From positions 744,001 to 808,000 of the forward strand of contig NC_013203.1 in the NCBI RefSeq assembly GCF_000024225.1: a DNA stretch of 64,000 nucleotides, given 5' to 3'. The position numbers and the translations under genes were made by a program. The notes beneath the pieces are model-generated. The model did not search any database. It saw only the letters and a list, made by a program, of their open reading frames with translations, and was not told the origin of the DNA. This document shows, piece by piece, positions 1 through 64,000 of the stretch (its first letter is position 1; each line of letters begins with the position of its first letter). This DNA comes from Lancefieldella parvula DSM 20469 (GTDB taxonomy: Bacteria > Actinomycetota > Coriobacteriia > Coriobacteriales > Atopobiaceae).

Positions 1-498
1 CCATCATTTGTGTTGGCACTTGAGCCTAATCACGACCGTGTAAAGGGTAACTTTTTGATCAATATTTTGCGCAAGTCGCTTCCAGCTTCTATTGCTGTGA
101 CCATTACCCTTGCGTTTCTTATGACTGCGGGTCATCTGTTTAATTTGAATCTTTCTCAGGTGTCTACGATGGCGCTTATCACCACCGCAACAGTTGGTTT
201 TGCACTGCTCAGAAGAATTTCTTTGCCACTTACTAAGCTTCGCGTTGTACTTCTTCTTGTGTGCATTGCTATTGTTGTCGGCGGATGCACTGTGGCGCAA
301 GACTTCTTCCGTATTGCGCCTCTAACCGCACACATCTTGCCGTACTTGGCAATTTGTTTGGTGGTTTCCGTTATCATTTTCAATAGAATTTCCGAACGTT
401 ACATCCATAACTATAAAAAGGACAGATTCTTTGATTTGGTTGTGAGATTAATGGGAGGAAAGTCAACTTATAGCTCTTCTGCTGATATAAACGATTAA
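1..498 (+). CDS. Cation-transporting P-type ATPase, C-terminal fragment
   Basis: The frame is open from base 1, so the gene begins outside the window; 165 codons remain. The first residues read PSFVLALEPN, the conserved stretch that opens the last membrane block of HAD-type P-type cation ATPases of the CtpE/YloB kind. Four hydrophobic segments follow, at about residues 24-45, 53-70, 79-97 and 108-126, then a basic tail that should be cytoplasmic. The phosphorylation (DKTGT) and nucleotide-binding domains lie upstream and cannot be seen. In the family the protein moves Ca2+, Mg2+ or other cations across the membrane using ATP; this fragment does not reveal which ion. Confidence 0.8.
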   Translation, partial: PSFVLALEPNHDRVKGNFLINILRKSLPASIAVTITLAFLMTAGHLFNLNLSQVSTMALITTATVGFALLRRISLPLTKLRVVLLLVCIAIVVGGCTVAQDFFRIAPLTAHILPYLAICLVVSVIIFNRISERYIHNYKKDRFFDLVVRLMGGKSTYSSSADIND

Positions 499-531
499 AC
501 TGAAGCACAAGCAAAGAGTTGTGGAGGGTGT

Positions 532-1653
532 ATGCGTTGTCCAAACTGTGGATCTGAGGTCGATGAAGGTGCTTTAACCTGCCCTCATTGTCAAATTGAT
601 CTAAGTTTGACTCAAAGAATTCCTGTTGCTCAAGCTCATTGGTGCCCTCATTGTGGCGCTTTAGTGCCCGCTGCTGCAGAAAGTTGCCCAAAGTGCGGTC
701 TTCCTCTGCCACAGGCGGTGCCTGCCACTCGTCCAGCTCGAGCCATCAGGCCTACGCGCGATATTAAGCTCCCAGAGATTGACGCAGCTCCAGTGTCTGG
801 CGAGAAGACCAATTCACTCGTAGACGCTGGGCACGATGCAGTATCTTTTGCTTCGGCAGATTCTACATCCTTGCAACAAACGCCAACTGACAATGCTGAC
901 CCAGATGCCACTAGCGCGTTTGCCTCGGTAAACCGCAGGCCGGCTCCTCGTTTTGAATCTGCAATTCCTTCCGAACCTTCAAGAGAAAATCTTCCTGAGG
1001 CAGAAGGAATCCCTCGTACACGTGTTATTCTGCTCTCGGCGCTTCTTGTCACATCACTGGTGGTTGCTGCTATTTTTATCCTTACACATCCATGGGATCC
1101 TCAGGCAACTGATAATCGCGCAAAAGTCGAAGCACCGGTTTCATCTACTCCTACCACCACTCCTGTTGCACACCTAACGGGTCAAGACACCAGTGGTACT
1201 CAGCAAAATACAAGTTCGGATGCTGTTTTTGACGCGCTTAATAGTGATTATCAGAAGCTAGGAGACCTCTCAAAACGCCTTGATGATAACGAGAAAACCT
1301 TTGATCAGGTTGCCATTACTGGCTCTGATCAAGAGCGCTCTGATGGTCAGCAAGAAGCAGAGCAGATTTCGCTGGATATTAGCAATGTCATCTCTGACCT
1401 ATCTAGTCTTGACGACTCCAACGGGAACTATCGTCAGTCTATTGAAAATCTCACCAAGCTTGGTAACTGGCTTCGTAACCGTTCTGATGCTTTGAGCGAG
1501 GGATGGAAGCGCTCAGTTGCTTCTTCTAATCCTTCTCAGGACAAAGAGAAAATATTGGCACCAGTCGATAACATTCGTGACTCTAGCGGTTCCAGCTCAT
1601 ACCAGAAACTTTTTGATGAAAATTACGTGAATTGGAAGCCACAAAAGCAGTAA
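532..1653 (+). CDS. Zinc-ribbon membrane-anchored protein, function unknown
   Basis: The 373-residue protein starts at an ATG preceded by GGAGGG. Two treble-clef/zinc-ribbon units open it: CPNC and CPHC at about residues 3-20, then CPHC and CPKC at about 38-55. A proline-, serine- and acid-rich linker follows, then one hydrophobic helix at about residues 162-185, and an outward-facing region rich in D, S, N and Q that looks partly helical. This layout (cytoplasmic zinc ribbons, one transmembrane helix, extracytoplasmic low-complexity domain) is common in Gram-positive envelope proteins of unknown role. No catalytic motif is visible, so I assign no function. Confidence 0.75.
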   Translation: MRCPNCGSEVDEGALTCPHCQIDLSLTQRIPVAQAHWCPHCGALVPAAAESCPKCGLPLPQAVPATRPARAIRPTRDIKLPEIDAAPVSGEKTNSLVDAGHDAVSFASADSTSLQQTPTDNADPDATSAFASVNRRPAPRFESAIPSEPSRENLPEAEGIPRTRVILLSALLVTSLVVAAIFILTHPWDPQATDNRAKVEAPVSSTPTTTPVAHLTGQDTSGTQQNTSSDAVFDALNSDYQKLGDLSKRLDDNEKTFDQVAITGSDQERSDGQQEAEQISLDISNVISDLSSLDDSNGNYRQSIENLTKLGNWLRNRSDALSEGWKRSVASSNPSQDKEKILAPVDNIRDSSGSSSYQKLFDENYVNWKPQKQ

Positions 1654-1677
1654 AAATCTACCGTTCAGGTGCTTTAA

Positions 1678-1706
1678 TTTCAAAAATCTCATCATACTGG
1701 TAAAAT
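1678..1706 (+). promoter_or_regulatory. Candidate promoter of the cyclophilin gene
   Basis: TTTCAA (1678-1683), a 17-base spacer and TAAAAT (1701-1706), the latter preceded by TGG to give an extended -10. The -35 match is poor. A hairpin CTAAGAG/CTCTTAG (1736-1742 and 1756-1762) would lie in the 5' untranslated region. Confidence 0.4.
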
Positions 1707-1785
1707 AAGTAGGTTAGAAAAGAAGTTCTTTATTTCTAAGAGTTTCTCGTTTTTTCTCTTAGATGTAAAGAAGCTTGGAGGCATT

Positions 1786-2325
1786 ATGTTTGGACTTGAT
1801 CCATTGTATACACCAGAGCGCCAGGTAACTGGTACTGAGGTAGCTGTTTTTGATACCAACAAGGGAATCATTAAGGTTCAGCTTGATGGTAAGGGTGCAC
1901 CTATTCATGTAGCAAACTTCTGCGAGCTTGCAGAGTCTGGCTTCTACGACAATACCAAGTTTCACCGTCTTGTCCCTGGCTTTGTTGTTCAGGGTGGAGA
2001 TCCTAATACTCGTGAGATGAGTGTTGAGGATGTTGTGCTTGGTAATCCTGGTCCCGATGGAATTCCTGGTACTGGTGGTCCTGGTTATCGCATCAAAGAA
2101 GAGTTCAGTTCCAATCCTAACAACTCCCACGTTGATGGTGCTCTTGCTATGGCTCGCTCTCAGGATCCAAACTCTGCAGGTTCGCAGTTTTATTTCTGCC
2201 TTGGTCCACAGCATGGCTTGGATTCTGGGTACACCGTATTTGGCACAACTATCGAAGGAATGGATGTCATCTCCCAGTTAAAGATTGGTGATGTCATTAA
2301 TTCCATTAGAATTGAAAACGCTTAA
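1786..2325 (+). CDS. Cyclophilin-type peptidylprolyl isomerase
   Basis: This 179-residue protein is a cyclophilin, which catalyses cis-trans isomerisation of prolyl bonds and assists protein folding. Diagnostic stretches are FHRLVPGFVVQGGDP, GALAMARSQDPNSAGSQFY and the closing GLDSGYTVFG; the catalytic Arg of FHRLVPGF and the QF pair of the pocket are present. No signal peptide is visible, so it should act in the cytoplasm. The ATG follows a strong TTGGAGG. The TPR-protein gene begins 31 bases downstream, with no terminator between, so the two are probably co-transcribed. Confidence 0.93.
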   Translation: MFGLDPLYTPERQVTGTEVAVFDTNKGIIKVQLDGKGAPIHVANFCELAESGFYDNTKFHRLVPGFVVQGGDPNTREMSVEDVVLGNPGPDGIPGTGGPGYRIKEEFSSNPNNSHVDGALAMARSQDPNSAGSQFYFCLGPQHGLDSGYTVFGTTIEGMDVISQLKIGDVINSIRIENA

Positions 2326-2356
2326 AGCCAAGTCGCACAGACTCTTGGAGGATATT

Positions 2357-3760
2357 GTGAATCAACAGGCATTTGAGTTAGGTAAATCTGCATATGATCA
2401 GGGCGACTGGTTTGTAGCTATCAGCCAGCTTGATATGGCTAAAGAGCCAGGTGAGGTAAACGGTCAGATTGACCATCTTCTTGGCAATGCTTACATGAAG
2501 CTTGGACAGTTTGATTCTGCCGCTTCTGCGTATCAGTCCGCACTTGCCGATGCATCATACGGCAAGGTTGGCGCTCTTTCTACTAATCAGGGTCGTGCTC
2601 TTCTAGCTGCTGGTAGGGTACAGGAGGCAATTGCTTCTCTCACTAACGCTGTTCAGGATGTCTCTTATGCAACTCCTTACAAGGCACAGCTTGCCCTTGG
2701 CTCTGCTTACGAGAAAATTGGTGATGTTCGCAACGCTGGTATTGCTTACAGAAACGCTGCAGTAGACGAGAAGAACCCTAATCCTTCATCTGCTCTTTGT
2801 AGTCTTGGCGCATGCTTTATGGGTCTGAACAGACCTGTTGATGCAGTTGAGGCATATCGCACTGCTCTTGATTTTGCTAATCCTTTAGAGAACTCTAATA
2901 AGATTTACGCAGATCTTGGCCTTGCTTACGTTGCAGCTAATCGTATGTCTGAGGCAGTTGATGCTTTTACGCACGCTACTACAGATGGTACCTTTGCCTT
3001 GTCTGATCAGCAGCAGTCTGCTTTTGATGCTGCTCGTAAGGCTATTACCGCAATGAGTTCTGGCAAACCATCTGAGACTGATGCTTTCCTTCAGGCAGCT
3101 GGTTATGGCTCCTACGATCCACTTGATCCTACTGGTATGTCTGGTGAGCTCATTCCTTCCGCAGAAGACACTGGTTTCTTCCAAATTACTGAGCAGGAGA
3201 TTATTGAGCAGGACAAGAAGGACAAAAAGATTAGGCGTAAGCACCGTCACACTGGACTTAAGGTTTTCATTACCATTCTTATTTTACTTATCCTGGCAGT
3301 TGCTGGTGCTGGTTATGCTTATTATCGTGGCTATGGATGGCCAACCCAGCAGTCTGTTGTTCAAGATATTTTCAATGCTAAGGCACAGGGTACCGATATT
3401 GGTCGCTATGTCTCTAGTTCTGTTTCTAGCACTACGCTCCAGCAGATTTCTAACAGCCTGCCATCAAGTTCTACTGTTACCATCAACGGTGTTGACCAGA
3501 GTATGACTCATTCAACGGTAAACGCTTCTGTCAGTCTTTCTAATGGCGGAAACGTTGACTATACCATTGAACTTGTTCGTGATGGTATTGGTTGGAAGGT
3601 TGCAAGCGTAACCACTTCATATGTAAGCCAGAATAATCAGAACTCCGGTACAACTTCTGGTACCAACAGTTCTAATACAGGAACTACCTCTGGAACTAAT
3701 GGATCTAACTCTTCAAATTCCTCTAATAGTTCCTCCAACTCTTCAAAGTCTGGCAACTAA
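2357..3760 (+). CDS. TPR-repeat protein with C-terminal membrane anchor
   Basis: I chose the GTG at 2357 because GGAGG lies just upstream; the frame stays open further upstream into the cyclophilin gene. The 467-residue product has several tetratricopeptide repeats in its first ~250 residues (recurrent LGNAY, LGSAYEKIG and LGLAYVAANR helices), suggesting a protein-docking scaffold. A basic stretch and one transmembrane helix follow at about residues 318-340. The outer portion is a small domain of about 90 residues, then a tail built almost only of Ser, Asn, Thr and Gly. The tail resembles wall-spanning linkers. It directly precedes the mre cluster, so a link to envelope growth is possible but unproven. 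Confidence 0.75.
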   Translation: MNQQAFELGKSAYDQGDWFVAISQLDMAKEPGEVNGQIDHLLGNAYMKLGQFDSAASAYQSALADASYGKVGALSTNQGRALLAAGRVQEAIASLTNAVQDVSYATPYKAQLALGSAYEKIGDVRNAGIAYRNAAVDEKNPNPSSALCSLGACFMGLNRPVDAVEAYRTALDFANPLENSNKIYADLGLAYVAANRMSEAVDAFTHATTDGTFALSDQQQSAFDAARKAITAMSSGKPSETDAFLQAAGYGSYDPLDPTGMSGELIPSAEDTGFFQITEQEIIEQDKKDKKIRRKHRHTGLKVFITILILLILAVAGAGYAYYRGYGWPTQQSVVQDIFNAKAQGTDIGRYVSSSVSSTTLQQISNSLPSSSTVTINGVDQSMTHSTVNASVSLSNGGNVDYTIELVRDGIGWKVASVTTSYVSQNNQNSGTTSGTNSSNTGTTSGTNGSNSSNSSNSSSNSSKSGN

Positions 3761-3831
3761 GTACTAAACTGTTTTAACCGTTCTTTCTGCAGGATTATTA
3801 CGCTTTCGCGTAGCACGTTTGATTGGATATC

Positions 3832-4875
3832 ATGTCTATCTTCGATTCGCTCTTCGGAGAATATGGCGGAGACCTAGCCATCGATTTGGGAACTGCAAAT
3901 ACTCTTGTTGCAGTTCGTGGTCAGGGTATTGTCATCAATGAGCCGTCGGTTGTTGCAATCGATAAAAGTGAGAGCCGCGTTCTGGCTGTTGGCGCTGATG
4001 CAAAGCGCATGATTGGTCGAACTCCTGGCTCCATCATTGCTGAGCGCCCTCTTAAAGATGGCGTCATTGCAGACTTTGATGTTACTGAGGTCATGCTCCG
4101 ATACTTCATTGAGAAGGCACGTGAACGTAAATATCCTTGGTCACCGCGTCCACGTGTTGTCGTATGCGTTCCTTCTGGTGTTACTTCTGTTGAGAAACGC
4201 GCCGTTTTTGAAGCAACTATCCAGGCCGGTGCTCGCCAGGCATTTCTTATTGAAGAGCCTATGGCTGCAGCTATTGGCGCAGACCTTCCAATTGAGGACC
4301 CTACGGGCTCCATGGTTGTAGATATCGGTGGTGGTACCACCGAGGTCGCTGTTATCTCCATGGGCGGTATTGTTGTCTCGCAGTCCATCAGGACTGCAGG
4401 TGACGAGTTTGATCAGACTATTCTTGAGCATGTTCGTGATGCCTATAATCTCTCTATTGGCGAGCGTACTGCAGAAGACATCAAGATTAAGGTTGGCTCA
4501 GCAGCTCCTCTTGCAGAAGAGCTTGACGTTGAGGTAAACGGTCGTGACGTCATGAGTGGTCTTCCAAAGACGGTTCGCATCGAATCAGAAGAGATTCGTC
4601 GTGCACTTGATCGTCCCCTTGACGAGGTCACCAAGGCTGTTAAAGATGCTCTTGATGTGACTCCACCAGATCTTGCATCTGACCTTATGTACTACGGTAT
4701 TTTGCTTACTGGTGGCGGCGGAATGCTTCGTGGTCTTGATCAGAGACTTCGTGAAGAGACTGGTGTTCCTGTCAACGTAAGCCCAACCGCGTTAGAAAAT
4801 GTTGTTACCGGTTGTGCAAAGGTTCTTGAGGCTAATGCATTGTCCGGTGGATTTGTTCAGAGTGCAGGCCAATAA
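3832..4875 (+). CDS. mreB: Rod-shape actin homologue MreB
   Basis: MreB polymerises under the membrane and guides the elongation machinery. The 347-residue protein has the family length and motifs: DLGTANTLV (phosphate 1, residues 15-23), the VCVPSGVT stretch, EEPMAAAIG, DIGGGTTEVAV (phosphate 2) and LLTGGGGMLRG (adenosine). The ATG at 3832 (MSIFDSLFG) is the best start; a TTG nine bases upstream is also in frame. Neither has a good ribosome-binding site. A short hairpin (TACGC/GCGTA) lies about 25 bases upstream. mreC follows after two bases, so the cluster is translationally coupled. Confidence 0.97.
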   Translation: MSIFDSLFGEYGGDLAIDLGTANTLVAVRGQGIVINEPSVVAIDKSESRVLAVGADAKRMIGRTPGSIIAERPLKDGVIADFDVTEVMLRYFIEKARERKYPWSPRPRVVVCVPSGVTSVEKRAVFEATIQAGARQAFLIEEPMAAAIGADLPIEDPTGSMVVDIGGGTTEVAVISMGGIVVSQSIRTAGDEFDQTILEHVRDAYNLSIGERTAEDIKIKVGSAAPLAEELDVEVNGRDVMSGLPKTVRIESEEIRRALDRPLDEVTKAVKDALDVTPPDLASDLMYYGILLTGGGGMLRGLDQRLREETGVPVNVSPTALENVVTGCAKVLEANALSGGFVQSAGQ

Positions 4876-4877
4876 AT

Positions 4878-5951
4878 ATGCCATTGTCTAATCAGATCCA
4901 GGGTGCTTCATCAGGCCTTGGATCTAACAATAATAAGCATACGGGCGGCCGTAGTTTTATTATTCTTTCGCTGCTTTCAATTGTTTTATTGACGGTAAGT
5001 GCTCGTATGGGTACAGCGGGACCGCTCGAGATGGTTCGAGGCGGATTCTCTACTATCACTATGCCTTTTAGGATGGCAGGTTCTGCTATTGCAATGCCAT
5101 TTCAAGGTATTGGTAACATTTTTAGTAATTTAACTGCAGACCAGCAGACGCTTTCTGATCTTAAGGCAGAAAACGAGCAACTGCGTTCAAGAAATGCTGA
5201 GCTTGAAGAGACAAATCAGTCTACACAGCGCCTGCAAGGTCTTCTCGACCTCAAAAATAATTACAACCTGCAGTCTACAGGTGCTCGTGTTATCTCTGGT
5301 TCTACTGACTCGTTCAACAACACTATTGTTATAGACAAGGGAACCTCGTCTGGTTTGGCTGTTGGTATGCCTGTTGTTGATAGCGGTGGCGTTATAGGTC
5401 AGATTATTGAGTGTGGTTCTACAACCTCTACCGTCCGACTTATCACTGACGAGAAGAGCGGCGTGGCTGCTATGGTTCAAAGTAGCCGAGCTCAAGGCAT
5501 GCTTATGGGTTCTGCTTCAAGGCAGATTACCCTCAACTTAATTAACACTAACCAGAAGGTTGCAGTAGGCGATACGGTAGTTACCAGTGGGCTTGGTGGT
5601 GTTTTCCCCAAGGGACTTCCTTTGGGTAAGGTTACTAGTGTTGAAGCTGCACCAGGGTCAATCTATTACACCATTGTTATTGAACCTTATGGAAACGTTA
5701 GCAGCAATGAGGAAGTAATGGTCATCACGTCTCTTTCTGAGGAGCAAAAAGCTACTGCAGATGATATTGCAGAGGCAGATAAGCAAAACACTCCAACGGC
5801 AACTGATTCAGACAGTAAGGATAAAGATTCAAAAGATAGTTCTTCATCGAATAGCTCTTCTGGTAGTACTTCTACAACAAACTCTCAGCAGAATGCAACG
5901 GTTGCTGCTCCAACGAGTAATACACAACATAACAGCGGTAGAACAGATTAA
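4878..5951 (+). CDS. mreC: Rod-shape-determining protein MreC
   Basis: MreC links MreB inside the cell to PBP2 outside it. The 357-residue protein shows a cytoplasmic N-terminus, one transmembrane helix at about residues 28-42, a coiled coil (TADQQTLSDLKAENEQLRSR, about 89-120) and the beta-barrel domain with MPVVDSGGVIGQI and VVTSGLGGVFPKGLPLGKV. The last ~75 residues are low complexity (Asp, Ser, Lys, Thr, Asn), similar in composition to the tail of the TPR protein upstream, and should lie in the wall. It sits between mreB and mreD, as in most elongation operons. Confidence 0.95.
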   Translation: MPLSNQIQGASSGLGSNNNKHTGGRSFIILSLLSIVLLTVSARMGTAGPLEMVRGGFSTITMPFRMAGSAIAMPFQGIGNIFSNLTADQQTLSDLKAENEQLRSRNAELEETNQSTQRLQGLLDLKNNYNLQSTGARVISGSTDSFNNTIVIDKGTSSGLAVGMPVVDSGGVIGQIIECGSTTSTVRLITDEKSGVAAMVQSSRAQGMLMGSASRQITLNLINTNQKVAVGDTVVTSGLGGVFPKGLPLGKVTSVEAAPGSIYYTIVIEPYGNVSSNEEVMVITSLSEEQKATADDIAEADKQNTPTATDSDSKDKDSKDSSSSNSSSGSTSTTNSQQNATVAAPTSNTQHNSGRTD

Positions 5952-5960
5952 GGGGGATGC

Positions 5961-6521
5961 ATGCAGGTTTCTGATAGAAATAAAAATGTGCGCAGCATCA
6001 CCATTCTTGCTGTTATTTGCTTCATTTTGCAGATTGTGCTTACACCACAGGTTTCTTTTGGTGGGGGAGTTATCAATTTTGCGTTGATTTTCTCGGCAGC
6101 TATTGCCTTGAAATATGGCGGTAAAACTGGAGTTGTATGCGGATTTGTCTCAGGTCTTATCTACGATTTAACTTCTGCTAATCCCATTGGTCTAATGGCG
6201 CTCTTGCTTGTGGTCAGTTCTTATTTCATTGGTCAAGAGGTCAGAGACCGTATTTCTGGTAATTTTGGAACCTCTATGGGTTTGGTTGTGCTCCAGACCT
6301 TTGGCGTAACCTTTATGTATCAACTTATTAATTCTTTGATCGGCTCTGGTGGCAATTTCCTTGAAGGACTACTGTTTAAGTCTTTCCCCACTATGCTGTT
6401 TACCATTTTTGCTGCTCTACCCGTTTTTTATGTACTTTCGCATTCTAAAAGATCTCATTCGTCTTTGGGTGGAACTACGCTTTATCGCGGATCCCATCGA
6501 GCCCCACAGCGCTTTAAATAA
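5961..6521 (+). CDS. mreD: Rod-shape-determining protein MreD
   Basis: The 186-residue protein is almost wholly hydrophobic, with five or six membrane helices, and matches MreD in size and position between mreC and the elongation transpeptidase. Recognisable MreD features are the repeated glycine-rich turns and the GFVSGLIYDLTSANPIGLMA loop. MreD is thought to position MreC and PBP2 in the elongation complex. The ATG is preceded by AAGGGGG. The last ~25 residues are basic and probably cytoplasmic. Confidence 0.9.
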   Translation: MQVSDRNKNVRSITILAVICFILQIVLTPQVSFGGGVINFALIFSAAIALKYGGKTGVVCGFVSGLIYDLTSANPIGLMALLLVVSSYFIGQEVRDRISGNFGTSMGLVVLQTFGVTFMYQLINSLIGSGGNFLEGLLFKSFPTMLFTIFAALPVFYVLSHSKRSHSSLGGTTLYRGSHRAPQRFK

Positions 6522-6530
6522 GGTGTTAGT

Positions 6531-8540
6531 ATGAATTTCACCCTTGTTATCCTTGCTTGTTGCGCTGTTGCAGCAATTGGTCTGATTATCGTATACCTTA
6601 TTTTTGGTAGAAAAGATTCGCCATTTACCTTTGATATTGGCGGTGGAGTTCCTAAGGCTTCCGGCGGCTCTGATGGTTCTGCCGAGAAAACCCTCTCGTC
6701 CAGACTTATTGGATTTGCGATTGCTGTTGGTGGTATGTTTGCTGTGCTCATTGGTCGTCTCTGGACCATGCAGCTCTTATCGTCAGCTGACTATACCGAG
6801 CAAGCAGAGCGCAACCGAACACGCACTGTTACCACTGCAGCCCCTCGTGGCCGTATTTTGGACAGAAACGGTGTGGAGATTGTTACTAACAGACCAAGTC
6901 CAACGGTGGTAGCACGAGCAGACGTTGCAGAAGATTACGTTAAGCTACAGATTCTTGCTAACCTTTTGGGCATGCCTATGTTGGCTGTGCGCAGAAAGAT
7001 TTTGGACACTTCCGATGGCGCTCAGGCACTACGCACGGTTTCTGTAGACGTATCTAGGCGTGTGGTTGCCTATATTTACGCTCATGGCGCTTTGCTCGAT
7101 GGCGTTTCAATTGAGGAACGCACGCAGCGTGCATACCCAAACGGTTCTCTTGCAGCTCATGTTGTTGGCTATACCGGTACCGTTACTCAAGAGCAGCTTG
7201 AAAGCAGTAAAACTGCAGACGGTGGCTTTGTGTACGCTCATGGCGATATCGTGGGCCAAACGGGTGTTGAGTATCAGTATGAGTCCGCTCTTCAGGGTGT
7301 TCGCGGTGAGCAGACGGTATACGTTGACGCTGCTGGTAACGTTTTGTCTCACTCAACGTCAATTGCTCCTCAGGGCGGCTCAGACGTTGTATTGACCATT
7401 GATGCTAACATTCAAAAAGCCGCAGAAGCATCGCTTGTAAGTGTTATTAACACCGTTAGATCTCAAGATTACCAGGGTCGTAGTGCAAGCGTGGTGGCAC
7501 TTGATTGTACTAATGGTGAAGTCATTGCTATGGCAAGCTATCCAACCTTTTCTCCTTCAATGTTTGTTGGAGGTATTTCCAGCTCTGACTGGGATACGCT
7601 TTCTTCTGAAGAGGCAAACTATCCTTTGATGAATCGCGCCATTGCTGGCATGTATCCATCGGGCTCCACCATTAAGGCTCTGACTACTTTTGCTGGACTT
7701 AAGTACGGCATTTGTGACGGAAATTCTAGCTGGTATTGCACAGGTTTTTGGACTGGATTTGGCGAGCAGTACGGTATGCACTGCTGGCTTCTTTCTGGAC
7801 ACGGTACCGTTAATTTAATTACTGGTATTACCAATTCTTGCGATATTGTATTTTATGAGATTGGTAAGGGCTTCTTCTATAACAATGATCATCCAGAGGG
7901 TATGCAAGAGACATTTCGTGCCTTTGGACTTGGTTCCCTTTCTGGTATTGACCTTCCAGAAGAAGCGTCTGGCCGCGTTCCTGACGCGGAATGGAAGTGG
8001 AATTACTTTACTAGTTCACCTGATGATGCTCGTAAGTGGCAAGGTGGCGATAACTGTAACCTTGCTATTGGTCAGGGCGATCTTTTAGTAACCTGTCTTC
8101 AGATGGCAAATGCGTACTGTGGTATTGCAAACCGCGGTCCTATTTACAAGCCACATGTGTTGAAGAGCATTAACGCCAGAAACGGTAACGGCTCAGTTAT
8201 TGAGTACAAAAACGAGGTCATTCTGACGCCGGAAGAAAAAGATGAGCATAGAGACATTGTTGCTCGAGGTCTTTATGGTGTTGTCTACGAGGAGTCCACT
8301 ACTCAGACTATCCATTGGACCAATCTGGATGTTACCGTTTGTGGCAAGACGGGCACTGCTGAGCAGCAGTCTGTTGGTGAGCCAGTTGGTTGGTTCGTTG
8401 GCTATGCGCCAGCTGATAAGCCTCAGTACGTTGTTGCCGCAAACCTTGATTGCGCTCCTTCTGGCGCAGGTTCTGGTATGTATATTGTTCGAGACGTCTT
8501 TGGAGCAATTTATAATCAGCCAGACAATGTTGGTAGGTAA
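6531..8540 (+). CDS. Elongation transpeptidase, penicillin-binding protein 2 type
   Basis: This class B penicillin-binding protein (669 residues) cross-links peptidoglycan during cell elongation with RodA. The dimerisation domain carries APRGRILDRNGVEIVTNRP (about 104-122). The transpeptidase domain has the active-site SGSTIK (Ser379, Lys382), the SxD-type second motif SCD (436-438), as in PBP2 rather than SxN, and KTGTAEQ (606-612). The Cys-rich segment at about 395-425 could bind zinc, as in some PBP2 proteins. Two hydrophobic helices precede the catalytic part (about 3-25 and 58-80), one more than usual. rodA starts 15 bases downstream. Confidence 0.93.
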   Translation: MNFTLVILACCAVAAIGLIIVYLIFGRKDSPFTFDIGGGVPKASGGSDGSAEKTLSSRLIGFAIAVGGMFAVLIGRLWTMQLLSSADYTEQAERNRTRTVTTAAPRGRILDRNGVEIVTNRPSPTVVARADVAEDYVKLQILANLLGMPMLAVRRKILDTSDGAQALRTVSVDVSRRVVAYIYAHGALLDGVSIEERTQRAYPNGSLAAHVVGYTGTVTQEQLESSKTADGGFVYAHGDIVGQTGVEYQYESALQGVRGEQTVYVDAAGNVLSHSTSIAPQGGSDVVLTIDANIQKAAEASLVSVINTVRSQDYQGRSASVVALDCTNGEVIAMASYPTFSPSMFVGGISSSDWDTLSSEEANYPLMNRAIAGMYPSGSTIKALTTFAGLKYGICDGNSSWYCTGFWTGFGEQYGMHCWLLSGHGTVNLITGITNSCDIVFYEIGKGFFYNNDHPEGMQETFRAFGLGSLSGIDLPEEASGRVPDAEWKWNYFTSSPDDARKWQGGDNCNLAIGQGDLLVTCLQMANAYCGIANRGPIYKPHVLKSINARNGNGSVIEYKNEVILTPEEKDEHRDIVARGLYGVVYEESTTQTIHWTNLDVTVCGKTGTAEQQSVGEPVGWFVGYAPADKPQYVVAANLDCAPSGAGSGMYIVRDVFGAIYNQPDNVGR

Positions 8541-8555
8541 GGAGGCGAGAAACCC

Positions 8556-9782
8556 ATGGCACTTGATTCATCTGCAGTTACAAAACAAAGAATAAACTCA
8601 CCTTTTAGAAAACGTGGAGGTATTCCTTCAGGTGGTCTTGCTAAGAAAGAGAAGCTTACTGGTAAGAATATCCTGAACAACCTCTATCTAGCGCAGTTAG
8701 TTCCTGCGGCACTTCTCGTCCTCATTGGTATTGTGGTTATTTGGACCGCATCAATGAACATTGCCGAGGCAAGTTTTCCTAGACATCTTTTGGGTATTGG
8801 TCTGGGTTTTGTTTTTGCTACGTTCATGTGGCGCTATGACTACAGAGCGCTTGCAAATATGACAAACGTACTGCTTGTTGGCGTAGTTGTGCTGATGATT
8901 TTACCTAAGATTCCAGGTTTTGGTGTTTCGGTTAAGGGTATGACTGGTTGGGTTAATATCCCGTTTGTTGGCTTTAGATTCCAGCCGTCTGAGCTGGGAA
9001 AAATTGTCACAATCTTCCTCATGGCATCGGTATGTGCACAGTACAACGGTAAGGTAGAAACCCTTAAAGACTACGTAAAGCTTTGTGGAACGTTAATGGT
9101 TCCGTTTGGTTCTATCATGCTTTTGCCAGACCTTGGAACTGGTCTGATTATATTGGTTATTGGAGCTACTATCATTATTTGTTCCGGAGCAAAACGTTCT
9201 TGGATTTTGATAACCGTTCTTTTGCTTATTGCGGTTGTTGCTCTTGTTGTTGTAACCTCCATGATTCCTGGTATTCCTCATATTCTTAAGGAGTATCAGA
9301 TGAAGCGTCTTGCCGTTTTTTTGGATCCATCCGTTGATCCATCGGGAGATGGCTATAACTTGCAGCAGGCAAAGATTGCTGTAGGTTCAGGTGGCTTTAT
9401 TGGAAAAGGACCTGGTAACGCTACGCAAGCAAGTGGACGATTCTTGCCAGAAGCGCATACAGACTTTGTCTTTGCACTCTTCTCAGAAGAGTTTGGATTT
9501 CTCGGCGCTTTTATCATGCTTCTGCTTTTTGCATGGATGATTTTTGCAACTATTTTGTTTGCAATGAAGACTGAAAATACCTTCTCTAAATTGGTGCTTG
9601 TTGGCTGTGCGGCTATGTGGTCATTTCAGGTTTTACAGAATGTTGGTATGTGTATTGGTATCATGCCTATTACGGGTATTCCATTGCCATTTATCAGCTT
9701 TGGATCAACATCAATGATTGCCCAGCTTGTTTCTGTAGGAATTGTCCAGTCGGTTTATAGACATAGAACTAAGGCGGCATAA
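8556..9782 (+). CDS. rodA: SEDS-family glycan polymerase RodA
   Basis: The 408-residue membrane protein is a SEDS peptidoglycan glycosyltransferase, working with the PBP2-type transpeptidase encoded just upstream. It has about ten membrane helices after a 45-residue cytoplasmic head. Family motifs include FQPSELGKI, LLPDLGTG, DGYNLQQAKIAVGSGG, LPEAHTDFVFALFSEEFGF and ITGIPLPFISFGSTSM. Position in an mre-PBP2 cluster favours RodA over FtsW. The ribosome-binding site AAGGAGG overlaps one copy of the dispersed GGCGAGAA motif (8544-8551). Confidence 0.95.
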   Translation: MALDSSAVTKQRINSPFRKRGGIPSGGLAKKEKLTGKNILNNLYLAQLVPAALLVLIGIVVIWTASMNIAEASFPRHLLGIGLGFVFATFMWRYDYRALANMTNVLLVGVVVLMILPKIPGFGVSVKGMTGWVNIPFVGFRFQPSELGKIVTIFLMASVCAQYNGKVETLKDYVKLCGTLMVPFGSIMLLPDLGTGLIILVIGATIIICSGAKRSWILITVLLLIAVVALVVVTSMIPGIPHILKEYQMKRLAVFLDPSVDPSGDGYNLQQAKIAVGSGGFIGKGPGNATQASGRFLPEAHTDFVFALFSEEFGFLGAFIMLLLFAWMIFATILFAMKTENTFSKLVLVGCAAMWSFQVLQNVGMCIGIMPITGIPLPFISFGSTSMIAQLVSVGIVQSVYRHRTKAA

Positions 9783-9785
9783 GCT

Positions 9786-10760
9786 ATGGCAAACAGAAAC
9801 AGCCTAGGTAAGCTTGCAACTTCTGTGTTACAGGAATTTCGTGGCTCACTCTCATCTATTGAGCCAACCTATACACATATCTATGTTGATTCTCTTGCTT
9901 CTGAAGAGGCTATTCTTGCTGTTCATACATATTTTATGCCAGAAAGAACAGATGCTACAGTACGCGTCTCTAAACTTGTCGATGGTGTATCGTTTGATTC
10001 TAGAGGCGCTGGTCGCACGGGAAAGAATTCTACCATTCCTGATATTGCAGTAATCATTCCTACACCTACATCACAGTATGAGGATGCTCTAGCCATGCTG
10101 GTAAGTCATTCAATTCCTTGTGCAGTGGTTGTTGAGTCTGCTGTTGAAGCACCTAAAATTGCTGATTCGCTCTATAACACGGGACTTATTAGCATTATTG
10201 CGGGCACAACTGAAGAAGTACTCTTTGATAGACTCTCTTCGTGGATTGCAACGGCAACAGAGAAATCAGTTTCTTTTGCAGCTGCGTATCCTCTCTGCAG
10301 GACTCAAGTAGTCAAGCAGATAACTGCTGCTTGTGCTAAAGAAAACGCAGCTATTGGTGCTGTAGCGTTTGTTCCCGGCTCTGATATGCCATTGATGACT
10401 GCACGCCAGATTAGACTTGCACTTGATATTACCGCTGCTTATAACATCAATGTGAGTGTTGAAACTATTGCCGAGCTTCTTGGTGTTGTTGATGCGGGCT
10501 TTGGATATCGCACTGTTGCTCGTACGGTTGCGGGCGTGGTCCCTGGATTTGGATGGGCGCTTAAGGCTGGCATGGGATATGCAGGAACTCATACTACTGC
10601 CCGCATTATTCACTCATATGCGCGCAAAATTGCCGAGAAACACGATGGGATAACAGCTGATATCTCAACCAAGTCTGGTGCTTCGAGCTTTTCCACTGAT
10701 ACAAAATCACAATCGAACACGGTAGAGACACCAACTACACAATCCCTCGTTAAAAGATAG
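9786..10760 (+). CDS. DUF697-domain protein
   Basis: The 324-residue protein begins four bases after rodA and is probably in the same transcript. Its C-terminal part (about residues 190-285) matches the DUF697/YcjF-like domain: VAFVPGSDMPLMTARQIRLA, then an ELLGVVDAGFGYR segment and a glycine-rich VVPGFGWALKAGMGYAGT stretch probably associated with the membrane. In other proteins this domain is joined to a GTPase; here the N-terminal ~180 residues have no P-loop that I can see, though they have an alternating alpha/beta look. The tail is Ser/Thr-rich. Function unknown. Confidence 0.7.
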   Translation: MANRNSLGKLATSVLQEFRGSLSSIEPTYTHIYVDSLASEEAILAVHTYFMPERTDATVRVSKLVDGVSFDSRGAGRTGKNSTIPDIAVIIPTPTSQYEDALAMLVSHSIPCAVVVESAVEAPKIADSLYNTGLISIIAGTTEEVLFDRLSSWIATATEKSVSFAAAYPLCRTQVVKQITAACAKENAAIGAVAFVPGSDMPLMTARQIRLALDITAAYNINVSVETIAELLGVVDAGFGYRTVARTVAGVVPGFGWALKAGMGYAGTHTTARIIHSYARKIAEKHDGITADISTKSGASSFSTDTKSQSNTVETPTTQSLVKR

Positions 10761-10773
10761 AAAGTAGACTATC

Positions 10774-12639
10774 GTGCGTGTTAAACGAGAAAATCTCTTC
10801 CATCTTATTGAGCCCATGCTTCCGCATGTCGAGAAACCCTCAAGATATTTGAATCATGAGTGGGGAGCAGTAGAGGAGCAAGAAGGTCCTTTTCACGTTT
10901 GTATGGTCTACGCTGACGTGTATGAGGTTGGCCAGCCTAATCTTGGCATTGCCATTTTGTACAACGCCTTGAATAAGGCACCTTATATTTCTTGTGAGCG
11001 TGCATATCTGCCTTGGACTGATATGGCCGCTCTTATGCGTAAGCGTAATGTGCCTCTGCTTTCTTTGGAGGGTGCTACGCCATTAGCATCTTTTGATGTG
11101 GTTGGCTTTACTCTTGCGCATGAAATGATTGCTACCAATATTATAGAAACGCTTGATTTAGCAGGTATTCCAATGCTTGCTGAAGAGCGTGATGAGGAGG
11201 ACCCGTTCATCTTTGGTGGAGGTCCTTCCGTTTGGAACTCAGAACCTATGGCTCCTCTTTTTGATGCAATTCTTTTGGGTGATGGTGAAGAAGCACTGGT
11301 AGAGATGTGCGAATGCGTAAGAACTTCCAAGCTTGATGGGGTTTCTCGCCAAGAGATTTTGCATAGGTTGTCGCAGATTCAGGGCGTTTACGTACCATTG
11401 CTTTATCAGATTGTGCACGACGACACAGCTACACGCTGGGGTTATGCGGTTCCTAAAGAAGGTAGCGGCGCCCCAAGTGTAGTCTATAAACGCTGTTTGC
11501 CAGATCTTTCGGTGACTGACCCTGTTGCTCAGCGCATTGTTCCGTATACCGAGATTGTTCAGGACAGGTTGGCGCTTGAGATTCAACGTGGTTGTGCTCG
11601 TGGATGTAGGTTTTGCCAGGCAGGAATGACGTATCGTCCTGTTCGTGAACGTCCTGCTCAGCAGATTGTGAAAGCGGGCGAGGAAGGTCTCTTGAAGAGC
11701 GGCTATGATGAGGTTTCGCTCACATCGCTTTCTACAACTGACCACTCTCAATGTGGCTATATTCTGCGTCGTATGAATTCTGACCTACGTAAACGTGGCG
11801 TGCGTATCTCTATTCCATCGCAGCGTATGGATGCGTTTGGCGCGGAGATGGCAGACGCAGTTTCTACCTCTAGACGTGGTGGACTGACGTTTGCGCCAGA
11901 AGCGGGCTCTCAGCGTATGCGTGACGTCATAAACAAAAATGTTACTGAGGATGACCTTGAGTCCGCAGCAAGAAACGCATTTGAAAACGGATGGCGCCGC
12001 ATGAAGCTCTACTTTATGATGGGCCTTCCAACTGAAACTGATCAGGATATTCAAGCTATTCCTGCAGTTGCTAAGCGTATTTTAGATATCGGCCGAGAAA
12101 TTGGTGGAAAGGGTGTTACTGTTTCTGCCTCTGTTGCTGTATTTGTTCCCAAGTCCTATACGCCGTTTCAGTGGGTGGGTCAGATTTCTCGTGAGGAGGC
12201 CCAGCGTAGGCAGCAGTTATTGCTCTTTTCAAACCACGATAGAGGACTCAAGATTGCCTATCACGATTCTGGGACCTCTCTTGTTGAAGGTGCGCTTTCA
12301 AAGATGGGCCGCGATGGTTTTAATTTGATTTATCAGGCCTGGAAAAATGGTTGCAAATTTGATGCGTGGACCAGTGAGTTTAACCTTGACGCTTGGAATG
12401 CAGCAGCAGAAAGTTTGGGTTTCTCGCTATCGGAGATTGCAACAGAAACCTTTGATATTCAGGCAAAACTTCCCTGGGATCACACATCTCCTGGTGTGTC
12501 TAAGGGCTACTTACAGCGAGAATATCGTCGAGCGATGGACGAGGTCACTACACCTGACTGCACATTTACCTCTTGTACGGGATGTGCGGTATGCCAGACT
12601 TTAAAGGTCGACAACGTTTTGATGGGGGTGCGCTCATGA
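10774..12639 (+). CDS. TIGR03960-type B12-binding/radical SAM protein
   Basis: The 621-residue product has an N-terminal cobalamin-binding-like Rossmann domain and a radical SAM core with the cluster motif RGCARGCRFCQAG (Cys-x3-Cys-x2-Cys, near residue 273). A Cys-rich C-terminus (CTFTSCTGCAVC) could bind a second cluster. The family normally occurs with the DUF2344 protein encoded next, and the pair often lies beside rplU. The reaction is not established; RNA modification has been suggested by context. It starts at GTG; the stop overlaps the next ATG (ATGA). Confidence 0.9.
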   Translation: MRVKRENLFHLIEPMLPHVEKPSRYLNHEWGAVEEQEGPFHVCMVYADVYEVGQPNLGIAILYNALNKAPYISCERAYLPWTDMAALMRKRNVPLLSLEGATPLASFDVVGFTLAHEMIATNIIETLDLAGIPMLAEERDEEDPFIFGGGPSVWNSEPMAPLFDAILLGDGEEALVEMCECVRTSKLDGVSRQEILHRLSQIQGVYVPLLYQIVHDDTATRWGYAVPKEGSGAPSVVYKRCLPDLSVTDPVAQRIVPYTEIVQDRLALEIQRGCARGCRFCQAGMTYRPVRERPAQQIVKAGEEGLLKSGYDEVSLTSLSTTDHSQCGYILRRMNSDLRKRGVRISIPSQRMDAFGAEMADAVSTSRRGGLTFAPEAGSQRMRDVINKNVTEDDLESAARNAFENGWRRMKLYFMMGLPTETDQDIQAIPAVAKRILDIGREIGGKGVTVSASVAVFVPKSYTPFQWVGQISREEAQRRQQLLLFSNHDRGLKIAYHDSGTSLVEGALSKMGRDGFNLIYQAWKNGCKFDAWTSEFNLDAWNAAAESLGFSLSEIATETFDIQAKLPWDHTSPGVSKGYLQREYRRAMDEVTTPDCTFTSCTGCAVCQTLKVDNVLMGVRS

Positions 12640-13457
12640 CGAATATGCAGGTATCGGGCGTAGCTCCTGAGGTAGTTGAGCTAGTGAAGAAAGATTGGCG
12701 TGCTGGTAGGCCGCAGATTCAGCCAGAGATTATGACGGAGCGTGGAGCAGAGATTTTTAGGCTTCGTGTTGCCTATAAGAAAGATGATCGTCTTGCGTTT
12801 TTGGGACACCTTGAGCTTATTGGTACCATTGAACGTTGTATTCGTCGAGCTCAGCTGCCGTTCAGGGTAGGTAACGGCTTTGCAAAGCGTATGGGCGTGC
12901 AGTTTTCTCAGGCGCTTCCCGTTGGCGCTTCGTCTGAGGCGGAGTACTTTGACTTGAAGCTTACAGAATATGTTGACCCGGATGAGGCTTTAGAGAGGCT
13001 GTTGTCGGCCACACCTCCTGCGCTTGCTCCGTTTGCTGCCAGCTACGTTGATCGGTCGCTACCAGCTCTTGAAGCATGGTTAAATGCCGCTCACTGGAGG
13101 TGCGATATTTTAGGAGACGGTCTTAAGTCCGATGTGTTGCGCTGGGGGTTTGAAGATCTTCTCGCCAAAAAAGAGTTGATCTACATGCGTGGAGATAAGC
13201 AAAAAGTGGTTAACTTAGAGACAACGTTTGCTGGCTACAATATCTCTAAGAGCTCGTCTGATTCATGTATTTCATTTGAGCTTGATACGCTACAAGATCC
13301 ACGAGCAGCTCTTAGACCTGCGGTTTTGATCTACGAAACACAAAGAATTGCCGCTGAAGCTGGTCTAGATGGATTGAGAGATATTGACTCTTTGAAGGTT
13401 TGTCGCGTTTCACAAGCACACGTTTCAGATGATGGACTCCTTGTGAAGCCTCTATAA
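12636..13457 (+). CDS. TIGR03936/DUF2344 radical SAM-associated protein
   Basis: The start is the ATG at 12636, which overlaps the upstream stop codon and has GGGGG eight bases before it; the reading frame is open further back inside the previous gene. The 273-residue product carries the DUF2344 signature: RLRVAYKKDDRLAFLGHLEL, RRAQLPFRVGNGF and QFSQALPVGASSEAEYFDL. The protein has no iron-sulphur motif of its own and probably works with the radical SAM partner, to which it is fused in other genomes. The exact activity is unknown. Confidence 0.88.
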   Translation: MTNMQVSGVAPEVVELVKKDWRAGRPQIQPEIMTERGAEIFRLRVAYKKDDRLAFLGHLELIGTIERCIRRAQLPFRVGNGFAKRMGVQFSQALPVGASSEAEYFDLKLTEYVDPDEALERLLSATPPALAPFAASYVDRSLPALEAWLNAAHWRCDILGDGLKSDVLRWGFEDLLAKKELIYMRGDKQKVVNLETTFAGYNISKSSSDSCISFELDTLQDPRAALRPAVLIYETQRIAAEAGLDGLRDIDSLKVCRVSQAHVSDDGLLVKPL

Positions 13458-13471
13458 CATGTAGTTTTGTC

Positions 13472-13500
13472 TTGGAATTTTCTAAAATATGCAGTAGACT
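13472..13500 (+). promoter_or_regulatory. Promoter of rplU-rpmA
   Basis: TTGGAA (13472-13477), a 17-base spacer and TAGACT (13495-13500). It lies just after the DUF2344 gene and would give a leader of about 145 bases before rplU. Confidence 0.6.
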
Positions 13501-13506
13501 ATTTCG

Positions 13507-13652
13507 AGTTGTGTTTCTCGCCGAGGGACATGGGGCACTGACAGTTTCCCGCGGATGTCACAGGTCACGGCGGCGAAGATCTTTGCTCGGATCTTCAGAA
13601 ATGCAAAGATAGTATTAATCGTTGCAAGAATCAGCAATGAAGGGTTACACAC
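13507..13652 (+). promoter_or_regulatory. rplU 5' leader, possible L21 autoregulatory RNA
   Basis: About 145 bases of untranslated RNA separate the promoter from the rplU ATG. It contains a perfect 7-bp hairpin GAAGATC/GATCTTC (13575-13581 and 13590-13596) and a possible longer-range GACAT/ATGTC pairing. L21 leaders are known in other bacteria; I cannot say that this one belongs to those families. One copy of the dispersed motif lies at 13515-13522. Confidence 0.4.
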
Positions 13653-14003
13653 ATGTACGCAATCGTAGCAACTGGTGGCAAGCAGTATAAGGTTGCCAAG
13701 GGCGACGTAATCAGCGTCGAGAAGCTTGATGCGCAGCCTGGCGATAAGGTAAAGCTTGATGTTCTTATGCTTAACGACGGCAAGAAGGTTGTTGCTGACG
13801 CTGCCACTCTTTCCTCTAAGAAGGTTACCTGTGAGGTTCTTGAGCAGTACAAGGACAAGAAGGTTCTTGTATTTAAGTTCCATAAGCGTAAGCGTTATCA
13901 CCGCGCCAATGGTCACCGTCAGAACCTTACTAAACTAAAGGTTACCTCGCTCCCTACCGCTCGTAAGGCTGCTGCTAAGGCATCCGACGAGTCTGCAGAG
14001 TAA
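13653..14003 (+). CDS. rplU: 50S ribosomal protein L21
   Basis: The 116-residue protein begins MYAIVATGGKQYKVAKGD, the standard L21 opening, and contains the RNA-binding core KFHKRKRYHRANGHRQ. It binds 23S rRNA in the large subunit. The C-terminus has a short Ala/Ser/Glu extension. rpmA follows after 38 bases; there is no gene for the L27-processing protease Prp between them, which fits the absence of a cleavable N-terminus on L27 here. Confidence 0.97.
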   Translation: MYAIVATGGKQYKVAKGDVISVEKLDAQPGDKVKLDVLMLNDGKKVVADAATLSSKKVTCEVLEQYKDKKVLVFKFHKRKRYHRANGHRQNLTKLKVTSLPTARKAAAKASDESAE

Positions 14004-14041
14004 TTGGTCACTTCTGAAATTGAGATAGGCAGGTAGCATTT

Positions 14042-14296
14042 ATGGCACACAAGAAAGGTCTCGGCTCTTCCCGCAACGGTCGCGACTCACAAGCACAGCG
14101 CCTTGGCGTTAAGATTTACGGTGGTCAGGCAATCAAGGCTGGTCAGATTATCATCCGTCAGCGTGGTACTCATATCACTCCTGGCGTAAACGTTGGTCGC
14201 GGCAAGGATGACACGCTCTTTGCACTCTGCGATGGCGTTGTTGAGTTCAAGAAGGGCGCTAAGCACGTCGTTAACGTCGTTGCTGCTGAGGCATAA
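14042..14296 (+). CDS. rpmA: 50S ribosomal protein L27
   Basis: The 84-residue protein starts [16 protein letters not shown], followed by GVKIYGGQ and GNVGRGKD-like sequence ([12 protein letters not shown]). L27 contacts the peptidyl-transferase centre through its N-terminus. The N-terminus is already the mature type (A-H-K-K-G), without the Firmicutes leader. In many genomes obg follows rpmA directly; here the tryptophan attenuator and ECF transporter lie between them. Confidence 0.97.
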
Positions 14297-14324
14297 TTTT
14301 TTCTTGAACATTCATAGTTCATTT

Positions 14325-14349
14325 AAGGGGCCCTTTGAGGTCCCTTTTT
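14325..14349 (+). terminator. Rho-independent terminator of rplU-rpmA
   Basis: Stem AAGGGGCC (14325-14332) with GGTCCCTT (14339-14346), loop CTTTGA, one G-U pair, then a T run. Confidence 0.8.
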
Positions 14350-14409
14350 GTTTCTCGCAATAGTTGCAGCTACCGCTTACCGTTTCAAATTTGTTTCTAA
14401 ATTTATTTC

Positions 14410-14440
14410 TTGACACAAACGAGCAAAGTGATGGTATTCT
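14410..14440 (+). promoter_or_regulatory. Promoter of the trp-leader/ECF operon
   Basis: A perfect TTGACA (14410-14415) and TATTCT (14435-14440) with TGG directly before it (extended -10). The 19-base spacer is slightly long. Transcription would begin near 14447, about 35 bases before the leader peptide. Confidence 0.7.
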
Positions 14441-14480
14441 GCTTATATTGCAATTCATGCTTTTGGGAGGAGGACATATC

Positions 14481-14543
14481 ATGCGCGCTACATGCACACA
14501 GCAGTGGTGGTGGAACAACTTGTCTTTCTCCGGTCAGCGATGA
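14481..14543 (+). CDS. Tryptophan leader peptide with three consecutive Trp codons
   Basis: A 20-codon reading frame begins with ATG at 14481 after a very strong GGGAGGAGGA and ends at TGA 14541-14543. Its product is MRATCTQQWWWNNLSFSGQR; the three Trp codons (14505-14513) stand in a row, as in trp-operon leader peptides. Trp is rare, so three in a 20-residue peptide next to a terminator is diagnostic of ribosome-mediated attenuation. The ribosome would pause here when charged tRNA-Trp is scarce. The genes below are an ECF transporter, not trp biosynthesis. Confidence 0.88.
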   Translation: MRATCTQQWWWNNLSFSGQR

Positions 14544-14603
14544 GTTGCTTCTGCATACGCATTTAGAGGCTCTCGGGTGACCGAGAGTTTTTTTGTGCGT
14601 ATG
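14528..14603 (+). promoter_or_regulatory. Tryptophan attenuator: terminator and competing antiterminator
   Basis: The terminator stem is CTCTCGG (14570-14576) with CCGAGAG (14581-14587), loop GTGA, extended by A-T/G-U pairs, then TTTTTTT. The end of the leader-peptide gene, CTCCGGTCA (14528-14536), can instead pair with TGACCGAGAG (14578-14587): nine pairs with one bulged A. That removes the 3' arm of the terminator. A ribosome paused on the Trp codons leaves this segment free, whereas one that reaches the stop codon covers it. CATACGCA (14554-14561) can also pair with TGCGTATG (14596-14603) in read-through RNA. Confidence 0.8.
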
Positions 14604-14686
14604 TTTCTTACTTAATCCGGATGGCGAGAAATTCGTTTAGTTGAAAGTGTTGTTTGTATTTTTAGGTTTGTTGTAAAGGAGTTTGT

Positions 14687-15280
14687 ATGTCTACAGAAAA
14701 TTTTAATGAGGTAAACGCTGCAGACACAGAGACAGGATCTACTGGTCAGGCACCACGTGTTGTTGCTGTTTCAAAATCTGCAGGCGTTTTGGATGTTGCT
14801 TCTTTGGTTCTTGTTGCTGTTCTTATTGCTGCAGGCTTTATCCTTAATCTGACCGTTGGCAAGGCAATCAGTGCCATTGGTATTGGTCCAGAGTTTATTA
14901 TTGCTTCGTTTTGTCTTGCTATTCTTTTGCTTAAGCCAAACGCTGTTCAAAGTTTTGTTATTGGTCTTATTGCAGCAACCGTCATTCAGCTGACCACTTC
15001 TGTACCAGGTGCAGATTTTGTTGCAGAGGGTGTTGCTTCACTTGTCATGTTTGCATTCACTAAATCCGCTTTTGCTGACAAGCCGATAATGCCTGCTATT
15101 GGCTCTTTTGTAACAACTCTAATTTCTGGTCTCATTTTTGCTGCTATTGCTATTCCAGCTAAGGGTGCAACTATTGAGCTTTTCTACGTAATGCTTCCAG
15201 TCATCGTGGGAACCGCATTCTTTAATGCTATTGTTGTTCAGGTCCTTGCGGCTCCTCTTAAGAAGGTATTGGGTCGATAA
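14687..15280 (+). CDS. ECF transporter S component, TrpP-like (tryptophan)
   Basis: The 197-residue protein has a polar head of about 35 residues and five or six membrane helices. The stretch GLIAATVIQLTTSVPGADF and the overall layout resemble TrpP of Bacillus, the tryptophan-binding S component family. The next two genes supply the fused ATPase and the T subunit, so this is a self-contained (group I) ECF transporter. The Trp-codon attenuator upstream independently points to tryptophan as substrate. The ATG follows AAAGGAG. Membership of the family is strong; the substrate is an inference. Confidence 0.82.
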   Translation: MSTENFNEVNAADTETGSTGQAPRVVAVSKSAGVLDVASLVLVAVLIAAGFILNLTVGKAISAIGIGPEFIIASFCLAILLLKPNAVQSFVIGLIAATVIQLTTSVPGADFVAEGVASLVMFAFTKSAFADKPIMPAIGSFVTTLISGLIFAAIAIPAKGATIELFYVMLPVIVGTAFFNAIVVQVLAAPLKKVLGR

Positions 15281-15315
15281 GTTCTTAGATACGCACAAAT
15301 TTCCTGGAGAACACT

Positions 15316-17241
15316 GTGTCTATTATTGAAGTTCAATCTGTGTCATATAGCTATCCCGATAGTTCAGCGCATGCTCTTAATGAGCTGTCTTTAAGCGTTC
15401 AAGAGGGTGACTTTGTAGGTATTGTTGGTCCTTCCGGTGCAGGTAAGTCTACACTTGCTCTTGCGCTTTCTGGTGCCATCCCTCACCATTTCAGGGGCAA
15501 TTTTTTTGGAAAGATTCTTGTTTCTGGAATGGATACCTGCACGGTTGCGTTAACTGATATCTCTAAGATTGTGGGATCAATCACTCAAGATATCAATGCA
15601 CAGATGGTCGCTTCAATTGTTGAGGATGAGCTTCTCTTTGGTCTTGAGAACTTTGCCGTTCCTCATGCAGAGATTCCAGAGAGAATTACGTATGCCCTAG
15701 AAACTGTTGGTATTGCCAACCTTCGCTTTAGAGAGATTGCTTCTCTTTCTGGCGGACAGAAGCAAAAAGTTGCTATTGCAGCTCTTCTAGCATTACAACC
15801 ACAGGTTATGGTGCTTGATGAGCCAACAGCAGCCTTAGATCCAACGTCGTCTGAGTTAATCTTCCAGACGCTTTCAGAGCTCAATAAAACTAAAGACATT
15901 ACCGTTGTGGTGATTGAACAGAAAGTTGGTCTTCTCGCCAAGTATTGTTCAAAGATTGCCATTATGGACAAGGGTACTATTTGTGCATTTGGTAGTGGTG
16001 AGGAAGTATTCTCACAGGTAGATTTGTTACAAGAGGTTGGTGTTGATGTCCCTCGTTGTGTACGCGTTTCAAAGGGCGTCCATGAGCTTTCACAGCAGCC
16101 TGAGTATGCTCACTTGATTAGTGAGGCTGACAGAGCCGTCTGCGATGAGACTGCGTTATCGGTTCAGTCAGCTGCTAAACAGCTTGCACATTGTGTGGGC
16201 GCTCTTCAGCATCGTAGTATTTCTCTTACAGAGAGCTTTGAAACATCCGCTACTGATGCTGTTGAGCTGGCAGGAAAAACATATCTTCCAAAAATTGATG
16301 GTCCTGTAGTTGCTGAATCTAGTGGGCCATTTGAAAGGATTGGTGTTCTTCAAGACGCGGAGCCGCCAAGTACTCAGTCCGTTCTGGATGTTATTGATGC
16401 CACCTTTAAATACCAGGAAAGTACTGATGGTGTTGAGCGTGTCTCTCTTAGTTTGTATCCTGGCGAGCTTGTTGCCCTTGTAGGTCAAAATGGTGCTGGT
16501 AAGACAACTCTAACTAAGCTGGTAAATGGTCTCTTACGTCCACGATCTGGAGACATTCAAATTAAAGGCGCTTCATGCAAGGGTTGGAAAACATCGCAGA
16601 TTGCTCAGCATGTTTCAACGCTGTTCCAAAATCCTGATTACCAGATTTGTAAAGAGAGTGTTCTTGAGGAGGTTGCTTTTGGCCCTGAGCTCAAAGGCGC
16701 GTCTACAGAAGAAGCTCGCAAGAAAGCACTTGAAGTAATTAATCATATGGGATTGGATGCAGATGCGTCACCGTTCATGCTTTCTCGTGGACAGCGTCAG
16801 ATGGTCGCCCTGGCTTCCGTGGTTGCTTGTGAGCCAGATATTCTTGTGCTTGATGAACCAACGTCAGGTCTGGATTACAAAGAGTGCATGCAGGTCATGA
16901 ACATGGTTCAGTCTCTGTGCGAGAAGGGCTGTGCAGTTCTTATGGTTTGCCATGATATGGAGGTTGTGCTGGATTTTGCCAGCAGAATTGTCGTCATGGC
17001 GCATGGCAGCGTATTAGATGATGGGGAAGTCACACAGATCTTCTCGACAGATGAGGTTCTAAAAGAAGCATATGTTGAGGCTCCTCAGATAATCCAACTG
17101 TCAAAGCTAGTAGGTACGCATGTGGACCCGTCATTTGCTGGGCTAAGCAGTGCTTCAGAGGTGCTTGATGCATTGCGGTATCAGTTTGAAACTTCTCGAA
17201 TTGCAGCAACGCTGAATGGTAAGGAGGTTTCTCGTGGGTAG
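15316..17241 (+). CDS. ECF transporter energising subunit, two fused ATPase domains
   Basis: The 641-residue protein contains two complete ABC ATPases, equivalent to EcfA and EcfA' in one chain. Domain 1: Walker A GPSGAGKST (38-46), signature LSGGQKQK, Walker B VMVLDEPTAA. Domain 2: Walker A GQNGAGKTT (about 394), signature LSRGQRQM (an R replaces the second G-position residue), Walker B ILVLDEPTSG. About 130 poorly conserved residues join them. It drives substrate release by the S subunit through the T subunit. Translation starts at GTG; the 3' end overlaps the T-subunit gene. Confidence 0.92.
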   Translation: MSIIEVQSVSYSYPDSSAHALNELSLSVQEGDFVGIVGPSGAGKSTLALALSGAIPHHFRGNFFGKILVSGMDTCTVALTDISKIVGSITQDINAQMVASIVEDELLFGLENFAVPHAEIPERITYALETVGIANLRFREIASLSGGQKQKVAIAALLALQPQVMVLDEPTAALDPTSSELIFQTLSELNKTKDITVVVIEQKVGLLAKYCSKIAIMDKGTICAFGSGEEVFSQVDLLQEVGVDVPRCVRVSKGVHELSQQPEYAHLISEADRAVCDETALSVQSAAKQLAHCVGALQHRSISLTESFETSATDAVELAGKTYLPKIDGPVVAESSGPFERIGVLQDAEPPSTQSVLDVIDATFKYQESTDGVERVSLSLYPGELVALVGQNGAGKTTLTKLVNGLLRPRSGDIQIKGASCKGWKTSQIAQHVSTLFQNPDYQICKESVLEEVAFGPELKGASTEEARKKALEVINHMGLDADASPFMLSRGQRQMVALASVVACEPDILVLDEPTSGLDYKECMQVMNMVQSLCEKGCAVLMVCHDMEVVLDFASRIVVMAHGSVLDDGEVTQIFSTDEVLKEAYVEAPQIIQLSKLVGTHVDPSFAGLSSASEVLDALRYQFETSRIAATLNGKEVSRG

Positions 17242-17980
17242 TGTTATTGATTACACCGAAGGAACAAGTTTCCTTCATAAGGCAAATCCCGTAGCCAAAC
17301 TTATATTTGCTCTTGAACTCTTTATTGCTGCCTTTGCTGCACACGGAATATTTGAGGTACTTGCAGTTTTGGTACTCACAATTCTTGTGGGAGTTGTCTC
17401 ACAGAATGCTCAGAAGACTTTTAAGCTGGTATTTGGCTTTTCGGTCTTAGGCCTTATTTTGTGTATTGTTCAGACGCTTGTTGCTCCTGCTGGTCAACAA
17501 CTCTTTTTATTCATCACGGTAGGTGGTTTAGAGCGCGGTTTTAACGTTGCTCTAAAAACAATAGCGCTGGCTTTGCCGCTGCTTTCTATGCTTTCACTTA
17601 TGCGTGTAGAAGACCTTATGAACGCACTTGTAGAAGTTGTACATGTTCCATATCCGTATGCGTTTACCATTGCAACTGTTTTGCGCTTTGTGCCCGTATT
17701 TGCTTCCGAGATGAACCATATCATGGAAGCTCAGATGGCTCGTGGTGTTGAGTTTGATACCAAAAATCCGCTTAAGAAGCTCCAGCTCACCATGCCTTTA
17801 ATTGTTCCTTTGTTGGTGAGTTCCGTTAAAAAAGCAGACGCTTCTGCATTAGCGGCTGAGCAGCGGGGTTTCTATTTAAGGAATGCTTCATCTGCATTTA
17901 AACGTTACTCTTTAGCTCCAGCTGACTTTGCATTGATGGCTTTTGGTGTAGCGATAATTGTTGTTATCCTCGTGTTCTAG
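17234..17980 (+). CDS. ECF transporter T component
   Basis: I place the start at the GTG at 17234, which overlaps the end of the ATPase gene and has AAGGAGG ten bases before; an upstream in-frame ATG would sit on that site. The 248-residue membrane protein has about five helices and two coupling motifs of the EcfT type, AQMARGVEF and AAEQRGFY, whose Arg-Gly pairs contact the ATPases. It completes the S-AA'-T set. No terminator is visible between it and obg 72 bases later. Confidence 0.92.
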   Translation: MGSVIDYTEGTSFLHKANPVAKLIFALELFIAAFAAHGIFEVLAVLVLTILVGVVSQNAQKTFKLVFGFSVLGLILCIVQTLVAPAGQQLFLFITVGGLERGFNVALKTIALALPLLSMLSLMRVEDLMNALVEVVHVPYPYAFTIATVLRFVPVFASEMNHIMEAQMARGVEFDTKNPLKKLQLTMPLIVPLLVSSVKKADASALAAEQRGFYLRNASSAFKRYSLAPADFALMAFGVAIIVVILVF

Positions 17981-19501
<1,521 letters not shown>

Positions 19502-19504
19502 TGT

Positions 19505-20191
19505 ATGGCAGTTGACGTTTTAAATAACATGCATCCTGGTTTGCCTCGTTTGGGACAGGACAAAAACCGTACCTATCGTTTGGGAATCATGGGCGGAACC
19601 TTTGATCCCATTCATAATGGCCACTTGGTAGCTGCTGAGCAGGCATACGATGACCTGCATCTTGATGTGGTTGTCTTTATGCCTGCTGGACGCCCTGCGT
19701 TTAAACAAAATAAGGGAGTTACTAGGGGAGAAGACCGTTACTCGATGACGCTTTTGGCAACCTCAGATAACCCTCATTTTGTAGCTTCTCGTTTTGAAGT
19801 GGATTATGAGGGCATCACCTATACCGCTGATACCTTAAGAAGACTACGTAAGGTATATCCTTCTAACGTTGAGTTTTTCTTTATTACTGGTGCAGATGCA
19901 ATAGCCGATATCGTTACCTGGAAAGACGCAAAGAGTGTATCAGAACTTGCCCACTTTGTTGCTGCAACACGCCCTGGTTATGAGTTGAGTCGCGCTCAAA
20001 AGGTTATTACAGACTCACCTTATGATTTCAAGGTGACCTATCTTGAGGTTCCAGCACTGGCAATTTCATCAAGCTATTTGCGTAGTAGAGTTCAAAACGG
20101 TCAGAGCCTCAGATATCTTACGCCTGATTCAGTAACGGGCTACATTCATAAGCATGGTCTTTACGGTGCTGATTCAATACCGCTCAATTAA
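19505..20191 (+). CDS. nadD: Nicotinate-nucleotide adenylyltransferase
   Basis: NadD converts nicotinate mononucleotide and ATP to deamido-NAD in NAD synthesis. The 228-residue protein carries the nucleotidyltransferase motif GTFDPIHNGHL and the C-terminal ISSSYLRSRV. A non-conserved N-terminal stretch of about 25 residues precedes LGIMGGTFDP; the start at 19505 comes three bases after the obg stop. obg-nadD-yqeK-rsfS is a common bacterial order. Confidence 0.95.
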   Translation: MAVDVLNNMHPGLPRLGQDKNRTYRLGIMGGTFDPIHNGHLVAAEQAYDDLHLDVVVFMPAGRPAFKQNKGVTRGEDRYSMTLLATSDNPHFVASRFEVDYEGITYTADTLRRLRKVYPSNVEFFFITGADAIADIVTWKDAKSVSELAHFVAATRPGYELSRAQKVITDSPYDFKVTYLEVPALAISSSYLRSRVQNGQSLRYLTPDSVTGYIHKHGLYGADSIPLN

Positions 20192-20223
20192 GTGATTAAA
20201 GCTAAAGCTACCTGTTATTCAGA

Positions 20224-20254
20224 TTGACATACGCTATCGACAAGGCGTTACCAT
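20224..20254 (+). promoter_or_regulatory. Possible promoter before yqeK
   Basis: Perfect TTGACA (20224-20229) with TACCAT (20249-20254) at 19 bases. The -10 is weak. It lies in the 104-base gap between nadD and yqeK, in which I see no other feature. Confidence 0.3.
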
Positions 20255-20295
20255 GCAGATAAATATTAGCTTGACTTAGAACTGTGTAGGAAATA

Positions 20296-20934
20296 ATGGA
20301 AAGAACACTTATATCAAAAGATATTCTTTATACCCTAGAACAACAGACGCTTATTAATCAGCTGGAGTCTGATCTGAAGTCTCATATGTATGACAAGAAT
20401 CCTAAACGTTTTGCACACTCTATCTCTGTTGGACATTGTGCAGAAACGCTTGCACAGGTTTATGGTGCAGATATGTTTAGCGCTCGTGTTGCAGGTATTT
20501 TGCATGATTGGGAGAAGTTACTCTCTGACGCAGATACCCTTGAACTGGCAGAGCGCTTTCGTATTCAAGTAGAAGCGCCTTATCAGAAAATTGTAGGACT
20601 CTTGCATGGTCCTCTCGCCGCAAAAACTCTACCAGCAATCTATCCTTGGCTCTCTAATGAGATTCTCAGTGCTATTCAGAAGCACACCGCAGGTGACCGA
20701 CAGATGAGCAAGCTGGATAAAATTTTGTATGTAGCAGACCTTATTGAACCGCTGCGTCCAAACTTTACAGCAGTTGAAGAGTCACGAAACGTATATTTAC
20801 GCGGTGGTTCTCTCGATGAGCTTTATGAGTCGGCGTTTTGTAACGTTATGATGTATGTAATTTCATCAAGAAGGTATTTGTATCCAAACTCAATTGCCCT
20901 ATACAATGAGATGATTGAAAAGACATCTAAGTAG
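20296..20934 (+). CDS. yqeK: HD-domain phosphohydrolase YqeK (Ap4A hydrolase family)
   Basis: The 212-residue protein has the HD metal-binding pattern: RFAHSISV, GILHDWEK, then HGPLAAK, KHTAGD and VADLIEP. YqeK proteins cleave diadenosine tetraphosphate symmetrically to two ADP. Its place between nadD and rsfS is typical. An AGGAAAT precedes the ATG. Confidence 0.92.
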   Translation: MERTLISKDILYTLEQQTLINQLESDLKSHMYDKNPKRFAHSISVGHCAETLAQVYGADMFSARVAGILHDWEKLLSDADTLELAERFRIQVEAPYQKIVGLLHGPLAAKTLPAIYPWLSNEILSAIQKHTAGDRQMSKLDKILYVADLIEPLRPNFTAVEESRNVYLRGGSLDELYESAFCNVMMYVISSRRYLYPNSIALYNEMIEKTSK

Positions 20935-20963
20935 CTTGGCTACATGAGAAAACGGAGAAATTC

Positions 20964-21440
20964 ATGGCTGTAACTTCACTTGAGCTTGCAAAGACTGCTG
21001 CAATTGCTGCAGATCAAAAGAAAGCTGAAGATATTCTTGTCCTTGACCTTACTGGATTGAGTGATGTTTGCGATTACTTTGTTATCTGCACTGGCGGAAA
21101 TGCTCGTTTGGCTGACGCAATTGTTGATGAAGTTCGCGAGAAGGTCACAGCAAATTGTGGCGTTCGTCCTATTTCAACTGAGGGTCGTGACGGTCTCAAT
21201 TGGATTCTTATTGATTATGGTTCAGTTGTTGTTCATGTATTTCAGCCTGAGGTAAGGTCTTACTATCGTCTTGAGAGACTTTGGGCAGATGCTCCTCGTA
21301 TAGAGCTTGATATTGAAGGAGCTATGACTTCTGAGATTCCTTGTGCCGATCTTCCAGAAGATGCATTGGCTCCAGCCTTTGAACTTTCTGAGGATGACCT
21401 GGTAGATAATCTTCCAGAATCGGTTGATCCTACTGAGTAG
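20964..21440 (+). CDS. rsfS: Ribosomal silencing factor RsfS
   Basis: RsfS binds L14 and blocks subunit joining when nutrients are low. Motifs include ILVLDLTGLSDVCDYFVICTG and GLNWILIDYGSVVVHVF. The family is usually about 110-120 residues; this one has 158, the extra ~40 being an acidic, proline-containing tail (LPEDALAPAFELSEDDLVDN). It is the last gene of the run; the transcript probably ends at a terminator lying inside the convergent dinB gene. Confidence 0.95.
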   Translation: MAVTSLELAKTAAIAADQKKAEDILVLDLTGLSDVCDYFVICTGGNARLADAIVDEVREKVTANCGVRPISTEGRDGLNWILIDYGSVVVHVFQPEVRSYYRLERLWADAPRIELDIEGAMTSEIPCADLPEDALAPAFELSEDDLVDNLPESVDPTE

Positions 21441-21450
21441 TTTTGGCGTT

Positions 21451-22785
21451 CTATATTTGTTCGTTTTTCCCTGTAGGCATGGTGTCTGAAACGCGATGTT
21501 CAAAGCGTAAATCTCTACCATATTGCACTACACTAGCACCAAATTTATCTTTGAGTTTATCAGTTACCTCGGAAAGATGACGTAAGTCACTCCGAGGTTT
21601 CTTTTTTGTTGTTGGGACAGATGCTCCAGTGTTAAATGTATCTTCAGATTGATCAAAAAGAGACGTTTGAACAGGCTTGCTATTGTCTTCGTCAGTAAAA
21701 GAACTAATACCAACGCCAAGTAGTCTTACTGGTTGACCTTCCTTCCAAATTGTTGGAAGAAGGTTAACAGCAATTTCTGCAAATAGGTGCTCATCATCAG
21801 TTGGTATGGACATTCTTTTTTGAACTGTATGTGACTCTGTTGCAGATGCTTTCACTTTAAGCGTTACGGTAAAACCTTGTAACTGTTTTTTACGAAGACG
21901 TCTTCCTACAACACCAGAGATGTGTCTGATTGCCTCTTCTATTTCTTGTTTATCAAACAAGTCCGTTTCAAAGGTTCTCTCGTTAGAAACAGACTTAACA
22001 TCTCGAGGGTGGGCTGCTTCATGAACTTCCGAAACTTCTTTTCCCTGCGCTCGTAGAATCATCTTTGAAGCTGTGTTGCCAACAAAGGAAGTTAGATAGG
22101 TACTATCTGCTCTTGAGAGCTCTCCAAGAGTTCTGATTCCTTGCTGATGAAGCGTTTTTGCCATAGCAGGGCCAATGCCGCTCATAGCCTCAATAGGTAG
22201 TGGTGCTAGAAAATGGCTTTCTGTACCAGGGAACACTGCAGTAAGGCCGCGAGGTTTTTCTTGCTCAGAGGCAATTTTGGCAATTGTTTTGTTTGTTCCC
22301 AGGCCAATGGAGCAAGTAATACCTAGTGCCGCAACTTTCTTTTGTATCCGCTTACAAATCTCCAAAGGGTTTTCTTTAGAAAATCTTCCAGGAGTAATAT
22401 CAAAAAATGCCTCATCAATAGAAACTTGTTCAACAAGGGGAGTCTCGTCTTTGAGAAATCCCATAACAAGAGAGCTCATTTCAGAGTATCTGTTATAGCG
22501 TCCAGGAGTCCAAATTGCTTGTGGGCAAAGCTTGACGGCAGTAGCTGAAGCCATGGCAGAATGCACACCATACTTTCTAGCCTCATAAGATGCAGTTGAA
22601 ACAACGCCTCGTTTGTGAGGAGAACCACCTACAATTACTGGTTTTCCACGCCACTCAGGATGATCAAGTTGTTCCACAGACGCAAAGAATGCATCAAGGT
22701 CAAGAAGACCAATGGCTTTACCATGCCACTCAAAATCACATGATTTACGTGCGATTTTAGCTGATATGTTCTTTGATATTCCCAT
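21451..22785 (-). CDS. dinB: DNA polymerase IV (Y family)
   Basis: DinB copies damaged DNA and causes untargeted mutations under stress. The 444-residue protein shows LLDLDAFFASVEQLDHPEWR, VVSTASYEARKYGVHS, QVSIDEAFFDIT and CSIGLGTNKTIAKIASEQ, which include the catalytic carboxylates (the D of LDLDAFF and the DE of SIDEAFF), then the helix-hairpin-helix and little-finger domains. No beta-clamp motif is obvious, though QTSLFDQ near residue 383 fits the QxxLF clamp-binding pattern. No SD precedes the ATG; a -10-like TATACA ends eight bases upstream, so the mRNA may be leaderless. A LexA-like box overlaps the -35. Confidence 0.95.
   Translation of the reverse strand: MGISKNISAKIARKSCDFEWHGKAIGLLDLDAFFASVEQLDHPEWRGKPVIVGGSPHKRGVVSTASYEARKYGVHSAMASATAVKLCPQAIWTPGRYNRYSEMSSLVMGFLKDETPLVEQVSIDEAFFDITPGRFSKENPLEICKRIQKKVAALGITCSIGLGTNKTIAKIASEQEKPRGLTAVFPGTESHFLAPLPIEAMSGIGPAMAKTLHQQGIRTLGELSRADSTYLTSFVGNTASKMILRAQGKEVSEVHEAAHPRDVKSVSNERTFETDLFDKQEIEEAIRHISGVVGRRLRKKQLQGFTVTLKVKASATESHTVQKRMSIPTDDEHLFAEIAVNLLPTIWKEGQPVRLLGVGISSFTDEDNSKPVQTSLFDQSEDTFNTGASVPTTKKKPRSDLRHLSEVTDKLKDKFGASVVQYGRDLRFEHRVSDTMPTGKNEQI
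21566..21608 (+). terminator. Terminator of the rsfS transcript, inside dinB
   Basis: Outer stem ACCTCGGA (21566-21573) with TCCGAGGT (21591-21598), inner stem TGAC/GTCA around GTAA, then TTTCTTTTTT on the + strand. It lies 126 bases beyond the rsfS stop and within dinB codons. In the dinB direction it is followed by no T run. Confidence 0.75.
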
Positions 22786-22793
22786 GGAAATAG

Positions 22794-22820
22794 TGTATAC
22801 TTTTTTGAAAAATAGAACAA
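22794..22820 (-). promoter_or_regulatory. dinB promoter
   Basis: On the - strand, TTGTTC (22820-22815), 15 bases, then TATACA (22799-22794). CTTGTT two bases further upstream gives a 17-base spacer. The start codon follows the -10 by eight bases, which suggests a leaderless transcript. Confidence 0.5.
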
Positions 22821-22827
22821 GTGTTTC
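22814..22827. promoter_or_regulatory. LexA (SOS) box at dinB
   Basis: AGAACAAGTGTTTC fits the Gram-positive SOS-box pattern GAAC-RNRY-GTTY, with GAAC, AAGT and GTTT. It overlaps the -35 of the dinB promoter, where bound LexA would block RNA polymerase. dinB is a classical SOS gene. Confidence 0.65.
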
Positions 22828-22972
22828 ATAAATAAATTACGAGTACTTTTTGAAGAGAACAAATTTATACTTTTCGAGGTTAATGCGTTGTTGTACACTT
22901 GTAACCCGATTTGTGGCTTTGCGGTGCAGCCCATCTAACATCCGAGGCACCGCTCGTATGGAGGAGTTTTCA

Positions 22973-23344
22973 TTGGCAGTTAAGATTCGTCTGGCCCGTC
23001 ACGGTGCCAAGAAGCGTCCGTACTATCGCGTAGTTGTCGCTGATGGTCGTATGCCTCGCGATGGTCGTTACATTGAAGAAGTCGGTCGTTATAACCCACT
23101 GACTAGCCCTAAGACGATTGACATTAACCTCGAGAAGGTTGATGAGTGGGTAGCAAAGGGCGCTCAGCCAACAAATGCAGTTTCTCACCTCATTGAGATT
23201 GCTCGTACTGGCGCTCCAGTTGTAGAGAAGAAGACCAAGCTCTCCAAGAAGGCACAGGCAAAGGCTGCTGCAGCTGCAGAGGCCGCTGCTGAGGCTGCTA
23301 CCGCAGCTGCTGCTGAGGAGTCCGAGGCTTCAGAGGCTGAGTAA
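22973..23344 (+). CDS. rpsP: 30S ribosomal protein S16
   Basis: The start is TTG at 22973: it gives the conserved [19 protein letters not shown] opening and has GGAGGAG eight bases before. An in-frame ATG at 22958 overlaps that site and is less likely. S16 is an assembly protein of the small subunit. The 123-residue product exceeds the common ~85-90 because of an Ala/Glu-rich tail of about 35 residues. The 187-base gap from dinB holds the SOS box and possible -10 elements (TATACT at 22866, TACACT near 22898), but no clear complete promoter. Confidence 0.95.
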
Positions 23345-23347
23345 ATC

Positions 23348-23650
23348 GTGTCTGAATTTACAGAGCCCACTGAGGTAGACGCTGTCGATAAAGACATTCA
23401 AGAGATGCCTTCTGATAAGGTTGCTGACCTTGTTGAGTATATCGTTTGTGGTCTTGTCGATAATGAAGATGCTGTCGCACTCGACGTCACCGATCGCGAG
23501 GATGGAGCCTTGATTGAGGTCTCTTGTTCTGAGGAAGACGCTGGGCGTGTCATCGGCCGCAAGGGTAGAACCATTAAGGCTATTCGTACTTTGGCTCGTG
23601 CTCTTGGCCAGCGTGTTGGTACCTCTGTTGATGTCGAGGTTGTAGGCTAA
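23348..23650 (+). CDS. khpA: KH-domain RNA-binding protein KhpA
   Basis: The 100-residue protein has a single KH domain with the RNA-contacting GRKG loop at residues 70-73 (AGRVIGRKGRTIKAIRTLAR). KhpA (YlqC) binds RNA, often with KhpB/Jag, and affects cell division and elongation in Gram-positive cocci. It has a ~20-residue non-conserved head and starts at GTG three bases after rpsP. The order rpsP-khpA-rimM-trmD is standard. Confidence 0.93.
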   Translation: MSEFTEPTEVDAVDKDIQEMPSDKVADLVEYIVCGLVDNEDAVALDVTDREDGALIEVSCSEEDAGRVIGRKGRTIKAIRTLARALGQRVGTSVDVEVVG

Positions 23651-23652
23651 TT

Positions 23653-24174
23653 TTGCGTAAACACTGGCGAGCAATTGCTCAAATTGTTAAAACGCATGGT
23701 AAAAGAGGGAAGGTTGTGACGGTTCCCGTTCACAGCCTTCCTTCTCTTATAGCTGAAGGCATGACAGTTGTTCCTGTTCCACCTGCGCTCAAAGGCCCAA
23801 GGAAGTTCTCGGTTATCTCTGTTGAGTCAGATGATAGAGAAGGTAGTCTTGTAACCTTTGAAGACGTAACTACCATCTCTGATGCAGAAGAACTTGTTGG
23901 TAAAACGCTTCTGGTAGAAGAAGATTGTCTTCCAGAAAACTTTGGTCTGGTAAATACTTCTCTGCTTGTTGGTAGGGAAGTACGTGATAAAGAGCATGGT
24001 TCTCTGGGTGAAATTACAGAAGTTCTTGTTGGACCTACACAAAATGTGTGGGTAATAGAAGGGTCTTATGGCCAAATTATGATGCCTGCTGTTGATGAAT
24101 TTATTCACGAGGCTCCAGTTGAAGGCTCTATTACTGTTTCTATTCCTCAGGGACTTCTTAGGTTAGGTGAGTAG
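23653..24174 (+). CDS. rimM: Ribosome maturation factor RimM
   Basis: RimM helps assemble the head of the 30S subunit near S19. The 173-residue protein has the N-terminal barrel (IAQIVKTHGKRGKVVTVPV) and the PRC-like C-terminal domain (MMPAVDEFIHEAPVEGSITV). The start is TTG directly after khpA; no strong ribosome-binding site is seen, so translation is probably coupled. Confidence 0.93.
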   Translation: MRKHWRAIAQIVKTHGKRGKVVTVPVHSLPSLIAEGMTVVPVPPALKGPRKFSVISVESDDREGSLVTFEDVTTISDAEELVGKTLLVEEDCLPENFGLVNTSLLVGREVRDKEHGSLGEITEVLVGPTQNVWVIEGSYGQIMMPAVDEFIHEAPVEGSITVSIPQGLLRLGE

Positions 24175-24175
24175 C

Positions 24176-24925
24176 ATGCGTCTAGAAACGCTCTCAGTAT
24201 TTCCTGAGGTCTTCTCGCCCTATTTAAACGCTTCAATTATGGGTAGAGCGCAAAAGGCAAACATTTTTGAGTTTTATACACATGATTTGCGCGACTGGAC
24301 ACATGATAGACATCGTACGGTTGACGATGCCCCGTTTGGCGGCGGACAAGGCATGCTTATGAAGCCTGCCCCCATTTTTGAGGCAGTTCGTGAGATTTCT
24401 AATCAGGCTGACGTCAAGCCATATGTGGTGTTTTTCTCGCCAGTGGGTAGATCATATTCTCAAGTAATTGCCCAAGAGTTTGCTCAAAAAGAGCGTATTT
24501 TGTTTGTTTGTGGTCGCTATGAGGGTATGGATGAGCGCGTCTATGAGCTGGCAGATGACGTTATTTCTATGGGAGATTATGTACTGACTGGCGGAGAGCT
24601 TCCTGCGCTTACCGTGATTGATTCGGTTGTTCGCTTGCTTCCCGGCGCGCTTGGCGATGAGATGAGCTCTCAGGATGAGTCCTTTTCCGACGATGGCCTT
24701 TTAGAGTATGCTCAGTACACGCGACCAGCAAACTTTGAGGGGCGAGAAGTTCCGTCTGTGCTTCTGTCTGGAGATCACGGGGCAGTTGCAGTCTGGAGAC
24801 GACACTCTGCACTTGCTCGTACGTATGCTTGGCGTCCGGATCTTTTAGAGAACGCTCAACTTACTGATGAGGACAGAGCGTATTTAGCAGCGCTTAATCA
24901 GCAATCTGGTGATGAAGATGAGTAG
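24176..24925 (+). CDS. trmD: tRNA (guanine37-N1)-methyltransferase TrmD
   Basis: TrmD methylates G37 next to the anticodon and prevents frameshifting. The ATG at 24176 gives the family opening MRLETLSVFPEVFSPY. Knot motifs include DDAPFGGGQGML, FVCGRYEGMDERV and MGDYVLTGGELPAL. The product has 249 residues, the usual length. It starts one base after rimM ends, and its end overlaps lepB. Confidence 0.96.
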   Translation: MRLETLSVFPEVFSPYLNASIMGRAQKANIFEFYTHDLRDWTHDRHRTVDDAPFGGGQGMLMKPAPIFEAVREISNQADVKPYVVFFSPVGRSYSQVIAQEFAQKERILFVCGRYEGMDERVYELADDVISMGDYVLTGGELPALTVIDSVVRLLPGALGDEMSSQDESFSDDGLLEYAQYTRPANFEGREVPSVLLSGDHGAVAVWRRHSALARTYAWRPDLLENAQLTDEDRAYLAALNQQSGDEDE

Positions 24926-25472
24926 TGAACATTCTAAAGTACTTGAACTTTTTGAGTACCTGGTAATTGTTGCAGTTGCAGTTGCAATCGCCTTTTTTAT
25001 CAGGACTTTTGTTGCTGAGGTGTATGAAGTTCCAACAGGTTCTATGCTTAACACCATTCAGCTAGGAGATCGACTGGTAGGAGAGAAGCTTACCTATCGT
25101 TTTGGAGGCACTCCTCAAGTAGGCGATGTAGTTACCTTCACCAGCCCTCAGAATCCCGATACGCTTTTAGTCAAACGTGTTATTGCTACAGCAGGTCAAA
25201 CGGTAGATTTGCGCGATGGTGCCGTATATGTTGATGGACAGCTGATGGACGAACCTTATACTGAAGGCAAGCCAACGTATTCTCTTGCAGATCGCACGGG
25301 TGCCGTGATTCAGAATTATCCGTATACTGTTCCTGAGGGTCATATTTTTGTTATGGGAGACAACAGAACAAACTCGCTGGATTCCAGATATTTTGGAGCT
25401 GTTTCGGTCTCTACTGTGACCTCTAAGGCAATGTTTATTTTTTGGCCCTTTGACCATGCTCGCGGGCTATAG
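24918..25472 (+). CDS. lepB: Signal peptidase I
   Basis: Type I signal peptidase cleaves signal peptides of exported proteins. After a short cytoplasmic head there is one membrane helix (about residues 14-32), then the catalytic Ser in EVPTGSMLNTI and the Lys in DTLLVKRVIA, plus VYVDGQLMDEPY and MGDNRTNSLDSRYFG. I took the ATG at 24918; in-frame ATG 24912 and GTG 24909 are equally possible. It overlaps trmD. About 184 residues. Confidence 0.95.
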   Translation: MSSEHSKVLELFEYLVIVAVAVAIAFFIRTFVAEVYEVPTGSMLNTIQLGDRLVGEKLTYRFGGTPQVGDVVTFTSPQNPDTLLVKRVIATAGQTVDLRDGAVYVDGQLMDEPYTEGKPTYSLADRTGAVIQNYPYTVPEGHIFVMGDNRTNSLDSRYFGAVSVSTVTSKAMFIFWPFDHARGL

Positions 25473-25505
25473 TACAAACGTCGAACATTTGAGAGAAAGA
25501 ACATC

Positions 25506-26420
25506 ATGAGCGCAACACCACTAACGTTTCAAGATATGATTTTGACCCTTGAACACTATTGGGCAGAAAAGGGCTGCACGATCATGCAGCCATACGACTC
25601 TGAGGTGGGTGCTGGTACCTTCCACACCGCAACTATTCTGCGCTCACTTGGCCCCGATGCCTGGCGTACTTGCTATCCACAACCTTGTCGTCGTCCTGCT
25701 GATGGACGCTATGGCGAGAACCCCAACCGCTTGCAGCACTACTATCAGTTCCAGGTCTTGCTTAAGCCATCTCCTGCAGACTCCCAAGATCTCTATCTTG
25801 GTTCACTTGCTGCTATTGGCCTTGATCCAAAAGATCACGACGTTCGCTTTGTCGAGGACGACTGGGAGAGCCCAACTCTTGGTGCTTGGGGTCTTGGTTG
25901 GGAGGTTTGGCTCAATGGTATGGAGGTTACTCAGTTCACTTACTTCCAGCAGGTAGGCGGCATTGAGGTAGATCCAGTCCCTGTTGAGATTACGTATGGT
26001 CTTGAGCGCATTGCTATGTATGCCCAGGGTGTTGATTCTGTCTATGACCTGGTATGGAGCTATCTTCCAGATGGTACTCCAATGACTTACGGTCAGGTAT
26101 TCCTTGAAAATGAGCGTGAGTTCTCAACCTATAACTTTGAGGTAGCTAACATTGACTTAATGCGCGAGAAGTTCGACGAGTATGAAGCAGAGTGTCATAG
26201 CTGCCTTGAGCGAAAACTTCCACTTCCTGCTTATGACTGTGTCATGAAGTGTAGCCACGCATTTAACTTGCTTGACTCTCGCGGTGCTCTTTCTGCTGTT
26301 GAGCGAGCTAACTATATTCTTCGCGTTCGTACTGTTGCCAAAGCATGTTGCGAATCGTATTTGGAGGAGGTTGCTTCTAAGAAAGCACCTGCGTCAACTA
26401 CTCAGGAGGAGGTGGCTTAA
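25506..26420 (+). CDS. glyQ: Glycyl-tRNA synthetase alpha subunit
   Basis: The alpha chain of the two-subunit bacterial glycyl-tRNA synthetase (304 residues) activates glycine. Family sequence is unmistakable: [56 protein letters not shown] and [13 protein letters not shown]. It lies 33 bases after lepB, too close for a T-box leader, and abuts glyS directly. Confidence 0.98.
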
Positions 26421-28508
26421 ATGGCTGAGGTTAGAGACTTCCTTTTTGAGATTGGTTCTGAAGAGATGCCTTCTGCTCCGTTGCAGAAAGCTATTGCTCA
26501 GTTTAATAAGCTTGTAGTTTCTGGACTCAAAGACTCTGGTTTGTCATTTGGAGAGGTTAAGATTCTCTCGACGCCTCGTCGTTTAACTGCCTACGTTAAG
26601 GATGTTGCTGAGGCTACAGAAGAGATTTCTGAGGTTAAGCGTGGTCCTAAGGCAGAGATTGCCTTTGACGCAGAGGGCAATCCAACCAAAGCTGCTGAGG
26701 GATTTGCTCGTAAGTGCGGTGTTAATGCTAATGCGCTGACTCGTCGTGTAGATACTGATGGTCATGAGTACGTATTTGCTGAGCTCAATATTCCTTCTGT
26801 TCCTGCTACAAAAATTCTCTCTGAGTTGGCAACCTCTTGGATTTCTGCTCTTGATTGGCCTCGCAGTCAGCGCTGGGGTTCTTTCCATGAGCGTTACGTT
26901 CGTCCTGTCCGTTGGCTTTGCGTATTGTTTGGATCAGAGATTGTTCCAGTAACCTATGCTGATGTAACCAGCTCAAACACTACTCAAGGTCATCGCGTTC
27001 TTGGACCTGGCTGTCATGAGGTTGCATCTCCTGCAGATTATGAGCAGGTTCTAAAAGATGCTGGTGTTTTGCTGCAGGAGCAGAGAAAAGACGTTATTCT
27101 CGCTGGTATTAAAGAGGTTGAGGCTGCTCGTCCAGGATCACACGTTGATATGCCAGAGAAAGTCTTTGAGGAGGTCATCAACCTTACTGAGTGGCCTCAG
27201 GTTCTTGTGGGTACCTTTGACAAGGAATTCCTTAACGTTCCATCAGAGATTATTACTGAGTCTATGCTTTCTAATCAGCGTTATTTTCCAATTTATGACG
27301 CTGAGGGCAAACTGACTCGTGAGTTTATCGTGGTGTCTAATGCAGATCCAACGTGCGCAGAGCGTGTTATTGACGGCAACGAGCGTGTTGTTCGTGCTCG
27401 TCTTGACGACGCTAAGTTCTTCTTTGAAGAGGACTTGAAACACTCCCTTGATGAGTTTGCTCAGCGTCTTGAGACTGTTGTTTTCCAGGAGAAGCTTGGC
27501 ACAGTTTTGCAGAAGACCCAGCGTATGGAGGCTCTTGCCGCAGAGATTGCGCTCGATGAGACATCGAGCAAAGAGAAGGCAGAGCTTGCTGCACGTGCTG
27601 CTCATCTTGCAAAGGCAGATCTTGTCAGCCAGGCAGTTGTTGAGTTCACTAGCCAGCAGGGTGTCATGGGTGGCTATTACGCAGAAGCTGCTGGCGAGAA
27701 AAGCGATGTAGTTGCAGCTATTCGAGAGCACTATCGTCCTCGCTTTGCCGGTGACGAGCTTCCAAGTGGCCAGATTGGTCGCTTTGTAGCTATCGCTGAT
27801 AAGCTTGATACCATCTGCGGTATCTTTGCCATCAACGAACCACCAACCGGCTCTTCCGACCCTTACGCTGTTCGTCGCGCTGCAATCGGTGTCATCGCAC
27901 TGGTCCGCTCAACTTCCAACCTTAATCTCAAGAAGCTCATTGCAAGTTCTTTGGAGCTTTACCGTCAACAGGGTCTTGTTGTTGATGAGTCGGTTCAGTC
28001 TCAGATAGAGCAGTATTTTATCGGTCGTCTTGCATCTATTGCTAAAGACGAGAAGATCTCTGCAGATGCTATTGAGGCTGTAAGTGCAATTGGCGTTATC
28101 GATCCTGACGAGTTCCTTCTTCGTGCCCGCGCACTTGATGAGGCGCGTCAAAACGAGCCTGAACTTTTTGAGGATCTTGCCACTGCTTATGCGCGTGCAG
28201 CTCACTTAAGTGACACCTCTCTTGGTACAGAGGTTGATACTGCGCTTTTAACTGAGCCAGAGCTGTCTGTGCTTGCCGCATGCGAAGAAGGACAGAAGCA
28301 GGTAGCTTCTGCACTTGCTGGTGCAGATTATGCAGCTGCTGTTTCGGCTCTGTCACAACTGCGTGAGCCAATTGATATTTTCTTCGACAAAGTGCTTGTC
28401 ATGGATGAAAATGATACCGTTCGCCGAAATCGTCTACGTCTTTTGAACAAGTTTTCCCAGGTATTTAGTAATGTCGCCGATATTAGTGTGCTTTCTCGTA
28501 AGAAGTAG
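26421..28508 (+). CDS. glyS: Glycyl-tRNA synthetase beta subunit
   Basis: The beta chain (695 residues) binds tRNA-Gly and pairs with GlyQ. Typical stretches are FLFEIGSEEMPS, RGPKAEIAFDAEGNPTKAAE, PRSQRWG, NQRYFPIYD, GVMGGYYAEAAGE and the HD-like IADKLDTICGIFAINEPPTG. A C-terminal anticodon-binding DALR-type region ends the protein. The ATG immediately follows the glyQ stop after GGAGGAGG. Confidence 0.98.
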   Translation: MAEVRDFLFEIGSEEMPSAPLQKAIAQFNKLVVSGLKDSGLSFGEVKILSTPRRLTAYVKDVAEATEEISEVKRGPKAEIAFDAEGNPTKAAEGFARKCGVNANALTRRVDTDGHEYVFAELNIPSVPATKILSELATSWISALDWPRSQRWGSFHERYVRPVRWLCVLFGSEIVPVTYADVTSSNTTQGHRVLGPGCHEVASPADYEQVLKDAGVLLQEQRKDVILAGIKEVEAARPGSHVDMPEKVFEEVINLTEWPQVLVGTFDKEFLNVPSEIITESMLSNQRYFPIYDAEGKLTREFIVVSNADPTCAERVIDGNERVVRARLDDAKFFFEEDLKHSLDEFAQRLETVVFQEKLGTVLQKTQRMEALAAEIALDETSSKEKAELAARAAHLAKADLVSQAVVEFTSQQGVMGGYYAEAAGEKSDVVAAIREHYRPRFAGDELPSGQIGRFVAIADKLDTICGIFAINEPPTGSSDPYAVRRAAIGVIALVRSTSNLNLKKLIASSLELYRQQGLVVDESVQSQIEQYFIGRLASIAKDEKISADAIEAVSAIGVIDPDEFLLRARALDEARQNEPELFEDLATAYARAAHLSDTSLGTEVDTALLTEPELSVLAACEEGQKQVASALAGADYAAAVSALSQLREPIDIFFDKVLVMDENDTVRRNRLRLLNKFSQVFSNVADISVLSRKK

Positions 28509-28570
28509 AGTACGCTTAAACTAGATAAATGTTTGTATCTTTCTGAATACTTGACTGAAAGGGTTACAGC

Positions 28571-28969
28571 ATGAGTACACTTGATATTGACAACAACAAC
28601 ACTCTTGGTGATGGTCTGCCTATCATCTATGTTCTGTCAGACTCTCGCGGTGAGACTGGTGCTGCAGTAGTTAAGGCTGCAGCTGCTCAGTTTGGCGATG
28701 ATTCCGTTGAGATTGTGAGGGTTCCAAATATTCATAGTGTTGAAGACGTTCGTACGTATTTCAATGAGCGTGAAGATGAGGATCGCCCTCGTGCAGTCTT
28801 TCATACCTTTGCAGATGGTTCTCTCAGAAGAGAAATTCGTCGTGAGCTTGATCAGCGTCTTATCCCATCTATTGATCTTCTTGGACCAGCTGTAAACGTT
28901 ATTTCTACGCTTACCGGTGAGGAGCCAAGTCACGCAATTGGTGCTTTCTTTGAGGGAGTTACACGCTAA
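28571..28969 (+). CDS. Truncated PPDK regulatory protein (DUF299), N-terminal half only
   Basis: The 132 residues match the N-terminal half of the pyruvate phosphate dikinase regulatory protein (kinase/pyrophosphorylase, about 270 residues): IYVLSDSRGETGAAVVKAA, AVFHTFADGSLRREIRREL and IPSIDLLGPAVNVIS. The protein stops after GAFFEGVTR, before the second half that holds the P-loop (GVSRTxKTP) needed for catalysis. The stop is followed directly by a terminator and no remnant of the second half is visible in the next 280 bases. It lies before ppdK, its expected target. It has a good start and codon use, so it seems expressed; it may be a binding-only or decayed protein. Confidence 0.82.
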   Translation: MSTLDIDNNNTLGDGLPIIYVLSDSRGETGAAVVKAAAAQFGDDSVEIVRVPNIHSVEDVRTYFNEREDEDRPRAVFHTFADGSLRREIRRELDQRLIPSIDLLGPAVNVISTLTGEEPSHAIGAFFEGVTR

Positions 28970-29001
28970 AAAGTGTCGGCACATTTAAATATCAAAATGT
29001 T

Positions 29002-29036
29002 AAATGAGCATTTATTTTGGATGCTCATTTTTCTTT
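29002..29036 (+). terminator. Terminator after the PPDK regulatory half-gene
   Basis: Perfect 10-bp stem AAATGAGCAT (29002-29011) with ATGCTCATTT (29021-29030), 9-base loop, followed by a T-rich tract. Confidence 0.8.
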
Positions 29037-29081
29037 AGTGATTTTTTCATAATTTGCAATCATAAGTTGGTAAATTGTTCT

Positions 29082-29107
29082 GTGAGCGGTCGATATTGAC
29101 CGCTCAC
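29082..29107. repeat. 10-bp palindrome upstream of ppdK
   Basis: GTGAGCGGTC (29082-29091) and GACCGCTCAC (29098-29107) are perfect inverted repeats with a 6-base spacer. A TAAATT element preceded by TGG lies just upstream (29071-29076), so the repeat could be an operator or the first hairpin of the ppdK mRNA. A terminator is less likely because the T run is weak. Confidence 0.55.
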
Positions 29108-29251
29108 CGTTATTTTGTTCAGATGAATCGCGTAGGTTGGTAACATACTATGAATGTGAGGACAGAACCTTACTTTGTTTTGTTTGATGTCTTTACGTTC
29201 AATTGTGTTGGTGCACGCTTTGCGTGTGACAGTTTGAGAGTTTGGAGTGTT

Positions 29252-32014
29252 ATGTCCGAGAAGCATGTTTACAGCTTCGGAAAGGATCACGCTGGTAACG
29301 ATGTTACTGAGGTGGCTGGCGCATCCGTAGAAGAGGCAAAGTGGATTGTTGGTGGCAAGGGTGCAAACCTTGCTGAGATGTCTAAGATTGGCCTGCCTGT
29401 ACCTCCAGGATTCTCAATTACTTGCCAAACTTGCGTTGCTTATTCCAACAACGGCAACGTCTGGCCCGAGGGTGTCACTGATGAGATTGACGCTGCAATG
29501 GCTACCCTTGAAGAGCGCATGGGTAAGAAGCTCGGCGATGCAGAAGATCCACTGCTTGTTTCCGTTCGTTCTGGTGCTCCGTTCTCCATGCCTGGCATGA
29601 TGGATACTGTTCTTAACCTTGGTCTTAACGATGAGTCCGTTCAGGGTCTCATTAAGCAGACTGGTAATGAGCGCTTTGCTTGGGACTCTTACCGTCGTTT
29701 TGTTCAGATGTTCTCTGGCGTTGTTATGGGTGTATCTGGACAGCTCTTTGAGGATGCAATTGCTGCTAAGAAGGCCGAGAAGGGCGTTAAGCTTGATACA
29801 GAGCTGGATGCAAATGATCTTCGTGACCTTGTAACTTGGTTTAAGGGCATCTTCGCTGCAAATGTTGATGTTAAGGAGCATCCAGAGGTTTCTAAGAACG
29901 GTTATGCTGTTTTTCCATCTGATCCTTACCTTCAGCTCCGCCTTGCTGAGCAGGCAGTTTTTGGTTCTTGGATGAATGACCGCGCAATCCTTTACCGTAA
30001 ACAGAACAAGATTCCAGATGAGCTTGGTACTGCAGTTAATGTCCAGGTCATGGTCTTTGGTAATAAGGGTGAGACTTCTGCAACTGGTGTTGCATTTACT
30101 CGCAATCCTGCAGACGGTACCAACGAGCGCTACGGTGACTTCCTGATTAACGCTCAGGGCGAGGATGTTGTTGCTGGTATTCGTAACACTGAGCCTATCG
30201 CTGACCTTGTTAAGGTTTCTGCACTCAAGGAGGCAGGCGAGGAGCTCTTCCACGTCTTTGAGATTCTTGAGGATCATTACGCAGACATGATGGACATCGA
30301 GTTCACCATTGAAAATGGTAAGCTTTGGATGCTTCAGACTCGTGTTGGTAAGCGTACTGCTCTCTCTGCACTCAAGGTTGCAATTCAGATGTACGAAGAG
30401 GGTCGTATTACTAAGGAACAGGCAGTTTCTCGTGTTGCTCCTGAGCAGCTTGATCAGCTTCTGCATCCACAGTTTGATCCTAACGCTGAGTACAAGACCA
30501 TTGCTAAGGGTCTTAACGCTTCTCCTGGCGCAGCTGTTGGTGCTGCAGTCTTCTCTTCTGCAGATGCTGAGGCTTTTGCAGAAGCAGGCAAGCCTTGTAT
30601 TCTTGTCCGTTGGGAGACCACTCCAGATGACCTCCACGGCATGGTTGCTGCAGAGGGTATTCTAACTTCCCACGGCGGCAAGACCAGCCATGCTGCAGTT
30701 ATCGCTCGTGGTATGGGCGCCCCTTGCGTTTGCGGTGTTGATACACTTCGCATTGACGCTGCTAACAAGCGCTTTACCGTTGCAGATTCCGGTCTTGTTG
30801 TTAATGAGGGCGATGTTATCTCCATCGACGGTACCACTGGTGACGTCATCCTTGGTGCTGTTGAGCTTGTTCAGCCAGAGCTTTCTGGTGACCTTCAGAC
30901 TATCCTTGCATGGGCAGATGAGGTTCGTCTTGACGAGTCCCGTGGTCGCGTCATTGGTGTTCGTGCAAACGCTGATAACCCAACTGATGCTCAGACTTCC
31001 GTTGATAACGGTGCTGAGGCAATCGGTCTTGATCGTACTGAGCACATGTTCCTTGGTGAGCGTAAGCATCTCATTCAGGACTTTATTCTTGCTGACTCTG
31101 AGGATGTTAAGCAGCTTGCTATTGAGCAGCTTGGACGTGCTCAGAAGGGCGACTTCCTTGGTATGTTCAAGGTAATGGACGGCAAAGACGTTGTCGTTCG
31201 TCTTCTTGACCCACCTCTGCACGAGTTCCTTGACTCCCCACGTGAGCTTGACGTTGAGATTGCTCGTGATGAGGAGCAGGGTAAGGACACCGCTGCAAAG
31301 CGTGCTCTTCTCGCTAAGTTTGATGCTTTCCAGGAGGCAAACCCAATGCTCGGCCTACGTGGCTGCCGCCTTGGTCTTGTCTACCCAGAGCTCAATGTTA
31401 TGCAGGTTCGTGCAATCGCAAGCGCGGCTGCAGAGTTGAAGCGCGTTGGTCTTGATCCTCGTCCAGAGATTATGGTTCCTCTGGTTGGCTTTGAAGAGGA
31501 GCTTATCCAGGTTCGTGAAGAGGTTGAGCAAACTATCAAGCAGGTTGCTGATGAGTATGGTGTTGAGCTCAACATTCCAGTTGGTACTATGATTGAGCTT
31601 CCACGTGCAGCTATCATGTCTGAGGAGATTGCTAAGCACGCAGACTTCTTCTCCTTTGGTACTAATGACCTTACTCAGACCTGCCTTGGCTTCTCCCGTG
31701 ATGACGTTGAGTCCGCATTTATGCCTCTTTATCTTGAGCGTAAGATTGTTAAGACCAACCCATTTGCAACTCTTGATAAGGGCGTTGCAGAGCTTGTCCG
31801 CATGGGTGTCGAGGGCGGCCGTAAGGGTAATCCTAACCTCACCATTGGTGTCTGTGGTGAGACTGGCGGCGATCCAGAGTCCATTCACATGTATTACAAC
31901 CTTGGCCTTGATTATGTCTCTTGCTCTCCATACCGCGTGCCAATTGCACGTCTTGCTGCAGCACAGGCTAAGATTCAGGCTAACGGTGGTCCACAGAAGA
32001 TTGCTACCAAGTAG
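29252..32014 (+). CDS. ppdK: Pyruvate, phosphate dikinase
   Basis: PPDK interconverts pyruvate, ATP and phosphate with PEP, AMP and pyrophosphate. I chose the ATG at 29252 (TTTGGAG upstream), giving 920 residues; the frame is open 34 codons further upstream but with no ribosome-binding site. N-terminal ATP-grasp: GGKGANLAEM and GAPFSMPGMMDTVLN. Swivel domain: HGGKTSHAAVIARGMGAP, with both the catalytic His and the Thr two residues before it that regulatory proteins phosphorylate. C-terminal PEP domain: NPMLGLRGCRLG, SFGTNDLTQ and GVCGETGGDP. Codon use is strongly biased, suggesting high expression. Confidence 0.97.
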   Translation: MSEKHVYSFGKDHAGNDVTEVAGASVEEAKWIVGGKGANLAEMSKIGLPVPPGFSITCQTCVAYSNNGNVWPEGVTDEIDAAMATLEERMGKKLGDAEDPLLVSVRSGAPFSMPGMMDTVLNLGLNDESVQGLIKQTGNERFAWDSYRRFVQMFSGVVMGVSGQLFEDAIAAKKAEKGVKLDTELDANDLRDLVTWFKGIFAANVDVKEHPEVSKNGYAVFPSDPYLQLRLAEQAVFGSWMNDRAILYRKQNKIPDELGTAVNVQVMVFGNKGETSATGVAFTRNPADGTNERYGDFLINAQGEDVVAGIRNTEPIADLVKVSALKEAGEELFHVFEILEDHYADMMDIEFTIENGKLWMLQTRVGKRTALSALKVAIQMYEEGRITKEQAVSRVAPEQLDQLLHPQFDPNAEYKTIAKGLNASPGAAVGAAVFSSADAEAFAEAGKPCILVRWETTPDDLHGMVAAEGILTSHGGKTSHAAVIARGMGAPCVCGVDTLRIDAANKRFTVADSGLVVNEGDVISIDGTTGDVILGAVELVQPELSGDLQTILAWADEVRLDESRGRVIGVRANADNPTDAQTSVDNGAEAIGLDRTEHMFLGERKHLIQDFILADSEDVKQLAIEQLGRAQKGDFLGMFKVMDGKDVVVRLLDPPLHEFLDSPRELDVEIARDEEQGKDTAAKRALLAKFDAFQEANPMLGLRGCRLGLVYPELNVMQVRAIASAAAELKRVGLDPRPEIMVPLVGFEEELIQVREEVEQTIKQVADEYGVELNIPVGTMIELPRAAIMSEEIAKHADFFSFGTNDLTQTCLGFSRDDVESAFMPLYLERKIVKTNPFATLDKGVAELVRMGVEGGRKGNPNLTIGVCGETGGDPESIHMYYNLGLDYVSCSPYRVPIARLAAAQAKIQANGGPQKIATK

Positions 32015-32044
32015 GTTTTCTTCTAGACATAATGCAACAAACTT

Positions 32045-32072
32045 AAGAGGGCGGCTTCGGTCGCCCTCTTTT
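32045..32072 (+). terminator. Terminator of ppdK
   Basis: AAGAGGGCG (32045-32053) with CGCCCTCTT (32062-32070), loop GCTTCGGT, then TTTT. Confidence 0.85.
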
Positions 32073-32098
32073 GCTAGATAGTAACAACCTGCTATTAT
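32071..32098 (+). promoter_or_regulatory. Candidate promoter of dgt
   Basis: TTGCTA (32071-32076), 16-base spacer, TATTAT (32093-32098), directly after the ppdK terminator. Confidence 0.5.
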
Positions 32099-32128
32099 GT
32101 GGTAAAGATGCAGGTACAAGGAGGCTCT

Positions 32129-33187
32129 ATGTTATCCATTCAACGAGAAGATCTGGAAGCTCGTGAGCATCAAATCTTATCTCCTGAAGCGGCTTTTTCT
32201 GATCAAAGTAAAGGCCGTGCGGTGGCAGAGGAGCCTGACCAGTATCGTACGTGTTATCAGTGCGATAGAGATCGTATCCTTCATAGTAAGAGCTTCAGAA
32301 GACTTGCTCACAAGACACAGGTTTTTCTCGCCCCAGAGGGGGATCACTATAGAACTCGTCTTATCCATACGCTTGAGGTTTCACAGATTGCACGCTCAAT
32401 TGCACGACCTCTTGGCTTAAACGAAGATCTAACTGAGGCAATTGCGCTTGGACATGATTTGGGCCATACGCCGTTTGGACATATAGGTGAAAAGGCGCTT
32501 TCGTTTGCTATTAGTCTGTACAGAGGAATGGATCCTGATGCTCCAGAAAATGAGTATATTTTTGCTCATAACCAGCAAAGTGCTCGCATTGTTGAGTATT
32601 TAGAGAAAGACGGACAGGGTCTTAATCTTTCGTATGAGGTTGTTGATGGTATTAGATGTCACTCAGGTAACCTACGTGCAGAAACGGCAGAAGGAAGAAT
32701 TGTTGCTATCTCAGATCGTATTGCCTATGTAACACACGATATTGATGACGCAAAACGCGCCGGCCTGCTTTCGGAGGAGTATCTTCCAACTGAGGCTCGC
32801 GAGGTGTTGGGCAATAGTTCGCCTGAGCGTATTGAACATATGGTTCATGATATTGTCTCTGAGAGTTCTCGAGTAGGGGACATTAAGATGACTGACTCTA
32901 TGTGGAGTGCCATGATGACCATGAGAGCTTTTCTGTTTGCTAATCTTTACGCATCAGGTGACGCAAAATATGAAGAACCTAAAGCGTATGATCTCATCAT
33001 TGAGTTATTTGATTACTTTGTAAATCATATGGATGAGGTTCCTGCAGAGTATAAGTGTCATGATTGTGATCACCCAGAGATTCAAGTTGCAGATTATGTT
33101 TCAGGTATGACTGATAGATATGCAACGAGAGTGTTTGAAGATCTTCGTCTACCTCGTTCCTGGGGTAAAAGAAGATATGTAAAGTAA
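32129..33187 (+). CDS. dgt: dGTPase-like HD phosphohydrolase
   Basis: The ATG at 32129 has AAGGAGG five bases before; the frame is open 10 codons further upstream. The 352-residue protein shows the HD-domain pattern of deoxyguanosinetriphosphate triphosphohydrolase-like proteins: FRRLAHKTQVF, YRTRLIHTLEV, LGHDLGHTPFGHIGE and AYVTHDIDDA. These enzymes cut dNTPs to nucleoside and triphosphate. The length fits the shorter bacterial type. In many actinobacteria the gene stands before dnaG; here rplS follows. Confidence 0.93.
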   Translation: MLSIQREDLEAREHQILSPEAAFSDQSKGRAVAEEPDQYRTCYQCDRDRILHSKSFRRLAHKTQVFLAPEGDHYRTRLIHTLEVSQIARSIARPLGLNEDLTEAIALGHDLGHTPFGHIGEKALSFAISLYRGMDPDAPENEYIFAHNQQSARIVEYLEKDGQGLNLSYEVVDGIRCHSGNLRAETAEGRIVAISDRIAYVTHDIDDAKRAGLLSEEYLPTEAREVLGNSSPERIEHMVHDIVSESSRVGDIKMTDSMWSAMMTMRAFLFANLYASGDAKYEEPKAYDLIIELFDYFVNHMDEVPAEYKCHDCDHPEIQVADYVSGMTDRYATRVFEDLRLPRSWGKRRYVK

Positions 33188-33206
33188 GTTTTATTCAAAC
33201 TAACCC

Positions 33207-33235
33207 TTGTACAGTGGAAAGTATTCACGTATACT
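33207..33235 (+). promoter_or_regulatory. Promoter of rplS
   Basis: TTGTAC (33207-33212), 17 bases, TATACT (33230-33235). Confidence 0.65.
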
Positions 33236-33239
33236 TTCC
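33216..33239. repeat. Palindrome overlapping the rplS -10
   Basis: GGAAAGTAT (33216-33224) and ATACTTTCC (33231-33239), a perfect 9-bp inverted repeat with a 6-base centre. It covers the spacer and the -10 and so could be an operator. Confidence 0.55.
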
Positions 33240-33256
33240 GTCTGTGTGTTAACTAT

Positions 33257-33295
33257 GTGTCGTTCGCAAGTGCGTCGGCACCTCTAGAGATGAGG
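33257..33295 (+). promoter_or_regulatory. rplS leader hairpins, possible L19 autoregulation
   Basis: GTGTCG (33257-33262) can pair with CGGCAC (33276-33281) around an inner CGC/GCG stem. The next bases CCTC (33281-33284) can pair with GAGG (33292-33295), which is the ribosome-binding site of rplS. L19 leaders are known in other phyla; identity with them is not shown. Confidence 0.35.
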
Positions 33296-33300
33296 AAACA

Positions 33301-33642
33301 ATGGACTACATTCGCGCTATTGAGCGTCAGCAGATTCGCGAGGACATTCCTGAGGTTCGCGTTGGTGACAATGTAAAGGTTCACTATCGCATTGTCGAAG
33401 GCGATCGTACTCGTGAGCAGGTCTTCCAGGGCGACATCATTCGTCTTTCTGGCGAGGGTTCCCGTGAGACTTTTACTGTTCGTAAAATTAGCTTTGGTGT
33501 TGGTGTTGAGCGTACTTTCCCACTTCACTCACCAAAGATTGCTAAGCTTGAGGTTCTTCGTCACGGTGTTGTACACCGCGCTAAGCTTTACTTCCTGCGC
33601 GATCGTGTTGGTAAGGCTGCTCGTCTTCGCGAGAAGCGCTAA
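33301..33642 (+). CDS. rplS: 50S ribosomal protein L19
   Basis: The 113-residue protein has the L19 opening and core: [16 protein letters not shown]-like sequence ([14 protein letters not shown]), RVQ-type [18 protein letters not shown] and [21 protein letters not shown]19 sits at the interface of the ribosomal subunits. It usually follows trmD; here it is separated from the rpsP-trmD set and has its own promoter and terminator. Confidence 0.97.
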
Positions 33643-33662
33643 TCAACTTCATATGCTCTTTG

Positions 33663-33686
33663 AAGCCGCCTTCGGGCGGCTTTTTT
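33663..33686 (+). terminator. Terminator of rplS
   Basis: AAGCCGCC (33663-33670), TTCG tetraloop, GGCGGCTT (33675-33682), then T run. Confidence 0.88.
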
Positions 33687-33716
33687 AGTACCATTGTCAT
33701 GTGGTTTGGAGAAAAC

Positions 33717-34490
33717 ATGGCTGATTCTGCTAAAGATATAATTGCTCGTTTAAGTGACGCACCAGAAGCTGAAGCATACGAACTCATAGCTCGTTATAGT
33801 GAAGATCCTCGTAAACAGGTTATTAAGGCTTTGGAATCAGCTAAAAAGCGCATTGAAAAAGAACATGTTGAGAAAATCCGTGTAGAAGAAATGTATCGCT
33901 TTCAGAAAGAATTTTCTGGGGGTGGACTTGTTGTTGGCGTAGATGAGGTTGGCAGAGGCTCTGTAGCTGGACCTCTAACGGTCTGTGCTGTATGTTTACC
34001 AGATGAACCTATCATCTATGGTCTTAATGATTCCAAGAAACTCACTGCAACAAAGCGAGAGATTCTTGCTGAACAAATTCAAGAAGTAGCTACAGCCATT
34101 GGCATTGCTCACATTTCGCCTCAAAGAATTGATGAAGTTGGTATGGCGCAGTGCCTAAGAGACGCTATGCTGCAAGCTGTTAAAAACACAGGTATTGAAC
34201 CTGACTGCGTGTTGATTGATGGAAATCCTATGCACATTCATCCCAAAGAGAAGACTCTTGTCAAAGGTGATGCTCGCATTGCGTCTATTGCTGCCGCTTC
34301 AATTGTGGCAAAAGTAACGAGAGATGCTCTTATGGTAGCCTATGATGAGGAATATCCAGGCTATTATCTGGCAGAATGTAAAGGATATGCCTCTGCTGAA
34401 CACATTAAGGCTATTGGCGAGAAGGGACTTTCTCCTATACATCGTGCATCGTTTTGTGGAAACTTTGTTAAGACGCAGAGACTGTTTTAA
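33717..34490 (+). CDS. rnhB: Ribonuclease HII
   Basis: RNase HII removes ribonucleotides from DNA. I chose the ATG at 33717 (TTTGGAG upstream); the frame also runs back through the rplS terminator, which is surely not coding. The 257-residue product contains the catalytic GVDEVGRGSVAGPL (Asp-Glu), ND-SKKLT-type NDSKKLTA, DCVLIDGN and IASIAAASIVAKVTRD. An N-terminal ~60-residue helical extension precedes the catalytic fold, as in many Gram-positive RnhB proteins. Confidence 0.94.
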   Translation: MADSAKDIIARLSDAPEAEAYELIARYSEDPRKQVIKALESAKKRIEKEHVEKIRVEEMYRFQKEFSGGGLVVGVDEVGRGSVAGPLTVCAVCLPDEPIIYGLNDSKKLTATKREILAEQIQEVATAIGIAHISPQRIDEVGMAQCLRDAMLQAVKNTGIEPDCVLIDGNPMHIHPKEKTLVKGDARIASIAAASIVAKVTRDALMVAYDEEYPGYYLAECKGYASAEHIKAIGEKGLSPIHRASFCGNFVKTQRLF

Positions 34491-34537
34491 TGCACCTCAT
34501 TTAAGCAATCAGATTAACTTTCAGATATAAATACACT

Positions 34538-34571
34538 CCCGTTCATTCTAAGAGGATTGAACGGGCTTTTT
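34538..34571 (+). terminator. Terminator of rnhB
   Basis: CCCGTTCA (34538-34545) with TGAACGGG (34558-34565), 12-base loop, followed by CTTTTTCT. The remaining ~130 bases to yraN hold no feature I can support. Confidence 0.75.
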
Positions 34572-34702
34572 CTATAGCTGTGAGACAGTAACATCAAATT
34601 TTTTACTTTCGTCAGAATTATTACGCCGTTTAGACAGACAGCAGTCAAGTTAGTGTCAAAGTGCTCCTGCAAACTGAACTCTCCCACAACGAAAGGAGAG
34701 CT

Positions 34703-35221
34703 ATGAGCAAGAAAGATGCAAGTAAGAATCAAGGTTCTGCGTCTAATGAGGTAGAGGAGAAACCCTCATTACAGGAAGAGTCAAAAGATCAGGACAAGGT
34801 TTCTAAAGAAGACGACGCGCAAGAAAGCAGAATTCCGCTAGAAGAGATGTCTTCTCGTCAAATTGGCGAGAAAGGCGAGGAGATTGCTGCAAAATACCTC
34901 ATCAAAAGAGGCTACAAAATTATTCAAACCAACTGGACGTGTCAGATTGGTGAGGTTGATATTGTTGCTCAAGATGGCGATAACGTTGTGCTTGTTGAAG
35001 TAAAAACAAGGCGCGTCTTGAATAAAGACGATAGCATCATGCCCGAACTGGCTGTAAATAGAGCAAAGCAGGAAAAATATAGGACGCTTGCGCTTATGTA
35101 TGCAGCGCTTCATCCAGCACTTACCTCTATTAGATTTGATGTTGTTGCTATTAATTTGGTAGCTCCAAGTACAGCAAGTCTAAGGCATTTAATTGGGGCA
35201 TTTAGCTGGGACGAGCAATGA
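34703..35221 (+). CDS. yraN: UPF0102/YraN family nuclease-like protein
   Basis: The ATG at 34703 follows GAAAGGAGAG. The first ~50 residues are charged low complexity (Lys, Glu, Ser), then the YraN fold: QIGEKGEEIAAKYLIKRGY, NWTCQIGEVDIVAQDGD, VVLVEVKTR and KQEKYRTLALMY. The Glu-x-Lys and Asp positions match the endonuclease-like core of the family, whose role is unknown. It overlaps comM by four bases, a common pairing with comM and dprA. Confidence 0.9.
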   Translation: MSKKDASKNQGSASNEVEEKPSLQEESKDQDKVSKEDDAQESRIPLEEMSSRQIGEKGEEIAAKYLIKRGYKIIQTNWTCQIGEVDIVAQDGDNVVLVEVKTRRVLNKDDSIMPELAVNRAKQEKYRTLALMYAALHPALTSIRFDVVAINLVAPSTASLRHLIGAFSWDEQ

Positions 35222-36714
35222 GTCAAGCAACCATTTGCGTTCATACAGCAACTCTTAGAGGAATTGAGGCAATACCTGTAGATGTAGAAGTGGGGATTTT
35301 GGGAGGCATACCTGGAATAACCATCGTAGGCATGCCCGACAGTTCCATTATGGAATCTCGCTCTCGTGTGCGATGCTCACTAAAAGCCGCTGGATTTACC
35401 ATCCCGCGATTGTTAGTGACAATCAATTTGACGCCTGCAGATATAAAGAAGACAGGTACTGGATTTGATTTGCCCATAGCCGTTGCTATTCTTGCAGCTA
35501 CTGGACAGATTCCTCAAGAGATTGTGCATAACAGGCTTTTTGTCGGAGAGCTTTCATTAAATGGCAAGATTTCTTCTGTGAGAGGTATGGCGGCATATGC
35601 AATGCTTGCTAAGAAACTGGGAATGAAGCTTATTTCTTCTTCAGATTGCAATTTATTTGGATCTGACTGGAGTCATGTTATTGGAATTCAATCATTGCTT
35701 AATCTCAGTTTAAGAGATCAATCATTCTGTAAGCCATTAGCCCAGCACCAGCATACTGTTGAAACAGCAATGCTCAGCGATAATTTAGACTTTGAAGAGG
35801 TTATTGATCAGGAATTAGTCAAACGAGCAATCATAATCGCAGCCACAGGGAACCTGGGAATGCTCATGATTGGTCCGCCGGGTGCAGGTAAAACTATGCT
35901 TGCTAAAAGAATTCCAACTATTCTCCCTGAGCTCTCTAAAGAAGAACGCGATGAGGTGTTGCTTATACATTCAGTGGCGGGATGTGAAACAGATTCTATC
36001 CAAGCGGGTGTAAGACCCTTTAGGTCTCCTCATCACTCAGCTTCTGTAGCAGGCATGATTGGAGGCGGCAGACCTGTCATCCCAGGTGAGATTTCTCTTG
36101 CCCACAAAGGTGTGCTTTTCTTAGATGAGTTACCCGAGTTTGCTTCAAATACGTTGCAGGTTTTACGTCAGCCTATCGAAGATGGATATGTACGTCTTGC
36201 ACGAGTTGATGGCATTTATAAGTTTCCTTCTCAGTTCCAGCTTATCGCTGCAGCTAATCCCTGTCCTTGCGGCTATTTTGGTGATAAAACTCATACTTGC
36301 AAGTGCTCTCCAGGAAAGATTACTACGTATCAATCAAAAATTGGAGGTCCTTTGATGGATCGAATAGATATTGTTTGTGATGTCGCTCGTCCTTCTTCTG
36401 GTCGAGTAATTCAAGGAGAGTTGGGACTTACTTCGTCAGGCATGCGCTCGCTTGTTGTTTCTGGTAGAGATTTTGCTTCTTGGCGAGAAACCCGTAAAGC
36501 AGAAGGCACTTCTCGCCAAAAGTACATAGAAAGTTTTGATGAGTTGGCGCTACAACTTTTGCATAGATATGCACGCGGGCTTCATTTAGGCGGAAGAGCA
36601 ATAACTCGTACCTGCAGAGTAGCAAGGACTATCGCAGACATTGCCCATCATGAAAAGGTAACAAAAGACGACGTATCTGAGGCTGTTGCTTATAGGTCTC
36701 GCTCTTTGGAGTAG
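35218..36714 (+). CDS. comM: Mg-chelatase-like AAA+ protein ComM/YifB
   Basis: ComM is a hexameric helicase that helps branch migration during natural transformation. The 498-residue protein has the N-terminal ChlI-like lobe (GIEAIPVDVEVGILGGIPG, GLPDSS-type GMPDSSIMESRSRV), Walker A GPPGAGKTMLAKR, FRSPHHSASVAGMIGGG, Walker B HKGVLFLDELPEF and AANPCPCGYFGD. The start overlaps yraN (ATGA). An inverted pair of the dispersed GGCGAGAA motif lies within the gene (36480-36519). Confidence 0.96.
   Translation: MSQATICVHTATLRGIEAIPVDVEVGILGGIPGITIVGMPDSSIMESRSRVRCSLKAAGFTIPRLLVTINLTPADIKKTGTGFDLPIAVAILAATGQIPQEIVHNRLFVGELSLNGKISSVRGMAAYAMLAKKLGMKLISSSDCNLFGSDWSHVIGIQSLLNLSLRDQSFCKPLAQHQHTVETAMLSDNLDFEEVIDQELVKRAIIIAATGNLGMLMIGPPGAGKTMLAKRIPTILPELSKEERDEVLLIHSVAGCETDSIQAGVRPFRSPHHSASVAGMIGGGRPVIPGEISLAHKGVLFLDELPEFASNTLQVLRQPIEDGYVRLARVDGIYKFPSQFQLIAAANPCPCGYFGDKTHTCKCSPGKITTYQSKIGGPLMDRIDIVCDVARPSSGRVIQGELGLTSSGMRSLVVSGRDFASWRETRKAEGTSRQKYIESFDELALQLLHRYARGLHLGGRAITRTCRVARTIADIAHHEKVTKDDVSEAVAYRSRSLE
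36480..36519. repeat. Inverted pair of the dispersed GGCGAGAA motif within comM
   Basis: TTGGCGAGAA (36480-36489) and TTCTCGCCAA (36510-36519), 10-bp arms with a 20-base spacer, inside comM codons. Confidence 0.75.
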
Positions 36715-36716
36715 CT

Positions 36717-37592
36717 ATGGAGAGATGGGAGATTTCATCAGAAGATGAGGACTATCCAAGCGAGCTGTTACTGCTAAATCATCCGCCTGAAATAATCTAT
36801 GGAATGGGGGATAGAAGCGTTTTGCAATCACCTTGTATGTCTGTAATTGGAGCTCGTCGAGCTACTCCATACGGTATAGCAATTGCAGAAATGGCTGGCA
36901 GATGTGCTGCTGATAATAATATTGTTGTGGTATCTGGTGGAGCTCTTGGCTGCGACAATGCGGCGGGTATGGCTGCGCTTAACGCTGGAGGAAAGACTGT
37001 TGTGGTAGCAGGTTGTGGTGCAGATGTAACCTATCCAACTACTTCGTTAGATCTTTTTGAAGCTGCGCGAGAAGGAAAGGGAGCAGTCATTTCTTTAGAT
37101 AGATGGGGAACGCCACCTAGACGTTATGCGTTTCCTAGAAGAAATGCGGTAATTGCGGCATTGGGCAAAGTGTTATTGGTGACTGAAGCGGGTCTTTGTT
37201 CAGGTACGATGAGTACTGCCGAGTTTGCCAACTCGCTTGGTAAAACTATTTATGCGATACCTGGATCTATCTTTTCCCTGGCTTCTGCTGGTACTAATAG
37301 ATTAATCTCTGAAGGAGCTCAAATCATTCCTGATGAGACATCATTAGGCATCGCAATCTCATTAGATTATGATTGTCTGGTTCGGGAACAAATGAAGCAA
37401 GATAAGAAGTTAACACCGCTTTTATCTGCGCTTATAGCATCACCATCAAGACCAGAAGAGCTTGCATGGAGGTTATCGGAAAACGTACTTACCGTGCTTA
37501 ATTCTTTAACTGATTATGAAGCTCGTGGAATGGTAAAAAGATTACCGGATGGAAGGTATACTCCTTCTAAAGAGTTTTATTTGGATTCGTAG
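36717..37592 (+). CDS. dprA: DNA-processing protein DprA
   Basis: DprA loads RecA on incoming single-stranded DNA during transformation. The 291-residue protein shows the Rossmann DprA core: SVIGARRATPYGIAIAEMAG, VVSGGALGCDNAAGMAAL, KTVVVAGCGADVTYP and the PRRNAVIAALGKVLLVTEA stretch. Its C-terminal winged-helix-like part is weakly conserved. The usual 'SGxARGID' reads SGGALGCD here, slightly divergent. It follows comM by two bases and overlaps the open frame of trmFO. Confidence 0.93.
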   Translation: MERWEISSEDEDYPSELLLLNHPPEIIYGMGDRSVLQSPCMSVIGARRATPYGIAIAEMAGRCAADNNIVVVSGGALGCDNAAGMAALNAGGKTVVVAGCGADVTYPTTSLDLFEAAREGKGAVISLDRWGTPPRRYAFPRRNAVIAALGKVLLVTEAGLCSGTMSTAEFANSLGKTIYAIPGSIFSLASAGTNRLISEGAQIIPDETSLGIAISLDYDCLVREQMKQDKKLTPLLSALIASPSRPEELAWRLSENVLTVLNSLTDYEARGMVKRLPDGRYTPSKEFYLDS

Positions 37593-37609
37593 TGTGTGAT
37601 AGGTGGAAA

Positions 37610-38944
37610 ATGTCACAAAAAGTTACTGTGGTAGGTGCTGGTTTAGCTGGAAGCGAATGTGCCTTACAGCTTGCTTCTCGTGGTATTTCTGTTGAGCTAA
37701 TAGAGCAGCGCCCCGTTGTTTCTTCTCCAGCACATCACACAGATATGTTTGCTGAACTGGTATGTTCTAACTCTTTGAAATCTACCAAGGAAGATTCTGC
37801 GGCTGGAATTTTAAAGTCTGAGCTTAAAAAGATGGGAAGCTTTCTACTTTCTCTTGCAGAAGAAAACTCAGTTCCTGCAGGTGGCGCGCTTGCGGTGAAT
37901 AGAGAAGAGTTTTCAAGGGCGGTTACTGAACAGATTAGAAATCACCCAAACATCTCTGTTACTCATGCAGAGGTAACAGAGCTTTCGGAAGAACCAACAA
38001 TTATTGCTGCAGGACCACTGTGTTCCGATAGGTTATATGAGGCAATTTCTGAGCGCGTTGGAACCAACAGGATGTCGTTTTTTGATGCAGCGGCGCCTAT
38101 TGTATCTGAAGAATCAATTGACCGTTCAATTGTATTCTCTCAATCTCGTTATGATGATTTGGGAATTGGCGATTATTTCAATTGTCCTATGAATAAAGAG
38201 GAATATGACACTTTTGTAGATGAGTTACTTTCTGCTAAACGTGTTATTGGCCATGATTTTGAGCAGTCTGATTTGTTCCAAGCATGCCAACCTATTGAGG
38301 AAGTTGCACGAACGGGACATGATTCCATCAGGTTTGGAGCTCTAAAACCCGTGGGACTTATTGATCCACGAACAGGTAAACGACCCTGGGCGGCAGTTCA
38401 GCTTCGTGCAGAAAATACAGCTAAAACTGCATTTAATCTAGTGGGTTTTCAGACAAACCTTACGTGGGGAGAGCAGAAACGTGTATTTACGCTTATCCCA
38501 GGATTAGAGAACGCCGAGTTTGTTCGCTATGGTGTCATGCACAGGAACTCTTTTGTCGATTCTCCTCATGCGCTTGACGGCTCGTTTGGAATTCCAGGAA
38601 CTTCTATTATTCTTGCGGGTCAAATTACAGGTACAGAAGGCTATGTTGAAGCTATTGCTTCAGGCTTGCTTGCAGCGTTAAATATGTATGCACGTCTGTC
38701 AGGCAAGAAGACGTTTAAACTTCCTTTGACAACCTCGCTTGGTTCTCTTGTCGGTTATGCAACAAATCCAAAAACCAAAGATTATCAGCCTATGCATGTT
38801 AATTTTGGAATTTTTGAGCCTTTGGACGAACATATTAAAAGAAAAGATGAACGTCGTCAGAAAATGATGGAGCGTGCTCATAAAGATTTTGATGACTATA
38901 TTGCTTCTCGCCAGGAGCTTTTTGATTGCGTAAAGCGTGATTAA
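37610..38944 (+). CDS. trmFO: Folate-dependent tRNA (uracil-54-C5)-methyltransferase TrmFO
   Basis: TrmFO makes ribothymidine 54 in tRNA using methylenetetrahydrofolate and FAD. The ATG at 37610 (AGGTGG before) gives 444 residues; a GTG six codons earlier is in frame. Motifs: VTVVGAGLAGSECALQLA (FAD), LVCSNSLKSTKEDSAAGILK, FQACQPIEEVARTG and LAGQITGTEGYVEAIASG. Elsewhere topA lies between dprA and trmFO; here it is absent. Confidence 0.95.
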   Translation: MSQKVTVVGAGLAGSECALQLASRGISVELIEQRPVVSSPAHHTDMFAELVCSNSLKSTKEDSAAGILKSELKKMGSFLLSLAEENSVPAGGALAVNREEFSRAVTEQIRNHPNISVTHAEVTELSEEPTIIAAGPLCSDRLYEAISERVGTNRMSFFDAAAPIVSEESIDRSIVFSQSRYDDLGIGDYFNCPMNKEEYDTFVDELLSAKRVIGHDFEQSDLFQACQPIEEVARTGHDSIRFGALKPVGLIDPRTGKRPWAAVQLRAENTAKTAFNLVGFQTNLTWGEQKRVFTLIPGLENAEFVRYGVMHRNSFVDSPHALDGSFGIPGTSIILAGQITGTEGYVEAIASGLLAALNMYARLSGKKTFKLPLTTSLGSLVGYATNPKTKDYQPMHVNFGIFEPLDEHIKRKDERRQKMMERAHKDFDDYIASRQELFDCVKRD

Positions 38945-38945
38945 T

Positions 38946-39863
38946 ATGGGCATTTCTAAAGTGCAGAGTAACCAAGTTGAACAATTCATTGAGTATTTAC
39001 ATAAGGTTAGAAATCTCTCCGAGAATACTTTGAGGTCTTATCAAACTGACCTTTTATCATTTGCGCAGTGGTGTAGTAGAGAAAATGTTGATTTAACTCA
39101 AGTTGATCATAAAAATCTTCGTTTGTATTTGGCCTATCTCAAACAAGCTCAATATTCAGCTAAAACGCTTAACAGGCATCTATCGGCGTTGCGTGGCTTT
39201 TACAAATGGATGCAGCGAGAAAAACTGATTGCTACTGATCCTGCTCTTGCACTTAGTAATCCCCGAGCTCCACGCAATCTTCCACATACCATGACTGATT
39301 CTGATGTGAATAGACTTTTGGAATCATGTGACGTTTCAACTGCAGCAGGTCTCAGAGATAGAGCATTTCTTGAGTTTTTGTACGCAACAGGTGCTCGTAT
39401 TTCTGAGGTAGCAACGCTCAGACTTGAGCAGGTTGATCTACAAAATGGAACAGTACGTCTATTTGGTAAAGGTTCTAAAGAGCGGATTGTTCCGCTTTAT
39501 GAGTCTGCAATTGAGTGGCTTAAGAAATATCTTAGATCTTCTCGCCCTACGCTTTTACTAAAAGATAAAACAGGACGCGTACATTCAGCTCTTTTTATTT
39601 CCGTAAGAGGAAATAACATGAGCGCAGATTCATTGCGCAAGGTTTTCTCGTCATATTTAACGGCTGCAGGACTGGATAGCTCACTATCACCACATGCCAT
39701 GAGGCATACATATGCTACGGAGCTTCTTGGTGGCGGAGCAGATCTACGTATTGTGCAGGAGCTATTGGGACATGAGTCTCTTTCAACTACGCAGGTTTAT
39801 ACACATCTTTCGGTTGATAGACTTAAAGAAGCGGCGAAGGCAGCTCATCCAAGATCAAAATAG
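38946..39863 (+). CDS. xerC: Xer tyrosine recombinase
   Basis: This 305-residue tyrosine recombinase has the SAM-like N-terminal domain and the catalytic set: Arg in GARISEVATL, Lys in LFGKGSKERIVPL, His-x-x-Arg in SPHAMRHTYAT, His in LLGHESLSTTQ and the Tyr in QVYTH. Such enzymes resolve chromosome dimers at dif. The position after trmFO fits XerC, although XerD cannot be excluded. No dif-like site, integron or prophage is visible nearby, so it should be the housekeeping enzyme. The ATG lies within four bases of the trmFO stop. Confidence 0.88.
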   Translation: MGISKVQSNQVEQFIEYLHKVRNLSENTLRSYQTDLLSFAQWCSRENVDLTQVDHKNLRLYLAYLKQAQYSAKTLNRHLSALRGFYKWMQREKLIATDPALALSNPRAPRNLPHTMTDSDVNRLLESCDVSTAAGLRDRAFLEFLYATGARISEVATLRLEQVDLQNGTVRLFGKGSKERIVPLYESAIEWLKKYLRSSRPTLLLKDKTGRVHSALFISVRGNNMSADSLRKVFSSYLTAAGLDSSLSPHAMRHTYATELLGGGADLRIVQELLGHESLSTTQVYTHLSVDRLKEAAKAAHPRSK

Positions 39864-39950
39864 GATACGTGAGTTGTTTGAGCTGGCTACGCATCTTGAA
39901 TACGTCTATATTTGGGCGGTATTTGTAGAGGTTATGGTCTAAATTCTTTA

Positions 39951-39980
39951 TAGACGTAGCCCTTGTTTTCCTGTTATACT
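39951..39980 (+). promoter_or_regulatory. Promoter of rpsB-tsf
   Basis: TAGACG (39951-39956), 18 bases, TATACT (39975-39980). Confidence 0.55.
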
Positions 39981-39986
39981 TTCAAA

Positions 39987-40124
39987 AGTTGTGTAGAAGC
40001 ACAGCATGCTGTTACCAAACAGCAAAAAATCGCACGTACGACCACTTGTTTGCCGTGGTGCCTAACGCTAAGCCAGGTGTTGGGTGGTTTTAACAAGGCT
40101 TGAACTCGTACGGAGGAATAACCA
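39987..40124 (+). promoter_or_regulatory. rpsB leader RNA with nested hairpins
   Basis: The 138-base leader can form GCTGTT/AACAGC (40008-40013 and 40018-40023), ACCAC/GTGGT (40041-40045 and 40055-40059) and CCTAACGC/GTGTTGGG (40061-40068 and 40077-40084). The last two lie between two copies of CGTACG (40035-40040 and 40107-40112). That word is self-complementary, so the copies can close a multibranch stem whose 3' arm touches the GGAGG of rpsB. This is the architecture expected of an S2-autoregulated leader. Confidence 0.5.
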
Positions 40125-40877
40125 ATGGAGGTAAAAATGGCTGCAAAGATTACTATTCAGACTCTTCTGGATGCTGGTTGCCACTATGGTCACCAGACTC
40201 GTCGTTGGAACCCTAAGATGAAGCCATACATCTTTGGTGATCGTAACGGCATTTACATTCTTGACCTTAAGCAGACTATGCTTGGCGCAGATGCTGCTTA
40301 CACTTTTCTAAAGAATATTGCATCTAAGGGTGGCCGAGTTCTTTTTGTTGGCACCAAGAAACAGGCTCAGGAGCCAATTGCTACTGAGGCTACTCGTGCA
40401 AACATGCCTTATATCAACCAGCGCTGGCTTGGTGGTATGCTCACCAACTTTGTTACCATGCGTTCCCGCATTAAGCGCCTTGAGGAGCTTGAGGCAATGG
40501 TAGAGGATGGCCGTATGGCAACTCTTCCTAAGAAGGAGCAGGCTCTTAAGAACAAGGAGCTTACAAAGCTTCAGCTTAACCTCGGCGGCGTCCGTGATAT
40601 GACTTCTCTTCCACAGGCTCTCTTTGTTGTTGACTCTAAGCGTGAAGAGAACGCAATTCGTGAAGCAAATCGTCTCCATATTCCAGTTGTCTCCCTTCTT
40701 GACACCAACTCTGATCCAGATGTTGTTGATTACGGCATTCCTGCAAATGACGATGCTATTCGTTCCATTTCTCTTATGTGTCAACTTGCTGCAGACGCAA
40801 TTCTTGCAGGCAGTGGCAAGGAGCAGATTTCTGCTGAAGAGATGGGCGCTGAGTCCAAGACCCCAGCTGCTGAGTAA
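40125..40877 (+). CDS. rpsB: 30S ribosomal protein S2
   Basis: The 250-residue protein is S2: LLDAGCHYGHQTRRWNPKMK, FVGTKKQAQEPI, NQRWLGGMLTNF and HIPVVSLLDTNSDP. Two starts are possible: ATG 40125 with GGAGG at ideal spacing, which I use, and ATG 40137 with GGAGGT only four bases before. tsf follows after 53 bases, as is usual. Confidence 0.97.
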   Translation: MEVKMAAKITIQTLLDAGCHYGHQTRRWNPKMKPYIFGDRNGIYILDLKQTMLGADAAYTFLKNIASKGGRVLFVGTKKQAQEPIATEATRANMPYINQRWLGGMLTNFVTMRSRIKRLEELEAMVEDGRMATLPKKEQALKNKELTKLQLNLGGVRDMTSLPQALFVVDSKREENAIREANRLHIPVVSLLDTNSDPDVVDYGIPANDDAIRSISLMCQLAADAILAGSGKEQISAEEMGAESKTPAAE

Positions 40878-40930
40878 CTCTTAGCAACGGGTTAAATAAT
40901 TAATTATTCAGTAGATTTTGGGAGGAAAAC

Positions 40931-41803
40931 ATGGCAGAGATTACCGCAGCACTTGTTAAGCAGCTTCGTGATATGACCAGCTCTCCTATGATGGAGTGCA
41001 AGAAGGCACTTGTCGAGGCTGAGGGCGATATTGAAAAGGCAGTAGATATTCTTCGTACTATGGGCGTTGCTAAGGCAGTTAAGCGCGCTGGCCGTGATAC
41101 CAACGAGGGTACCATTGCTACTTTCATCAGCCCAGACGGTAAGACTGGCGCAATCCTTGAGCTCTCTTGCGAGACTGACTTTGTTGGTACTAATCCACAG
41201 TTCACTGGCTTTGCTGGCGATCTTGCTGCAGTTGTTGCCGAGAGCAACCCAGCTACCCTTGAGGAGCTGAAGGCCGCTAAGCTTGGCGACGAGACTGTTG
41301 ACGAGGCAATCACCGATAAGATCCACAACATCGGCGAGAACATGCGCGTTCTTCGTTTTCAGCGCGTTGAGGCTACAAATGGTGCTCTTGCTAGCTATAT
41401 CCACCTTGGTGGCAAGCTCGCTGACATTGTTACCTTTGAGTTCAACAAGCCAGAGACCGCTGAGTCTCAGGATTTCAAGAACTTCGCACATGATGTTGCT
41501 ATGCAGGTAGCTGCAGCTGCTCCAGTTGCTGCTCGCCGTGAGGATGTTCCACAGGACATTGTTGATCATGAGCTCTCCATTTATAAGGCACAGGCTGCTG
41601 AGTCAGGTAAGCCTGAGGCTATTCAGGAGAAGATGGCTTATGGTCGCCTCGAGAAGTACTACAAGGAGTATGTCCTTACTGAGCAGGCATTTGTTAAGGA
41701 CCCAGATATGACTATTTCTGAGTATGCAAAGCTGCTCTCCAAGAAGGTTGACGACGAGGTTAAGATTGTCAGTTTCGTGCGTTTTGCTTTTGGTGAAGAG
41801 TAA
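40931..41803 (+). CDS. tsf: Elongation factor Ts
   Basis: EF-Ts recycles EF-Tu by expelling GDP. The 290-residue protein begins with the UBA-like part [19 protein letters not shown] and the conserved [32 protein letters not shown] and VALQ-equivalent stretches; the C-terminal [19 protein letters not shown] is typical. GGGAGGA precedes the ATG. A strong terminator follows. Confidence 0.97.
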
Positions 41804-41825
41804 GACTTTTTACTTTAATTATTTT

Positions 41826-41856
41826 GAGCCGGTTGAAGACAACCGGCTCTTTTTTT
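41826..41856 (+). terminator. Terminator of rpsB-tsf
   Basis: Perfect 10-bp stem GAGCCGGTTG (41826-41835) with CAACCGGCTC (41840-41849), loop AAGA, then seven T. Confidence 0.9.
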
Positions 41857-41891
41857 ACCGCGATTCCTGCAAAACTTGCGGTGTCGTTTGT

Positions 41892-41908
41892 TAAAATTAT
41901 TACAACTA
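41892..41908 (+). promoter_or_regulatory. -10 element of pyrH, possibly leaderless
   Basis: TAAAAT (41892-41897) ends ten bases before the pyrH ATG and there is no ribosome-binding site, which fits a leaderless mRNA. I see no good -35. Confidence 0.35.
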
Positions 41909-42657
41909 TGGCAAACGGAGAGAGCGAGGAAGCTTTGTCTTCAGCTAAATACAAGAGAGTACTTTTAAAGCTTTCTGGTGAAGCATTGATGGGTGAGCAA
42001 TCCTTTGGCATTGACCCCTCAATTCCAGAAATGCTTGCTAAAGAAATTAAACCTGTTTGGGAGTCTGGTGTACAGATTGCCATTGTTGTTGGCGGCGGAA
42101 ACATCTTTAGGGGCGTTTCTCAGGCAGCAGCTGGTATGGATCGTGCCCAGGGTGACAACATGGGTATGCTTGCAACCGTAATCAACGCTCTTTCTCTCCA
42201 GGATTGTTTTGAGCGTAATGGCATGGATTGCCGTGTTATGAGCGCAATTTCTATGGCTCAGGTTGCAGAGCCTTATATTCGTCGTCGTGCTATTAGACAC
42301 CTTGAGAAGGGTCGTATTGTCATCTTTGCTGCAGGTACAGGTAACCCTTACTTCACCACTGATACTGCTGCAGCTCTTCGTGCTTGCGAGATTGGCGCAG
42401 AGGCTCTGATGAAGGCAACAAAGGTAGATGGCATTTACGACTGCGATCCTGTTACTCATGCAGATGCCGTTAAGTTTGACACTGTCACCTACAAAGATGT
42501 TCTCGCCAAAGAACTTAAGGTTATGGATGCCGCAGCAATTGCACTGTGCAAAGACAATAAGATGCCAATTCTTGTATTTGACATGCAGTCTGAAGGCGTT
42601 TTCATGAAGGCAATTTCTGGAGAAGAAGTCGGTACTACTGTCGTCGAGGAGGACTAA
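41908..42657 (+). CDS. pyrH: UMP kinase
   Basis: PyrH phosphorylates UMP in pyrimidine synthesis. From ATG 41908 the 249-residue protein contains [37 protein letters not shown]-like [30 protein letters not shown] and [10 protein letters not shown]. An alternative TTG at 41935 has a GAGGAAG before it. The stop overlaps the frr ATG by one base. The order rpsB-tsf-pyrH-frr-uppS-cdsA-dxr-rseP-ispG is a classic bacterial run. Confidence 0.95.
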
Positions 42658-43202
42658 TGAGCGTTCATTCTGATAAGGCTAAGCAGTCTATGGAGAAGTG
42701 CATTGAGGCACTTAAGAATAACTTTGGTCGTGTCCGTACTGGTCGCGCAAATCCACATGCACTCGACCACATTAAGGTTGATTACTATGGTCAGCCAACT
42801 CCAATTTCTCAGCTTGCGGCCATTAAGGTTCCAGAGGCATCTATGCTGCTTGTTGAGCCATGGGATAAGACTGCTCTAAAGAGTATCGAGAAAGCCATTG
42901 AATCTTCTGATTTGGGCATCACTCCATCTAATGACGGATCTGCTATTAGACTTCCTTTTCCAATGCCAACTGAGGAACGTCGTCGTGAGCTTGCCAAAGA
43001 ATGCTCTCAGATTGCTGAGGAGGCTCGTGTAGCTATCCGTAACGTTCGTCGTGATATTAACGGCAAGATTGAGCGCGATGAGGAGCTCTCTGAGGACGAT
43101 CAGAAGCGCGAGAAAAATGGTATTCAAAAGCTGACAGATACCTATATCGCACAAATTGAATCTCTTCTTAAGACTAAGACTTCAGAAATCATGGAGATTT
43201 AA
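42657..43202 (+). CDS. frr: Ribosome recycling factor
   Basis: RRF splits the post-termination ribosome with EF-G. The 181-residue protein includes RVRTGRANPHALDHIKVDYYG, PISQLAAIKVPE, DLGITPSNDGSAIRLPFP and TEERRRELAKE, all standard. GGAGG lies before the overlapping ATG. Confidence 0.97.
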   Translation: MSVHSDKAKQSMEKCIEALKNNFGRVRTGRANPHALDHIKVDYYGQPTPISQLAAIKVPEASMLLVEPWDKTALKSIEKAIESSDLGITPSNDGSAIRLPFPMPTEERRRELAKECSQIAEEARVAIRNVRRDINGKIERDEELSEDDQKREKNGIQKLTDTYIAQIESLLKTKTSEIMEI

Positions 43203-43982
43203 GTGCAGTTTGATACAGACAAACTCGTCCAGTATTTCTCTGACGCGCCAGAAGATATCAGTCTTTCTGATATCAATTTAGAAACTATTCCGTCTCACGT
43301 TTCCATCATTATGGATGGAAACGGTAGATGGGCTACAGCTCGCGGTCTTGATAGAACAGAAGGTCACAAGGCTGGTGTTCTTTCCTTGCGCGAGGCTGTT
43401 ACTACAAGTGTGCGCCTCGGGTTGGACGTTCTGTCAGTTTATTCGTTCTCTACTGAAAACTGGAAACGTCCCCAGCACGAGGTTGACTTGCTCATGCGTC
43501 TTTTTGCAGAGACATTGCTCAAAGAACTTCCACTGTTCTACCAGGAGAATGTCAAACTACGTTTCTTTGGTGATCTTGAGGCTTTACCAGAAAAGACTCG
43601 CAAGACTTTCCAGCGCGGACTTGATGAAACTGCACAAAACACTGGTATGACTTTTGCGTTAGCGGTTAATTATGGCTCTCGTGCAGAGTTGACTAGGGCA
43701 GCTGTTTTTCTTGCTAATCAAATTGCTGAAGGTAAAGTCTCTGCTGATTCGGTAACTCCATCAGATTTTGAGAAATACCTCTACACAGCTGGACTTCCTG
43801 ATCCAGATCTTTTGATTCGTACCTCAGGAGAGCTTAGGCTTTCTAACTATTTGTTGTGGCAGCTGGCTTACTCGGAGCTGTATGTCACGCAAACTTACTG
43901 GCCTGACTTCTCTAAATGGGATGTTTTGCGCGCCATTAAGGACTATCAGGGTCGCGAAAGGCGATTCGGAGGAGTGAAATAG
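43203..43982 (+). CDS. uppS: Isoprenyl transferase (undecaprenyl diphosphate synthase type)
   Basis: The cis-prenyltransferase makes the polyprenyl diphosphate that carries wall precursors. The 259-residue protein has IIMDGNGRWATARGL (catalytic Asp), GHKAGV, VYSFSTENWKRP, and DLLIRTSGELRLSNYLLWQ. GTG start directly after frr. Product chain length cannot be read from sequence. Confidence 0.95.
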   Translation: MQFDTDKLVQYFSDAPEDISLSDINLETIPSHVSIIMDGNGRWATARGLDRTEGHKAGVLSLREAVTTSVRLGLDVLSVYSFSTENWKRPQHEVDLLMRLFAETLLKELPLFYQENVKLRFFGDLEALPEKTRKTFQRGLDETAQNTGMTFALAVNYGSRAELTRAAVFLANQIAEGKVSADSVTPSDFEKYLYTAGLPDPDLLIRTSGELRLSNYLLWQLAYSELYVTQTYWPDFSKWDVLRAIKDYQGRERRFGGVK

Positions 43983-45010
43983 TGGTGGACAATACGCACA
44001 ATTCCAAAAAATCTACCTCTAGGCTTGACGCTGAATCTCAGGTTAATCCTGAAGAAATGGGTAGTGTTGGAATTGATAAACAGATTGAAAAGCTGGAGGT
44101 TCGTCGCTCAATTAAAGAGCTACAACGAGCCGCTGGTAACCTTATGGGTCAGCGAGTCCGTGATGTTACCGAGAAGCTTTTGACTAGAACTCTGTCTGGC
44201 GTAGTCTACGCAGCTATTGTACTTGCTGCCCTTTTTGTGGGTAAAGAAGCCACCATCGTTTTGATTGCTGGCATGGCATGGCTGTGTTGTTCTGAGTTCT
44301 TTCACATCTGCCGTATGGGCGGACGTATGCCAAACGAGCCTCTTGGTCTTGTTTTCTCGCTTATTTTTCCAATAATTGCGTATTTTGGTCACATTTTTCC
44401 GTTAGCGTTCTCTTTGCTTTTAATTATTCTATGCGGGCTTTGGTACGTCTTTACTCCACGAGCAAATCTTGCAGACGTAGCAGTTACAGCCTTTGGACCA
44501 CTGTATACGTCACTCTCGCTTTCAACAGTAGTGCTACTACGGTCAACAGAGCCCAGTTTTTCTATTCCTTGGATTACGCTTGCTGTTATGCTTTCTGTTT
44601 GGGCTAACGATTCATTTGCGTATTTATTTGGATCTAAATTTGGCAAGCATAAACTGGCTCCAAGGATTTCTCCAAATAAGAGCTGGGAGGGCTTTTATGG
44701 TGGCCTTTTTGGCTCAATGCTTGTGTGGTTCTTGATTGCTGTGTTTGGCGCAATTAATATGAACCCTCTCTTTGCGTTGCTTTTTGGCGTAACTGAAGGC
44801 ATTTTCTCCGTCGTTGGAGATCTATTTGAGTCTCGTATTAAGCGAGGCGTAGGACTCAAGGACTCTGGCTCAATTATGCCTGGTCATGGAGGCCTGCTTG
44901 ATAGAACCGATTCGATGATTTTTGGAACTATGGCGGCGTTTCTTCTCTTCCAGCTTGCCGTACTCTTTAGCCAGGTCAAGCTTCCAATTGCGTCGCCGTT
45001 TGGAGCATAA
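43982..45010 (+). CDS. cdsA: Phosphatidate cytidylyltransferase
   Basis: CdsA makes CDP-diacylglycerol for phospholipid synthesis. The 342-residue protein has a ~70-residue hydrophilic head, then about eight membrane helices, and the signature SPNKSWEGFYGGLFGS with GDLFESRIKRGVGLKDSGSIMPGHGGLLDRTDS at its end (metal-binding Asp residues present). Two GTG codons in tandem (43982, 43985) could start it; GGAGG lies upstream. The head is longer than in most CdsA proteins. Confidence 0.95.
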   Translation: MVDNTHNSKKSTSRLDAESQVNPEEMGSVGIDKQIEKLEVRRSIKELQRAAGNLMGQRVRDVTEKLLTRTLSGVVYAAIVLAALFVGKEATIVLIAGMAWLCCSEFFHICRMGGRMPNEPLGLVFSLIFPIIAYFGHIFPLAFSLLLIILCGLWYVFTPRANLADVAVTAFGPLYTSLSLSTVVLLRSTEPSFSIPWITLAVMLSVWANDSFAYLFGSKFGKHKLAPRISPNKSWEGFYGGLFGSMLVWFLIAVFGAINMNPLFALLFGVTEGIFSVVGDLFESRIKRGVGLKDSGSIMPGHGGLLDRTDSMIFGTMAAFLLFQLAVLFSQVKLPIASPFGA

Positions 45011-45013
45011 GTT

Positions 45014-46201
45014 TTGAGCATTTTTGAAGATACTGCGCCTCATGCTGTTCGGCATGAGCCTCTACGCGTTGCTATTCTTGGAGCTTCAGGTTCTGTGGGT
45101 ATGCAAACGCTTGATGTATGTCGTCATTTTCCGCAAAAGATTGAGGTAGTTGCACTTGCAGTGCGCTCGTCGGTAGAGTTTGCTGTGAAGGCAGCAAATG
45201 AGTTCAACTGCAAATACGTTGCTTTTGCTGACGAAAGTGTCAAAGACAACGGGCTTCTCGATGTACTGCCACAAGGCTGCGAAACAAGCTTTGGTTCCAA
45301 AGCTGTTCAAGCGCTTGCGGAGCTGGACGAGGTTGACTGTGTAGTTAATGCAGTGGTGGGAGAGGCTGGTATTTACGCTGGTCTAGCTGCTGTTAAGGCT
45401 GGTAAAGTGCTGGCATACGCTAACAAGGAGTCAATTGTCGTTGGCGGAGACCTTTTGATGCCTCTGGTTAAACCTGGCCAGCTTATTCCTGTTGATTCTG
45501 AGCACAGCGCCATCTTCCAGTGTCTCATTGGCGAGAATCCCGCTGATATCCAGAGGATTTGGCTTACCTGTTCTGGTGGTCCGTTCTTCGGACGCACTAG
45601 GGAAGAGCTGGTGCATGTTTCGGCTGACGACGCTTTGGCACATCCAACTTGGAAGATGGGTGCAAAGATTACTATTGACTGCGCCACGTTGATGAATAAG
45701 GGTCTTGAGCTCATTGAGGCTCATCATCTCTTTGATATTCCTATGGATAAGCTTGAGGTTCTGGTACATCGTCAGAGCCGCATTCACTCCATGGTTGAGT
45801 TTGTGGACGGCTCTGTTAAGGCACAACTGGGAGCTTCTGATATGAGGCTGCCTATCCAGTTTGCTCTGAGCTATCCTCATCGCTGGCCAGCAATTTCTAA
45901 GCCGGTAGAGTGGCAAGAGACGACTCCTCTTACAGGAGATTATGCTGACGAGAAGACCTTTGGATGCCTTGCGCTTGCTCGTCATGCGGGTACTGTTGGC
46001 GGAACGCTGCCGTGTATTATGAACGCAGCAAATGAAGTTGCTAACTATGCATTTAGACAAGGAAGATGTTCATTTCTTGATATTGAGGCTATTGTTGCAA
46101 AGACTATGAATGCCTCTGAAGTTCAAAGGGTAGAAGACCTTCAACAGTTGACGCTTGTAGACGCACAAGCACGAGCTTTAGCTCGTTCTTTTGTGGGATA
46201 G
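45014..46201 (+). CDS. dxr: 1-deoxy-D-xylulose-5-phosphate reductoisomerase
   Basis: Dxr is the committed step of the MEP isoprenoid pathway. The 395-residue protein shows ILGASGSVGMQTLDV (NADPH), ANKESIVVGG, PVDSEHSAIFQCL (metal site), CSGGPFFG, HPTWKMGAKITIDCATLMNKGLE and HRQSRIHSMVEF. Start: TTG at 45014. ispG and ispH of the same pathway are also in this window. Confidence 0.96.
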   Translation: MSIFEDTAPHAVRHEPLRVAILGASGSVGMQTLDVCRHFPQKIEVVALAVRSSVEFAVKAANEFNCKYVAFADESVKDNGLLDVLPQGCETSFGSKAVQALAELDEVDCVVNAVVGEAGIYAGLAAVKAGKVLAYANKESIVVGGDLLMPLVKPGQLIPVDSEHSAIFQCLIGENPADIQRIWLTCSGGPFFGRTREELVHVSADDALAHPTWKMGAKITIDCATLMNKGLELIEAHHLFDIPMDKLEVLVHRQSRIHSMVEFVDGSVKAQLGASDMRLPIQFALSYPHRWPAISKPVEWQETTPLTGDYADEKTFGCLALARHAGTVGGTLPCIMNAANEVANYAFRQGRCSFLDIEAIVAKTMNASEVQRVEDLQQLTLVDAQARALARSFVG

Positions 46202-46208
46202 GAATTTA

Positions 46209-47579
46209 GTGAATTTGTTAGCCATTCTTTCACCAATTTTTTGGGGATTGCTTGTTCTCTCGCTTCTTGTATTTGTTCACGAGGCTGGTCATTATGGCAT
46301 GGCTCGTCTGTGTGGCGTTCGTGTTACTGAGTTTTTCCTGGGCATGCCGTTCAGGTATAAGCTTTCTCACAAGAGCAAGAAATACGGAACCGAGGTTGGA
46401 GTAACACCGCTTCTTTTTGGCGGCTATACTCGTATCTGCGGCATGGAAGGTGAGCTTGACGAGCTATTGCCGCAGGCTCTGATGAGCGTTCAAGAGGCAG
46501 GTATGCTTGAGGTTGGCGCTCTTGCTGCAAAACTAAACTGCGAGGATGAACGTGCATTTAGCCTGCTGTACACTCTTGCAGATTGGGGCTCTATTGAGCT
46601 TGTTAAAGAGTCAGAATCAGAGGAGCTGGCTCACACTGTGTTCCAGACCCTTGCACGAGATGCTGAACTTCGCTGTGAGTATGACCGTGGTCATAATTTT
46701 GAGTTGGAAGGCTCAACTGCAGCGGGAGAGCCTCGTGTTCCGCAAATGTCTACAGAGGAATTTTTTGCTCAAGAGAAGGCTCATACCTATGTCGGCGTAA
46801 ATGTCCCCAAACGCCTGCTTATGATCTTGGGTGGACCCTTGGTCAACATTGCGCTTGCTTTTTTATTAGTTGTTGGTTCTTTGATGTTTGTTGGTGTTCC
46901 TACCGCTCAAAATAAGGCACAGTTGGGGTCTGTTGAGTCAAACTCTTTAGCTGCTATTTCAGGTCTTAATCCGGGAGATACCATTCTTACCTTTAACGGA
47001 GTAGAGGTACATACCTGGGAAGAACTCACTGTAGCTATTAAAGAAGCAATGTCTGCTGATGGAAAGGATATTCCTGTCACCTATGATCGTGGTGGCATTC
47101 AGCTTGAAACTACAATCAAACCTGTTTTGCGTCCTGACGATAAAATCATTGGCGTGTCACCTGTGATGATCACGTATCACTTTTCGTTTATTGATGCATC
47201 TGCTGCAGCTGTATCGTATGCCGCACAGGTTGGTCAATTTGCTCTAAGATTGCTCATTCCCACACAGACTATGGAAGTTCTCAATCAGTCATCTTCTGTT
47301 GTAGGAATTTCTGTTATGGCTTCAAAAGCTGCGGCAGAGGGTTTCTCTACCCTTATTATGCTAGTAGCAGCTATTTCTATGTCTCTTGGGTTTATGAATC
47401 TTTTGCCCATTCCACCTCTTGATGGTGGAAAGATTCTGATTGAGGTTATTCAGATTATTGTTAGAAAGCCACTGTCTATCAAAGTTCAAAATATTTTGTC
47501 TTATATTGGACTGGCATTTTTCCTGTTTGTATTTGTTGTTGCACTTCGAAACGATATTCTTCATTTACTTTTTAGGTAG
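46209..47579 (+). CDS. rseP: Site-2 protease RseP with inserted domain
   Basis: This M50 intramembrane metalloprotease (456 residues from GTG 46209, AGGAA upstream) has the zinc motif HEAGH (24-28), a PDZ domain (about 225-305) and the second zinc motif NLLPIPPLDGG (about 395-405). Between GGYTRICGME (80) and VPKRLLMILGGP (about 199) are roughly 110 residues not found in standard RseP. This insert contains a helical stretch (VQEAGMLEVGALAAKLNCED) that looks like a winged helix. It would be cytoplasmic, so it may sense or bind a partner. RseP cleaves anti-sigma factors and signal-peptide remnants. Confidence 0.9.
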   Translation: MNLLAILSPIFWGLLVLSLLVFVHEAGHYGMARLCGVRVTEFFLGMPFRYKLSHKSKKYGTEVGVTPLLFGGYTRICGMEGELDELLPQALMSVQEAGMLEVGALAAKLNCEDERAFSLLYTLADWGSIELVKESESEELAHTVFQTLARDAELRCEYDRGHNFELEGSTAAGEPRVPQMSTEEFFAQEKAHTYVGVNVPKRLLMILGGPLVNIALAFLLVVGSLMFVGVPTAQNKAQLGSVESNSLAAISGLNPGDTILTFNGVEVHTWEELTVAIKEAMSADGKDIPVTYDRGGIQLETTIKPVLRPDDKIIGVSPVMITYHFSFIDASAAAVSYAAQVGQFALRLLIPTQTMEVLNQSSSVVGISVMASKAAAEGFSTLIMLVAAISMSLGFMNLLPIPPLDGGKILIEVIQIIVRKPLSIKVQNILSYIGLAFFLFVFVVALRNDILHLLFR

Positions 47580-47587
47580 CTGATTTT

Positions 47588-48661
47588 ATGTCTGAGCTTG
47601 CTCGCACAAAAACCCATCCCGTAATGGTTGGCCCCGTTCAGGTTGGTGGAGGTGCTCCCGTTTCTGTTCAGTCAATGTGTACTACCAAAACAGATGATGC
47701 AGATGCAACGCTTCATCAGATCAAAAAGCTTGCAGAGGCTGGTTGTGAGATTATTCGTGTAGCAATTCCTGACGCAAAAGCACTTAATGGTTTTGAAGAA
47801 ATCTGTAAATACTCGCCACTGCCTGTTGTTGCCGATATCCACTTTGACTATAAACTTGCGCTCGAGGCTGCAAAGAGAGGTGCAGCAGCACTTCGTATTA
47901 ATCCAGGCAATATTGGTTCTATGGAGCGCGTTGACGCTGTTATTGATGCAGCTAAAGAAGCTCATATTCCTATCAGAATTGGCGTTAATGCAGGGTCTCT
48001 TGCTAAGGAATTTGATACAAGACAAGACATGACCCTTGTTGAGAAACTTGTGGCATCGTCAAAGTCATTTGTAGAACACTTTTCTTCTCGTGGTTTTGAC
48101 AATATTGTCTTGTCAGCAAAAGCACACGACGTTCCAACTACGCTTGCTGTGTATCGAGCACTTTCCAAAGAGCTCCCACAGATTCCTCTGCACGTAGGTG
48201 TTACGGAGGCTGGCGCGTTGAGGCAGGGAACTGTAAAGAATTCTGCTGCTGTTGGTATTTTGCTAGAAAGTGGTATTGGCGATACTATGCGTCTCTCTTT
48301 GACAGCTGATCCGATAGAAGAAGTTCATGTGGCGTGGGAACTTCTTGCAGCTCTTGGTATGCGTCGCATTAAACCAGAGCTTGTGAGCTGCCCTACATGT
48401 GGCCGATGTGGTGTTGACATGATTCCTATTGCAGAAGAAGTTACTAAGCGCCTTGATGGTGTTCGTGCTCCAATTTCTGTTGCTGTAATGGGATGCGTTG
48501 TTAATGGTCCTGGTGAAGCTAAGGGTGTTGACCTTGGCGTTGCCTGTGGCAAAGGCCAGGCTGTTTTGTTCGAAAACGGCAATCCTATTAGAAAAGTTCC
48601 TGAAGATAAAATTGTTGATGAGTTATTCACTGAAATTGAGAATCGTTTTGGCAAAAAATAA
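47588..48661 (+). CDS. ispG: 4-hydroxy-3-methylbut-2-enyl diphosphate synthase
   Basis: IspG is the sixth enzyme of the MEP pathway and uses a 4Fe-4S cluster. The 357-residue protein shows VQSMCTTKTDDADATL, VVADIHFDYKLAL, RINPGNIG, and the cluster ligands in SCPTCGRCGVD and MGCVVNGPGEA. Its length marks the short bacterial type without the central insert. It follows rseP, as in many genomes. Confidence 0.97.
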   Translation: MSELARTKTHPVMVGPVQVGGGAPVSVQSMCTTKTDDADATLHQIKKLAEAGCEIIRVAIPDAKALNGFEEICKYSPLPVVADIHFDYKLALEAAKRGAAALRINPGNIGSMERVDAVIDAAKEAHIPIRIGVNAGSLAKEFDTRQDMTLVEKLVASSKSFVEHFSSRGFDNIVLSAKAHDVPTTLAVYRALSKELPQIPLHVGVTEAGALRQGTVKNSAAVGILLESGIGDTMRLSLTADPIEEVHVAWELLAALGMRRIKPELVSCPTCGRCGVDMIPIAEEVTKRLDGVRAPISVAVMGCVVNGPGEAKGVDLGVACGKGQAVLFENGNPIRKVPEDKIVDELFTEIENRFGKK

Positions 48662-48701
48662 GTAAACTATACGTATTACTTCATATTGAAAGGAAATTAT
48701 C

Positions 48702-50417
48702 TTGAAGCACTGGATGCGCATGTCTTCTTTGTATGCACCAACACTTAAAGAAGACCCAGCTGAGGCTGTACTTGCAAGTCACCGCCTGCTCCTTCGTGCT
48801 GGCATGATTAGAAAAACTGCCGCCGGTCTTTATTCTTATTTGCCACTTGCATGGCGCTCTCTTTTAAAGATTGAGGCTATCATTCGCGATGAGATGGACG
48901 GTATTGGTGCTCAGGAGATTCTTGTTCCCATTATGACTCCTGCTGAGCTCTGGGAAGAGTCAGGTCGTTGGGATGTCTACGGCGATGAGCTGATGCGCAT
49001 GCACGATCGTCATGATCGTCAGTTTGCCCTTGGCCCAACTCATGAGGAAACCTTCACAGATCTTATTAGAAATGAGCTCAAAAGTTATAAACAGCTTCCA
49101 GTAACGCTCTATCAGATTCAGGATAAGTTCCGTGATGAGCGCCGCCCACGCTTTGGTCTTATGCGTGGCCGCGAGTTTATTATGAAAGATGGTTATTCCT
49201 TCTCGGCAAATCAAGAGTCACTGCAAGAGTGTTATGACCAGGAAAAGGTTGCTTACCAGAACGTTTGTGACCGTACGCGTCTTAGAGCTTTGCAGGTAGT
49301 TGCAGACTCTGGTCAGATTGGTGGAGACACTTCTGTTGAGTTTATGGCGCTGGCAGAGGCTGGTGAGGCAAGTCTGGTTTACTGCGATTGCGGTTATGCT
49401 GCAGATACTGAGGCAGCTGCTGCGAAGATTAAGGTAGAGGAGCGTGAGCCTGGTCAGATGTGTGAGATTCATACCCCTGATATTGGCTCCATTGATGACG
49501 TCGCTGAGTTCCTCCACGTTTCACCTGCAGCAACACGCAAGGCTCTTGCGCTTGTTGATGGAAACGGTAAGCCAGTTGTGTGCTTTGTACCAGGTACACA
49601 TGAGCTCAACGAGGTTAAGGCCGAGCACGCTTTTGGTGAGTACCACATGATGACCGATGAAGAGCTCGATGAGTTTGGCCTTATCAAGGGCTTTATTGGA
49701 CCTGTTGGTTTACCTGAGGGTATTCGTGTTGTCGGAGATCTTTCTCTTGAGGACACTCAGTGGTGGCTCTGCGGTGCTAATAAGGCAGACTACCACCTTG
49801 ATCACGTTGAGCTTGGTCGCGATTTTGAGATTAACGAGTGGAAGGATCTTGTCACTTCTCAGGAGGGCGACATTTGCCCTGAGTGTGGCCTTCCTTTACA
49901 TGCCGCTCGTGGTATTGAGGTTGGTCAGGTATTCCAGCTTGGCACTAAATACTCTTCAGCACTTAATGCTACCTTCACCGATGAAAACGGCCAGGACAAG
50001 CCTCTGGTTATGGGTTGTTATGGCATTGGTGTTTCCAGACTTCTTGCCGCTGTCGTTGAGCAGTACAATGACGAGAAGGGCATCAAGTGGCCAGTTTCTG
50101 TTGCTCCTTATGAAGTTTCTGTTCTTTGCCTTTCTAACAAAGACCCAGAAATCTGGGACGCAGCAGGTGCAGTAGCTGACGCCTGTGTTGCTGCTGGTCT
50201 TGAGACTGTTGTCGACGATCGCGTAGAGCGTCCAGGCGTGAAGTTTGCAGACGCTGATCTTATTGGTTTCCCGTGGCAGGTTATTGTGGGCAAGAAAGGC
50301 GTTACAAACGGCATCGCAGAAGTTAAAGAGCGAGCTACCGGTGAGCGCTTTGAGGTTGCCCTTGATGAAGTTGCTTCTTGGTTGGCAGAAAAGATTCTTC
50401 CAGAGCGTGAGCTCTAA
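48702..50417 (+). CDS. proS: Prolyl-tRNA synthetase
   Basis: The 571-residue class II synthetase starts at TTG 48702 (AAAGGAAAT upstream), giving MKHWMRMSSLYAPTLKEDP. Motif 2 is FRDERRPRFGLMRGREFIMKD-like (DKFRDERRPRFG); motif 3 is GCYGIGVSRLLAA. The YbaK-type editing insertion is present (DVAEFLHVSPAATRKALAL, CFVPGTHELNEVKAE). This is the standard bacterial type. The 40-base gap before it is too short for a T-box. Confidence 0.97.
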   Translation: MKHWMRMSSLYAPTLKEDPAEAVLASHRLLLRAGMIRKTAAGLYSYLPLAWRSLLKIEAIIRDEMDGIGAQEILVPIMTPAELWEESGRWDVYGDELMRMHDRHDRQFALGPTHEETFTDLIRNELKSYKQLPVTLYQIQDKFRDERRPRFGLMRGREFIMKDGYSFSANQESLQECYDQEKVAYQNVCDRTRLRALQVVADSGQIGGDTSVEFMALAEAGEASLVYCDCGYAADTEAAAAKIKVEEREPGQMCEIHTPDIGSIDDVAEFLHVSPAATRKALALVDGNGKPVVCFVPGTHELNEVKAEHAFGEYHMMTDEELDEFGLIKGFIGPVGLPEGIRVVGDLSLEDTQWWLCGANKADYHLDHVELGRDFEINEWKDLVTSQEGDICPECGLPLHAARGIEVGQVFQLGTKYSSALNATFTDENGQDKPLVMGCYGIGVSRLLAAVVEQYNDEKGIKWPVSVAPYEVSVLCLSNKDPEIWDAAGAVADACVAAGLETVVDDRVERPGVKFADADLIGFPWQVIVGKKGVTNGIAEVKERATGERFEVALDEVASWLAEKILPEREL

Positions 50418-50420
50418 AAA

Positions 50421-50447
50421 AGAGCGCTTGGCTATTAACCAAGCGCT
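50421..50447 (-). terminator. Terminator of the ZIP transporter gene
   Basis: AGCGCTTGG (50423-50431) with CCAAGCGCT (50439-50447), perfect 9-bp stem. On the - strand it is followed by CTTTTTT, so it ends the ZIP transcript; it overlaps the last ZIP codons. No T run lies on the proS side. Confidence 0.7.
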
Positions 50448-51223
50448 ACATCAAGTGTCATCATTACACTAAAGCCTAATGCGAAGGCAAGTACTCCAAT
50501 GTTTGAATGCTTGCCTTCACTCATTTCTGGGATAAGTTCTTCTACAACCACGTATATCATGGCTCCTGCTGCAAAGCTTAACAGATAGGGAAGAACTGGA
50601 ATAACAAGCTCTGCAGCAAGAATGGTAAGTACTGCTCCAATAGGCTCTACAATGCCAGATAAAATTCCTAAGATAAGCGATTTACCTTTAGAGGTACCAC
50701 CAGCGTGGAGAGGCATAGAAATAATGGCTCCCTCAGGAAAGTTTTGAATAGCAATTCCAAGCGCTAGAGCCATAGCTCCTGCATAGGTAATATTAGAATT
50801 TCCTGAAACCCAACCAGCAAAAACAACACCAACTGCCATTCCTTCAGGAATATTGTGGAGTGTTACCGCTAAAGCCATAAGTGTTGATTTCTGCCAGCTC
50901 GTTTTAATTCCTTCGGCCTCTTCGTCTGTTTCTCCTAGATGGAGGTGGGGAATTACATGGTCAAGCAGCAGCAAGAAAAGAGTACCTATCCAAAATCCGA
51001 TTACTGCAGGAATGAAAGCAAGTGGACCCATTGCCTCAGAGGATTCAATAGCCGGAATCAATAAACTCCAGATAGAGGCAGCAACCATGACACCGGCAGC
51101 AAAGCCTGTAAGCGCGCGCTCTACGGTACGATTTAATGCTTTCTTCATAAACAGTACCATCGCTGCGCCTAGTGAGGTTCCTGCAAAAGGAATCAAAACC
51201 CCTTGTATTAGTTCTGTATTCAT
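50435..51223 (-). CDS. ZIP-family metal transporter
   Basis: The 262-residue membrane protein has eight predicted helices. The ZIP metal-site helices are clear: ALAVTLHNIPEGMAVGV (His-Asn-x-Pro-Glu-Gly) and ALGIAIQNFPEGAIISMPL (Asn-x-Pro-Glu-Gly). A His-containing loop (DHVIPHLHLGETDEE) lies between helices 3 and 4. ZIP proteins of this GufA-like branch import Zn2+ and other divalent ions into the cytoplasm. It stands alone on the - strand; an upstream TTGACA (51246-51241) exists but has no good -10. Confidence 0.92.
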   Translation of the reverse strand: MNTELIQGVLIPFAGTSLGAAMVLFMKKALNRTVERALTGFAAGVMVAASIWSLLIPAIESSEAMGPLAFIPAVIGFWIGTLFLLLLDHVIPHLHLGETDEEAEGIKTSWQKSTLMALAVTLHNIPEGMAVGVVFAGWVSGNSNITYAGAMALALGIAIQNFPEGAIISMPLHAGGTSKGKSLILGILSGIVEPIGAVLTILAAELVIPVLPYLLSFAAGAMIYVVVEELIPEMSEGKHSNIGVLAFALGFSVMMTLDVALG

Positions 51224-51350
51224 TTAAAACTCCGATAAAGTGTCAATTTAGAGTATTCATTACTACTTGCTTACCCAGCATACTTTATGCAAATTCGCTT
51301 TATATGCCATTAATTACAAAATTGTCGAGAAAAACAGAGCTTTGGTTTGC

Positions 51351-51356
51351 TATAGT
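51351..51356 (+). promoter_or_regulatory. Extended -10 of the tRNA-Ala transcript
   Basis: TATAGT preceded by TGC, 19 bases before the tRNA. TTGTCG upstream is too distant to be a normal -35. Confidence 0.45.
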
Positions 51357-51374
51357 ATTTCCCGCACCACGTTC

Positions 51375-51450
51375 GGGGAATTAGCTCAGCTGGGAGAGCG
51401 CATGACTGGCAGTCATGAGGTCAGGGGTTCGATCCCCCTATTCTCCACCA
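51375..51450 (+). tRNA. tRNA-Ala (GGC)
   Basis: A full cloverleaf with encoded CCA. Acceptor GGGGAAT pairs with ATTCTCC and includes the G3-U70 pair that identifies alanine tRNA. Anticodon stem CATGA/TCATG, loop CTGGCAG, anticodon GGC. T arm AGGGG-TTCGATC-CCCCT. Confidence 0.97.
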
Positions 51451-51490
51451 TGCATTCTGGCGGCGGCATCAGTCGTCGCTTTTTTCTTAC

Positions 51491-51566
51491 GGGCTCATGG
51501 CGCAACGGTTAGCGCAGGGGACTCATAATCCCTGGGTTGGGGGTTCAAATCCCTCTGGGCCCACCA
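51491..51566 (+). tRNA. tRNA with CAT anticodon (Ile2 or elongator Met)
   Basis: Cloverleaf with encoded CCA: acceptor GGGCTCA/TGGGCCC, anticodon stem GGGGA/TCCCT, loop CTCATAA. It is not the initiator, since G1-C72 is paired. A CAT anticodon can mean elongator Met or, if C34 becomes lysidine, Ile2. The overall sequence looks more like Ile2, but this is unsure. Confidence 0.92.
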
Positions 51567-51576
51567 AATACACCTG

Positions 51577-51605
51577 TGGCGAGAAATCCCTTGGTTTTCT
51601 CGCCA
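51577..51605. terminator. Terminator-like hairpin from an inverted pair of the dispersed motif
   Basis: TGGCGAGAAA (51577-51586) and TTTCTCGCCA (51596-51605), perfect 10-bp stem, 9-base loop, followed by TTTCTTTT. It is 11 bases beyond the tRNA. Both arms are copies of the GGCGAGAA motif. Confidence 0.7.
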
Positions 51606-51706
51606 TTTCTTTTACCGAAACTCTCTACCGTTTAATGATTCGATTACGTAATTTATATAAAAACGGGTAAAATAACCGTCAGTTATAACTTGTAGATAGG
51701 GGATAC

Positions 51707-52084
51707 ATGACTCCTGAGACTCGTAAGATGAAGCTTTTTAGTCTGGCACTTTTGATTGGCGGACTTTTAGGCCTTGTCAATGTTGCAGTTCTTGTAATTG
51801 GAGCTGGACCATCAATTGATTCTGCTCTATTTTTACTTGCAAGTATGATTTCCCTTCTTACGGGTGGCTATGCAGCTAGAGAAGCAAATGTTCCTAATAG
51901 AGCTGCGGCTGCATACCCCATGATTTTTGGTTCGTGCATTGTGCTGGCAGTGACGGTTGTAGCTCAACTGATTTTAAAGCCTTCTGTTACGTTGCAGTTC
52001 ATTGAGCTGTTTGCGCTATTGGCAATGGTAAGTGCTGTTGCTCGAGGATCTCACAAAGTTAAAAAGTCTATTGAAGCTAAATAA
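51707..52084 (+). CDS. Small membrane protein, unknown
   Basis: A 125-residue protein with a basic head and four hydrophobic helices (about residues 10-30, 38-54, 68-88 and 93-110), ending in a Lys-rich tail. I recognise no family. It follows AGGGGAT and is preceded by a TAAAAT -10 (51668-51673). Its neighbour at 52152 has a similar size and four-helix layout, so the pair may be related or work together. Confidence 0.65.
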   Translation: MTPETRKMKLFSLALLIGGLLGLVNVAVLVIGAGPSIDSALFLLASMISLLTGGYAAREANVPNRAAAAYPMIFGSCIVLAVTVVAQLILKPSVTLQFIELFALLAMVSAVARGSHKVKKSIEAK

Positions 52085-52151
52085 GTTAATTTCTCACTCT
52101 AACGCCTCATTTGTACATTTGCCTTTGTGAACTGACTTGTTGGGGGTTTGT

Positions 52152-52559
52152 ATGGATCGTGGAACTAAGTTGATGATGGCGCTTTCTTCTATGCTTGGAG
52201 CGCTCGGCGTTGCTGGTATTGTCATTTTTGCTTTTTCAGTTGGCTATGGTCGTTTTTCTTCGAGCATGATTGTGCTTCTCTTGTGCAGCTTAATGTCAGT
52301 ATATTGTTGCTTTATTCTGCAAAAATGCATTAGTTTGGCAAAAGATTTTGATAAAACACACGGTATTGTTCGCCTTGTTGCTGGCATTGAGCTCATTCTC
52401 TTTACTATTGAGTGGGTCTTTGTCTCACAACTTTCTTCGCAACCCATGGTAATTTCACCAATGATTCTTCAGCTCATCTTCCTGGGAATCATCCTTTTTC
52501 AGATGAATAAAGTTATGTCAACGTATTCGACATCAAGAAAGTCAAAAGCTAGAAATTAG
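52152..52559 (+). CDS. Small four-helix membrane protein, unknown
   Basis: A 135-residue protein starting at ATG 52152 (TGGGGG upstream). Four hydrophobic helices (about 8-30, 38-56, 73-90 and 97-113) and a basic C-terminus. There are few conserved motifs and no clear family. It is 67 bases after a protein of the same design and ends just before a tRNA-Val gene. Confidence 0.6.
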   Translation: MDRGTKLMMALSSMLGALGVAGIVIFAFSVGYGRFSSSMIVLLLCSLMSVYCCFILQKCISLAKDFDKTHGIVRLVAGIELILFTIEWVFVSQLSSQPMVISPMILQLIFLGIILFQMNKVMSTYSTSRKSKARN

Positions 52560-52590
52560 CGTCATTGTTTGTTATTATTGCAAGTCGTTC

Positions 52591-52665
52591 GGGCGATTGG
52601 CTCAGGGGTAGAGCACTTCCTTCACACGGAAGGGGTCGCTGGTTCAAATCCAGCATCGCCCACCA
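52591..52665 (+). tRNA. tRNA-Val (CAC)
   Basis: Acceptor GGGCGAT/ATCGCCC with encoded CCA. Anticodon stem CTTCC/GGAAG, loop TTCACAC, anticodon CAC. T arm GCTGG-TTCAAAT-CCAGC. Confidence 0.97.
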
Positions 52666-52674
52666 TAGAATTTT

Positions 52675-52701
52675 AAGGGCCTAGGTTTCTGGGCCTTTTT
52701 T
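52675..52701 (+). terminator. Terminator after tRNA-Val
   Basis: GGCCTAG (52678-52684) with CTGGGCC (52689-52695), loop GTTT, A-T/G-U extension, then six T. Confidence 0.75.
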
Positions 52702-52744
52702 GTTAGTACTTAGTTACGTTATTAGTTAATATTTGATGCAATTA

Positions 52745-52772
52745 TTACACCTTAAGGATTTCCTAATATATT
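52745..52772 (+). promoter_or_regulatory. Candidate promoter of the VOC-like gene
   Basis: TTACAC (52745-52750), 16 bases, TATATT (52767-52772). Confidence 0.4.
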
Positions 52773-52794
52773 TGAAGTCTAGGAAAGGGAGACC

Positions 52795-53187
52795 ATGACA
52801 GATTCACTTAACACAGCCAGTTCAATTAATCCTGTTGAACAGTTTGACATGTACGTTGCTCACGTTGGCATTAATGCAAGTAATGCGGACGAGGCAGAAA
52901 AAATTGCAAATCTGTTTACCATTTTTATGGGACTTCCAACTGTTGAGCAACCGCCTTCATTCTTTGCAGGTACCCTGGTTGAAGTTATGAAGCAAAATGG
53001 TCGAGGTACAAAGGGTCATATTGGCTTTCACGTCAATAACATTTCTGCTGCTGAGAAATACTTTGTTAGTCGTGGCTTTGAAATTGATGAGACCTCTAGA
53101 AAGCTTAATTCAGACGGTAGTACGTTTTTGGTCTATTTCAAAGACGAGATTGCTGGCTTTGCTATCCACCTCACAATGGATAAGTAA
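52795..53187 (+). CDS. VOC-like domain protein related to the KDPG-aldolase C-terminal domain
   Basis: The 130-residue protein has the vicinal-oxygen-chelate look: HVGINASNADEAEKIANLF, FAGTLVEVMKQNGRG, GHIGFHVNNISAAEKYF and a closing FKDEIAGFAIHL. The pattern 'HIGINA...AGxxxEVMK...GHI...YLKDEIGGFA(I/V)HL' is that of the extra C-terminal domain attached to some 2-keto-3-deoxy-6-phosphogluconate aldolases of Firmicutes. Here it stands alone, without the aldolase. A metal-binding or ligand-binding role is likely; the substrate is unknown. Confidence 0.7.
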   Translation: MTDSLNTASSINPVEQFDMYVAHVGINASNADEAEKIANLFTIFMGLPTVEQPPSFFAGTLVEVMKQNGRGTKGHIGFHVNNISAAEKYFVSRGFEIDETSRKLNSDGSTFLVYFKDEIAGFAIHLTMDK

Positions 53188-53202
53188 ATAATTCACCATG
53201 TA

Positions 53203-53261
53203 AATCAAGTGAATGACTTATACTTATCCAGTTCAGATATGTATGAGGAGTTCACTTGATT
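53203..53261. repeat. 11-bp inverted repeat spanning the abcF start
   Basis: AATCAAGTGAA (53203-53213) and TTCACTTGATT (53251-53261) are perfectly complementary. The second arm contains the TTG start codon, and the ribosome-binding site GAGGAG (53245-53250) is next to it. A TATACT (53219-53224) lies in the loop. Confidence 0.6.
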
Positions 53262-55274
53262 GCTCTTGCGGATAAGATTTCAAAGTCATTTGGCGGCAGA
53301 GTCCTTTATTCAAATGCAACGCTTCAGCTCAACGCAGGAGAGCGTTGGGCTTTAGTTGGTCCTAATGGTGCCGGTAAGACAACACTTCTGAAAATCATTA
53401 TGGGCCTTGAGTCGGCTGATGAGGGAACCGTTACCTTTGCAAAAGACGCCACCCTTGGATACCTTGAGCAAGAGACAGAGCTTATGGGGGACAGGACTGC
53501 TCTTAATGAAGTTATTGAGTCCGCTCATGAGATTAAACAGTGGGAGCGAAAGATTAACGATCTTTCTCTCAAGATTACTGAAACTCCTGAAGGTGCAATA
53601 CTTAACAAGTATCTGGATGACTATGCTCATGCCATGGAACGCTTTGAACGTCTTGGCGGCTATGAGCTTGAAAGCAAGGCTCGTCAGATTCTTGCAGGTC
53701 TCGGTTTCCCGGTAGAAGACTTTGATAAGCCTGCTAAGGAGTTTTCAGGTGGCTGGCAGATGCGTATCTCTTTGTCAAAGTTGCTGCTGCGTCGTCCTGA
53801 TGTTCTTCTTCTGGATGAGCCAACTAACCATCTTGACCTGGAATCTGTTCAGTGGCTTGAGAGGTTCTTATCGTCATATGACGGTACAGTTTTGCTGGTA
53901 AGTCATGATCGTTCGTTTATGGATGCTTGTGTGACGCATGTTGCAGCACTAGAGAATCGCATGCTGGTAACGTATACTGGCAACTATTCCGGTTATCTTC
54001 ATCAGCGAGAAGAAAATCTTGAGCAGCTTCGTGCTAAACGTGCAGCTCAAGAGCGCGATATTGCTCACATGGAGACCTTCATTGAGCGCTTTAGGTATAA
54101 GCCAACTAAGGCCAAACAGGTACAAGAGCGCGTGGCAAAGGTCGAGAAGATCCGTGAAGAGCTGGTAGTTCTTCCAGAGCAGTCTCACCATATGCATTTT
54201 AAGTTCCCAGATCCTCCCCGTACCGGAGATACCGTTATTTCTCTTGAGGGTGTGGCAAAATCATATGAGGATAACTTTGTCTACGATAACGTTGATCTCA
54301 AACTATATCGCGGAGATCATGTAGCTCTTGTTGGTCCTAACGGAGCTGGTAAATCTACTCTAATGAAGCTTATTGCTGGAAAGCTTCAGCCAGATACAGG
54401 AGAGATTAGCCTTGGTCAAAATGTCACTGAAGCCTACTATGCACAGCATCAGCTTGAAGAACTTAATCCAGCAAATACAGTACTTGCAGAGCTTGACACG
54501 GTTGCTTCGGGGTGGACTACCTCTGAAGAACGCAGATTGCTTGGTGCATTCCTTTTCCACGGTGATGATGTAGAAAAACGTGTGAATGTACTTTCTGGTG
54601 GGGAGCGTGCTCGTTTAGCGCTCGCAAAAATGTTGGTTTCTCCAGATCCACTTTTGCTTCTGGACGAGCCAACTAACCACCTTGATATTGATTCCGTTGA
54701 TGTTCTGGAGAAGGCACTTATTGACTTCCCGGGAACCATTATTTTAATCAGCCATGATGAGCACCTTATTAGAGCTGTAGCAAATAAAGTTGTAGATGTT
54801 CGTGATCATAAGGTAATGGTTTATGACGGTGATTACGATTACTTCCTCTTTAAACTTGCTGAGCTTCAAGCAGCAGCTCAAGAGGAGTTGTCGAACAAGA
54901 CAGTATCCTCGTATGGTACATCGGGTGCAAGTTTAGTTAAGAGCACCGCACCAAAGGTAGGTCAAGCTGTAGGATCTTCTCGCAATGTGAAGACCAAGGA
55001 GCAGAGAAGGGCTGAGGCGGAAGAGCGCAATCGTAGAAGTCGAGCGCTTAGAGAGACCAAGAAACGTCTGGATGAGGTTGAAGCGGCACTTACTCCTGCA
55101 CACAAACGCTACGATGAGCTCATGGCGCTTATGGCTGATGAAGCCCTCTATAATGACCAGCAAAAGTTTGATGAGTGTATGACTGAATATCAGGCACTTT
55201 CCAAAAAAATTCCTGCTCTTGAGGCTGAGTGGTTGGAGCTTTCTGAAAAAATGGAAGCAGACATTGATGAGTAG
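53256..55274 (+). CDS. ABC-F family ATPase
   Basis: The 672-residue protein has two ABC ATPase domains and no membrane segment, the ABC-F layout; these proteins act on the ribosome E site as translation factors or antibiotic-resistance factors. Domain 1: [12 protein letters not shown], signature [25 protein letters not shown]. Domain 2: [39 protein letters not shown]. The interdomain linker (about 245-320) is charged and helical, and a C-terminal coiled coil (about 580-672) is present, as in the Uup/YdiF types. TTG start. Confidence 0.94.
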
Positions 55275-55310
55275 GTAGTTTTACCATTCTTGGGTAAAAT
55301 TGTTTTGTGT

Positions 55311-55338
55311 TTGAAAGTTTTTAGATTGTAAGTACATA
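55311..55338 (+). promoter_or_regulatory. Candidate promoter of the M50 protease gene
   Basis: TTGAAA (55311-55316), 16 bases, TACATA (55333-55338). A weak hairpin TTTTACC/GGTAAAA lies just upstream (55280-55301) and may end the ABC-F transcript. Confidence 0.4.
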
Positions 55339-55378
55339 TTTGCATTGTTTTTTTGCAGATATTGAGAAAAGGATTGTT

Positions 55379-56059
55379 GTGCCAACTGCTTTAACATCAG
55401 TTTCATCACTTTTGACAACGCTTGCTGAATTTGCGCTGGTAATTTTTGCTATCGTGATTCATGAGGTTGCACATGGCTTTGTGGCATATAAATGTGGTGA
55501 TTCTACGGCAAAGATTTCGGGTCGTTTGACACTCAATCCATTGGCTCACATTGACTTGTTTGGTACAGTCCTTCTGCCGCTTATGCTTGTTTTAATGGGT
55601 GGACCTAGCTTTGGATATGCAAAACCCGTTCCATATAATCCCAATAATCTTAAAAATCGTCGCCGTGACGAGATTCTAGTAGCACTTGCTGGTCCAAGTT
55701 CTAACATCTTACAGGCGTTTCTTGGTGCGCTTCTGTTGCGCCTACTCAATGCAGCAAGTAATGCTTTTGGTGCATTCTTGAATCCACTGGTGATGTACTA
55801 CGTGTCATCATTAGTTGTTTTCTATATCCAGATTAACGTAAGTCTGGCTGTTTTCAATATGCTGCCTATTCCGCCTTTGGACGGCTCTAAGCTGCTGCTT
55901 TATTTTTTGGGTGAGAAAAACCGTCAAAAGTTCTATGCCATTGAACCCTATTGCATGATTGCTGTTGTTGGTTTGATGTTCTTTGCACCTGGCTTTTTCT
56001 CATCCATCATCGGTGGCATATCTAACGTCATTTTGAGTCTACTTGCGAGAATCATCTAA
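55379..56059 (+). CDS. M50 family site-2 protease-like membrane protein
   Basis: From GTG 55379 (AAAGGA upstream) the 226-residue protein has about five helices, the zinc motif HEVAHGFVAY and the second motif NMLPIPPLDGSKLL. It matches the small rhomboid-like M50 group without a PDZ domain that lies before scpA in Firmicutes and Actinobacteria. It lacks the PDZ domain and the insert of RseP at 46209. The substrate is unknown. Its stop overlaps the scpA start by one base. Confidence 0.92.
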   Translation: MPTALTSVSSLLTTLAEFALVIFAIVIHEVAHGFVAYKCGDSTAKISGRLTLNPLAHIDLFGTVLLPLMLVLMGGPSFGYAKPVPYNPNNLKNRRRDEILVALAGPSSNILQAFLGALLLRLLNAASNAFGAFLNPLVMYYVSSLVVFYIQINVSLAVFNMLPIPPLDGSKLLLYFLGEKNRQKFYAIEPYCMIAVVGLMFFAPGFFSSIIGGISNVILSLLARII

Positions 56060-56973
56060 TGTCGTACAAAGTAAATACTGCAACATATTCCGGTCCTTTT
56101 GATCTGCTACTTCAACTGGTAAGTAGACAGAAAGTTGCCATTGGCTCTATTTCTATCTCTGAGGTGGCCGATCAGTACTTAGCAGAAGTTGACGCTATGG
56201 AGGAGCTTGACCTAGACGTTGCCAGCGACTTTGTGCTTGTTGCGTCAACGCTTTTGGACATGAAAGCACACGCATTGGTTCCTCAAGATATTTCACTCAA
56301 AAGCTCATATGATGAAGAAGAGTATGATGACGAGCTTGATGGACTTTCTCCTGATGAGGCCCGAGAAGTTCTTATTGCTCGTCTTATTGCCTATAAGCAA
56401 TTTAGAAACGCTGGTGCGGCACTAGGTAGCCGCATGGAGGCAGAATCATACATGTTCCCACGTTCAGTGGGTCCAGATCCTGATTTCTTGAACCTCATGC
56501 CAGATTATCTTGAAGGAATCACACTTAGAAGTCTTGCAGTCATTTGTGCTGACATTGACTCAAAACGTGAGACATTCTTACTTGAAGCAGAACATGTGGC
56601 TCCAAAAAGGCTTCCTGTGGCTTTGACAGTTGCTTCAGTGGATCGTCTGACGCGTTCTAAGGGCAAAGTAACATTCTCTGAGCTGTTGGATGGTCAGGAT
56701 ACGCCAGAGATTGTGGTTGCAAACTTTTTGGCAGTGCTTGAGCTTTTTAAGCGCGGTCTCGTGCGCGTTCAGCAGGACGCTATCTTTGGCGAGATTGAAA
56801 TTGAGCACATAGAGGGCGCAGATTCATATCAGCTTGATGAGTCGGTTCTCCTGGAGCTGGAAGAGCTTTCTGGTGATGAGCCAAATCTTGAAGGATTAAA
56901 TTTGTCTCAAAATGCGCTTCAAGACGTCCAGCAAACACTTTTATCCTTGACTCATACGCCCAATGAAGTATAG
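56059..56973 (+). CDS. scpA: Segregation and condensation protein ScpA
   Basis: ScpA is the kleisin that bridges the Smc dimer. The 304-residue protein has the N-terminal kleisin stretch YSGPFDLLLQLVSRQKVAIG with ISISEVADQYL and ASDFVLVASTLLDMKAHALV, and a C-terminal winged helix (VVANFLAVLELFKRGLVRVQQ). The acidic linker is typical. It overlaps the M50 gene and precedes scpB. Confidence 0.95.
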   Translation: MSYKVNTATYSGPFDLLLQLVSRQKVAIGSISISEVADQYLAEVDAMEELDLDVASDFVLVASTLLDMKAHALVPQDISLKSSYDEEEYDDELDGLSPDEAREVLIARLIAYKQFRNAGAALGSRMEAESYMFPRSVGPDPDFLNLMPDYLEGITLRSLAVICADIDSKRETFLLEAEHVAPKRLPVALTVASVDRLTRSKGKVTFSELLDGQDTPEIVVANFLAVLELFKRGLVRVQQDAIFGEIEIEHIEGADSYQLDESVLLELEELSGDEPNLEGLNLSQNALQDVQQTLLSLTHTPNEV

Positions 56974-56991
56974 AAAGAGGCGGAATAACTC

Positions 56992-57669
56992 ATGGCAGAA
57001 GAAGAGCTTACATATTTAAACTCCGAGTCGCTCAAAAGCGCTCTTGAATCGCTTCTCTTAGTTGCGACTGATGCGATTACTACCGCTGACTTTGCTAAGG
57101 TTACCAATGTAGCTCCTGCCGAGGTAGCAGAAGCCCTTAAAGAACTTGCTGAAGAGTACATGCGCTGTAACAGAGGATTTCAGCTTAGAGAGGTTGCTGG
57201 CGGTTGGCGCCTCTTTACACACCCAGCTCACCATCAGCTGGTCAGTGACTTTGTGCTTTCTTGGGACACGCGTCGCCTGTCTCAAGCTGCTCTTGAGACA
57301 CTTGCTGTTATTGCCTACCATCAGCCTGTAACACGCGAGGGTGTCCGTGCTATTCGTGGCGTTAATTCCGACGGTGTTATCTCGTCTCTTCGCGAGAAAA
57401 ACCTTGTGCGTGAAGTGGGCAAAGAGGCAGATAGGGGACAGGCTATTCTTTATGGCACAACTGCGCTTTTCTTAGAGCGTTTTGGCCTCAAGTCGCTAAG
57501 AGAGTTGCCGCCTCTAGAAGACTTTGCTCCCGATGAGGAGTCTAAGCAGTTTATTCGCGAGAGGCTCTCTGGTAGAAGCTTTACCTCAACACTTGAAGAG
57601 GCTACAGAAGACATTGATGATGAGCGTTCCCTTCTGGGAGACGATTACGATACGCAGGAGGATGCGTAG
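56992..57669 (+). CDS. scpB: Segregation and condensation protein ScpB
   Basis: ScpB binds ScpA and regulates the Smc ATPase. The 225-residue protein contains two winged helices: LKSALESLLLVATDAITTAD, RGFQLREVAGGWRLFTHP, LSQAALETLAVIAYHQPVTR and IRGVNSDGVISSL. The end is acidic. It follows scpA by 18 bases and rluB follows by three. Confidence 0.95.
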   Translation: MAEEELTYLNSESLKSALESLLLVATDAITTADFAKVTNVAPAEVAEALKELAEEYMRCNRGFQLREVAGGWRLFTHPAHHQLVSDFVLSWDTRRLSQAALETLAVIAYHQPVTREGVRAIRGVNSDGVISSLREKNLVREVGKEADRGQAILYGTTALFLERFGLKSLRELPPLEDFAPDEESKQFIRERLSGRSFTSTLEEATEDIDDERSLLGDDYDTQEDA

Positions 57670-57672
57670 GAC

Positions 57673-58512
57673 GTGACAGAAGAGCGTATTGTCCCCATGC
57701 GTCTGCAGCGCTTTTTGGCGCGTGCAGGAGTGGCTAGCCGGCGAGGCTCCGAGCGCCTGATGACGTCTGGTCGAGTAACGGTAAACGGCCAGGTAGTTAC
57801 CGAGCTTGGCAGTAAAGTTGATCCACTTGTAGATGTAGTTGCGGTTGATGGTGTTGTCTGTTCAATTGCCGAGAAACCCGTTTACTTGATGCTCAATAAA
57901 CCTGCAGGTTATTTGACTACTATGAAAGACCCCCAGGGTAGACCAACCATTGTGGATATGGTTCCAACTGATACGTATCCCGGTCTTTTTCCTGTTGGAC
58001 GTCTTGATATGGACACTACAGGCCTTCTTTTCTTCACAACCGACGGTCAGATGGCACAAGAGCTCTTACATCCCTCAAAGCATGTGTGGAAGCACTATGT
58101 TGCTCATGTAGTAGGTACACCTACAGAAGAGCAGTTAAATCGCTTACGTGAAGGTATTGAACTTGAAGATGGTCCTGCGGCTCCTGCAGAAGTAGAGATC
58201 ATTTCAGATGACGTTAAGATGAAAAATCTTCTTGCCCCACAGGGTTTAGGAAAAACTGGTGGAGGAGAGCCAAATGCTCTGGTTAGCGTCACTATTAGAG
58301 AAGGGCGTAAGCATCAGGTCAAGAAGATGCTCCTAGCTATTCATCATAGAGTTCTTGCACTTCACAGAGATACATTTGGTCCACTTCATTTAACAAGAGT
58401 TAAAGAGGGTGAGTGGAGACTTCTTACAGAAGAAGAGGTTACCGCTCTAGAGCGTACTATTGGTAGAGAGCCGGGTACTTCTCCTATCATGCCTTTAAAC
58501 ACCAGCAAGTAA
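57673..58512 (+). CDS. rluB: 23S rRNA pseudouridine synthase RluB-type
   Basis: The 279-residue protein has an N-terminal S4 domain (MRLQRFLARAGVASRRGSER) and the catalytic motif PVGRLDMDTTGLLFFTTDG with the conserved Asp, then VTIREGRKHQVKKML. RluB/RluE/RsuA enzymes convert uridine to pseudouridine in rRNA; placement after scpB is typical of RluB. GTG start. Confidence 0.93.
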   Translation: MTEERIVPMRLQRFLARAGVASRRGSERLMTSGRVTVNGQVVTELGSKVDPLVDVVAVDGVVCSIAEKPVYLMLNKPAGYLTTMKDPQGRPTIVDMVPTDTYPGLFPVGRLDMDTTGLLFFTTDGQMAQELLHPSKHVWKHYVAHVVGTPTEEQLNRLREGIELEDGPAAPAEVEIISDDVKMKNLLAPQGLGKTGGGEPNALVSVTIREGRKHQVKKMLLAIHHRVLALHRDTFGPLHLTRVKEGEWRLLTEEEVTALERTIGREPGTSPIMPLNTSK

Positions 58513-58561
58513 TTAGTAAGCGAACGTTAAACAACCAAAACACACCCAGAGAGGAGACATA

Positions 58562-59272
58562 ATGCAGCCATTTGAAATTCCAGCTCAGGTTCATCGTATT
58601 TTGTTTATGCGTCATCCAGAAAGCGTAGCTAATACACAGCGCTTTTTTAGCGGCAGAAGAAATGTTGAGCTCACTGAGCATGGCGTTGAACAGCGTGAGC
58701 ATGCTGTTCGCGCGCTTGTTGCATTTAATCCAGATAGAATTTGGACCTCTCCTTTATCTCGCTGCAAAGACATGGCTGAGATGGCCGCTTCTCAGCTTGG
58801 CGTTCCCTGTGAGGTCAAAGATGATCTTGCAGAGATGGATTTTGGCATTCTGGAGAGTAAGCGCTTTGTTGATGCTGAAGAGATTCTTAAGCCGTATGGT
58901 CTCACGTTTCCTTGGAGCTCAGATGAAAACGGTCACTCTATACCTGCTCCAGAAGCTGAGTCATATGAGCAGGTACGATGCAGGTGCCGTAACATTCTTA
59001 ACGAGTTTTCTGGTCTTTCTGGACGCACCGTTTGCATTTCTCACGGTGGTTATTTGCGCTCTATGATGGCTGAAATTTTTGGTATTCCAGGCAGTTTAAG
59101 CTGGAACGTACATCTTGCAAATGTCTCTTCAATCTTCTTTACTAGTACAGGTGGTTCAGATTTTAAGCTTGGTGGATTTAACCTTGATCCAGAAGAGGTT
59201 ATTCGTCGTTCCACTAAGTCAAGTTTTTACGATTTTCGTGACATTTGGGGTGTCACCGAGGGGGATAAGTAA
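58562..59272 (+). CDS. Histidine phosphatase family protein
   Basis: The 236-residue protein shows the phosphoglycerate-mutase-like motif RILFMRHPESVANT (catalytic His), WTSPLSRCKDMAEM, ELMDFG-type AEMDFGILESK and CISHGGYLRSMM (second His). The motif reads RHPE rather than RHGE. The substrate could be a sugar phosphate or a cobalamin precursor; no cob genes are nearby. The stop overlaps the cmk ATG. Confidence 0.88.
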   Translation: MQPFEIPAQVHRILFMRHPESVANTQRFFSGRRNVELTEHGVEQREHAVRALVAFNPDRIWTSPLSRCKDMAEMAASQLGVPCEVKDDLAEMDFGILESKRFVDAEEILKPYGLTFPWSSDENGHSIPAPEAESYEQVRCRCRNILNEFSGLSGRTVCISHGGYLRSMMAEIFGIPGSLSWNVHLANVSSIFFTSTGGSDFKLGGFNLDPEEVIRRSTKSSFYDFRDIWGVTEGDK

Positions 59273-60816
59273 TGATTGTTGCTATCGATGGCCCAGCAGG
59301 CTCCGGAAAGTCTACGGTTGCTCGCGCACTTTCTGATCGCTTGAATCTAATTTTTTTAGATACAGGCGCAATGTATCGCTCGGTAACTGTGGAATGCCTG
59401 CGTCAGGGCATTGATATGACTGATACCGAGAAAATCATTCAGGTTGCACGAAACATCAGCATCTCATTTGGCAATTCTGCAAATGGTCAGACCGTCTACG
59501 CAAACGGCTCAAACGTCACCACAGAGATTCGTACTCCTGAGGTAGACAGAAATGTCAGTGTTGTTGCAGCTATTCCCGAGGTTCGCGAGGCAATGGTTAC
59601 ACTCCAGCGTCGTGCTGGCGAGAATGGCGATGTAGTCGCAGAGGGCCGTGACATTGGTACTGTGGTATTTCCAGAGGCTGATGTAAAGGTCTTCTTGACT
59701 GCAGATCCTGCTGCTCGTGCTCACCGTCGCGCTGTTCAACGCCAAGGTAGAGATGCAGCTACAGGTAACGATGCTAAGGTAGATGCCAAGAGTGAGGAGA
59801 AGATCCTCGAAGACATCAAGGCTCGTGATAAGGCTGACTCTGAGCGCAAGGCAGCACCACTTCGTGCAGCAGAAGACGCCCATCATATTGACTCTTCCAC
59901 GCTTTCTGTTGAAGAGGTTATTGCAGCCATTATTGCCCTGCATCCGGGCTTGGGTAAAAGAGATACTCGGAACCACAGATCTTCTCACCAGGGAAAAGGA
60001 TCAGAAGGTAGTTCTTCTGATGACGGGAAGTCTCACACGGAAGAGCCTAAGCGCTCCGAAAAAAAGTCTTCTATAGCAGCGGCGTCTAAGCGTTTGCGTC
60101 CTTTTGGCGGCAACTCATTTGATGATTATTACGATACGGCGCTTGGTGATTTTCCAGCTCCAGCCAAGTTTTTTAAGTGGCTGGCAATAAGTGTTCTTGG
60201 TCTGATTACAAAAGTCTGGTTCAGGTGGCGTTGGGACAAAGACGAGCTCTTTGTGGGCGATAAAACCCCTCGCGTTCTTATCATGAATCACCCAACATTT
60301 CTGGATCCTATTGTTACCGTTGTTCACTTGCTTGTTCATGGCATTCCTGTTCGAACCATCTACAAGAGTGAGTTCAACAAATTCAAACCGCTTCAATGGG
60401 CACTCTCTAGGCTTGGTGGTATTCCTGTTGACCGTGGAACTGCCGATATGAAGGCAATTCGTCGTGCAACTACAGCGCTTTCTAGGGGAGAAATGCTTCT
60501 TATCTATCCTGAAGGTACAAGAGTCAGAAGCAATACTGAGCGTGGAGAAACACATGGTGGTTTTGCTCTTATTGCTCAGCTTGCTAAGGTAGATGTTCAG
60601 CCACTGGCAATTATTGGTGCGCTTGATATTAAGAAAAAAGGCTCTCCTCTGGTTAAGCCTGTTAAGGTTTATCTTCGCGCTGGTCAGAAGATTTCTTTTA
60701 GTGATTTGACTTCTACTAAGCGTAAAGATCAGGCAAAAGAGATGGAAGAAAGAGCCATGGAGCGGGTATACGAGCTAAGAGATGCAATGCTCAAAGAGCA
60801 TCCCGGAAGGAATTAG
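59272..60816 (+). CDS. cmk: Cytidylate kinase fused to a PlsC-type acyltransferase
   Basis: One 514-residue chain joins two enzymes. Residues 1-220 are cytidylate kinase: IDGPAGSGKSTVARAL, LDTGAMYRSVT and VVAEGRDIGTVVFPEADVK. A low-complexity linker (about 222-275, Lys, Ser, His) and a short hydrophobic stretch follow. Residues ~300-514 are a 1-acylglycerol-3-phosphate acyltransferase: NHPTFLDP (H-x4-D), GGIPVDRG and YPEGTRVRSN. There is no stop or frameshift between the two. The kinase makes CDP from CMP; the acyltransferase makes phosphatidate, the substrate of CdsA, which uses CTP. Confidence 0.95.
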   Translation: MIVAIDGPAGSGKSTVARALSDRLNLIFLDTGAMYRSVTVECLRQGIDMTDTEKIIQVARNISISFGNSANGQTVYANGSNVTTEIRTPEVDRNVSVVAAIPEVREAMVTLQRRAGENGDVVAEGRDIGTVVFPEADVKVFLTADPAARAHRRAVQRQGRDAATGNDAKVDAKSEEKILEDIKARDKADSERKAAPLRAAEDAHHIDSSTLSVEEVIAAIIALHPGLGKRDTRNHRSSHQGKGSEGSSSDDGKSHTEEPKRSEKKSSIAAASKRLRPFGGNSFDDYYDTALGDFPAPAKFFKWLAISVLGLITKVWFRWRWDKDELFVGDKTPRVLIMNHPTFLDPIVTVVHLLVHGIPVRTIYKSEFNKFKPLQWALSRLGGIPVDRGTADMKAIRRATTALSRGEMLLIYPEGTRVRSNTERGETHGGFALIAQLAKVDVQPLAIIGALDIKKKGSPLVKPVKVYLRAGQKISFSDLTSTKRKDQAKEMEERAMERVYELRDAMLKEHPGRN

Positions 60817-60819
60817 TTC

Positions 60820-61674
60820 GTGCCTACTATTAAAATTGCCGATGAAGCAGGCGCTTGTTACGGTGTAGAAAGAGCTCTTCAGATGGTCCAGCAGGCTGTC
60901 AAAGATGCTCATGCACCTGTGCGCACACTTGGTCCACTTATTCATAATCCTCGCGTTGTTACTTCCCTTAAAGATCAAGGCGTAGAGGTAGTTGATTTTG
61001 CTTCTGAAGCTGCAGGAAGTGCTCTGCTATTGCGTACCCATGGTGTAACGCCTCAAGAGGAACAGATTGCCAAGGACGGTTGTGTTGACGTGTTAGATGC
61101 AACCTGTCCGTTTGTAAAGAAGGCTCACCGAGCAGCAGAACTTCTCGCCAAGCAAGGATATGCCGTATATGTGGTGGGAGAGTCCGGACATCCCGAGGTA
61201 GAGGCAACACTGGCTCACGTGCCAGGATCTTTGGCTATCGATTCTGTGGAAGAGGTTGCCGCTCAGGCAGACGCCATGAGAGTCGCAAAAAAAGTTGGTC
61301 TGGTGGTACAAACTACCATGAGTGCTGCAAAGCTTTCTGAGGTGGTTAATGCGGTACTTCCGCTTGTTGACGAGTTGCGCGTCATGAATACCATCTGTGA
61401 AGCTACTGCGGGCCATCAAGACTCTTGCATGAGGCTTGCAAAAGAATCTGACGTGATGATTATTATTGGTGGCAGAATTTCTGCTAACACTACCCGTTTG
61501 GCAGAGATTTCTAAGCTCTATTGCCCCGCAACCTATCACATTGAAGGTACAGATGAGCTGCAGGCTTCTTGGTTTGAAGGGGCTGAGCATATTGGCATTA
61601 CTGCTGGTGCTTCTACGCCGGAAGCTCATATCAATGCAGTTAAATTGGCTATTGAAGAAATCGTAGGCGCATAA
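60820..61674 (+). CDS. ispH: 4-hydroxy-3-methylbut-2-enyl diphosphate reductase
   Basis: IspH makes IPP and DMAPP in the last MEP step with an iron-sulphur cluster. The three Cys ligands lie in EAGACYGVERAL, DATCPFVKKAH and NTICEATAGHQ; LIHNPRVV and GESGHPEVEATL are also typical. The protein has 284 residues; GTG start three bases after cmk-plsC. Confidence 0.96.
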   Translation: MPTIKIADEAGACYGVERALQMVQQAVKDAHAPVRTLGPLIHNPRVVTSLKDQGVEVVDFASEAAGSALLLRTHGVTPQEEQIAKDGCVDVLDATCPFVKKAHRAAELLAKQGYAVYVVGESGHPEVEATLAHVPGSLAIDSVEEVAAQADAMRVAKKVGLVVQTTMSAAKLSEVVNAVLPLVDELRVMNTICEATAGHQDSCMRLAKESDVMIIIGGRISANTTRLAEISKLYCPATYHIEGTDELQASWFEGAEHIGITAGASTPEAHINAVKLAIEEIVGA

Positions 61675-61675
61675 T

Positions 61676-63058
61676 ATGGAACAGCGCGCAGACTACGGAA
61701 ATACAAAATCTGGTGGGCTTGGTGCACTCATCGAGTCTGTTGAAGAGGGTAGTCCTGCGTGGAAGGCTGGCCTTGAGCCAGGCATGATTATCGAGAAGGT
61801 CAATGGCGTAGTACCAAAAGACCTGATTGATTGGCGTTGGGAAGCTGACGGCTCTATCTGTGAGCTTGAAGTTTCTGTTCCTGGTGATGATGAGCTCTAT
61901 GAGTGCGTGCTTGAACGTGAGTCTGGAGAAGACTGGGGCGTTGACTTTGTTGACGTGCTCTTTGACGGCATCAAGACCTGCGTAAACGCTTGTCAGTTCT
62001 GCTTTATGGCCATGCTGCCAGAAGACATGCGTCCTTCACTTTCTATTAGAGATGACGATTATCGCCTGAGTTTCTTGCAGGGCAATTTTGTTACCCTCAC
62101 TAACCTCACTGATGAGGATGTTGAGCGCATCATTTCTCATAAGCTTGAGCCTATGAACGTCTCGCTGCATGCAATTTCATCTGATGTCCGTCGCAATCTT
62201 ATTGGTCCTCATGCTGCTCGAGGTATTGAAGTTCTTAAGAAACTTATGGATGCTGGAATTGAGATTCATGGTCAGATTGTCCTGTGTCCTAATATCAATG
62301 ACGGTGAAGAGCTTGATAAAACACTTGATTGGGTAGAGGCTCATCAGCAGATTACCTCTTTAGCCATTGTTCCGCTTGGCTATACCAAAGACTCCAAGCG
62401 CTTTACGCATTCTTATTCTGATGACGTAGAGCTGTCCCGCTCTGTAGTCAAAATTGTTGAGCCATATCAGGAGCGTGCGCATGCTTCTTTAGGTATTACA
62501 CGCTTTCAGCTCTCTGACGAGTTTTATGTAGATGCTCAGCTTCCTATTCCACCTGCATATACGTATGACGGCTACCCACAGTTCTACGATGGCATTGGTA
62601 TGCTCAGAAGCTTCCTCGACGAGGCTGAAGAGGTCTGCAACTCTATGCGTACCGCTCTCGATGAGGCAGATACCTATCTTTCTGTCCGATCTCGCAAGAT
62701 TTTGCTAATCGTAGGCGAAGCTGCTCAACAAACTATTCAGACTTTTTGCGACAACTGGTCAGCTAACGGAAACGTTTCTACCTTTGCCGTGCGCAACGAT
62801 TTCTTTGGTGGAGACGTTAATGTCACAGGGCTTATCTGCGCCGTTGATCTTCTCGCCCAGGTACCAGAGGACCTTACTAACGTTTTGATAGTACTTCCTG
62901 AGGTCATGTTTAACTTTGACAAAGTTACTCTTGATGGCATGTCACTGGCCGATTTAACTGCGCAGCTAGAGACTCGCGGAGCAAAGGTAATCATGTCAAT
63001 TCCTGGTCCCACAAATATTGCCAAGTCTTGCATTAAAGCACTCAAAGAGTGGGATTAG
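61676..63058 (+). CDS. DUF512 family PDZ/radical SAM-like protein
   Basis: The 460-residue protein begins with a PDZ-like domain (IESVEEGSPAWKAGLEPGM), then a radical SAM-like core with CVNACQFCFMA (Cys-x3-Cys-x2-Cys) and FLQGNFVTLTNLTDED, and ends in the DUF512 domain (TFAVRNDFFGGDVNVTGLI). The family lies next to der across Gram-positive bacteria, as here; its reaction is not known. Confidence 0.93.
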   Translation: MEQRADYGNTKSGGLGALIESVEEGSPAWKAGLEPGMIIEKVNGVVPKDLIDWRWEADGSICELEVSVPGDDELYECVLERESGEDWGVDFVDVLFDGIKTCVNACQFCFMAMLPEDMRPSLSIRDDDYRLSFLQGNFVTLTNLTDEDVERIISHKLEPMNVSLHAISSDVRRNLIGPHAARGIEVLKKLMDAGIEIHGQIVLCPNINDGEELDKTLDWVEAHQQITSLAIVPLGYTKDSKRFTHSYSDDVELSRSVVKIVEPYQERAHASLGITRFQLSDEFYVDAQLPIPPAYTYDGYPQFYDGIGMLRSFLDEAEEVCNSMRTALDEADTYLSVRSRKILLIVGEAAQQTIQTFCDNWSANGNVSTFAVRNDFFGGDVNVTGLICAVDLLAQVPEDLTNVLIVLPEVMFNFDKVTLDGMSLADLTAQLETRGAKVIMSIPGPTNIAKSCIKALKEWD

Positions 63059-63104
63059 CCACGTATTGCTGGTATTATTAAACCAACTGAATGAAAGGTG
63101 AGAC

Positions 63105-64000
63105 ATGGCTAAGCCCATTGTTGCTATTGTTGGACGTCCAAATGTTGGTAAGTCCACCCTGGTAAATAGAATTGCCGAGAAACGCGATGCAATTGTGCAC
63201 GAGTCAAGGGGAGTAACCCGAGACCGTTCATATCACGATGCTGACTGGAATGGTCGTGAGTTTAAACTTATTGATACCGGCGGTATTGAGTCAATCAAAT
63301 CTCAGGATCGCTTTGCTCCACACATTCGCGAGCAGGCTCTTCTTGCTTGCGATGAAGCCGACGTTATTGTCTTTGTGGTAGACGGTACTACCGGTGTTAC
63401 CGACGAAGACGAAGAAGTTGCACGCATTGTTCGCAAAAGCACTAAGCCCGTGTTCCTGGTTGTAAACAAGAAAGATAACCCTGCTACTGAGCAGGATGGT
63501 CTTTGGGACTTCTACGCACTTGGTTGCGGAGAGCCTATGCCACTGTCTGCTTCACATGGTCATGGTACTGGTGATTTGCTGGATGACATTGTTAACGCAT
63601 TCCCTGAGGCAGATGAAGAGCCAGAGGATGACGGTATTTTAAACCTTGCAATTATTGGTCGTCCAAACGTAGGTAAGTCATCACTTGCAAATCGTCTTGC
63701 AAATAAGAAGCGCTCTATTGTCTCTGATGTTGCCGGTACTACGCGCGACGCTATTGACACCATGATTGAGTGGAAGGGAACTCCCATTCGTCTTGTTGAT
63801 ACTGCGGGCATTCGTAAGAAAAGCCAGGTACATGAAGACGTTGAGTACTATAGTCTAGTTAGAGGCTTGCAGGCAATGGATCGCGCAGACATCTGTCTTC
63901 TTGTTGTTGACGCCTCTGTTGGTGTTACTGAGCAAGACCAAAAACTTGCTAATATGGCCGTAGAGCGTGGATGTGCGCTGGTGCTCTTGCTTAACAAGTG
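63105..64000 (+). CDS. der: Double-domain GTPase Der/EngA, 5' part
   Basis: Der has two tandem GTPase domains and is needed for 50S assembly. The visible 298 codons contain GRPNVGKSTLVNRI, ESRGVTRDRSYHDADW, DTGG, then NKKD; the second domain begins with GRPNVGKSSLANRL, VAGTTRDAID and DTAGIRKKSQV. The gene runs off the window end before the KH-like C-terminal domain. ATG after AAAGGTGAG. Confidence 0.96.
   Translation, partial: MAKPIVAIVGRPNVGKSTLVNRIAEKRDAIVHESRGVTRDRSYHDADWNGREFKLIDTGGIESIKSQDRFAPHIREQALLACDEADVIVFVVDGTTGVTDEDEEVARIVRKSTKPVFLVVNKKDNPATEQDGLWDFYALGCGEPMPLSASHGHGTGDLLDDIVNAFPEADEEPEDDGILNLAIIGRPNVGKSSLANRLANKKRSIVSDVAGTTRDAIDTMIEWKGTPIRLVDTAGIRKKSQVHEDVEYYSLVRGLQAMDRADICLLVVDASVGVTEQDQKLANMAVERGCALVLLLNK

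Follow-up and report, generated by a model that had tools for sequence, protein, structure and literature searches.

In the 64,000-nucleotide stretch of Lancefieldella parvula DSM 20469 DNA that we analysed (the window), a dedicated ECF transporter, most likely for the import of tryptophan, is very probably controlled by transcription attenuation in which the ribosome senses charged tRNA-Trp. The element is a real, conserved Trp attenuator of a known kind, and its antiterminator layout differs in that the terminator loop and 3' arm are captured. Attenuation through Trp codons ahead of an ECF operon had been proposed in an initial annotation of this DNA and is supported by conservation, covariation and a toggle in nascent-RNA folding, which we computed together with the gene context and the finding of no detectable trpB or TrpE-like gene. 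The features of the region are as follows.

14325-14346, + strand: terminator-like hairpin after the upstream genes, presumably rplU-rpmA (named from their protein sequences), which sets these genes apart from the leader (terminator scan, ORFs)
14410-14440, + strand: promoter-like site, TTGACA, 19 nt, TATTCT, with a TG extension (consensus only)
14468-14473, + strand: Shine-Dalgarno sequence AGGAGG, the leader peptide's own (sequence)
14481-14543, + strand: leader peptide MRATCTQQWWWNNLSFSGQR, with UGGUGGUGG at 14505-14513 and a WWW leader in 63/69 S-gene genomes
14507-14524, + strand: segment 1 (Trp codons), pairs with 14539-14558; core covaries in relatives
14528-14536, + strand: putative antiterminator 5' strand (last leader codons), pairs with 14578-14587
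14539-14558, + strand: segment 2, of which 14541-14552 is also the inner antiterminator part with 14565-14575
14565-14594, + strand: intrinsic terminator, stem 14565-14576/14581-14592, T run 14588-14594
14687-15280, + strand: ECF S component, weakly TrpP-like, probable tryptophan binder (profile match, predicted fold, context)
15316-17241, + strand: fused ECF ATPase pair, EcfA-EcfA' (TIGR04520 and TIGR04521 over cut-off)
17216-17980, + strand: ECF T component, CbiQ family (PF02361, 88.3 bits)

The leader ORF consists of 20 codons and ends in UGA at 14541-14543, and the three consecutive Trp codons are located where they had been annotated, as in-frame UGG codons at 14505-14513. By itself, TGGTGGTGG is not rare, with a genome total of 21, and the window contains one against 0.28 expected. 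The recurrence of TGGTGGTGG is what goes beyond chance: 63/69 genomes carry it ahead of the same gene, within a short ORF that has an ATG and a stretch resembling a Shine-Dalgarno sequence. The S gene is present in 69 genomes of the family, six of which lack the WWW. Loss of the peptide in relatives, which had been named beforehand as evidence against the proposal, was thus not what we found. The 201-nt leader also folded 6.7 sd better than dinucleotide shuffles, with 0/200 shuffles as good. T-boxes that read Trp-tRNA are known to precede Trp genes in Firmicutes, and such a T-box, or another riboswitch listed in Rfam, could in principle control the operon, with the Trp codons being incidental. 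However, the in-frame WWW is conserved, and a search of 14380-14720 gave no Rfam match with an E value of 1 or less, which makes riboswitch control extremely improbable.

The promoter, which had been described as strong, does contain TTGACA without a mismatch (14410-14415), as well as an extended -10 element (TGG-TATTCT, 14432-14440), but its spacer is 19 nt long. The promoter scan did not list this site because its spacers were limited to 16-18 nt. The promoter-like site is shared with the closest relative, L003, and was not evident in the other relatives inspected.

Our analysis of the RNA elements found the terminator as annotated, with a 7-bp core (CTCTCGG/CCGAGAG) and seven T (14588-14594), and additional A-U and G-U pairs lengthen its stem to 12 bp (14565-14576 with 14581-14592). 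Among 66 WWW leaders, an intrinsic terminator was located between leader and gene by script in 65 and by eye in the 66th (L049). The competing pairing of 14528-14536 with 14578-14587 exists as well (9 bp, one bulged A, -11.8 kcal/mol), and the inner part of the antiterminator (14541-14552 with 14565-14575) is seen when the window sequence is folded. The mechanism had been considered simpler than that of a four-segment attenuator, a view that is not supported, since a 1:2 helix (14507-14524 with 14539-14558) exists and its core covaries in 66 leaders. The antiterminator strand does lie inside the peptide gene, as claimed, in the ECF leaders, whereas in some NSS and TrpB-like leaders it follows the stop codon. 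Across leaders, the distance from this strand to the Trp codons is roughly fixed, and the place of the stop codon varies.

For comparisons among relatives, 64 leaders were cut to 42 at less than 95% identity, and L032 and L033 were dropped, being from the same genomes as L003 and L005. L070, which has a different leader and terminator and comes from a trpB genome, was left out of the leader alignment and the 41-sequence tests, and L034, from another family, was kept among the 41 sequences and is uncounted in the 63/69. In an alignment of 66 leaders (66 model matches from 65 hand-chosen loci, including one symporter leader), which was fitted to the structure that it scores, namely the 1:2 helix and the terminator, 91.5% of cells were paired, 0/500 shuffles were as good and both-side changes occurred in 18/18 pairs. 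Swap tests of 41 leaders, independent of this fitted alignment, gave z -5.6 for the 1:2 helix and z -10.8 for the terminator. RNAalifold, applied to the leader alignment, gave the terminator only. Within the ECF leaders alone, the antiterminator showed no covariation beyond shuffles and its swap tests were weak (z -2.5 and z -2.1); covariation is uninformative there because the strand is nearly invariant. When the 41 leaders were pooled with 15 non-ECF leaders, the antiterminator covaried over the combined set of 56, which spans three gene classes (z -6.8; 0/5000 swaps as good). The alternative pairing, whose absence from relatives had likewise been named in advance as a counterargument, is therefore conserved. 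The inner helix (14541-14552 x 14565-14575 type) showed no coevolution in the 41-leader swap test (z -0.3) and was unpaired at one position in 28/66 leaders.

These elements suggest the following mechanism, in which we infer actual read-through and the sensing of tRNA. With enough Trp-tRNA, the ribosome would arrive at the UGA codon (14541-14543) and cover 14528-14536 together with part of segment 2, whereupon the terminator at 14565-14594 would form and transcription would stop. When Trp-tRNA is short, the ribosome would wait at the UGG codons (14505-14513), so that 14528-14536 would be free to capture the loop and 3' arm of the terminator (14578-14587) on their exit from the polymerase. Meanwhile, 14541-14552 would pair with 14565-14575, the terminator would be pre-empted and ecfS-ecfAA'-ecfT would be transcribed. 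As long as the leader is not translated, termination may be favoured by the 1:2 helix (14507-14524 with 14539-14558), a role that folding does not settle.

Equilibrium folding of the full-length leader with the ribosome masked was rejected as a test of this mechanism: 4/42 leaders flip, and it misses a proven attenuator, E. coli trpL. At full length, the terminator still won in 37/41 leaders (38/42 including L070) when the ribosome was placed on the first Trp codon, as it did in E. coli trpL; the window's own sequence is among the four leaders that flip. Antitermination would thus have to be kinetic in those relatives, and because the equilibrium test fails to detect E. coli trpL, we adopted nascent lengths. 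In nascent-RNA folding, a ribosome placed on the first Trp codon left the antiterminator above 0.5 in 40/41 leaders; a ribosome placed on the stop codon left the antiterminator above 0.5 in 0/41 and the terminator in 40/41. Shuffling of the peptide end left the same outcome in 22% of 820 cases. E. coli trpL toggled likewise under the same masking and truncation, with pairing of its 5' arm scored instead. The toggle was weak in three leaders that have the stop codon 18 nt after the first Trp codon (L161, L137 and the second leader of L136). In silico, the predicted antiterminator is freed by a ribosome at the Trp codons and covered by a ribosome at the stop codon.

In the untranslated leader at the same nascent length, the 1:2 helix formed in 3/41 leaders and the antiterminator pairing in 32/41; at full length the terminator won in 41/41. 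The 1:2 helix between the Trp codons and the antiterminator region was thus found and is not predicted to be dominant in the untranslated leader, and the modelled nascent folding is at odds with termination as a simple default. We also considered an explanation without antitermination, in which translation coupling or the peptide itself acts and the terminator is a constant brake. It would agree with the outcome at full-length equilibrium, where the terminator prevails in 37/41 leaders, and a Trp leader peptide acting in trans has been reported (PMC7298713). However, covariation links the antiterminator strand to the loop and 3' arm of the terminator in leaders of three gene classes, and it is the distance of this strand to the Trp codons that is roughly conserved, not the place of the stop codon. 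This explanation is accordingly quite unlikely, and we favour attenuation by the ribosome.

The leader type is found before more than one class of gene. Among hand-picked loci (model matches and trpB hits, L161 being from the latter), 27 strong covariance-model matches (at least 40 bits) had downstream DNA, 23 before the S gene and four before a sodium symporter; L038 (49.5 bits), one of the 69 family loci, was left out of these downstream-gene counts. One strong match before the S gene, L132 (42.3 bits), has no TGGTGG. When the 24 weak matches (below 40 bits) were inspected one by one, 11 with WW(W) were located before a TrpB-like enzyme and two without WWW before the S gene. The other 11 preceded none of these genes and were rejected, being read as lone terminators, tRNA or the end of a longer gene. 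Outside the order, a sample of the phylum gave weak model matches only (best E 1.7e-5). Five stretches around true trpB genes, covering part of each operon, contained no short WW ORF with a terminator under strict filters.

Downstream of the leader, the double ATPase (TIGR04520 and TIGR04521 over cut-off) and the T subunit (PF02361, 88.3 bits) were confirmed, and the S gene, the two ATPase units and the T gene form a putative operon by adjacency. The description of the S component as TrpP-like stands in part: a match to PF17099 is present, but it is weak (19.8 bits, below the cut-off of 27.2). The control search with this profile recovered B. subtilis. Among 10 relatives scanned, the S components of three pass the TrpP cut-off, one of these (L072) being a distant copy without a WWW leader, and five, two of them of the same genus, lack a match at E 0.01; at E 0.1 or better, 42/56 S-component homologues match. 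The predicted structure has six helices (pLDDT 89.7), and the three best Foldseek matches are S components (probability 0.95-0.98, E 0.3-0.5); no close solved relative was found by sequence (best E 0.5). A44 and A48 are invariant (56/56) and belong to the AxxxA motif in helix 1, a motif described for S components (PMC11109136).

No TrpB homologue at E 0.001 was found in the window genome, in a search that does detect TrpB-like enzymes of relatives, and chorismate-binding (TrpE-like) proteins gave no hit there either. From its sequence, the host bacterium seems unable to make tryptophan. True trpB is rarer in genomes with the S gene (12/69 vs 32/71, p 0.0005, uncorrected for relatedness or completeness). 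Because the same leader type precedes TrpB-like and symporter genes and the genome has no detectable trpB or TrpE-like gene, we infer that tryptophan, the substrate originally suggested, is the likely one. The attenuator could also serve an S component that carries something else, such as indole or another aromatic that feeds a TrpB-like salvage enzyme. TrpB-like enzymes are indeed preceded by the same leader type, in L146 the order is leader, TrpB-like gene, S-ATPase fusion, and the TrpP scores in the window and in five of the relatives would permit such a substrate. In the window organism, however, indole would be of little use because there is no TrpB homologue, and the relatives that pass the TrpP cut-off, together with the wider matches at E 0.1, also speak for tryptophan. 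We therefore regard another substrate as unlikely.

In E. coli trpL, a leader peptide with tandem Trp codons precedes an intrinsic terminator, and the position of the ribosome decides the outcome. The attenuator described here shares these three features and the same toggle in folding. It differs from trpL in that the predicted antiterminator engages the loop and 3' arm of the terminator and not its 5' arm, in that its strand is mostly in the last leader codons, and in that an importer is controlled instead of biosynthesis. In the same phylum, attenuators with UGG runs, GC-rich terminators and antiterminators have been described on trp operons and trpS of Corynebacterium and Streptomyces, with conserved gGCC-rGCy-GGCC triples; the genomes of that study include no Coriobacteriia, and no ECF, NSS or TrpB-like targets were found in the sections consulted (PMC1262725). 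TrpP of Bacillus subtilis likewise places tryptophan import under feedback and belongs to PF17099, whose cut-off some S-component relatives pass; there, the TRAP protein acts at translation and senses tryptophan, whereas a leader peptide and charged tRNA would serve here (PMC13170310). BmrC/BmrD of B. subtilis, also an ABC transporter under ribosome-mediated transcriptional attenuation, is a multidrug transporter responding to antibiotics and not an amino-acid importer (PMC4191407). No Trp attenuator on an ECF transporter was found among the open-access matches listed, which is weak evidence of absence, as subscription journals are mostly missing there.

It is fairly probable that the order of these relatives, which we take to be Coriobacteriales, shares a tryptophan regulon with one attenuator design, in which the antiterminator strand follows the Trp codons at a near-fixed distance, in many cases within the leader gene, and captures the terminator loop and 3' arm on emergence. 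Such a regulon would control acquisition (ECF/NSS importers and TrpB-like salvage) and not synthesis, and would assign tryptophan to a family of ECF S components and sodium symporters. The finding names a substrate that can be tested for a family of ECF S components of host-associated Actinobacteria, and it makes an antiterminator layout available for comparison with trpL. The covariance model (R1) detects leaders of this type in related genomes, and regulation can thereby serve as a guide in annotating TrpB-like genes and transporters that lack a name. Classical attenuation appears to be used here for uptake in place of biosynthesis, which suggests a way for an organism without detectable tryptophan synthesis to tune import to need.

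When the sequence was checked, every element that the initial annotation had named in proposing a Trp leader-peptide attenuator before an ECF transporter operon was found where it had been placed. The promoter-like site has a spacer of 19 nt, so the description "strong" is not established. The 201-nt leader folded 6.7 sd better than its own shuffles. The layout in the window is as follows.

After the upstream genes, which we take to be rplU-rpmA, and before the promoter-like site: terminator-like hairpin (terminator scan)
Between this hairpin and the leader ORF: promoter-like site, then a Shine-Dalgarno sequence
Downstream of these: leader ORF of 20 codons, MRATCTQQWWWNNLSFSGQR, with its UGA stop at 14541-14543
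14507-14524 with 14539-14558: first (1:2) helix, the Trp-codon segment paired with the post-stop segment
14528-14536 with 14578-14587: alternative pairing (antiterminator)
14565-14594: terminator, downstream of the leader ORF
14687-15280: S component, after the terminator
After the S component: fused pair of ECF ATPases (TIGR04520 and TIGR04521 both passed)
After the fused ATPases: T component, CbiQ-type

The S protein was matched in 69 of 140 family genomes, and the upstream regions of all 69 were inspected. In 63 of them, the 320 nt upstream of the first S gene contained TGGTGGTGG as part of an ORF that had a stop, an ATG in frame and a stretch resembling a Shine-Dalgarno sequence. Since TGGTGGTGG is common by itself (21 copies in the genome of the window), the evidence is its recurrence rather than the motif. 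The first Trp codon was followed by the stop at 36 nt in 60/63 of these leaders, and the peptide C-termini were mostly G-[RQ]-x. A terminator was found downstream of 65 of 66 leaders with three consecutive Trp codons (WWW) by script and of the remaining one by eye, a set that takes in two duplicate records and one leader from another family. One S-bearing genome (G037) had WW instead, and five had neither WWW nor WW before S (G038, G039, G008, G067 and G073), the S of G067 and G073 being just 37% identical. G038 and G039 (loci L155 and L156), in which no WWW ORF was seen before S, retain a weak terminator match there (25.7 bits) and have a true trpB, as if the sensor were lost once tryptophan can be made; this is no rule, because nine other trpB genomes retain the WWW leader (9 of the 12 genomes with both trpB and S). 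In one trpB genome (G017, locus L070), the WWW leader before S stops earlier and is followed by an unrelated terminator; this attenuator is possibly independent or diverged.

The initial annotation had regarded the mechanism as simpler than a four-segment attenuator. This view fails, since the helix between the Trp codons and the post-stop segment is the 1:2 helix of such an attenuator, and it is both present and covarying. In 66 leaders aligned to the covariance model of the leader (R1), an alignment fitted to the model's structure, 91.5% of cells in the 1:2 helix and terminator were paired, both-side changes occurred in 18/18 pairs, and 127 cells carried such changes versus 30.7 in shuffles; none of five measures was reached by shuffles (0/500). 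Partner-swap tests on 41 sequences, which are independent of this alignment, put the 1:2 helix at z -5.6 and the terminator at z -10.8. In the same test, the post-stop segment coevolved with the stretch directly before the terminator (z -4.8), as would be expected of the apical helix of the antiterminator. An outer stem (14553-14562 with 14595-14604; 8 Watson-Crick and 2 G-U pairs) surrounds the terminator and its T run in the window, and several relatives have similar flanking stems, with z -2.7 in the swap test (23/5000).

The antiterminator pairs CGGUC near the leader end with GACCG, a stretch made up of the terminator's loop side and 3' arm. It was 90% paired and nearly invariant in the leaders before S genes (ECF leaders), where covariation was not above shuffles because the strands hardly vary, and swap tests were weak (z -2.5 and z -2.1). 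Once the set was widened by leaders preceding TrpB-like genes (11) and sodium symporters (4), the swap test across the three gene classes gave z -6.8, with 0/5000 as good; both strands often differ in these added leaders, as in CGGGUCU with AGAUCCG. The inner helix to the terminator 5' arm is less secure than the CGGUC pairing, with no coevolution (z -0.3) and one of five positions unpaired in 28/66 leaders. The CGGUC strand begins 26 nt past the first Trp codon in 29/41 ECF sequences, by a scan that in 10 others halted sooner, at one of the repeated GGTC copies upstream, and in 2 found no GGTC. The stop lies 18 to 36 nt past the first Trp codon in non-ECF leaders, so the antiterminator strand is translated only sometimes. 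The spacing of the strand behind the first Trp codon suits a ribosome footprint and points to selection on the RNA rather than on the end of the peptide.

We folded nascent RNA that extended 5 nt into the terminator 3' arm, masking the leader through the 12 nt that start with the A-site codon. With the first Trp codon in the A site, the antiterminator exceeded 0.5 in 40/41 sequences; with the stop codon there, it did so in 0/41 and the terminator in 40/41. When the peptide end was shuffled, the Trp-stalled antiterminator formed in only 22% of 820. The 15 non-ECF leaders also toggled, with a weak effect in the three whose stop comes soonest, and E. coli trpL switched similarly when its own antiterminator was scored on the 5' arm. 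Untranslated leaders folded to nascent length were predicted to form the 1:2 helix in only 3/41 and the antiterminator pairing in 32/41; at full length, the terminator prevailed in 41/41. At full length with the ribosome stalled at Trp, the terminator still prevailed in 37/41, as it likewise does in E. coli trpL. Since the full-length terminator wins despite the stall in such leaders, antitermination there would have to depend on timing. Four leaders, the window sequence included, favoured the antiterminator at full length too when the ribosome was stalled at the first Trp codon.

Tryptophan is the best-supported candidate substrate. Neither trpB nor chorismate-binding enzymes had a match in the window's genome, and true trpB was rarer in family genomes with S (12/69) than in those without (32/71; p 0.0005, no correction). 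Across the S family, AxxxA is invariant, and the confident six-helix structure model matches S components best, but at E 0.3 or worse. Pfam TrpP was matched by 42/56 family members (E 0.1 or better); among 10 S proteins scanned singly, 3 scored above the cut-off and 5 had no TrpP match at E 0.01, and the window S protein scored under the cut-off.

R1 matched 153/396 sampled genomes of the class (E 0.001). Among the matches listed for that sample, all at E 1e-9 or better belong to the same order; in a phylum-wide sample of 396 genomes, those outside the order gave weak matches only (best E 1.7e-5). Downstream genes were counted in a chosen selection of fetched matches rather than the full set: of the 28 strong matches (scores from 40 bits up) examined, 27 come with sequence past the leader; S follows in 23, with EcfA and T behind it, and a sodium symporter in 4. 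A TrpB-like enzyme gene lies downstream of 11 weaker matches with WW or WWW. For one protein of each kind a family model was passed, NF037979 for a symporter and both NF009057 and TIGR01415 for a TrpB-like protein, the others being assigned through similarity to these two. The loci of relatives with TrpB-like genes or a symporter are as follows.

L120, L122, L130, L140-L143, L146, L148, L149, L161: TrpB-like genes behind a WW(W) leader and terminator
L136, L137, L138, L139: NSS-type sodium-dependent symporter behind a WWW leader
L146, 472-1905 and 1967-3463, reverse strand: behind one Trp leader, the TrpB-like gene, then an S component fused to the ECF ATPase in one frame

In the TrpB-like-gene leaders, covariation links the antiterminator strands to the terminator loop. 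Tryptophan is suggested as the substrate of the symporters; in L136, the symporter lies directly upstream of the ECF operon, each with its own leader in tandem. Two tandem S components, possibly differing in substrate, lie behind one leader in the relatives L014, L026, L028, L061, L112 and others.

Trp attenuators are established in enterobacteria, and by function the system in the window is classed as a classical attenuator. Trp attenuators are also described on trp operons and trpS of Corynebacterium and Streptomyces, in a study whose genome list is without Coriobacteriia (PMC1262725). TrpP of B. subtilis is under control of TRAP (PMC13170310), and attenuation is described for the ABC transporter BmrC/BmrD (PMC4191407). 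Among the papers listed in literature searches, none reported control of an ECF transporter by a Trp attenuator. What appears to be new is an antiterminator that sequesters the loop of the terminator together with its 3' arm, and a target set that, as far as examined, is devoted to tryptophan acquisition.
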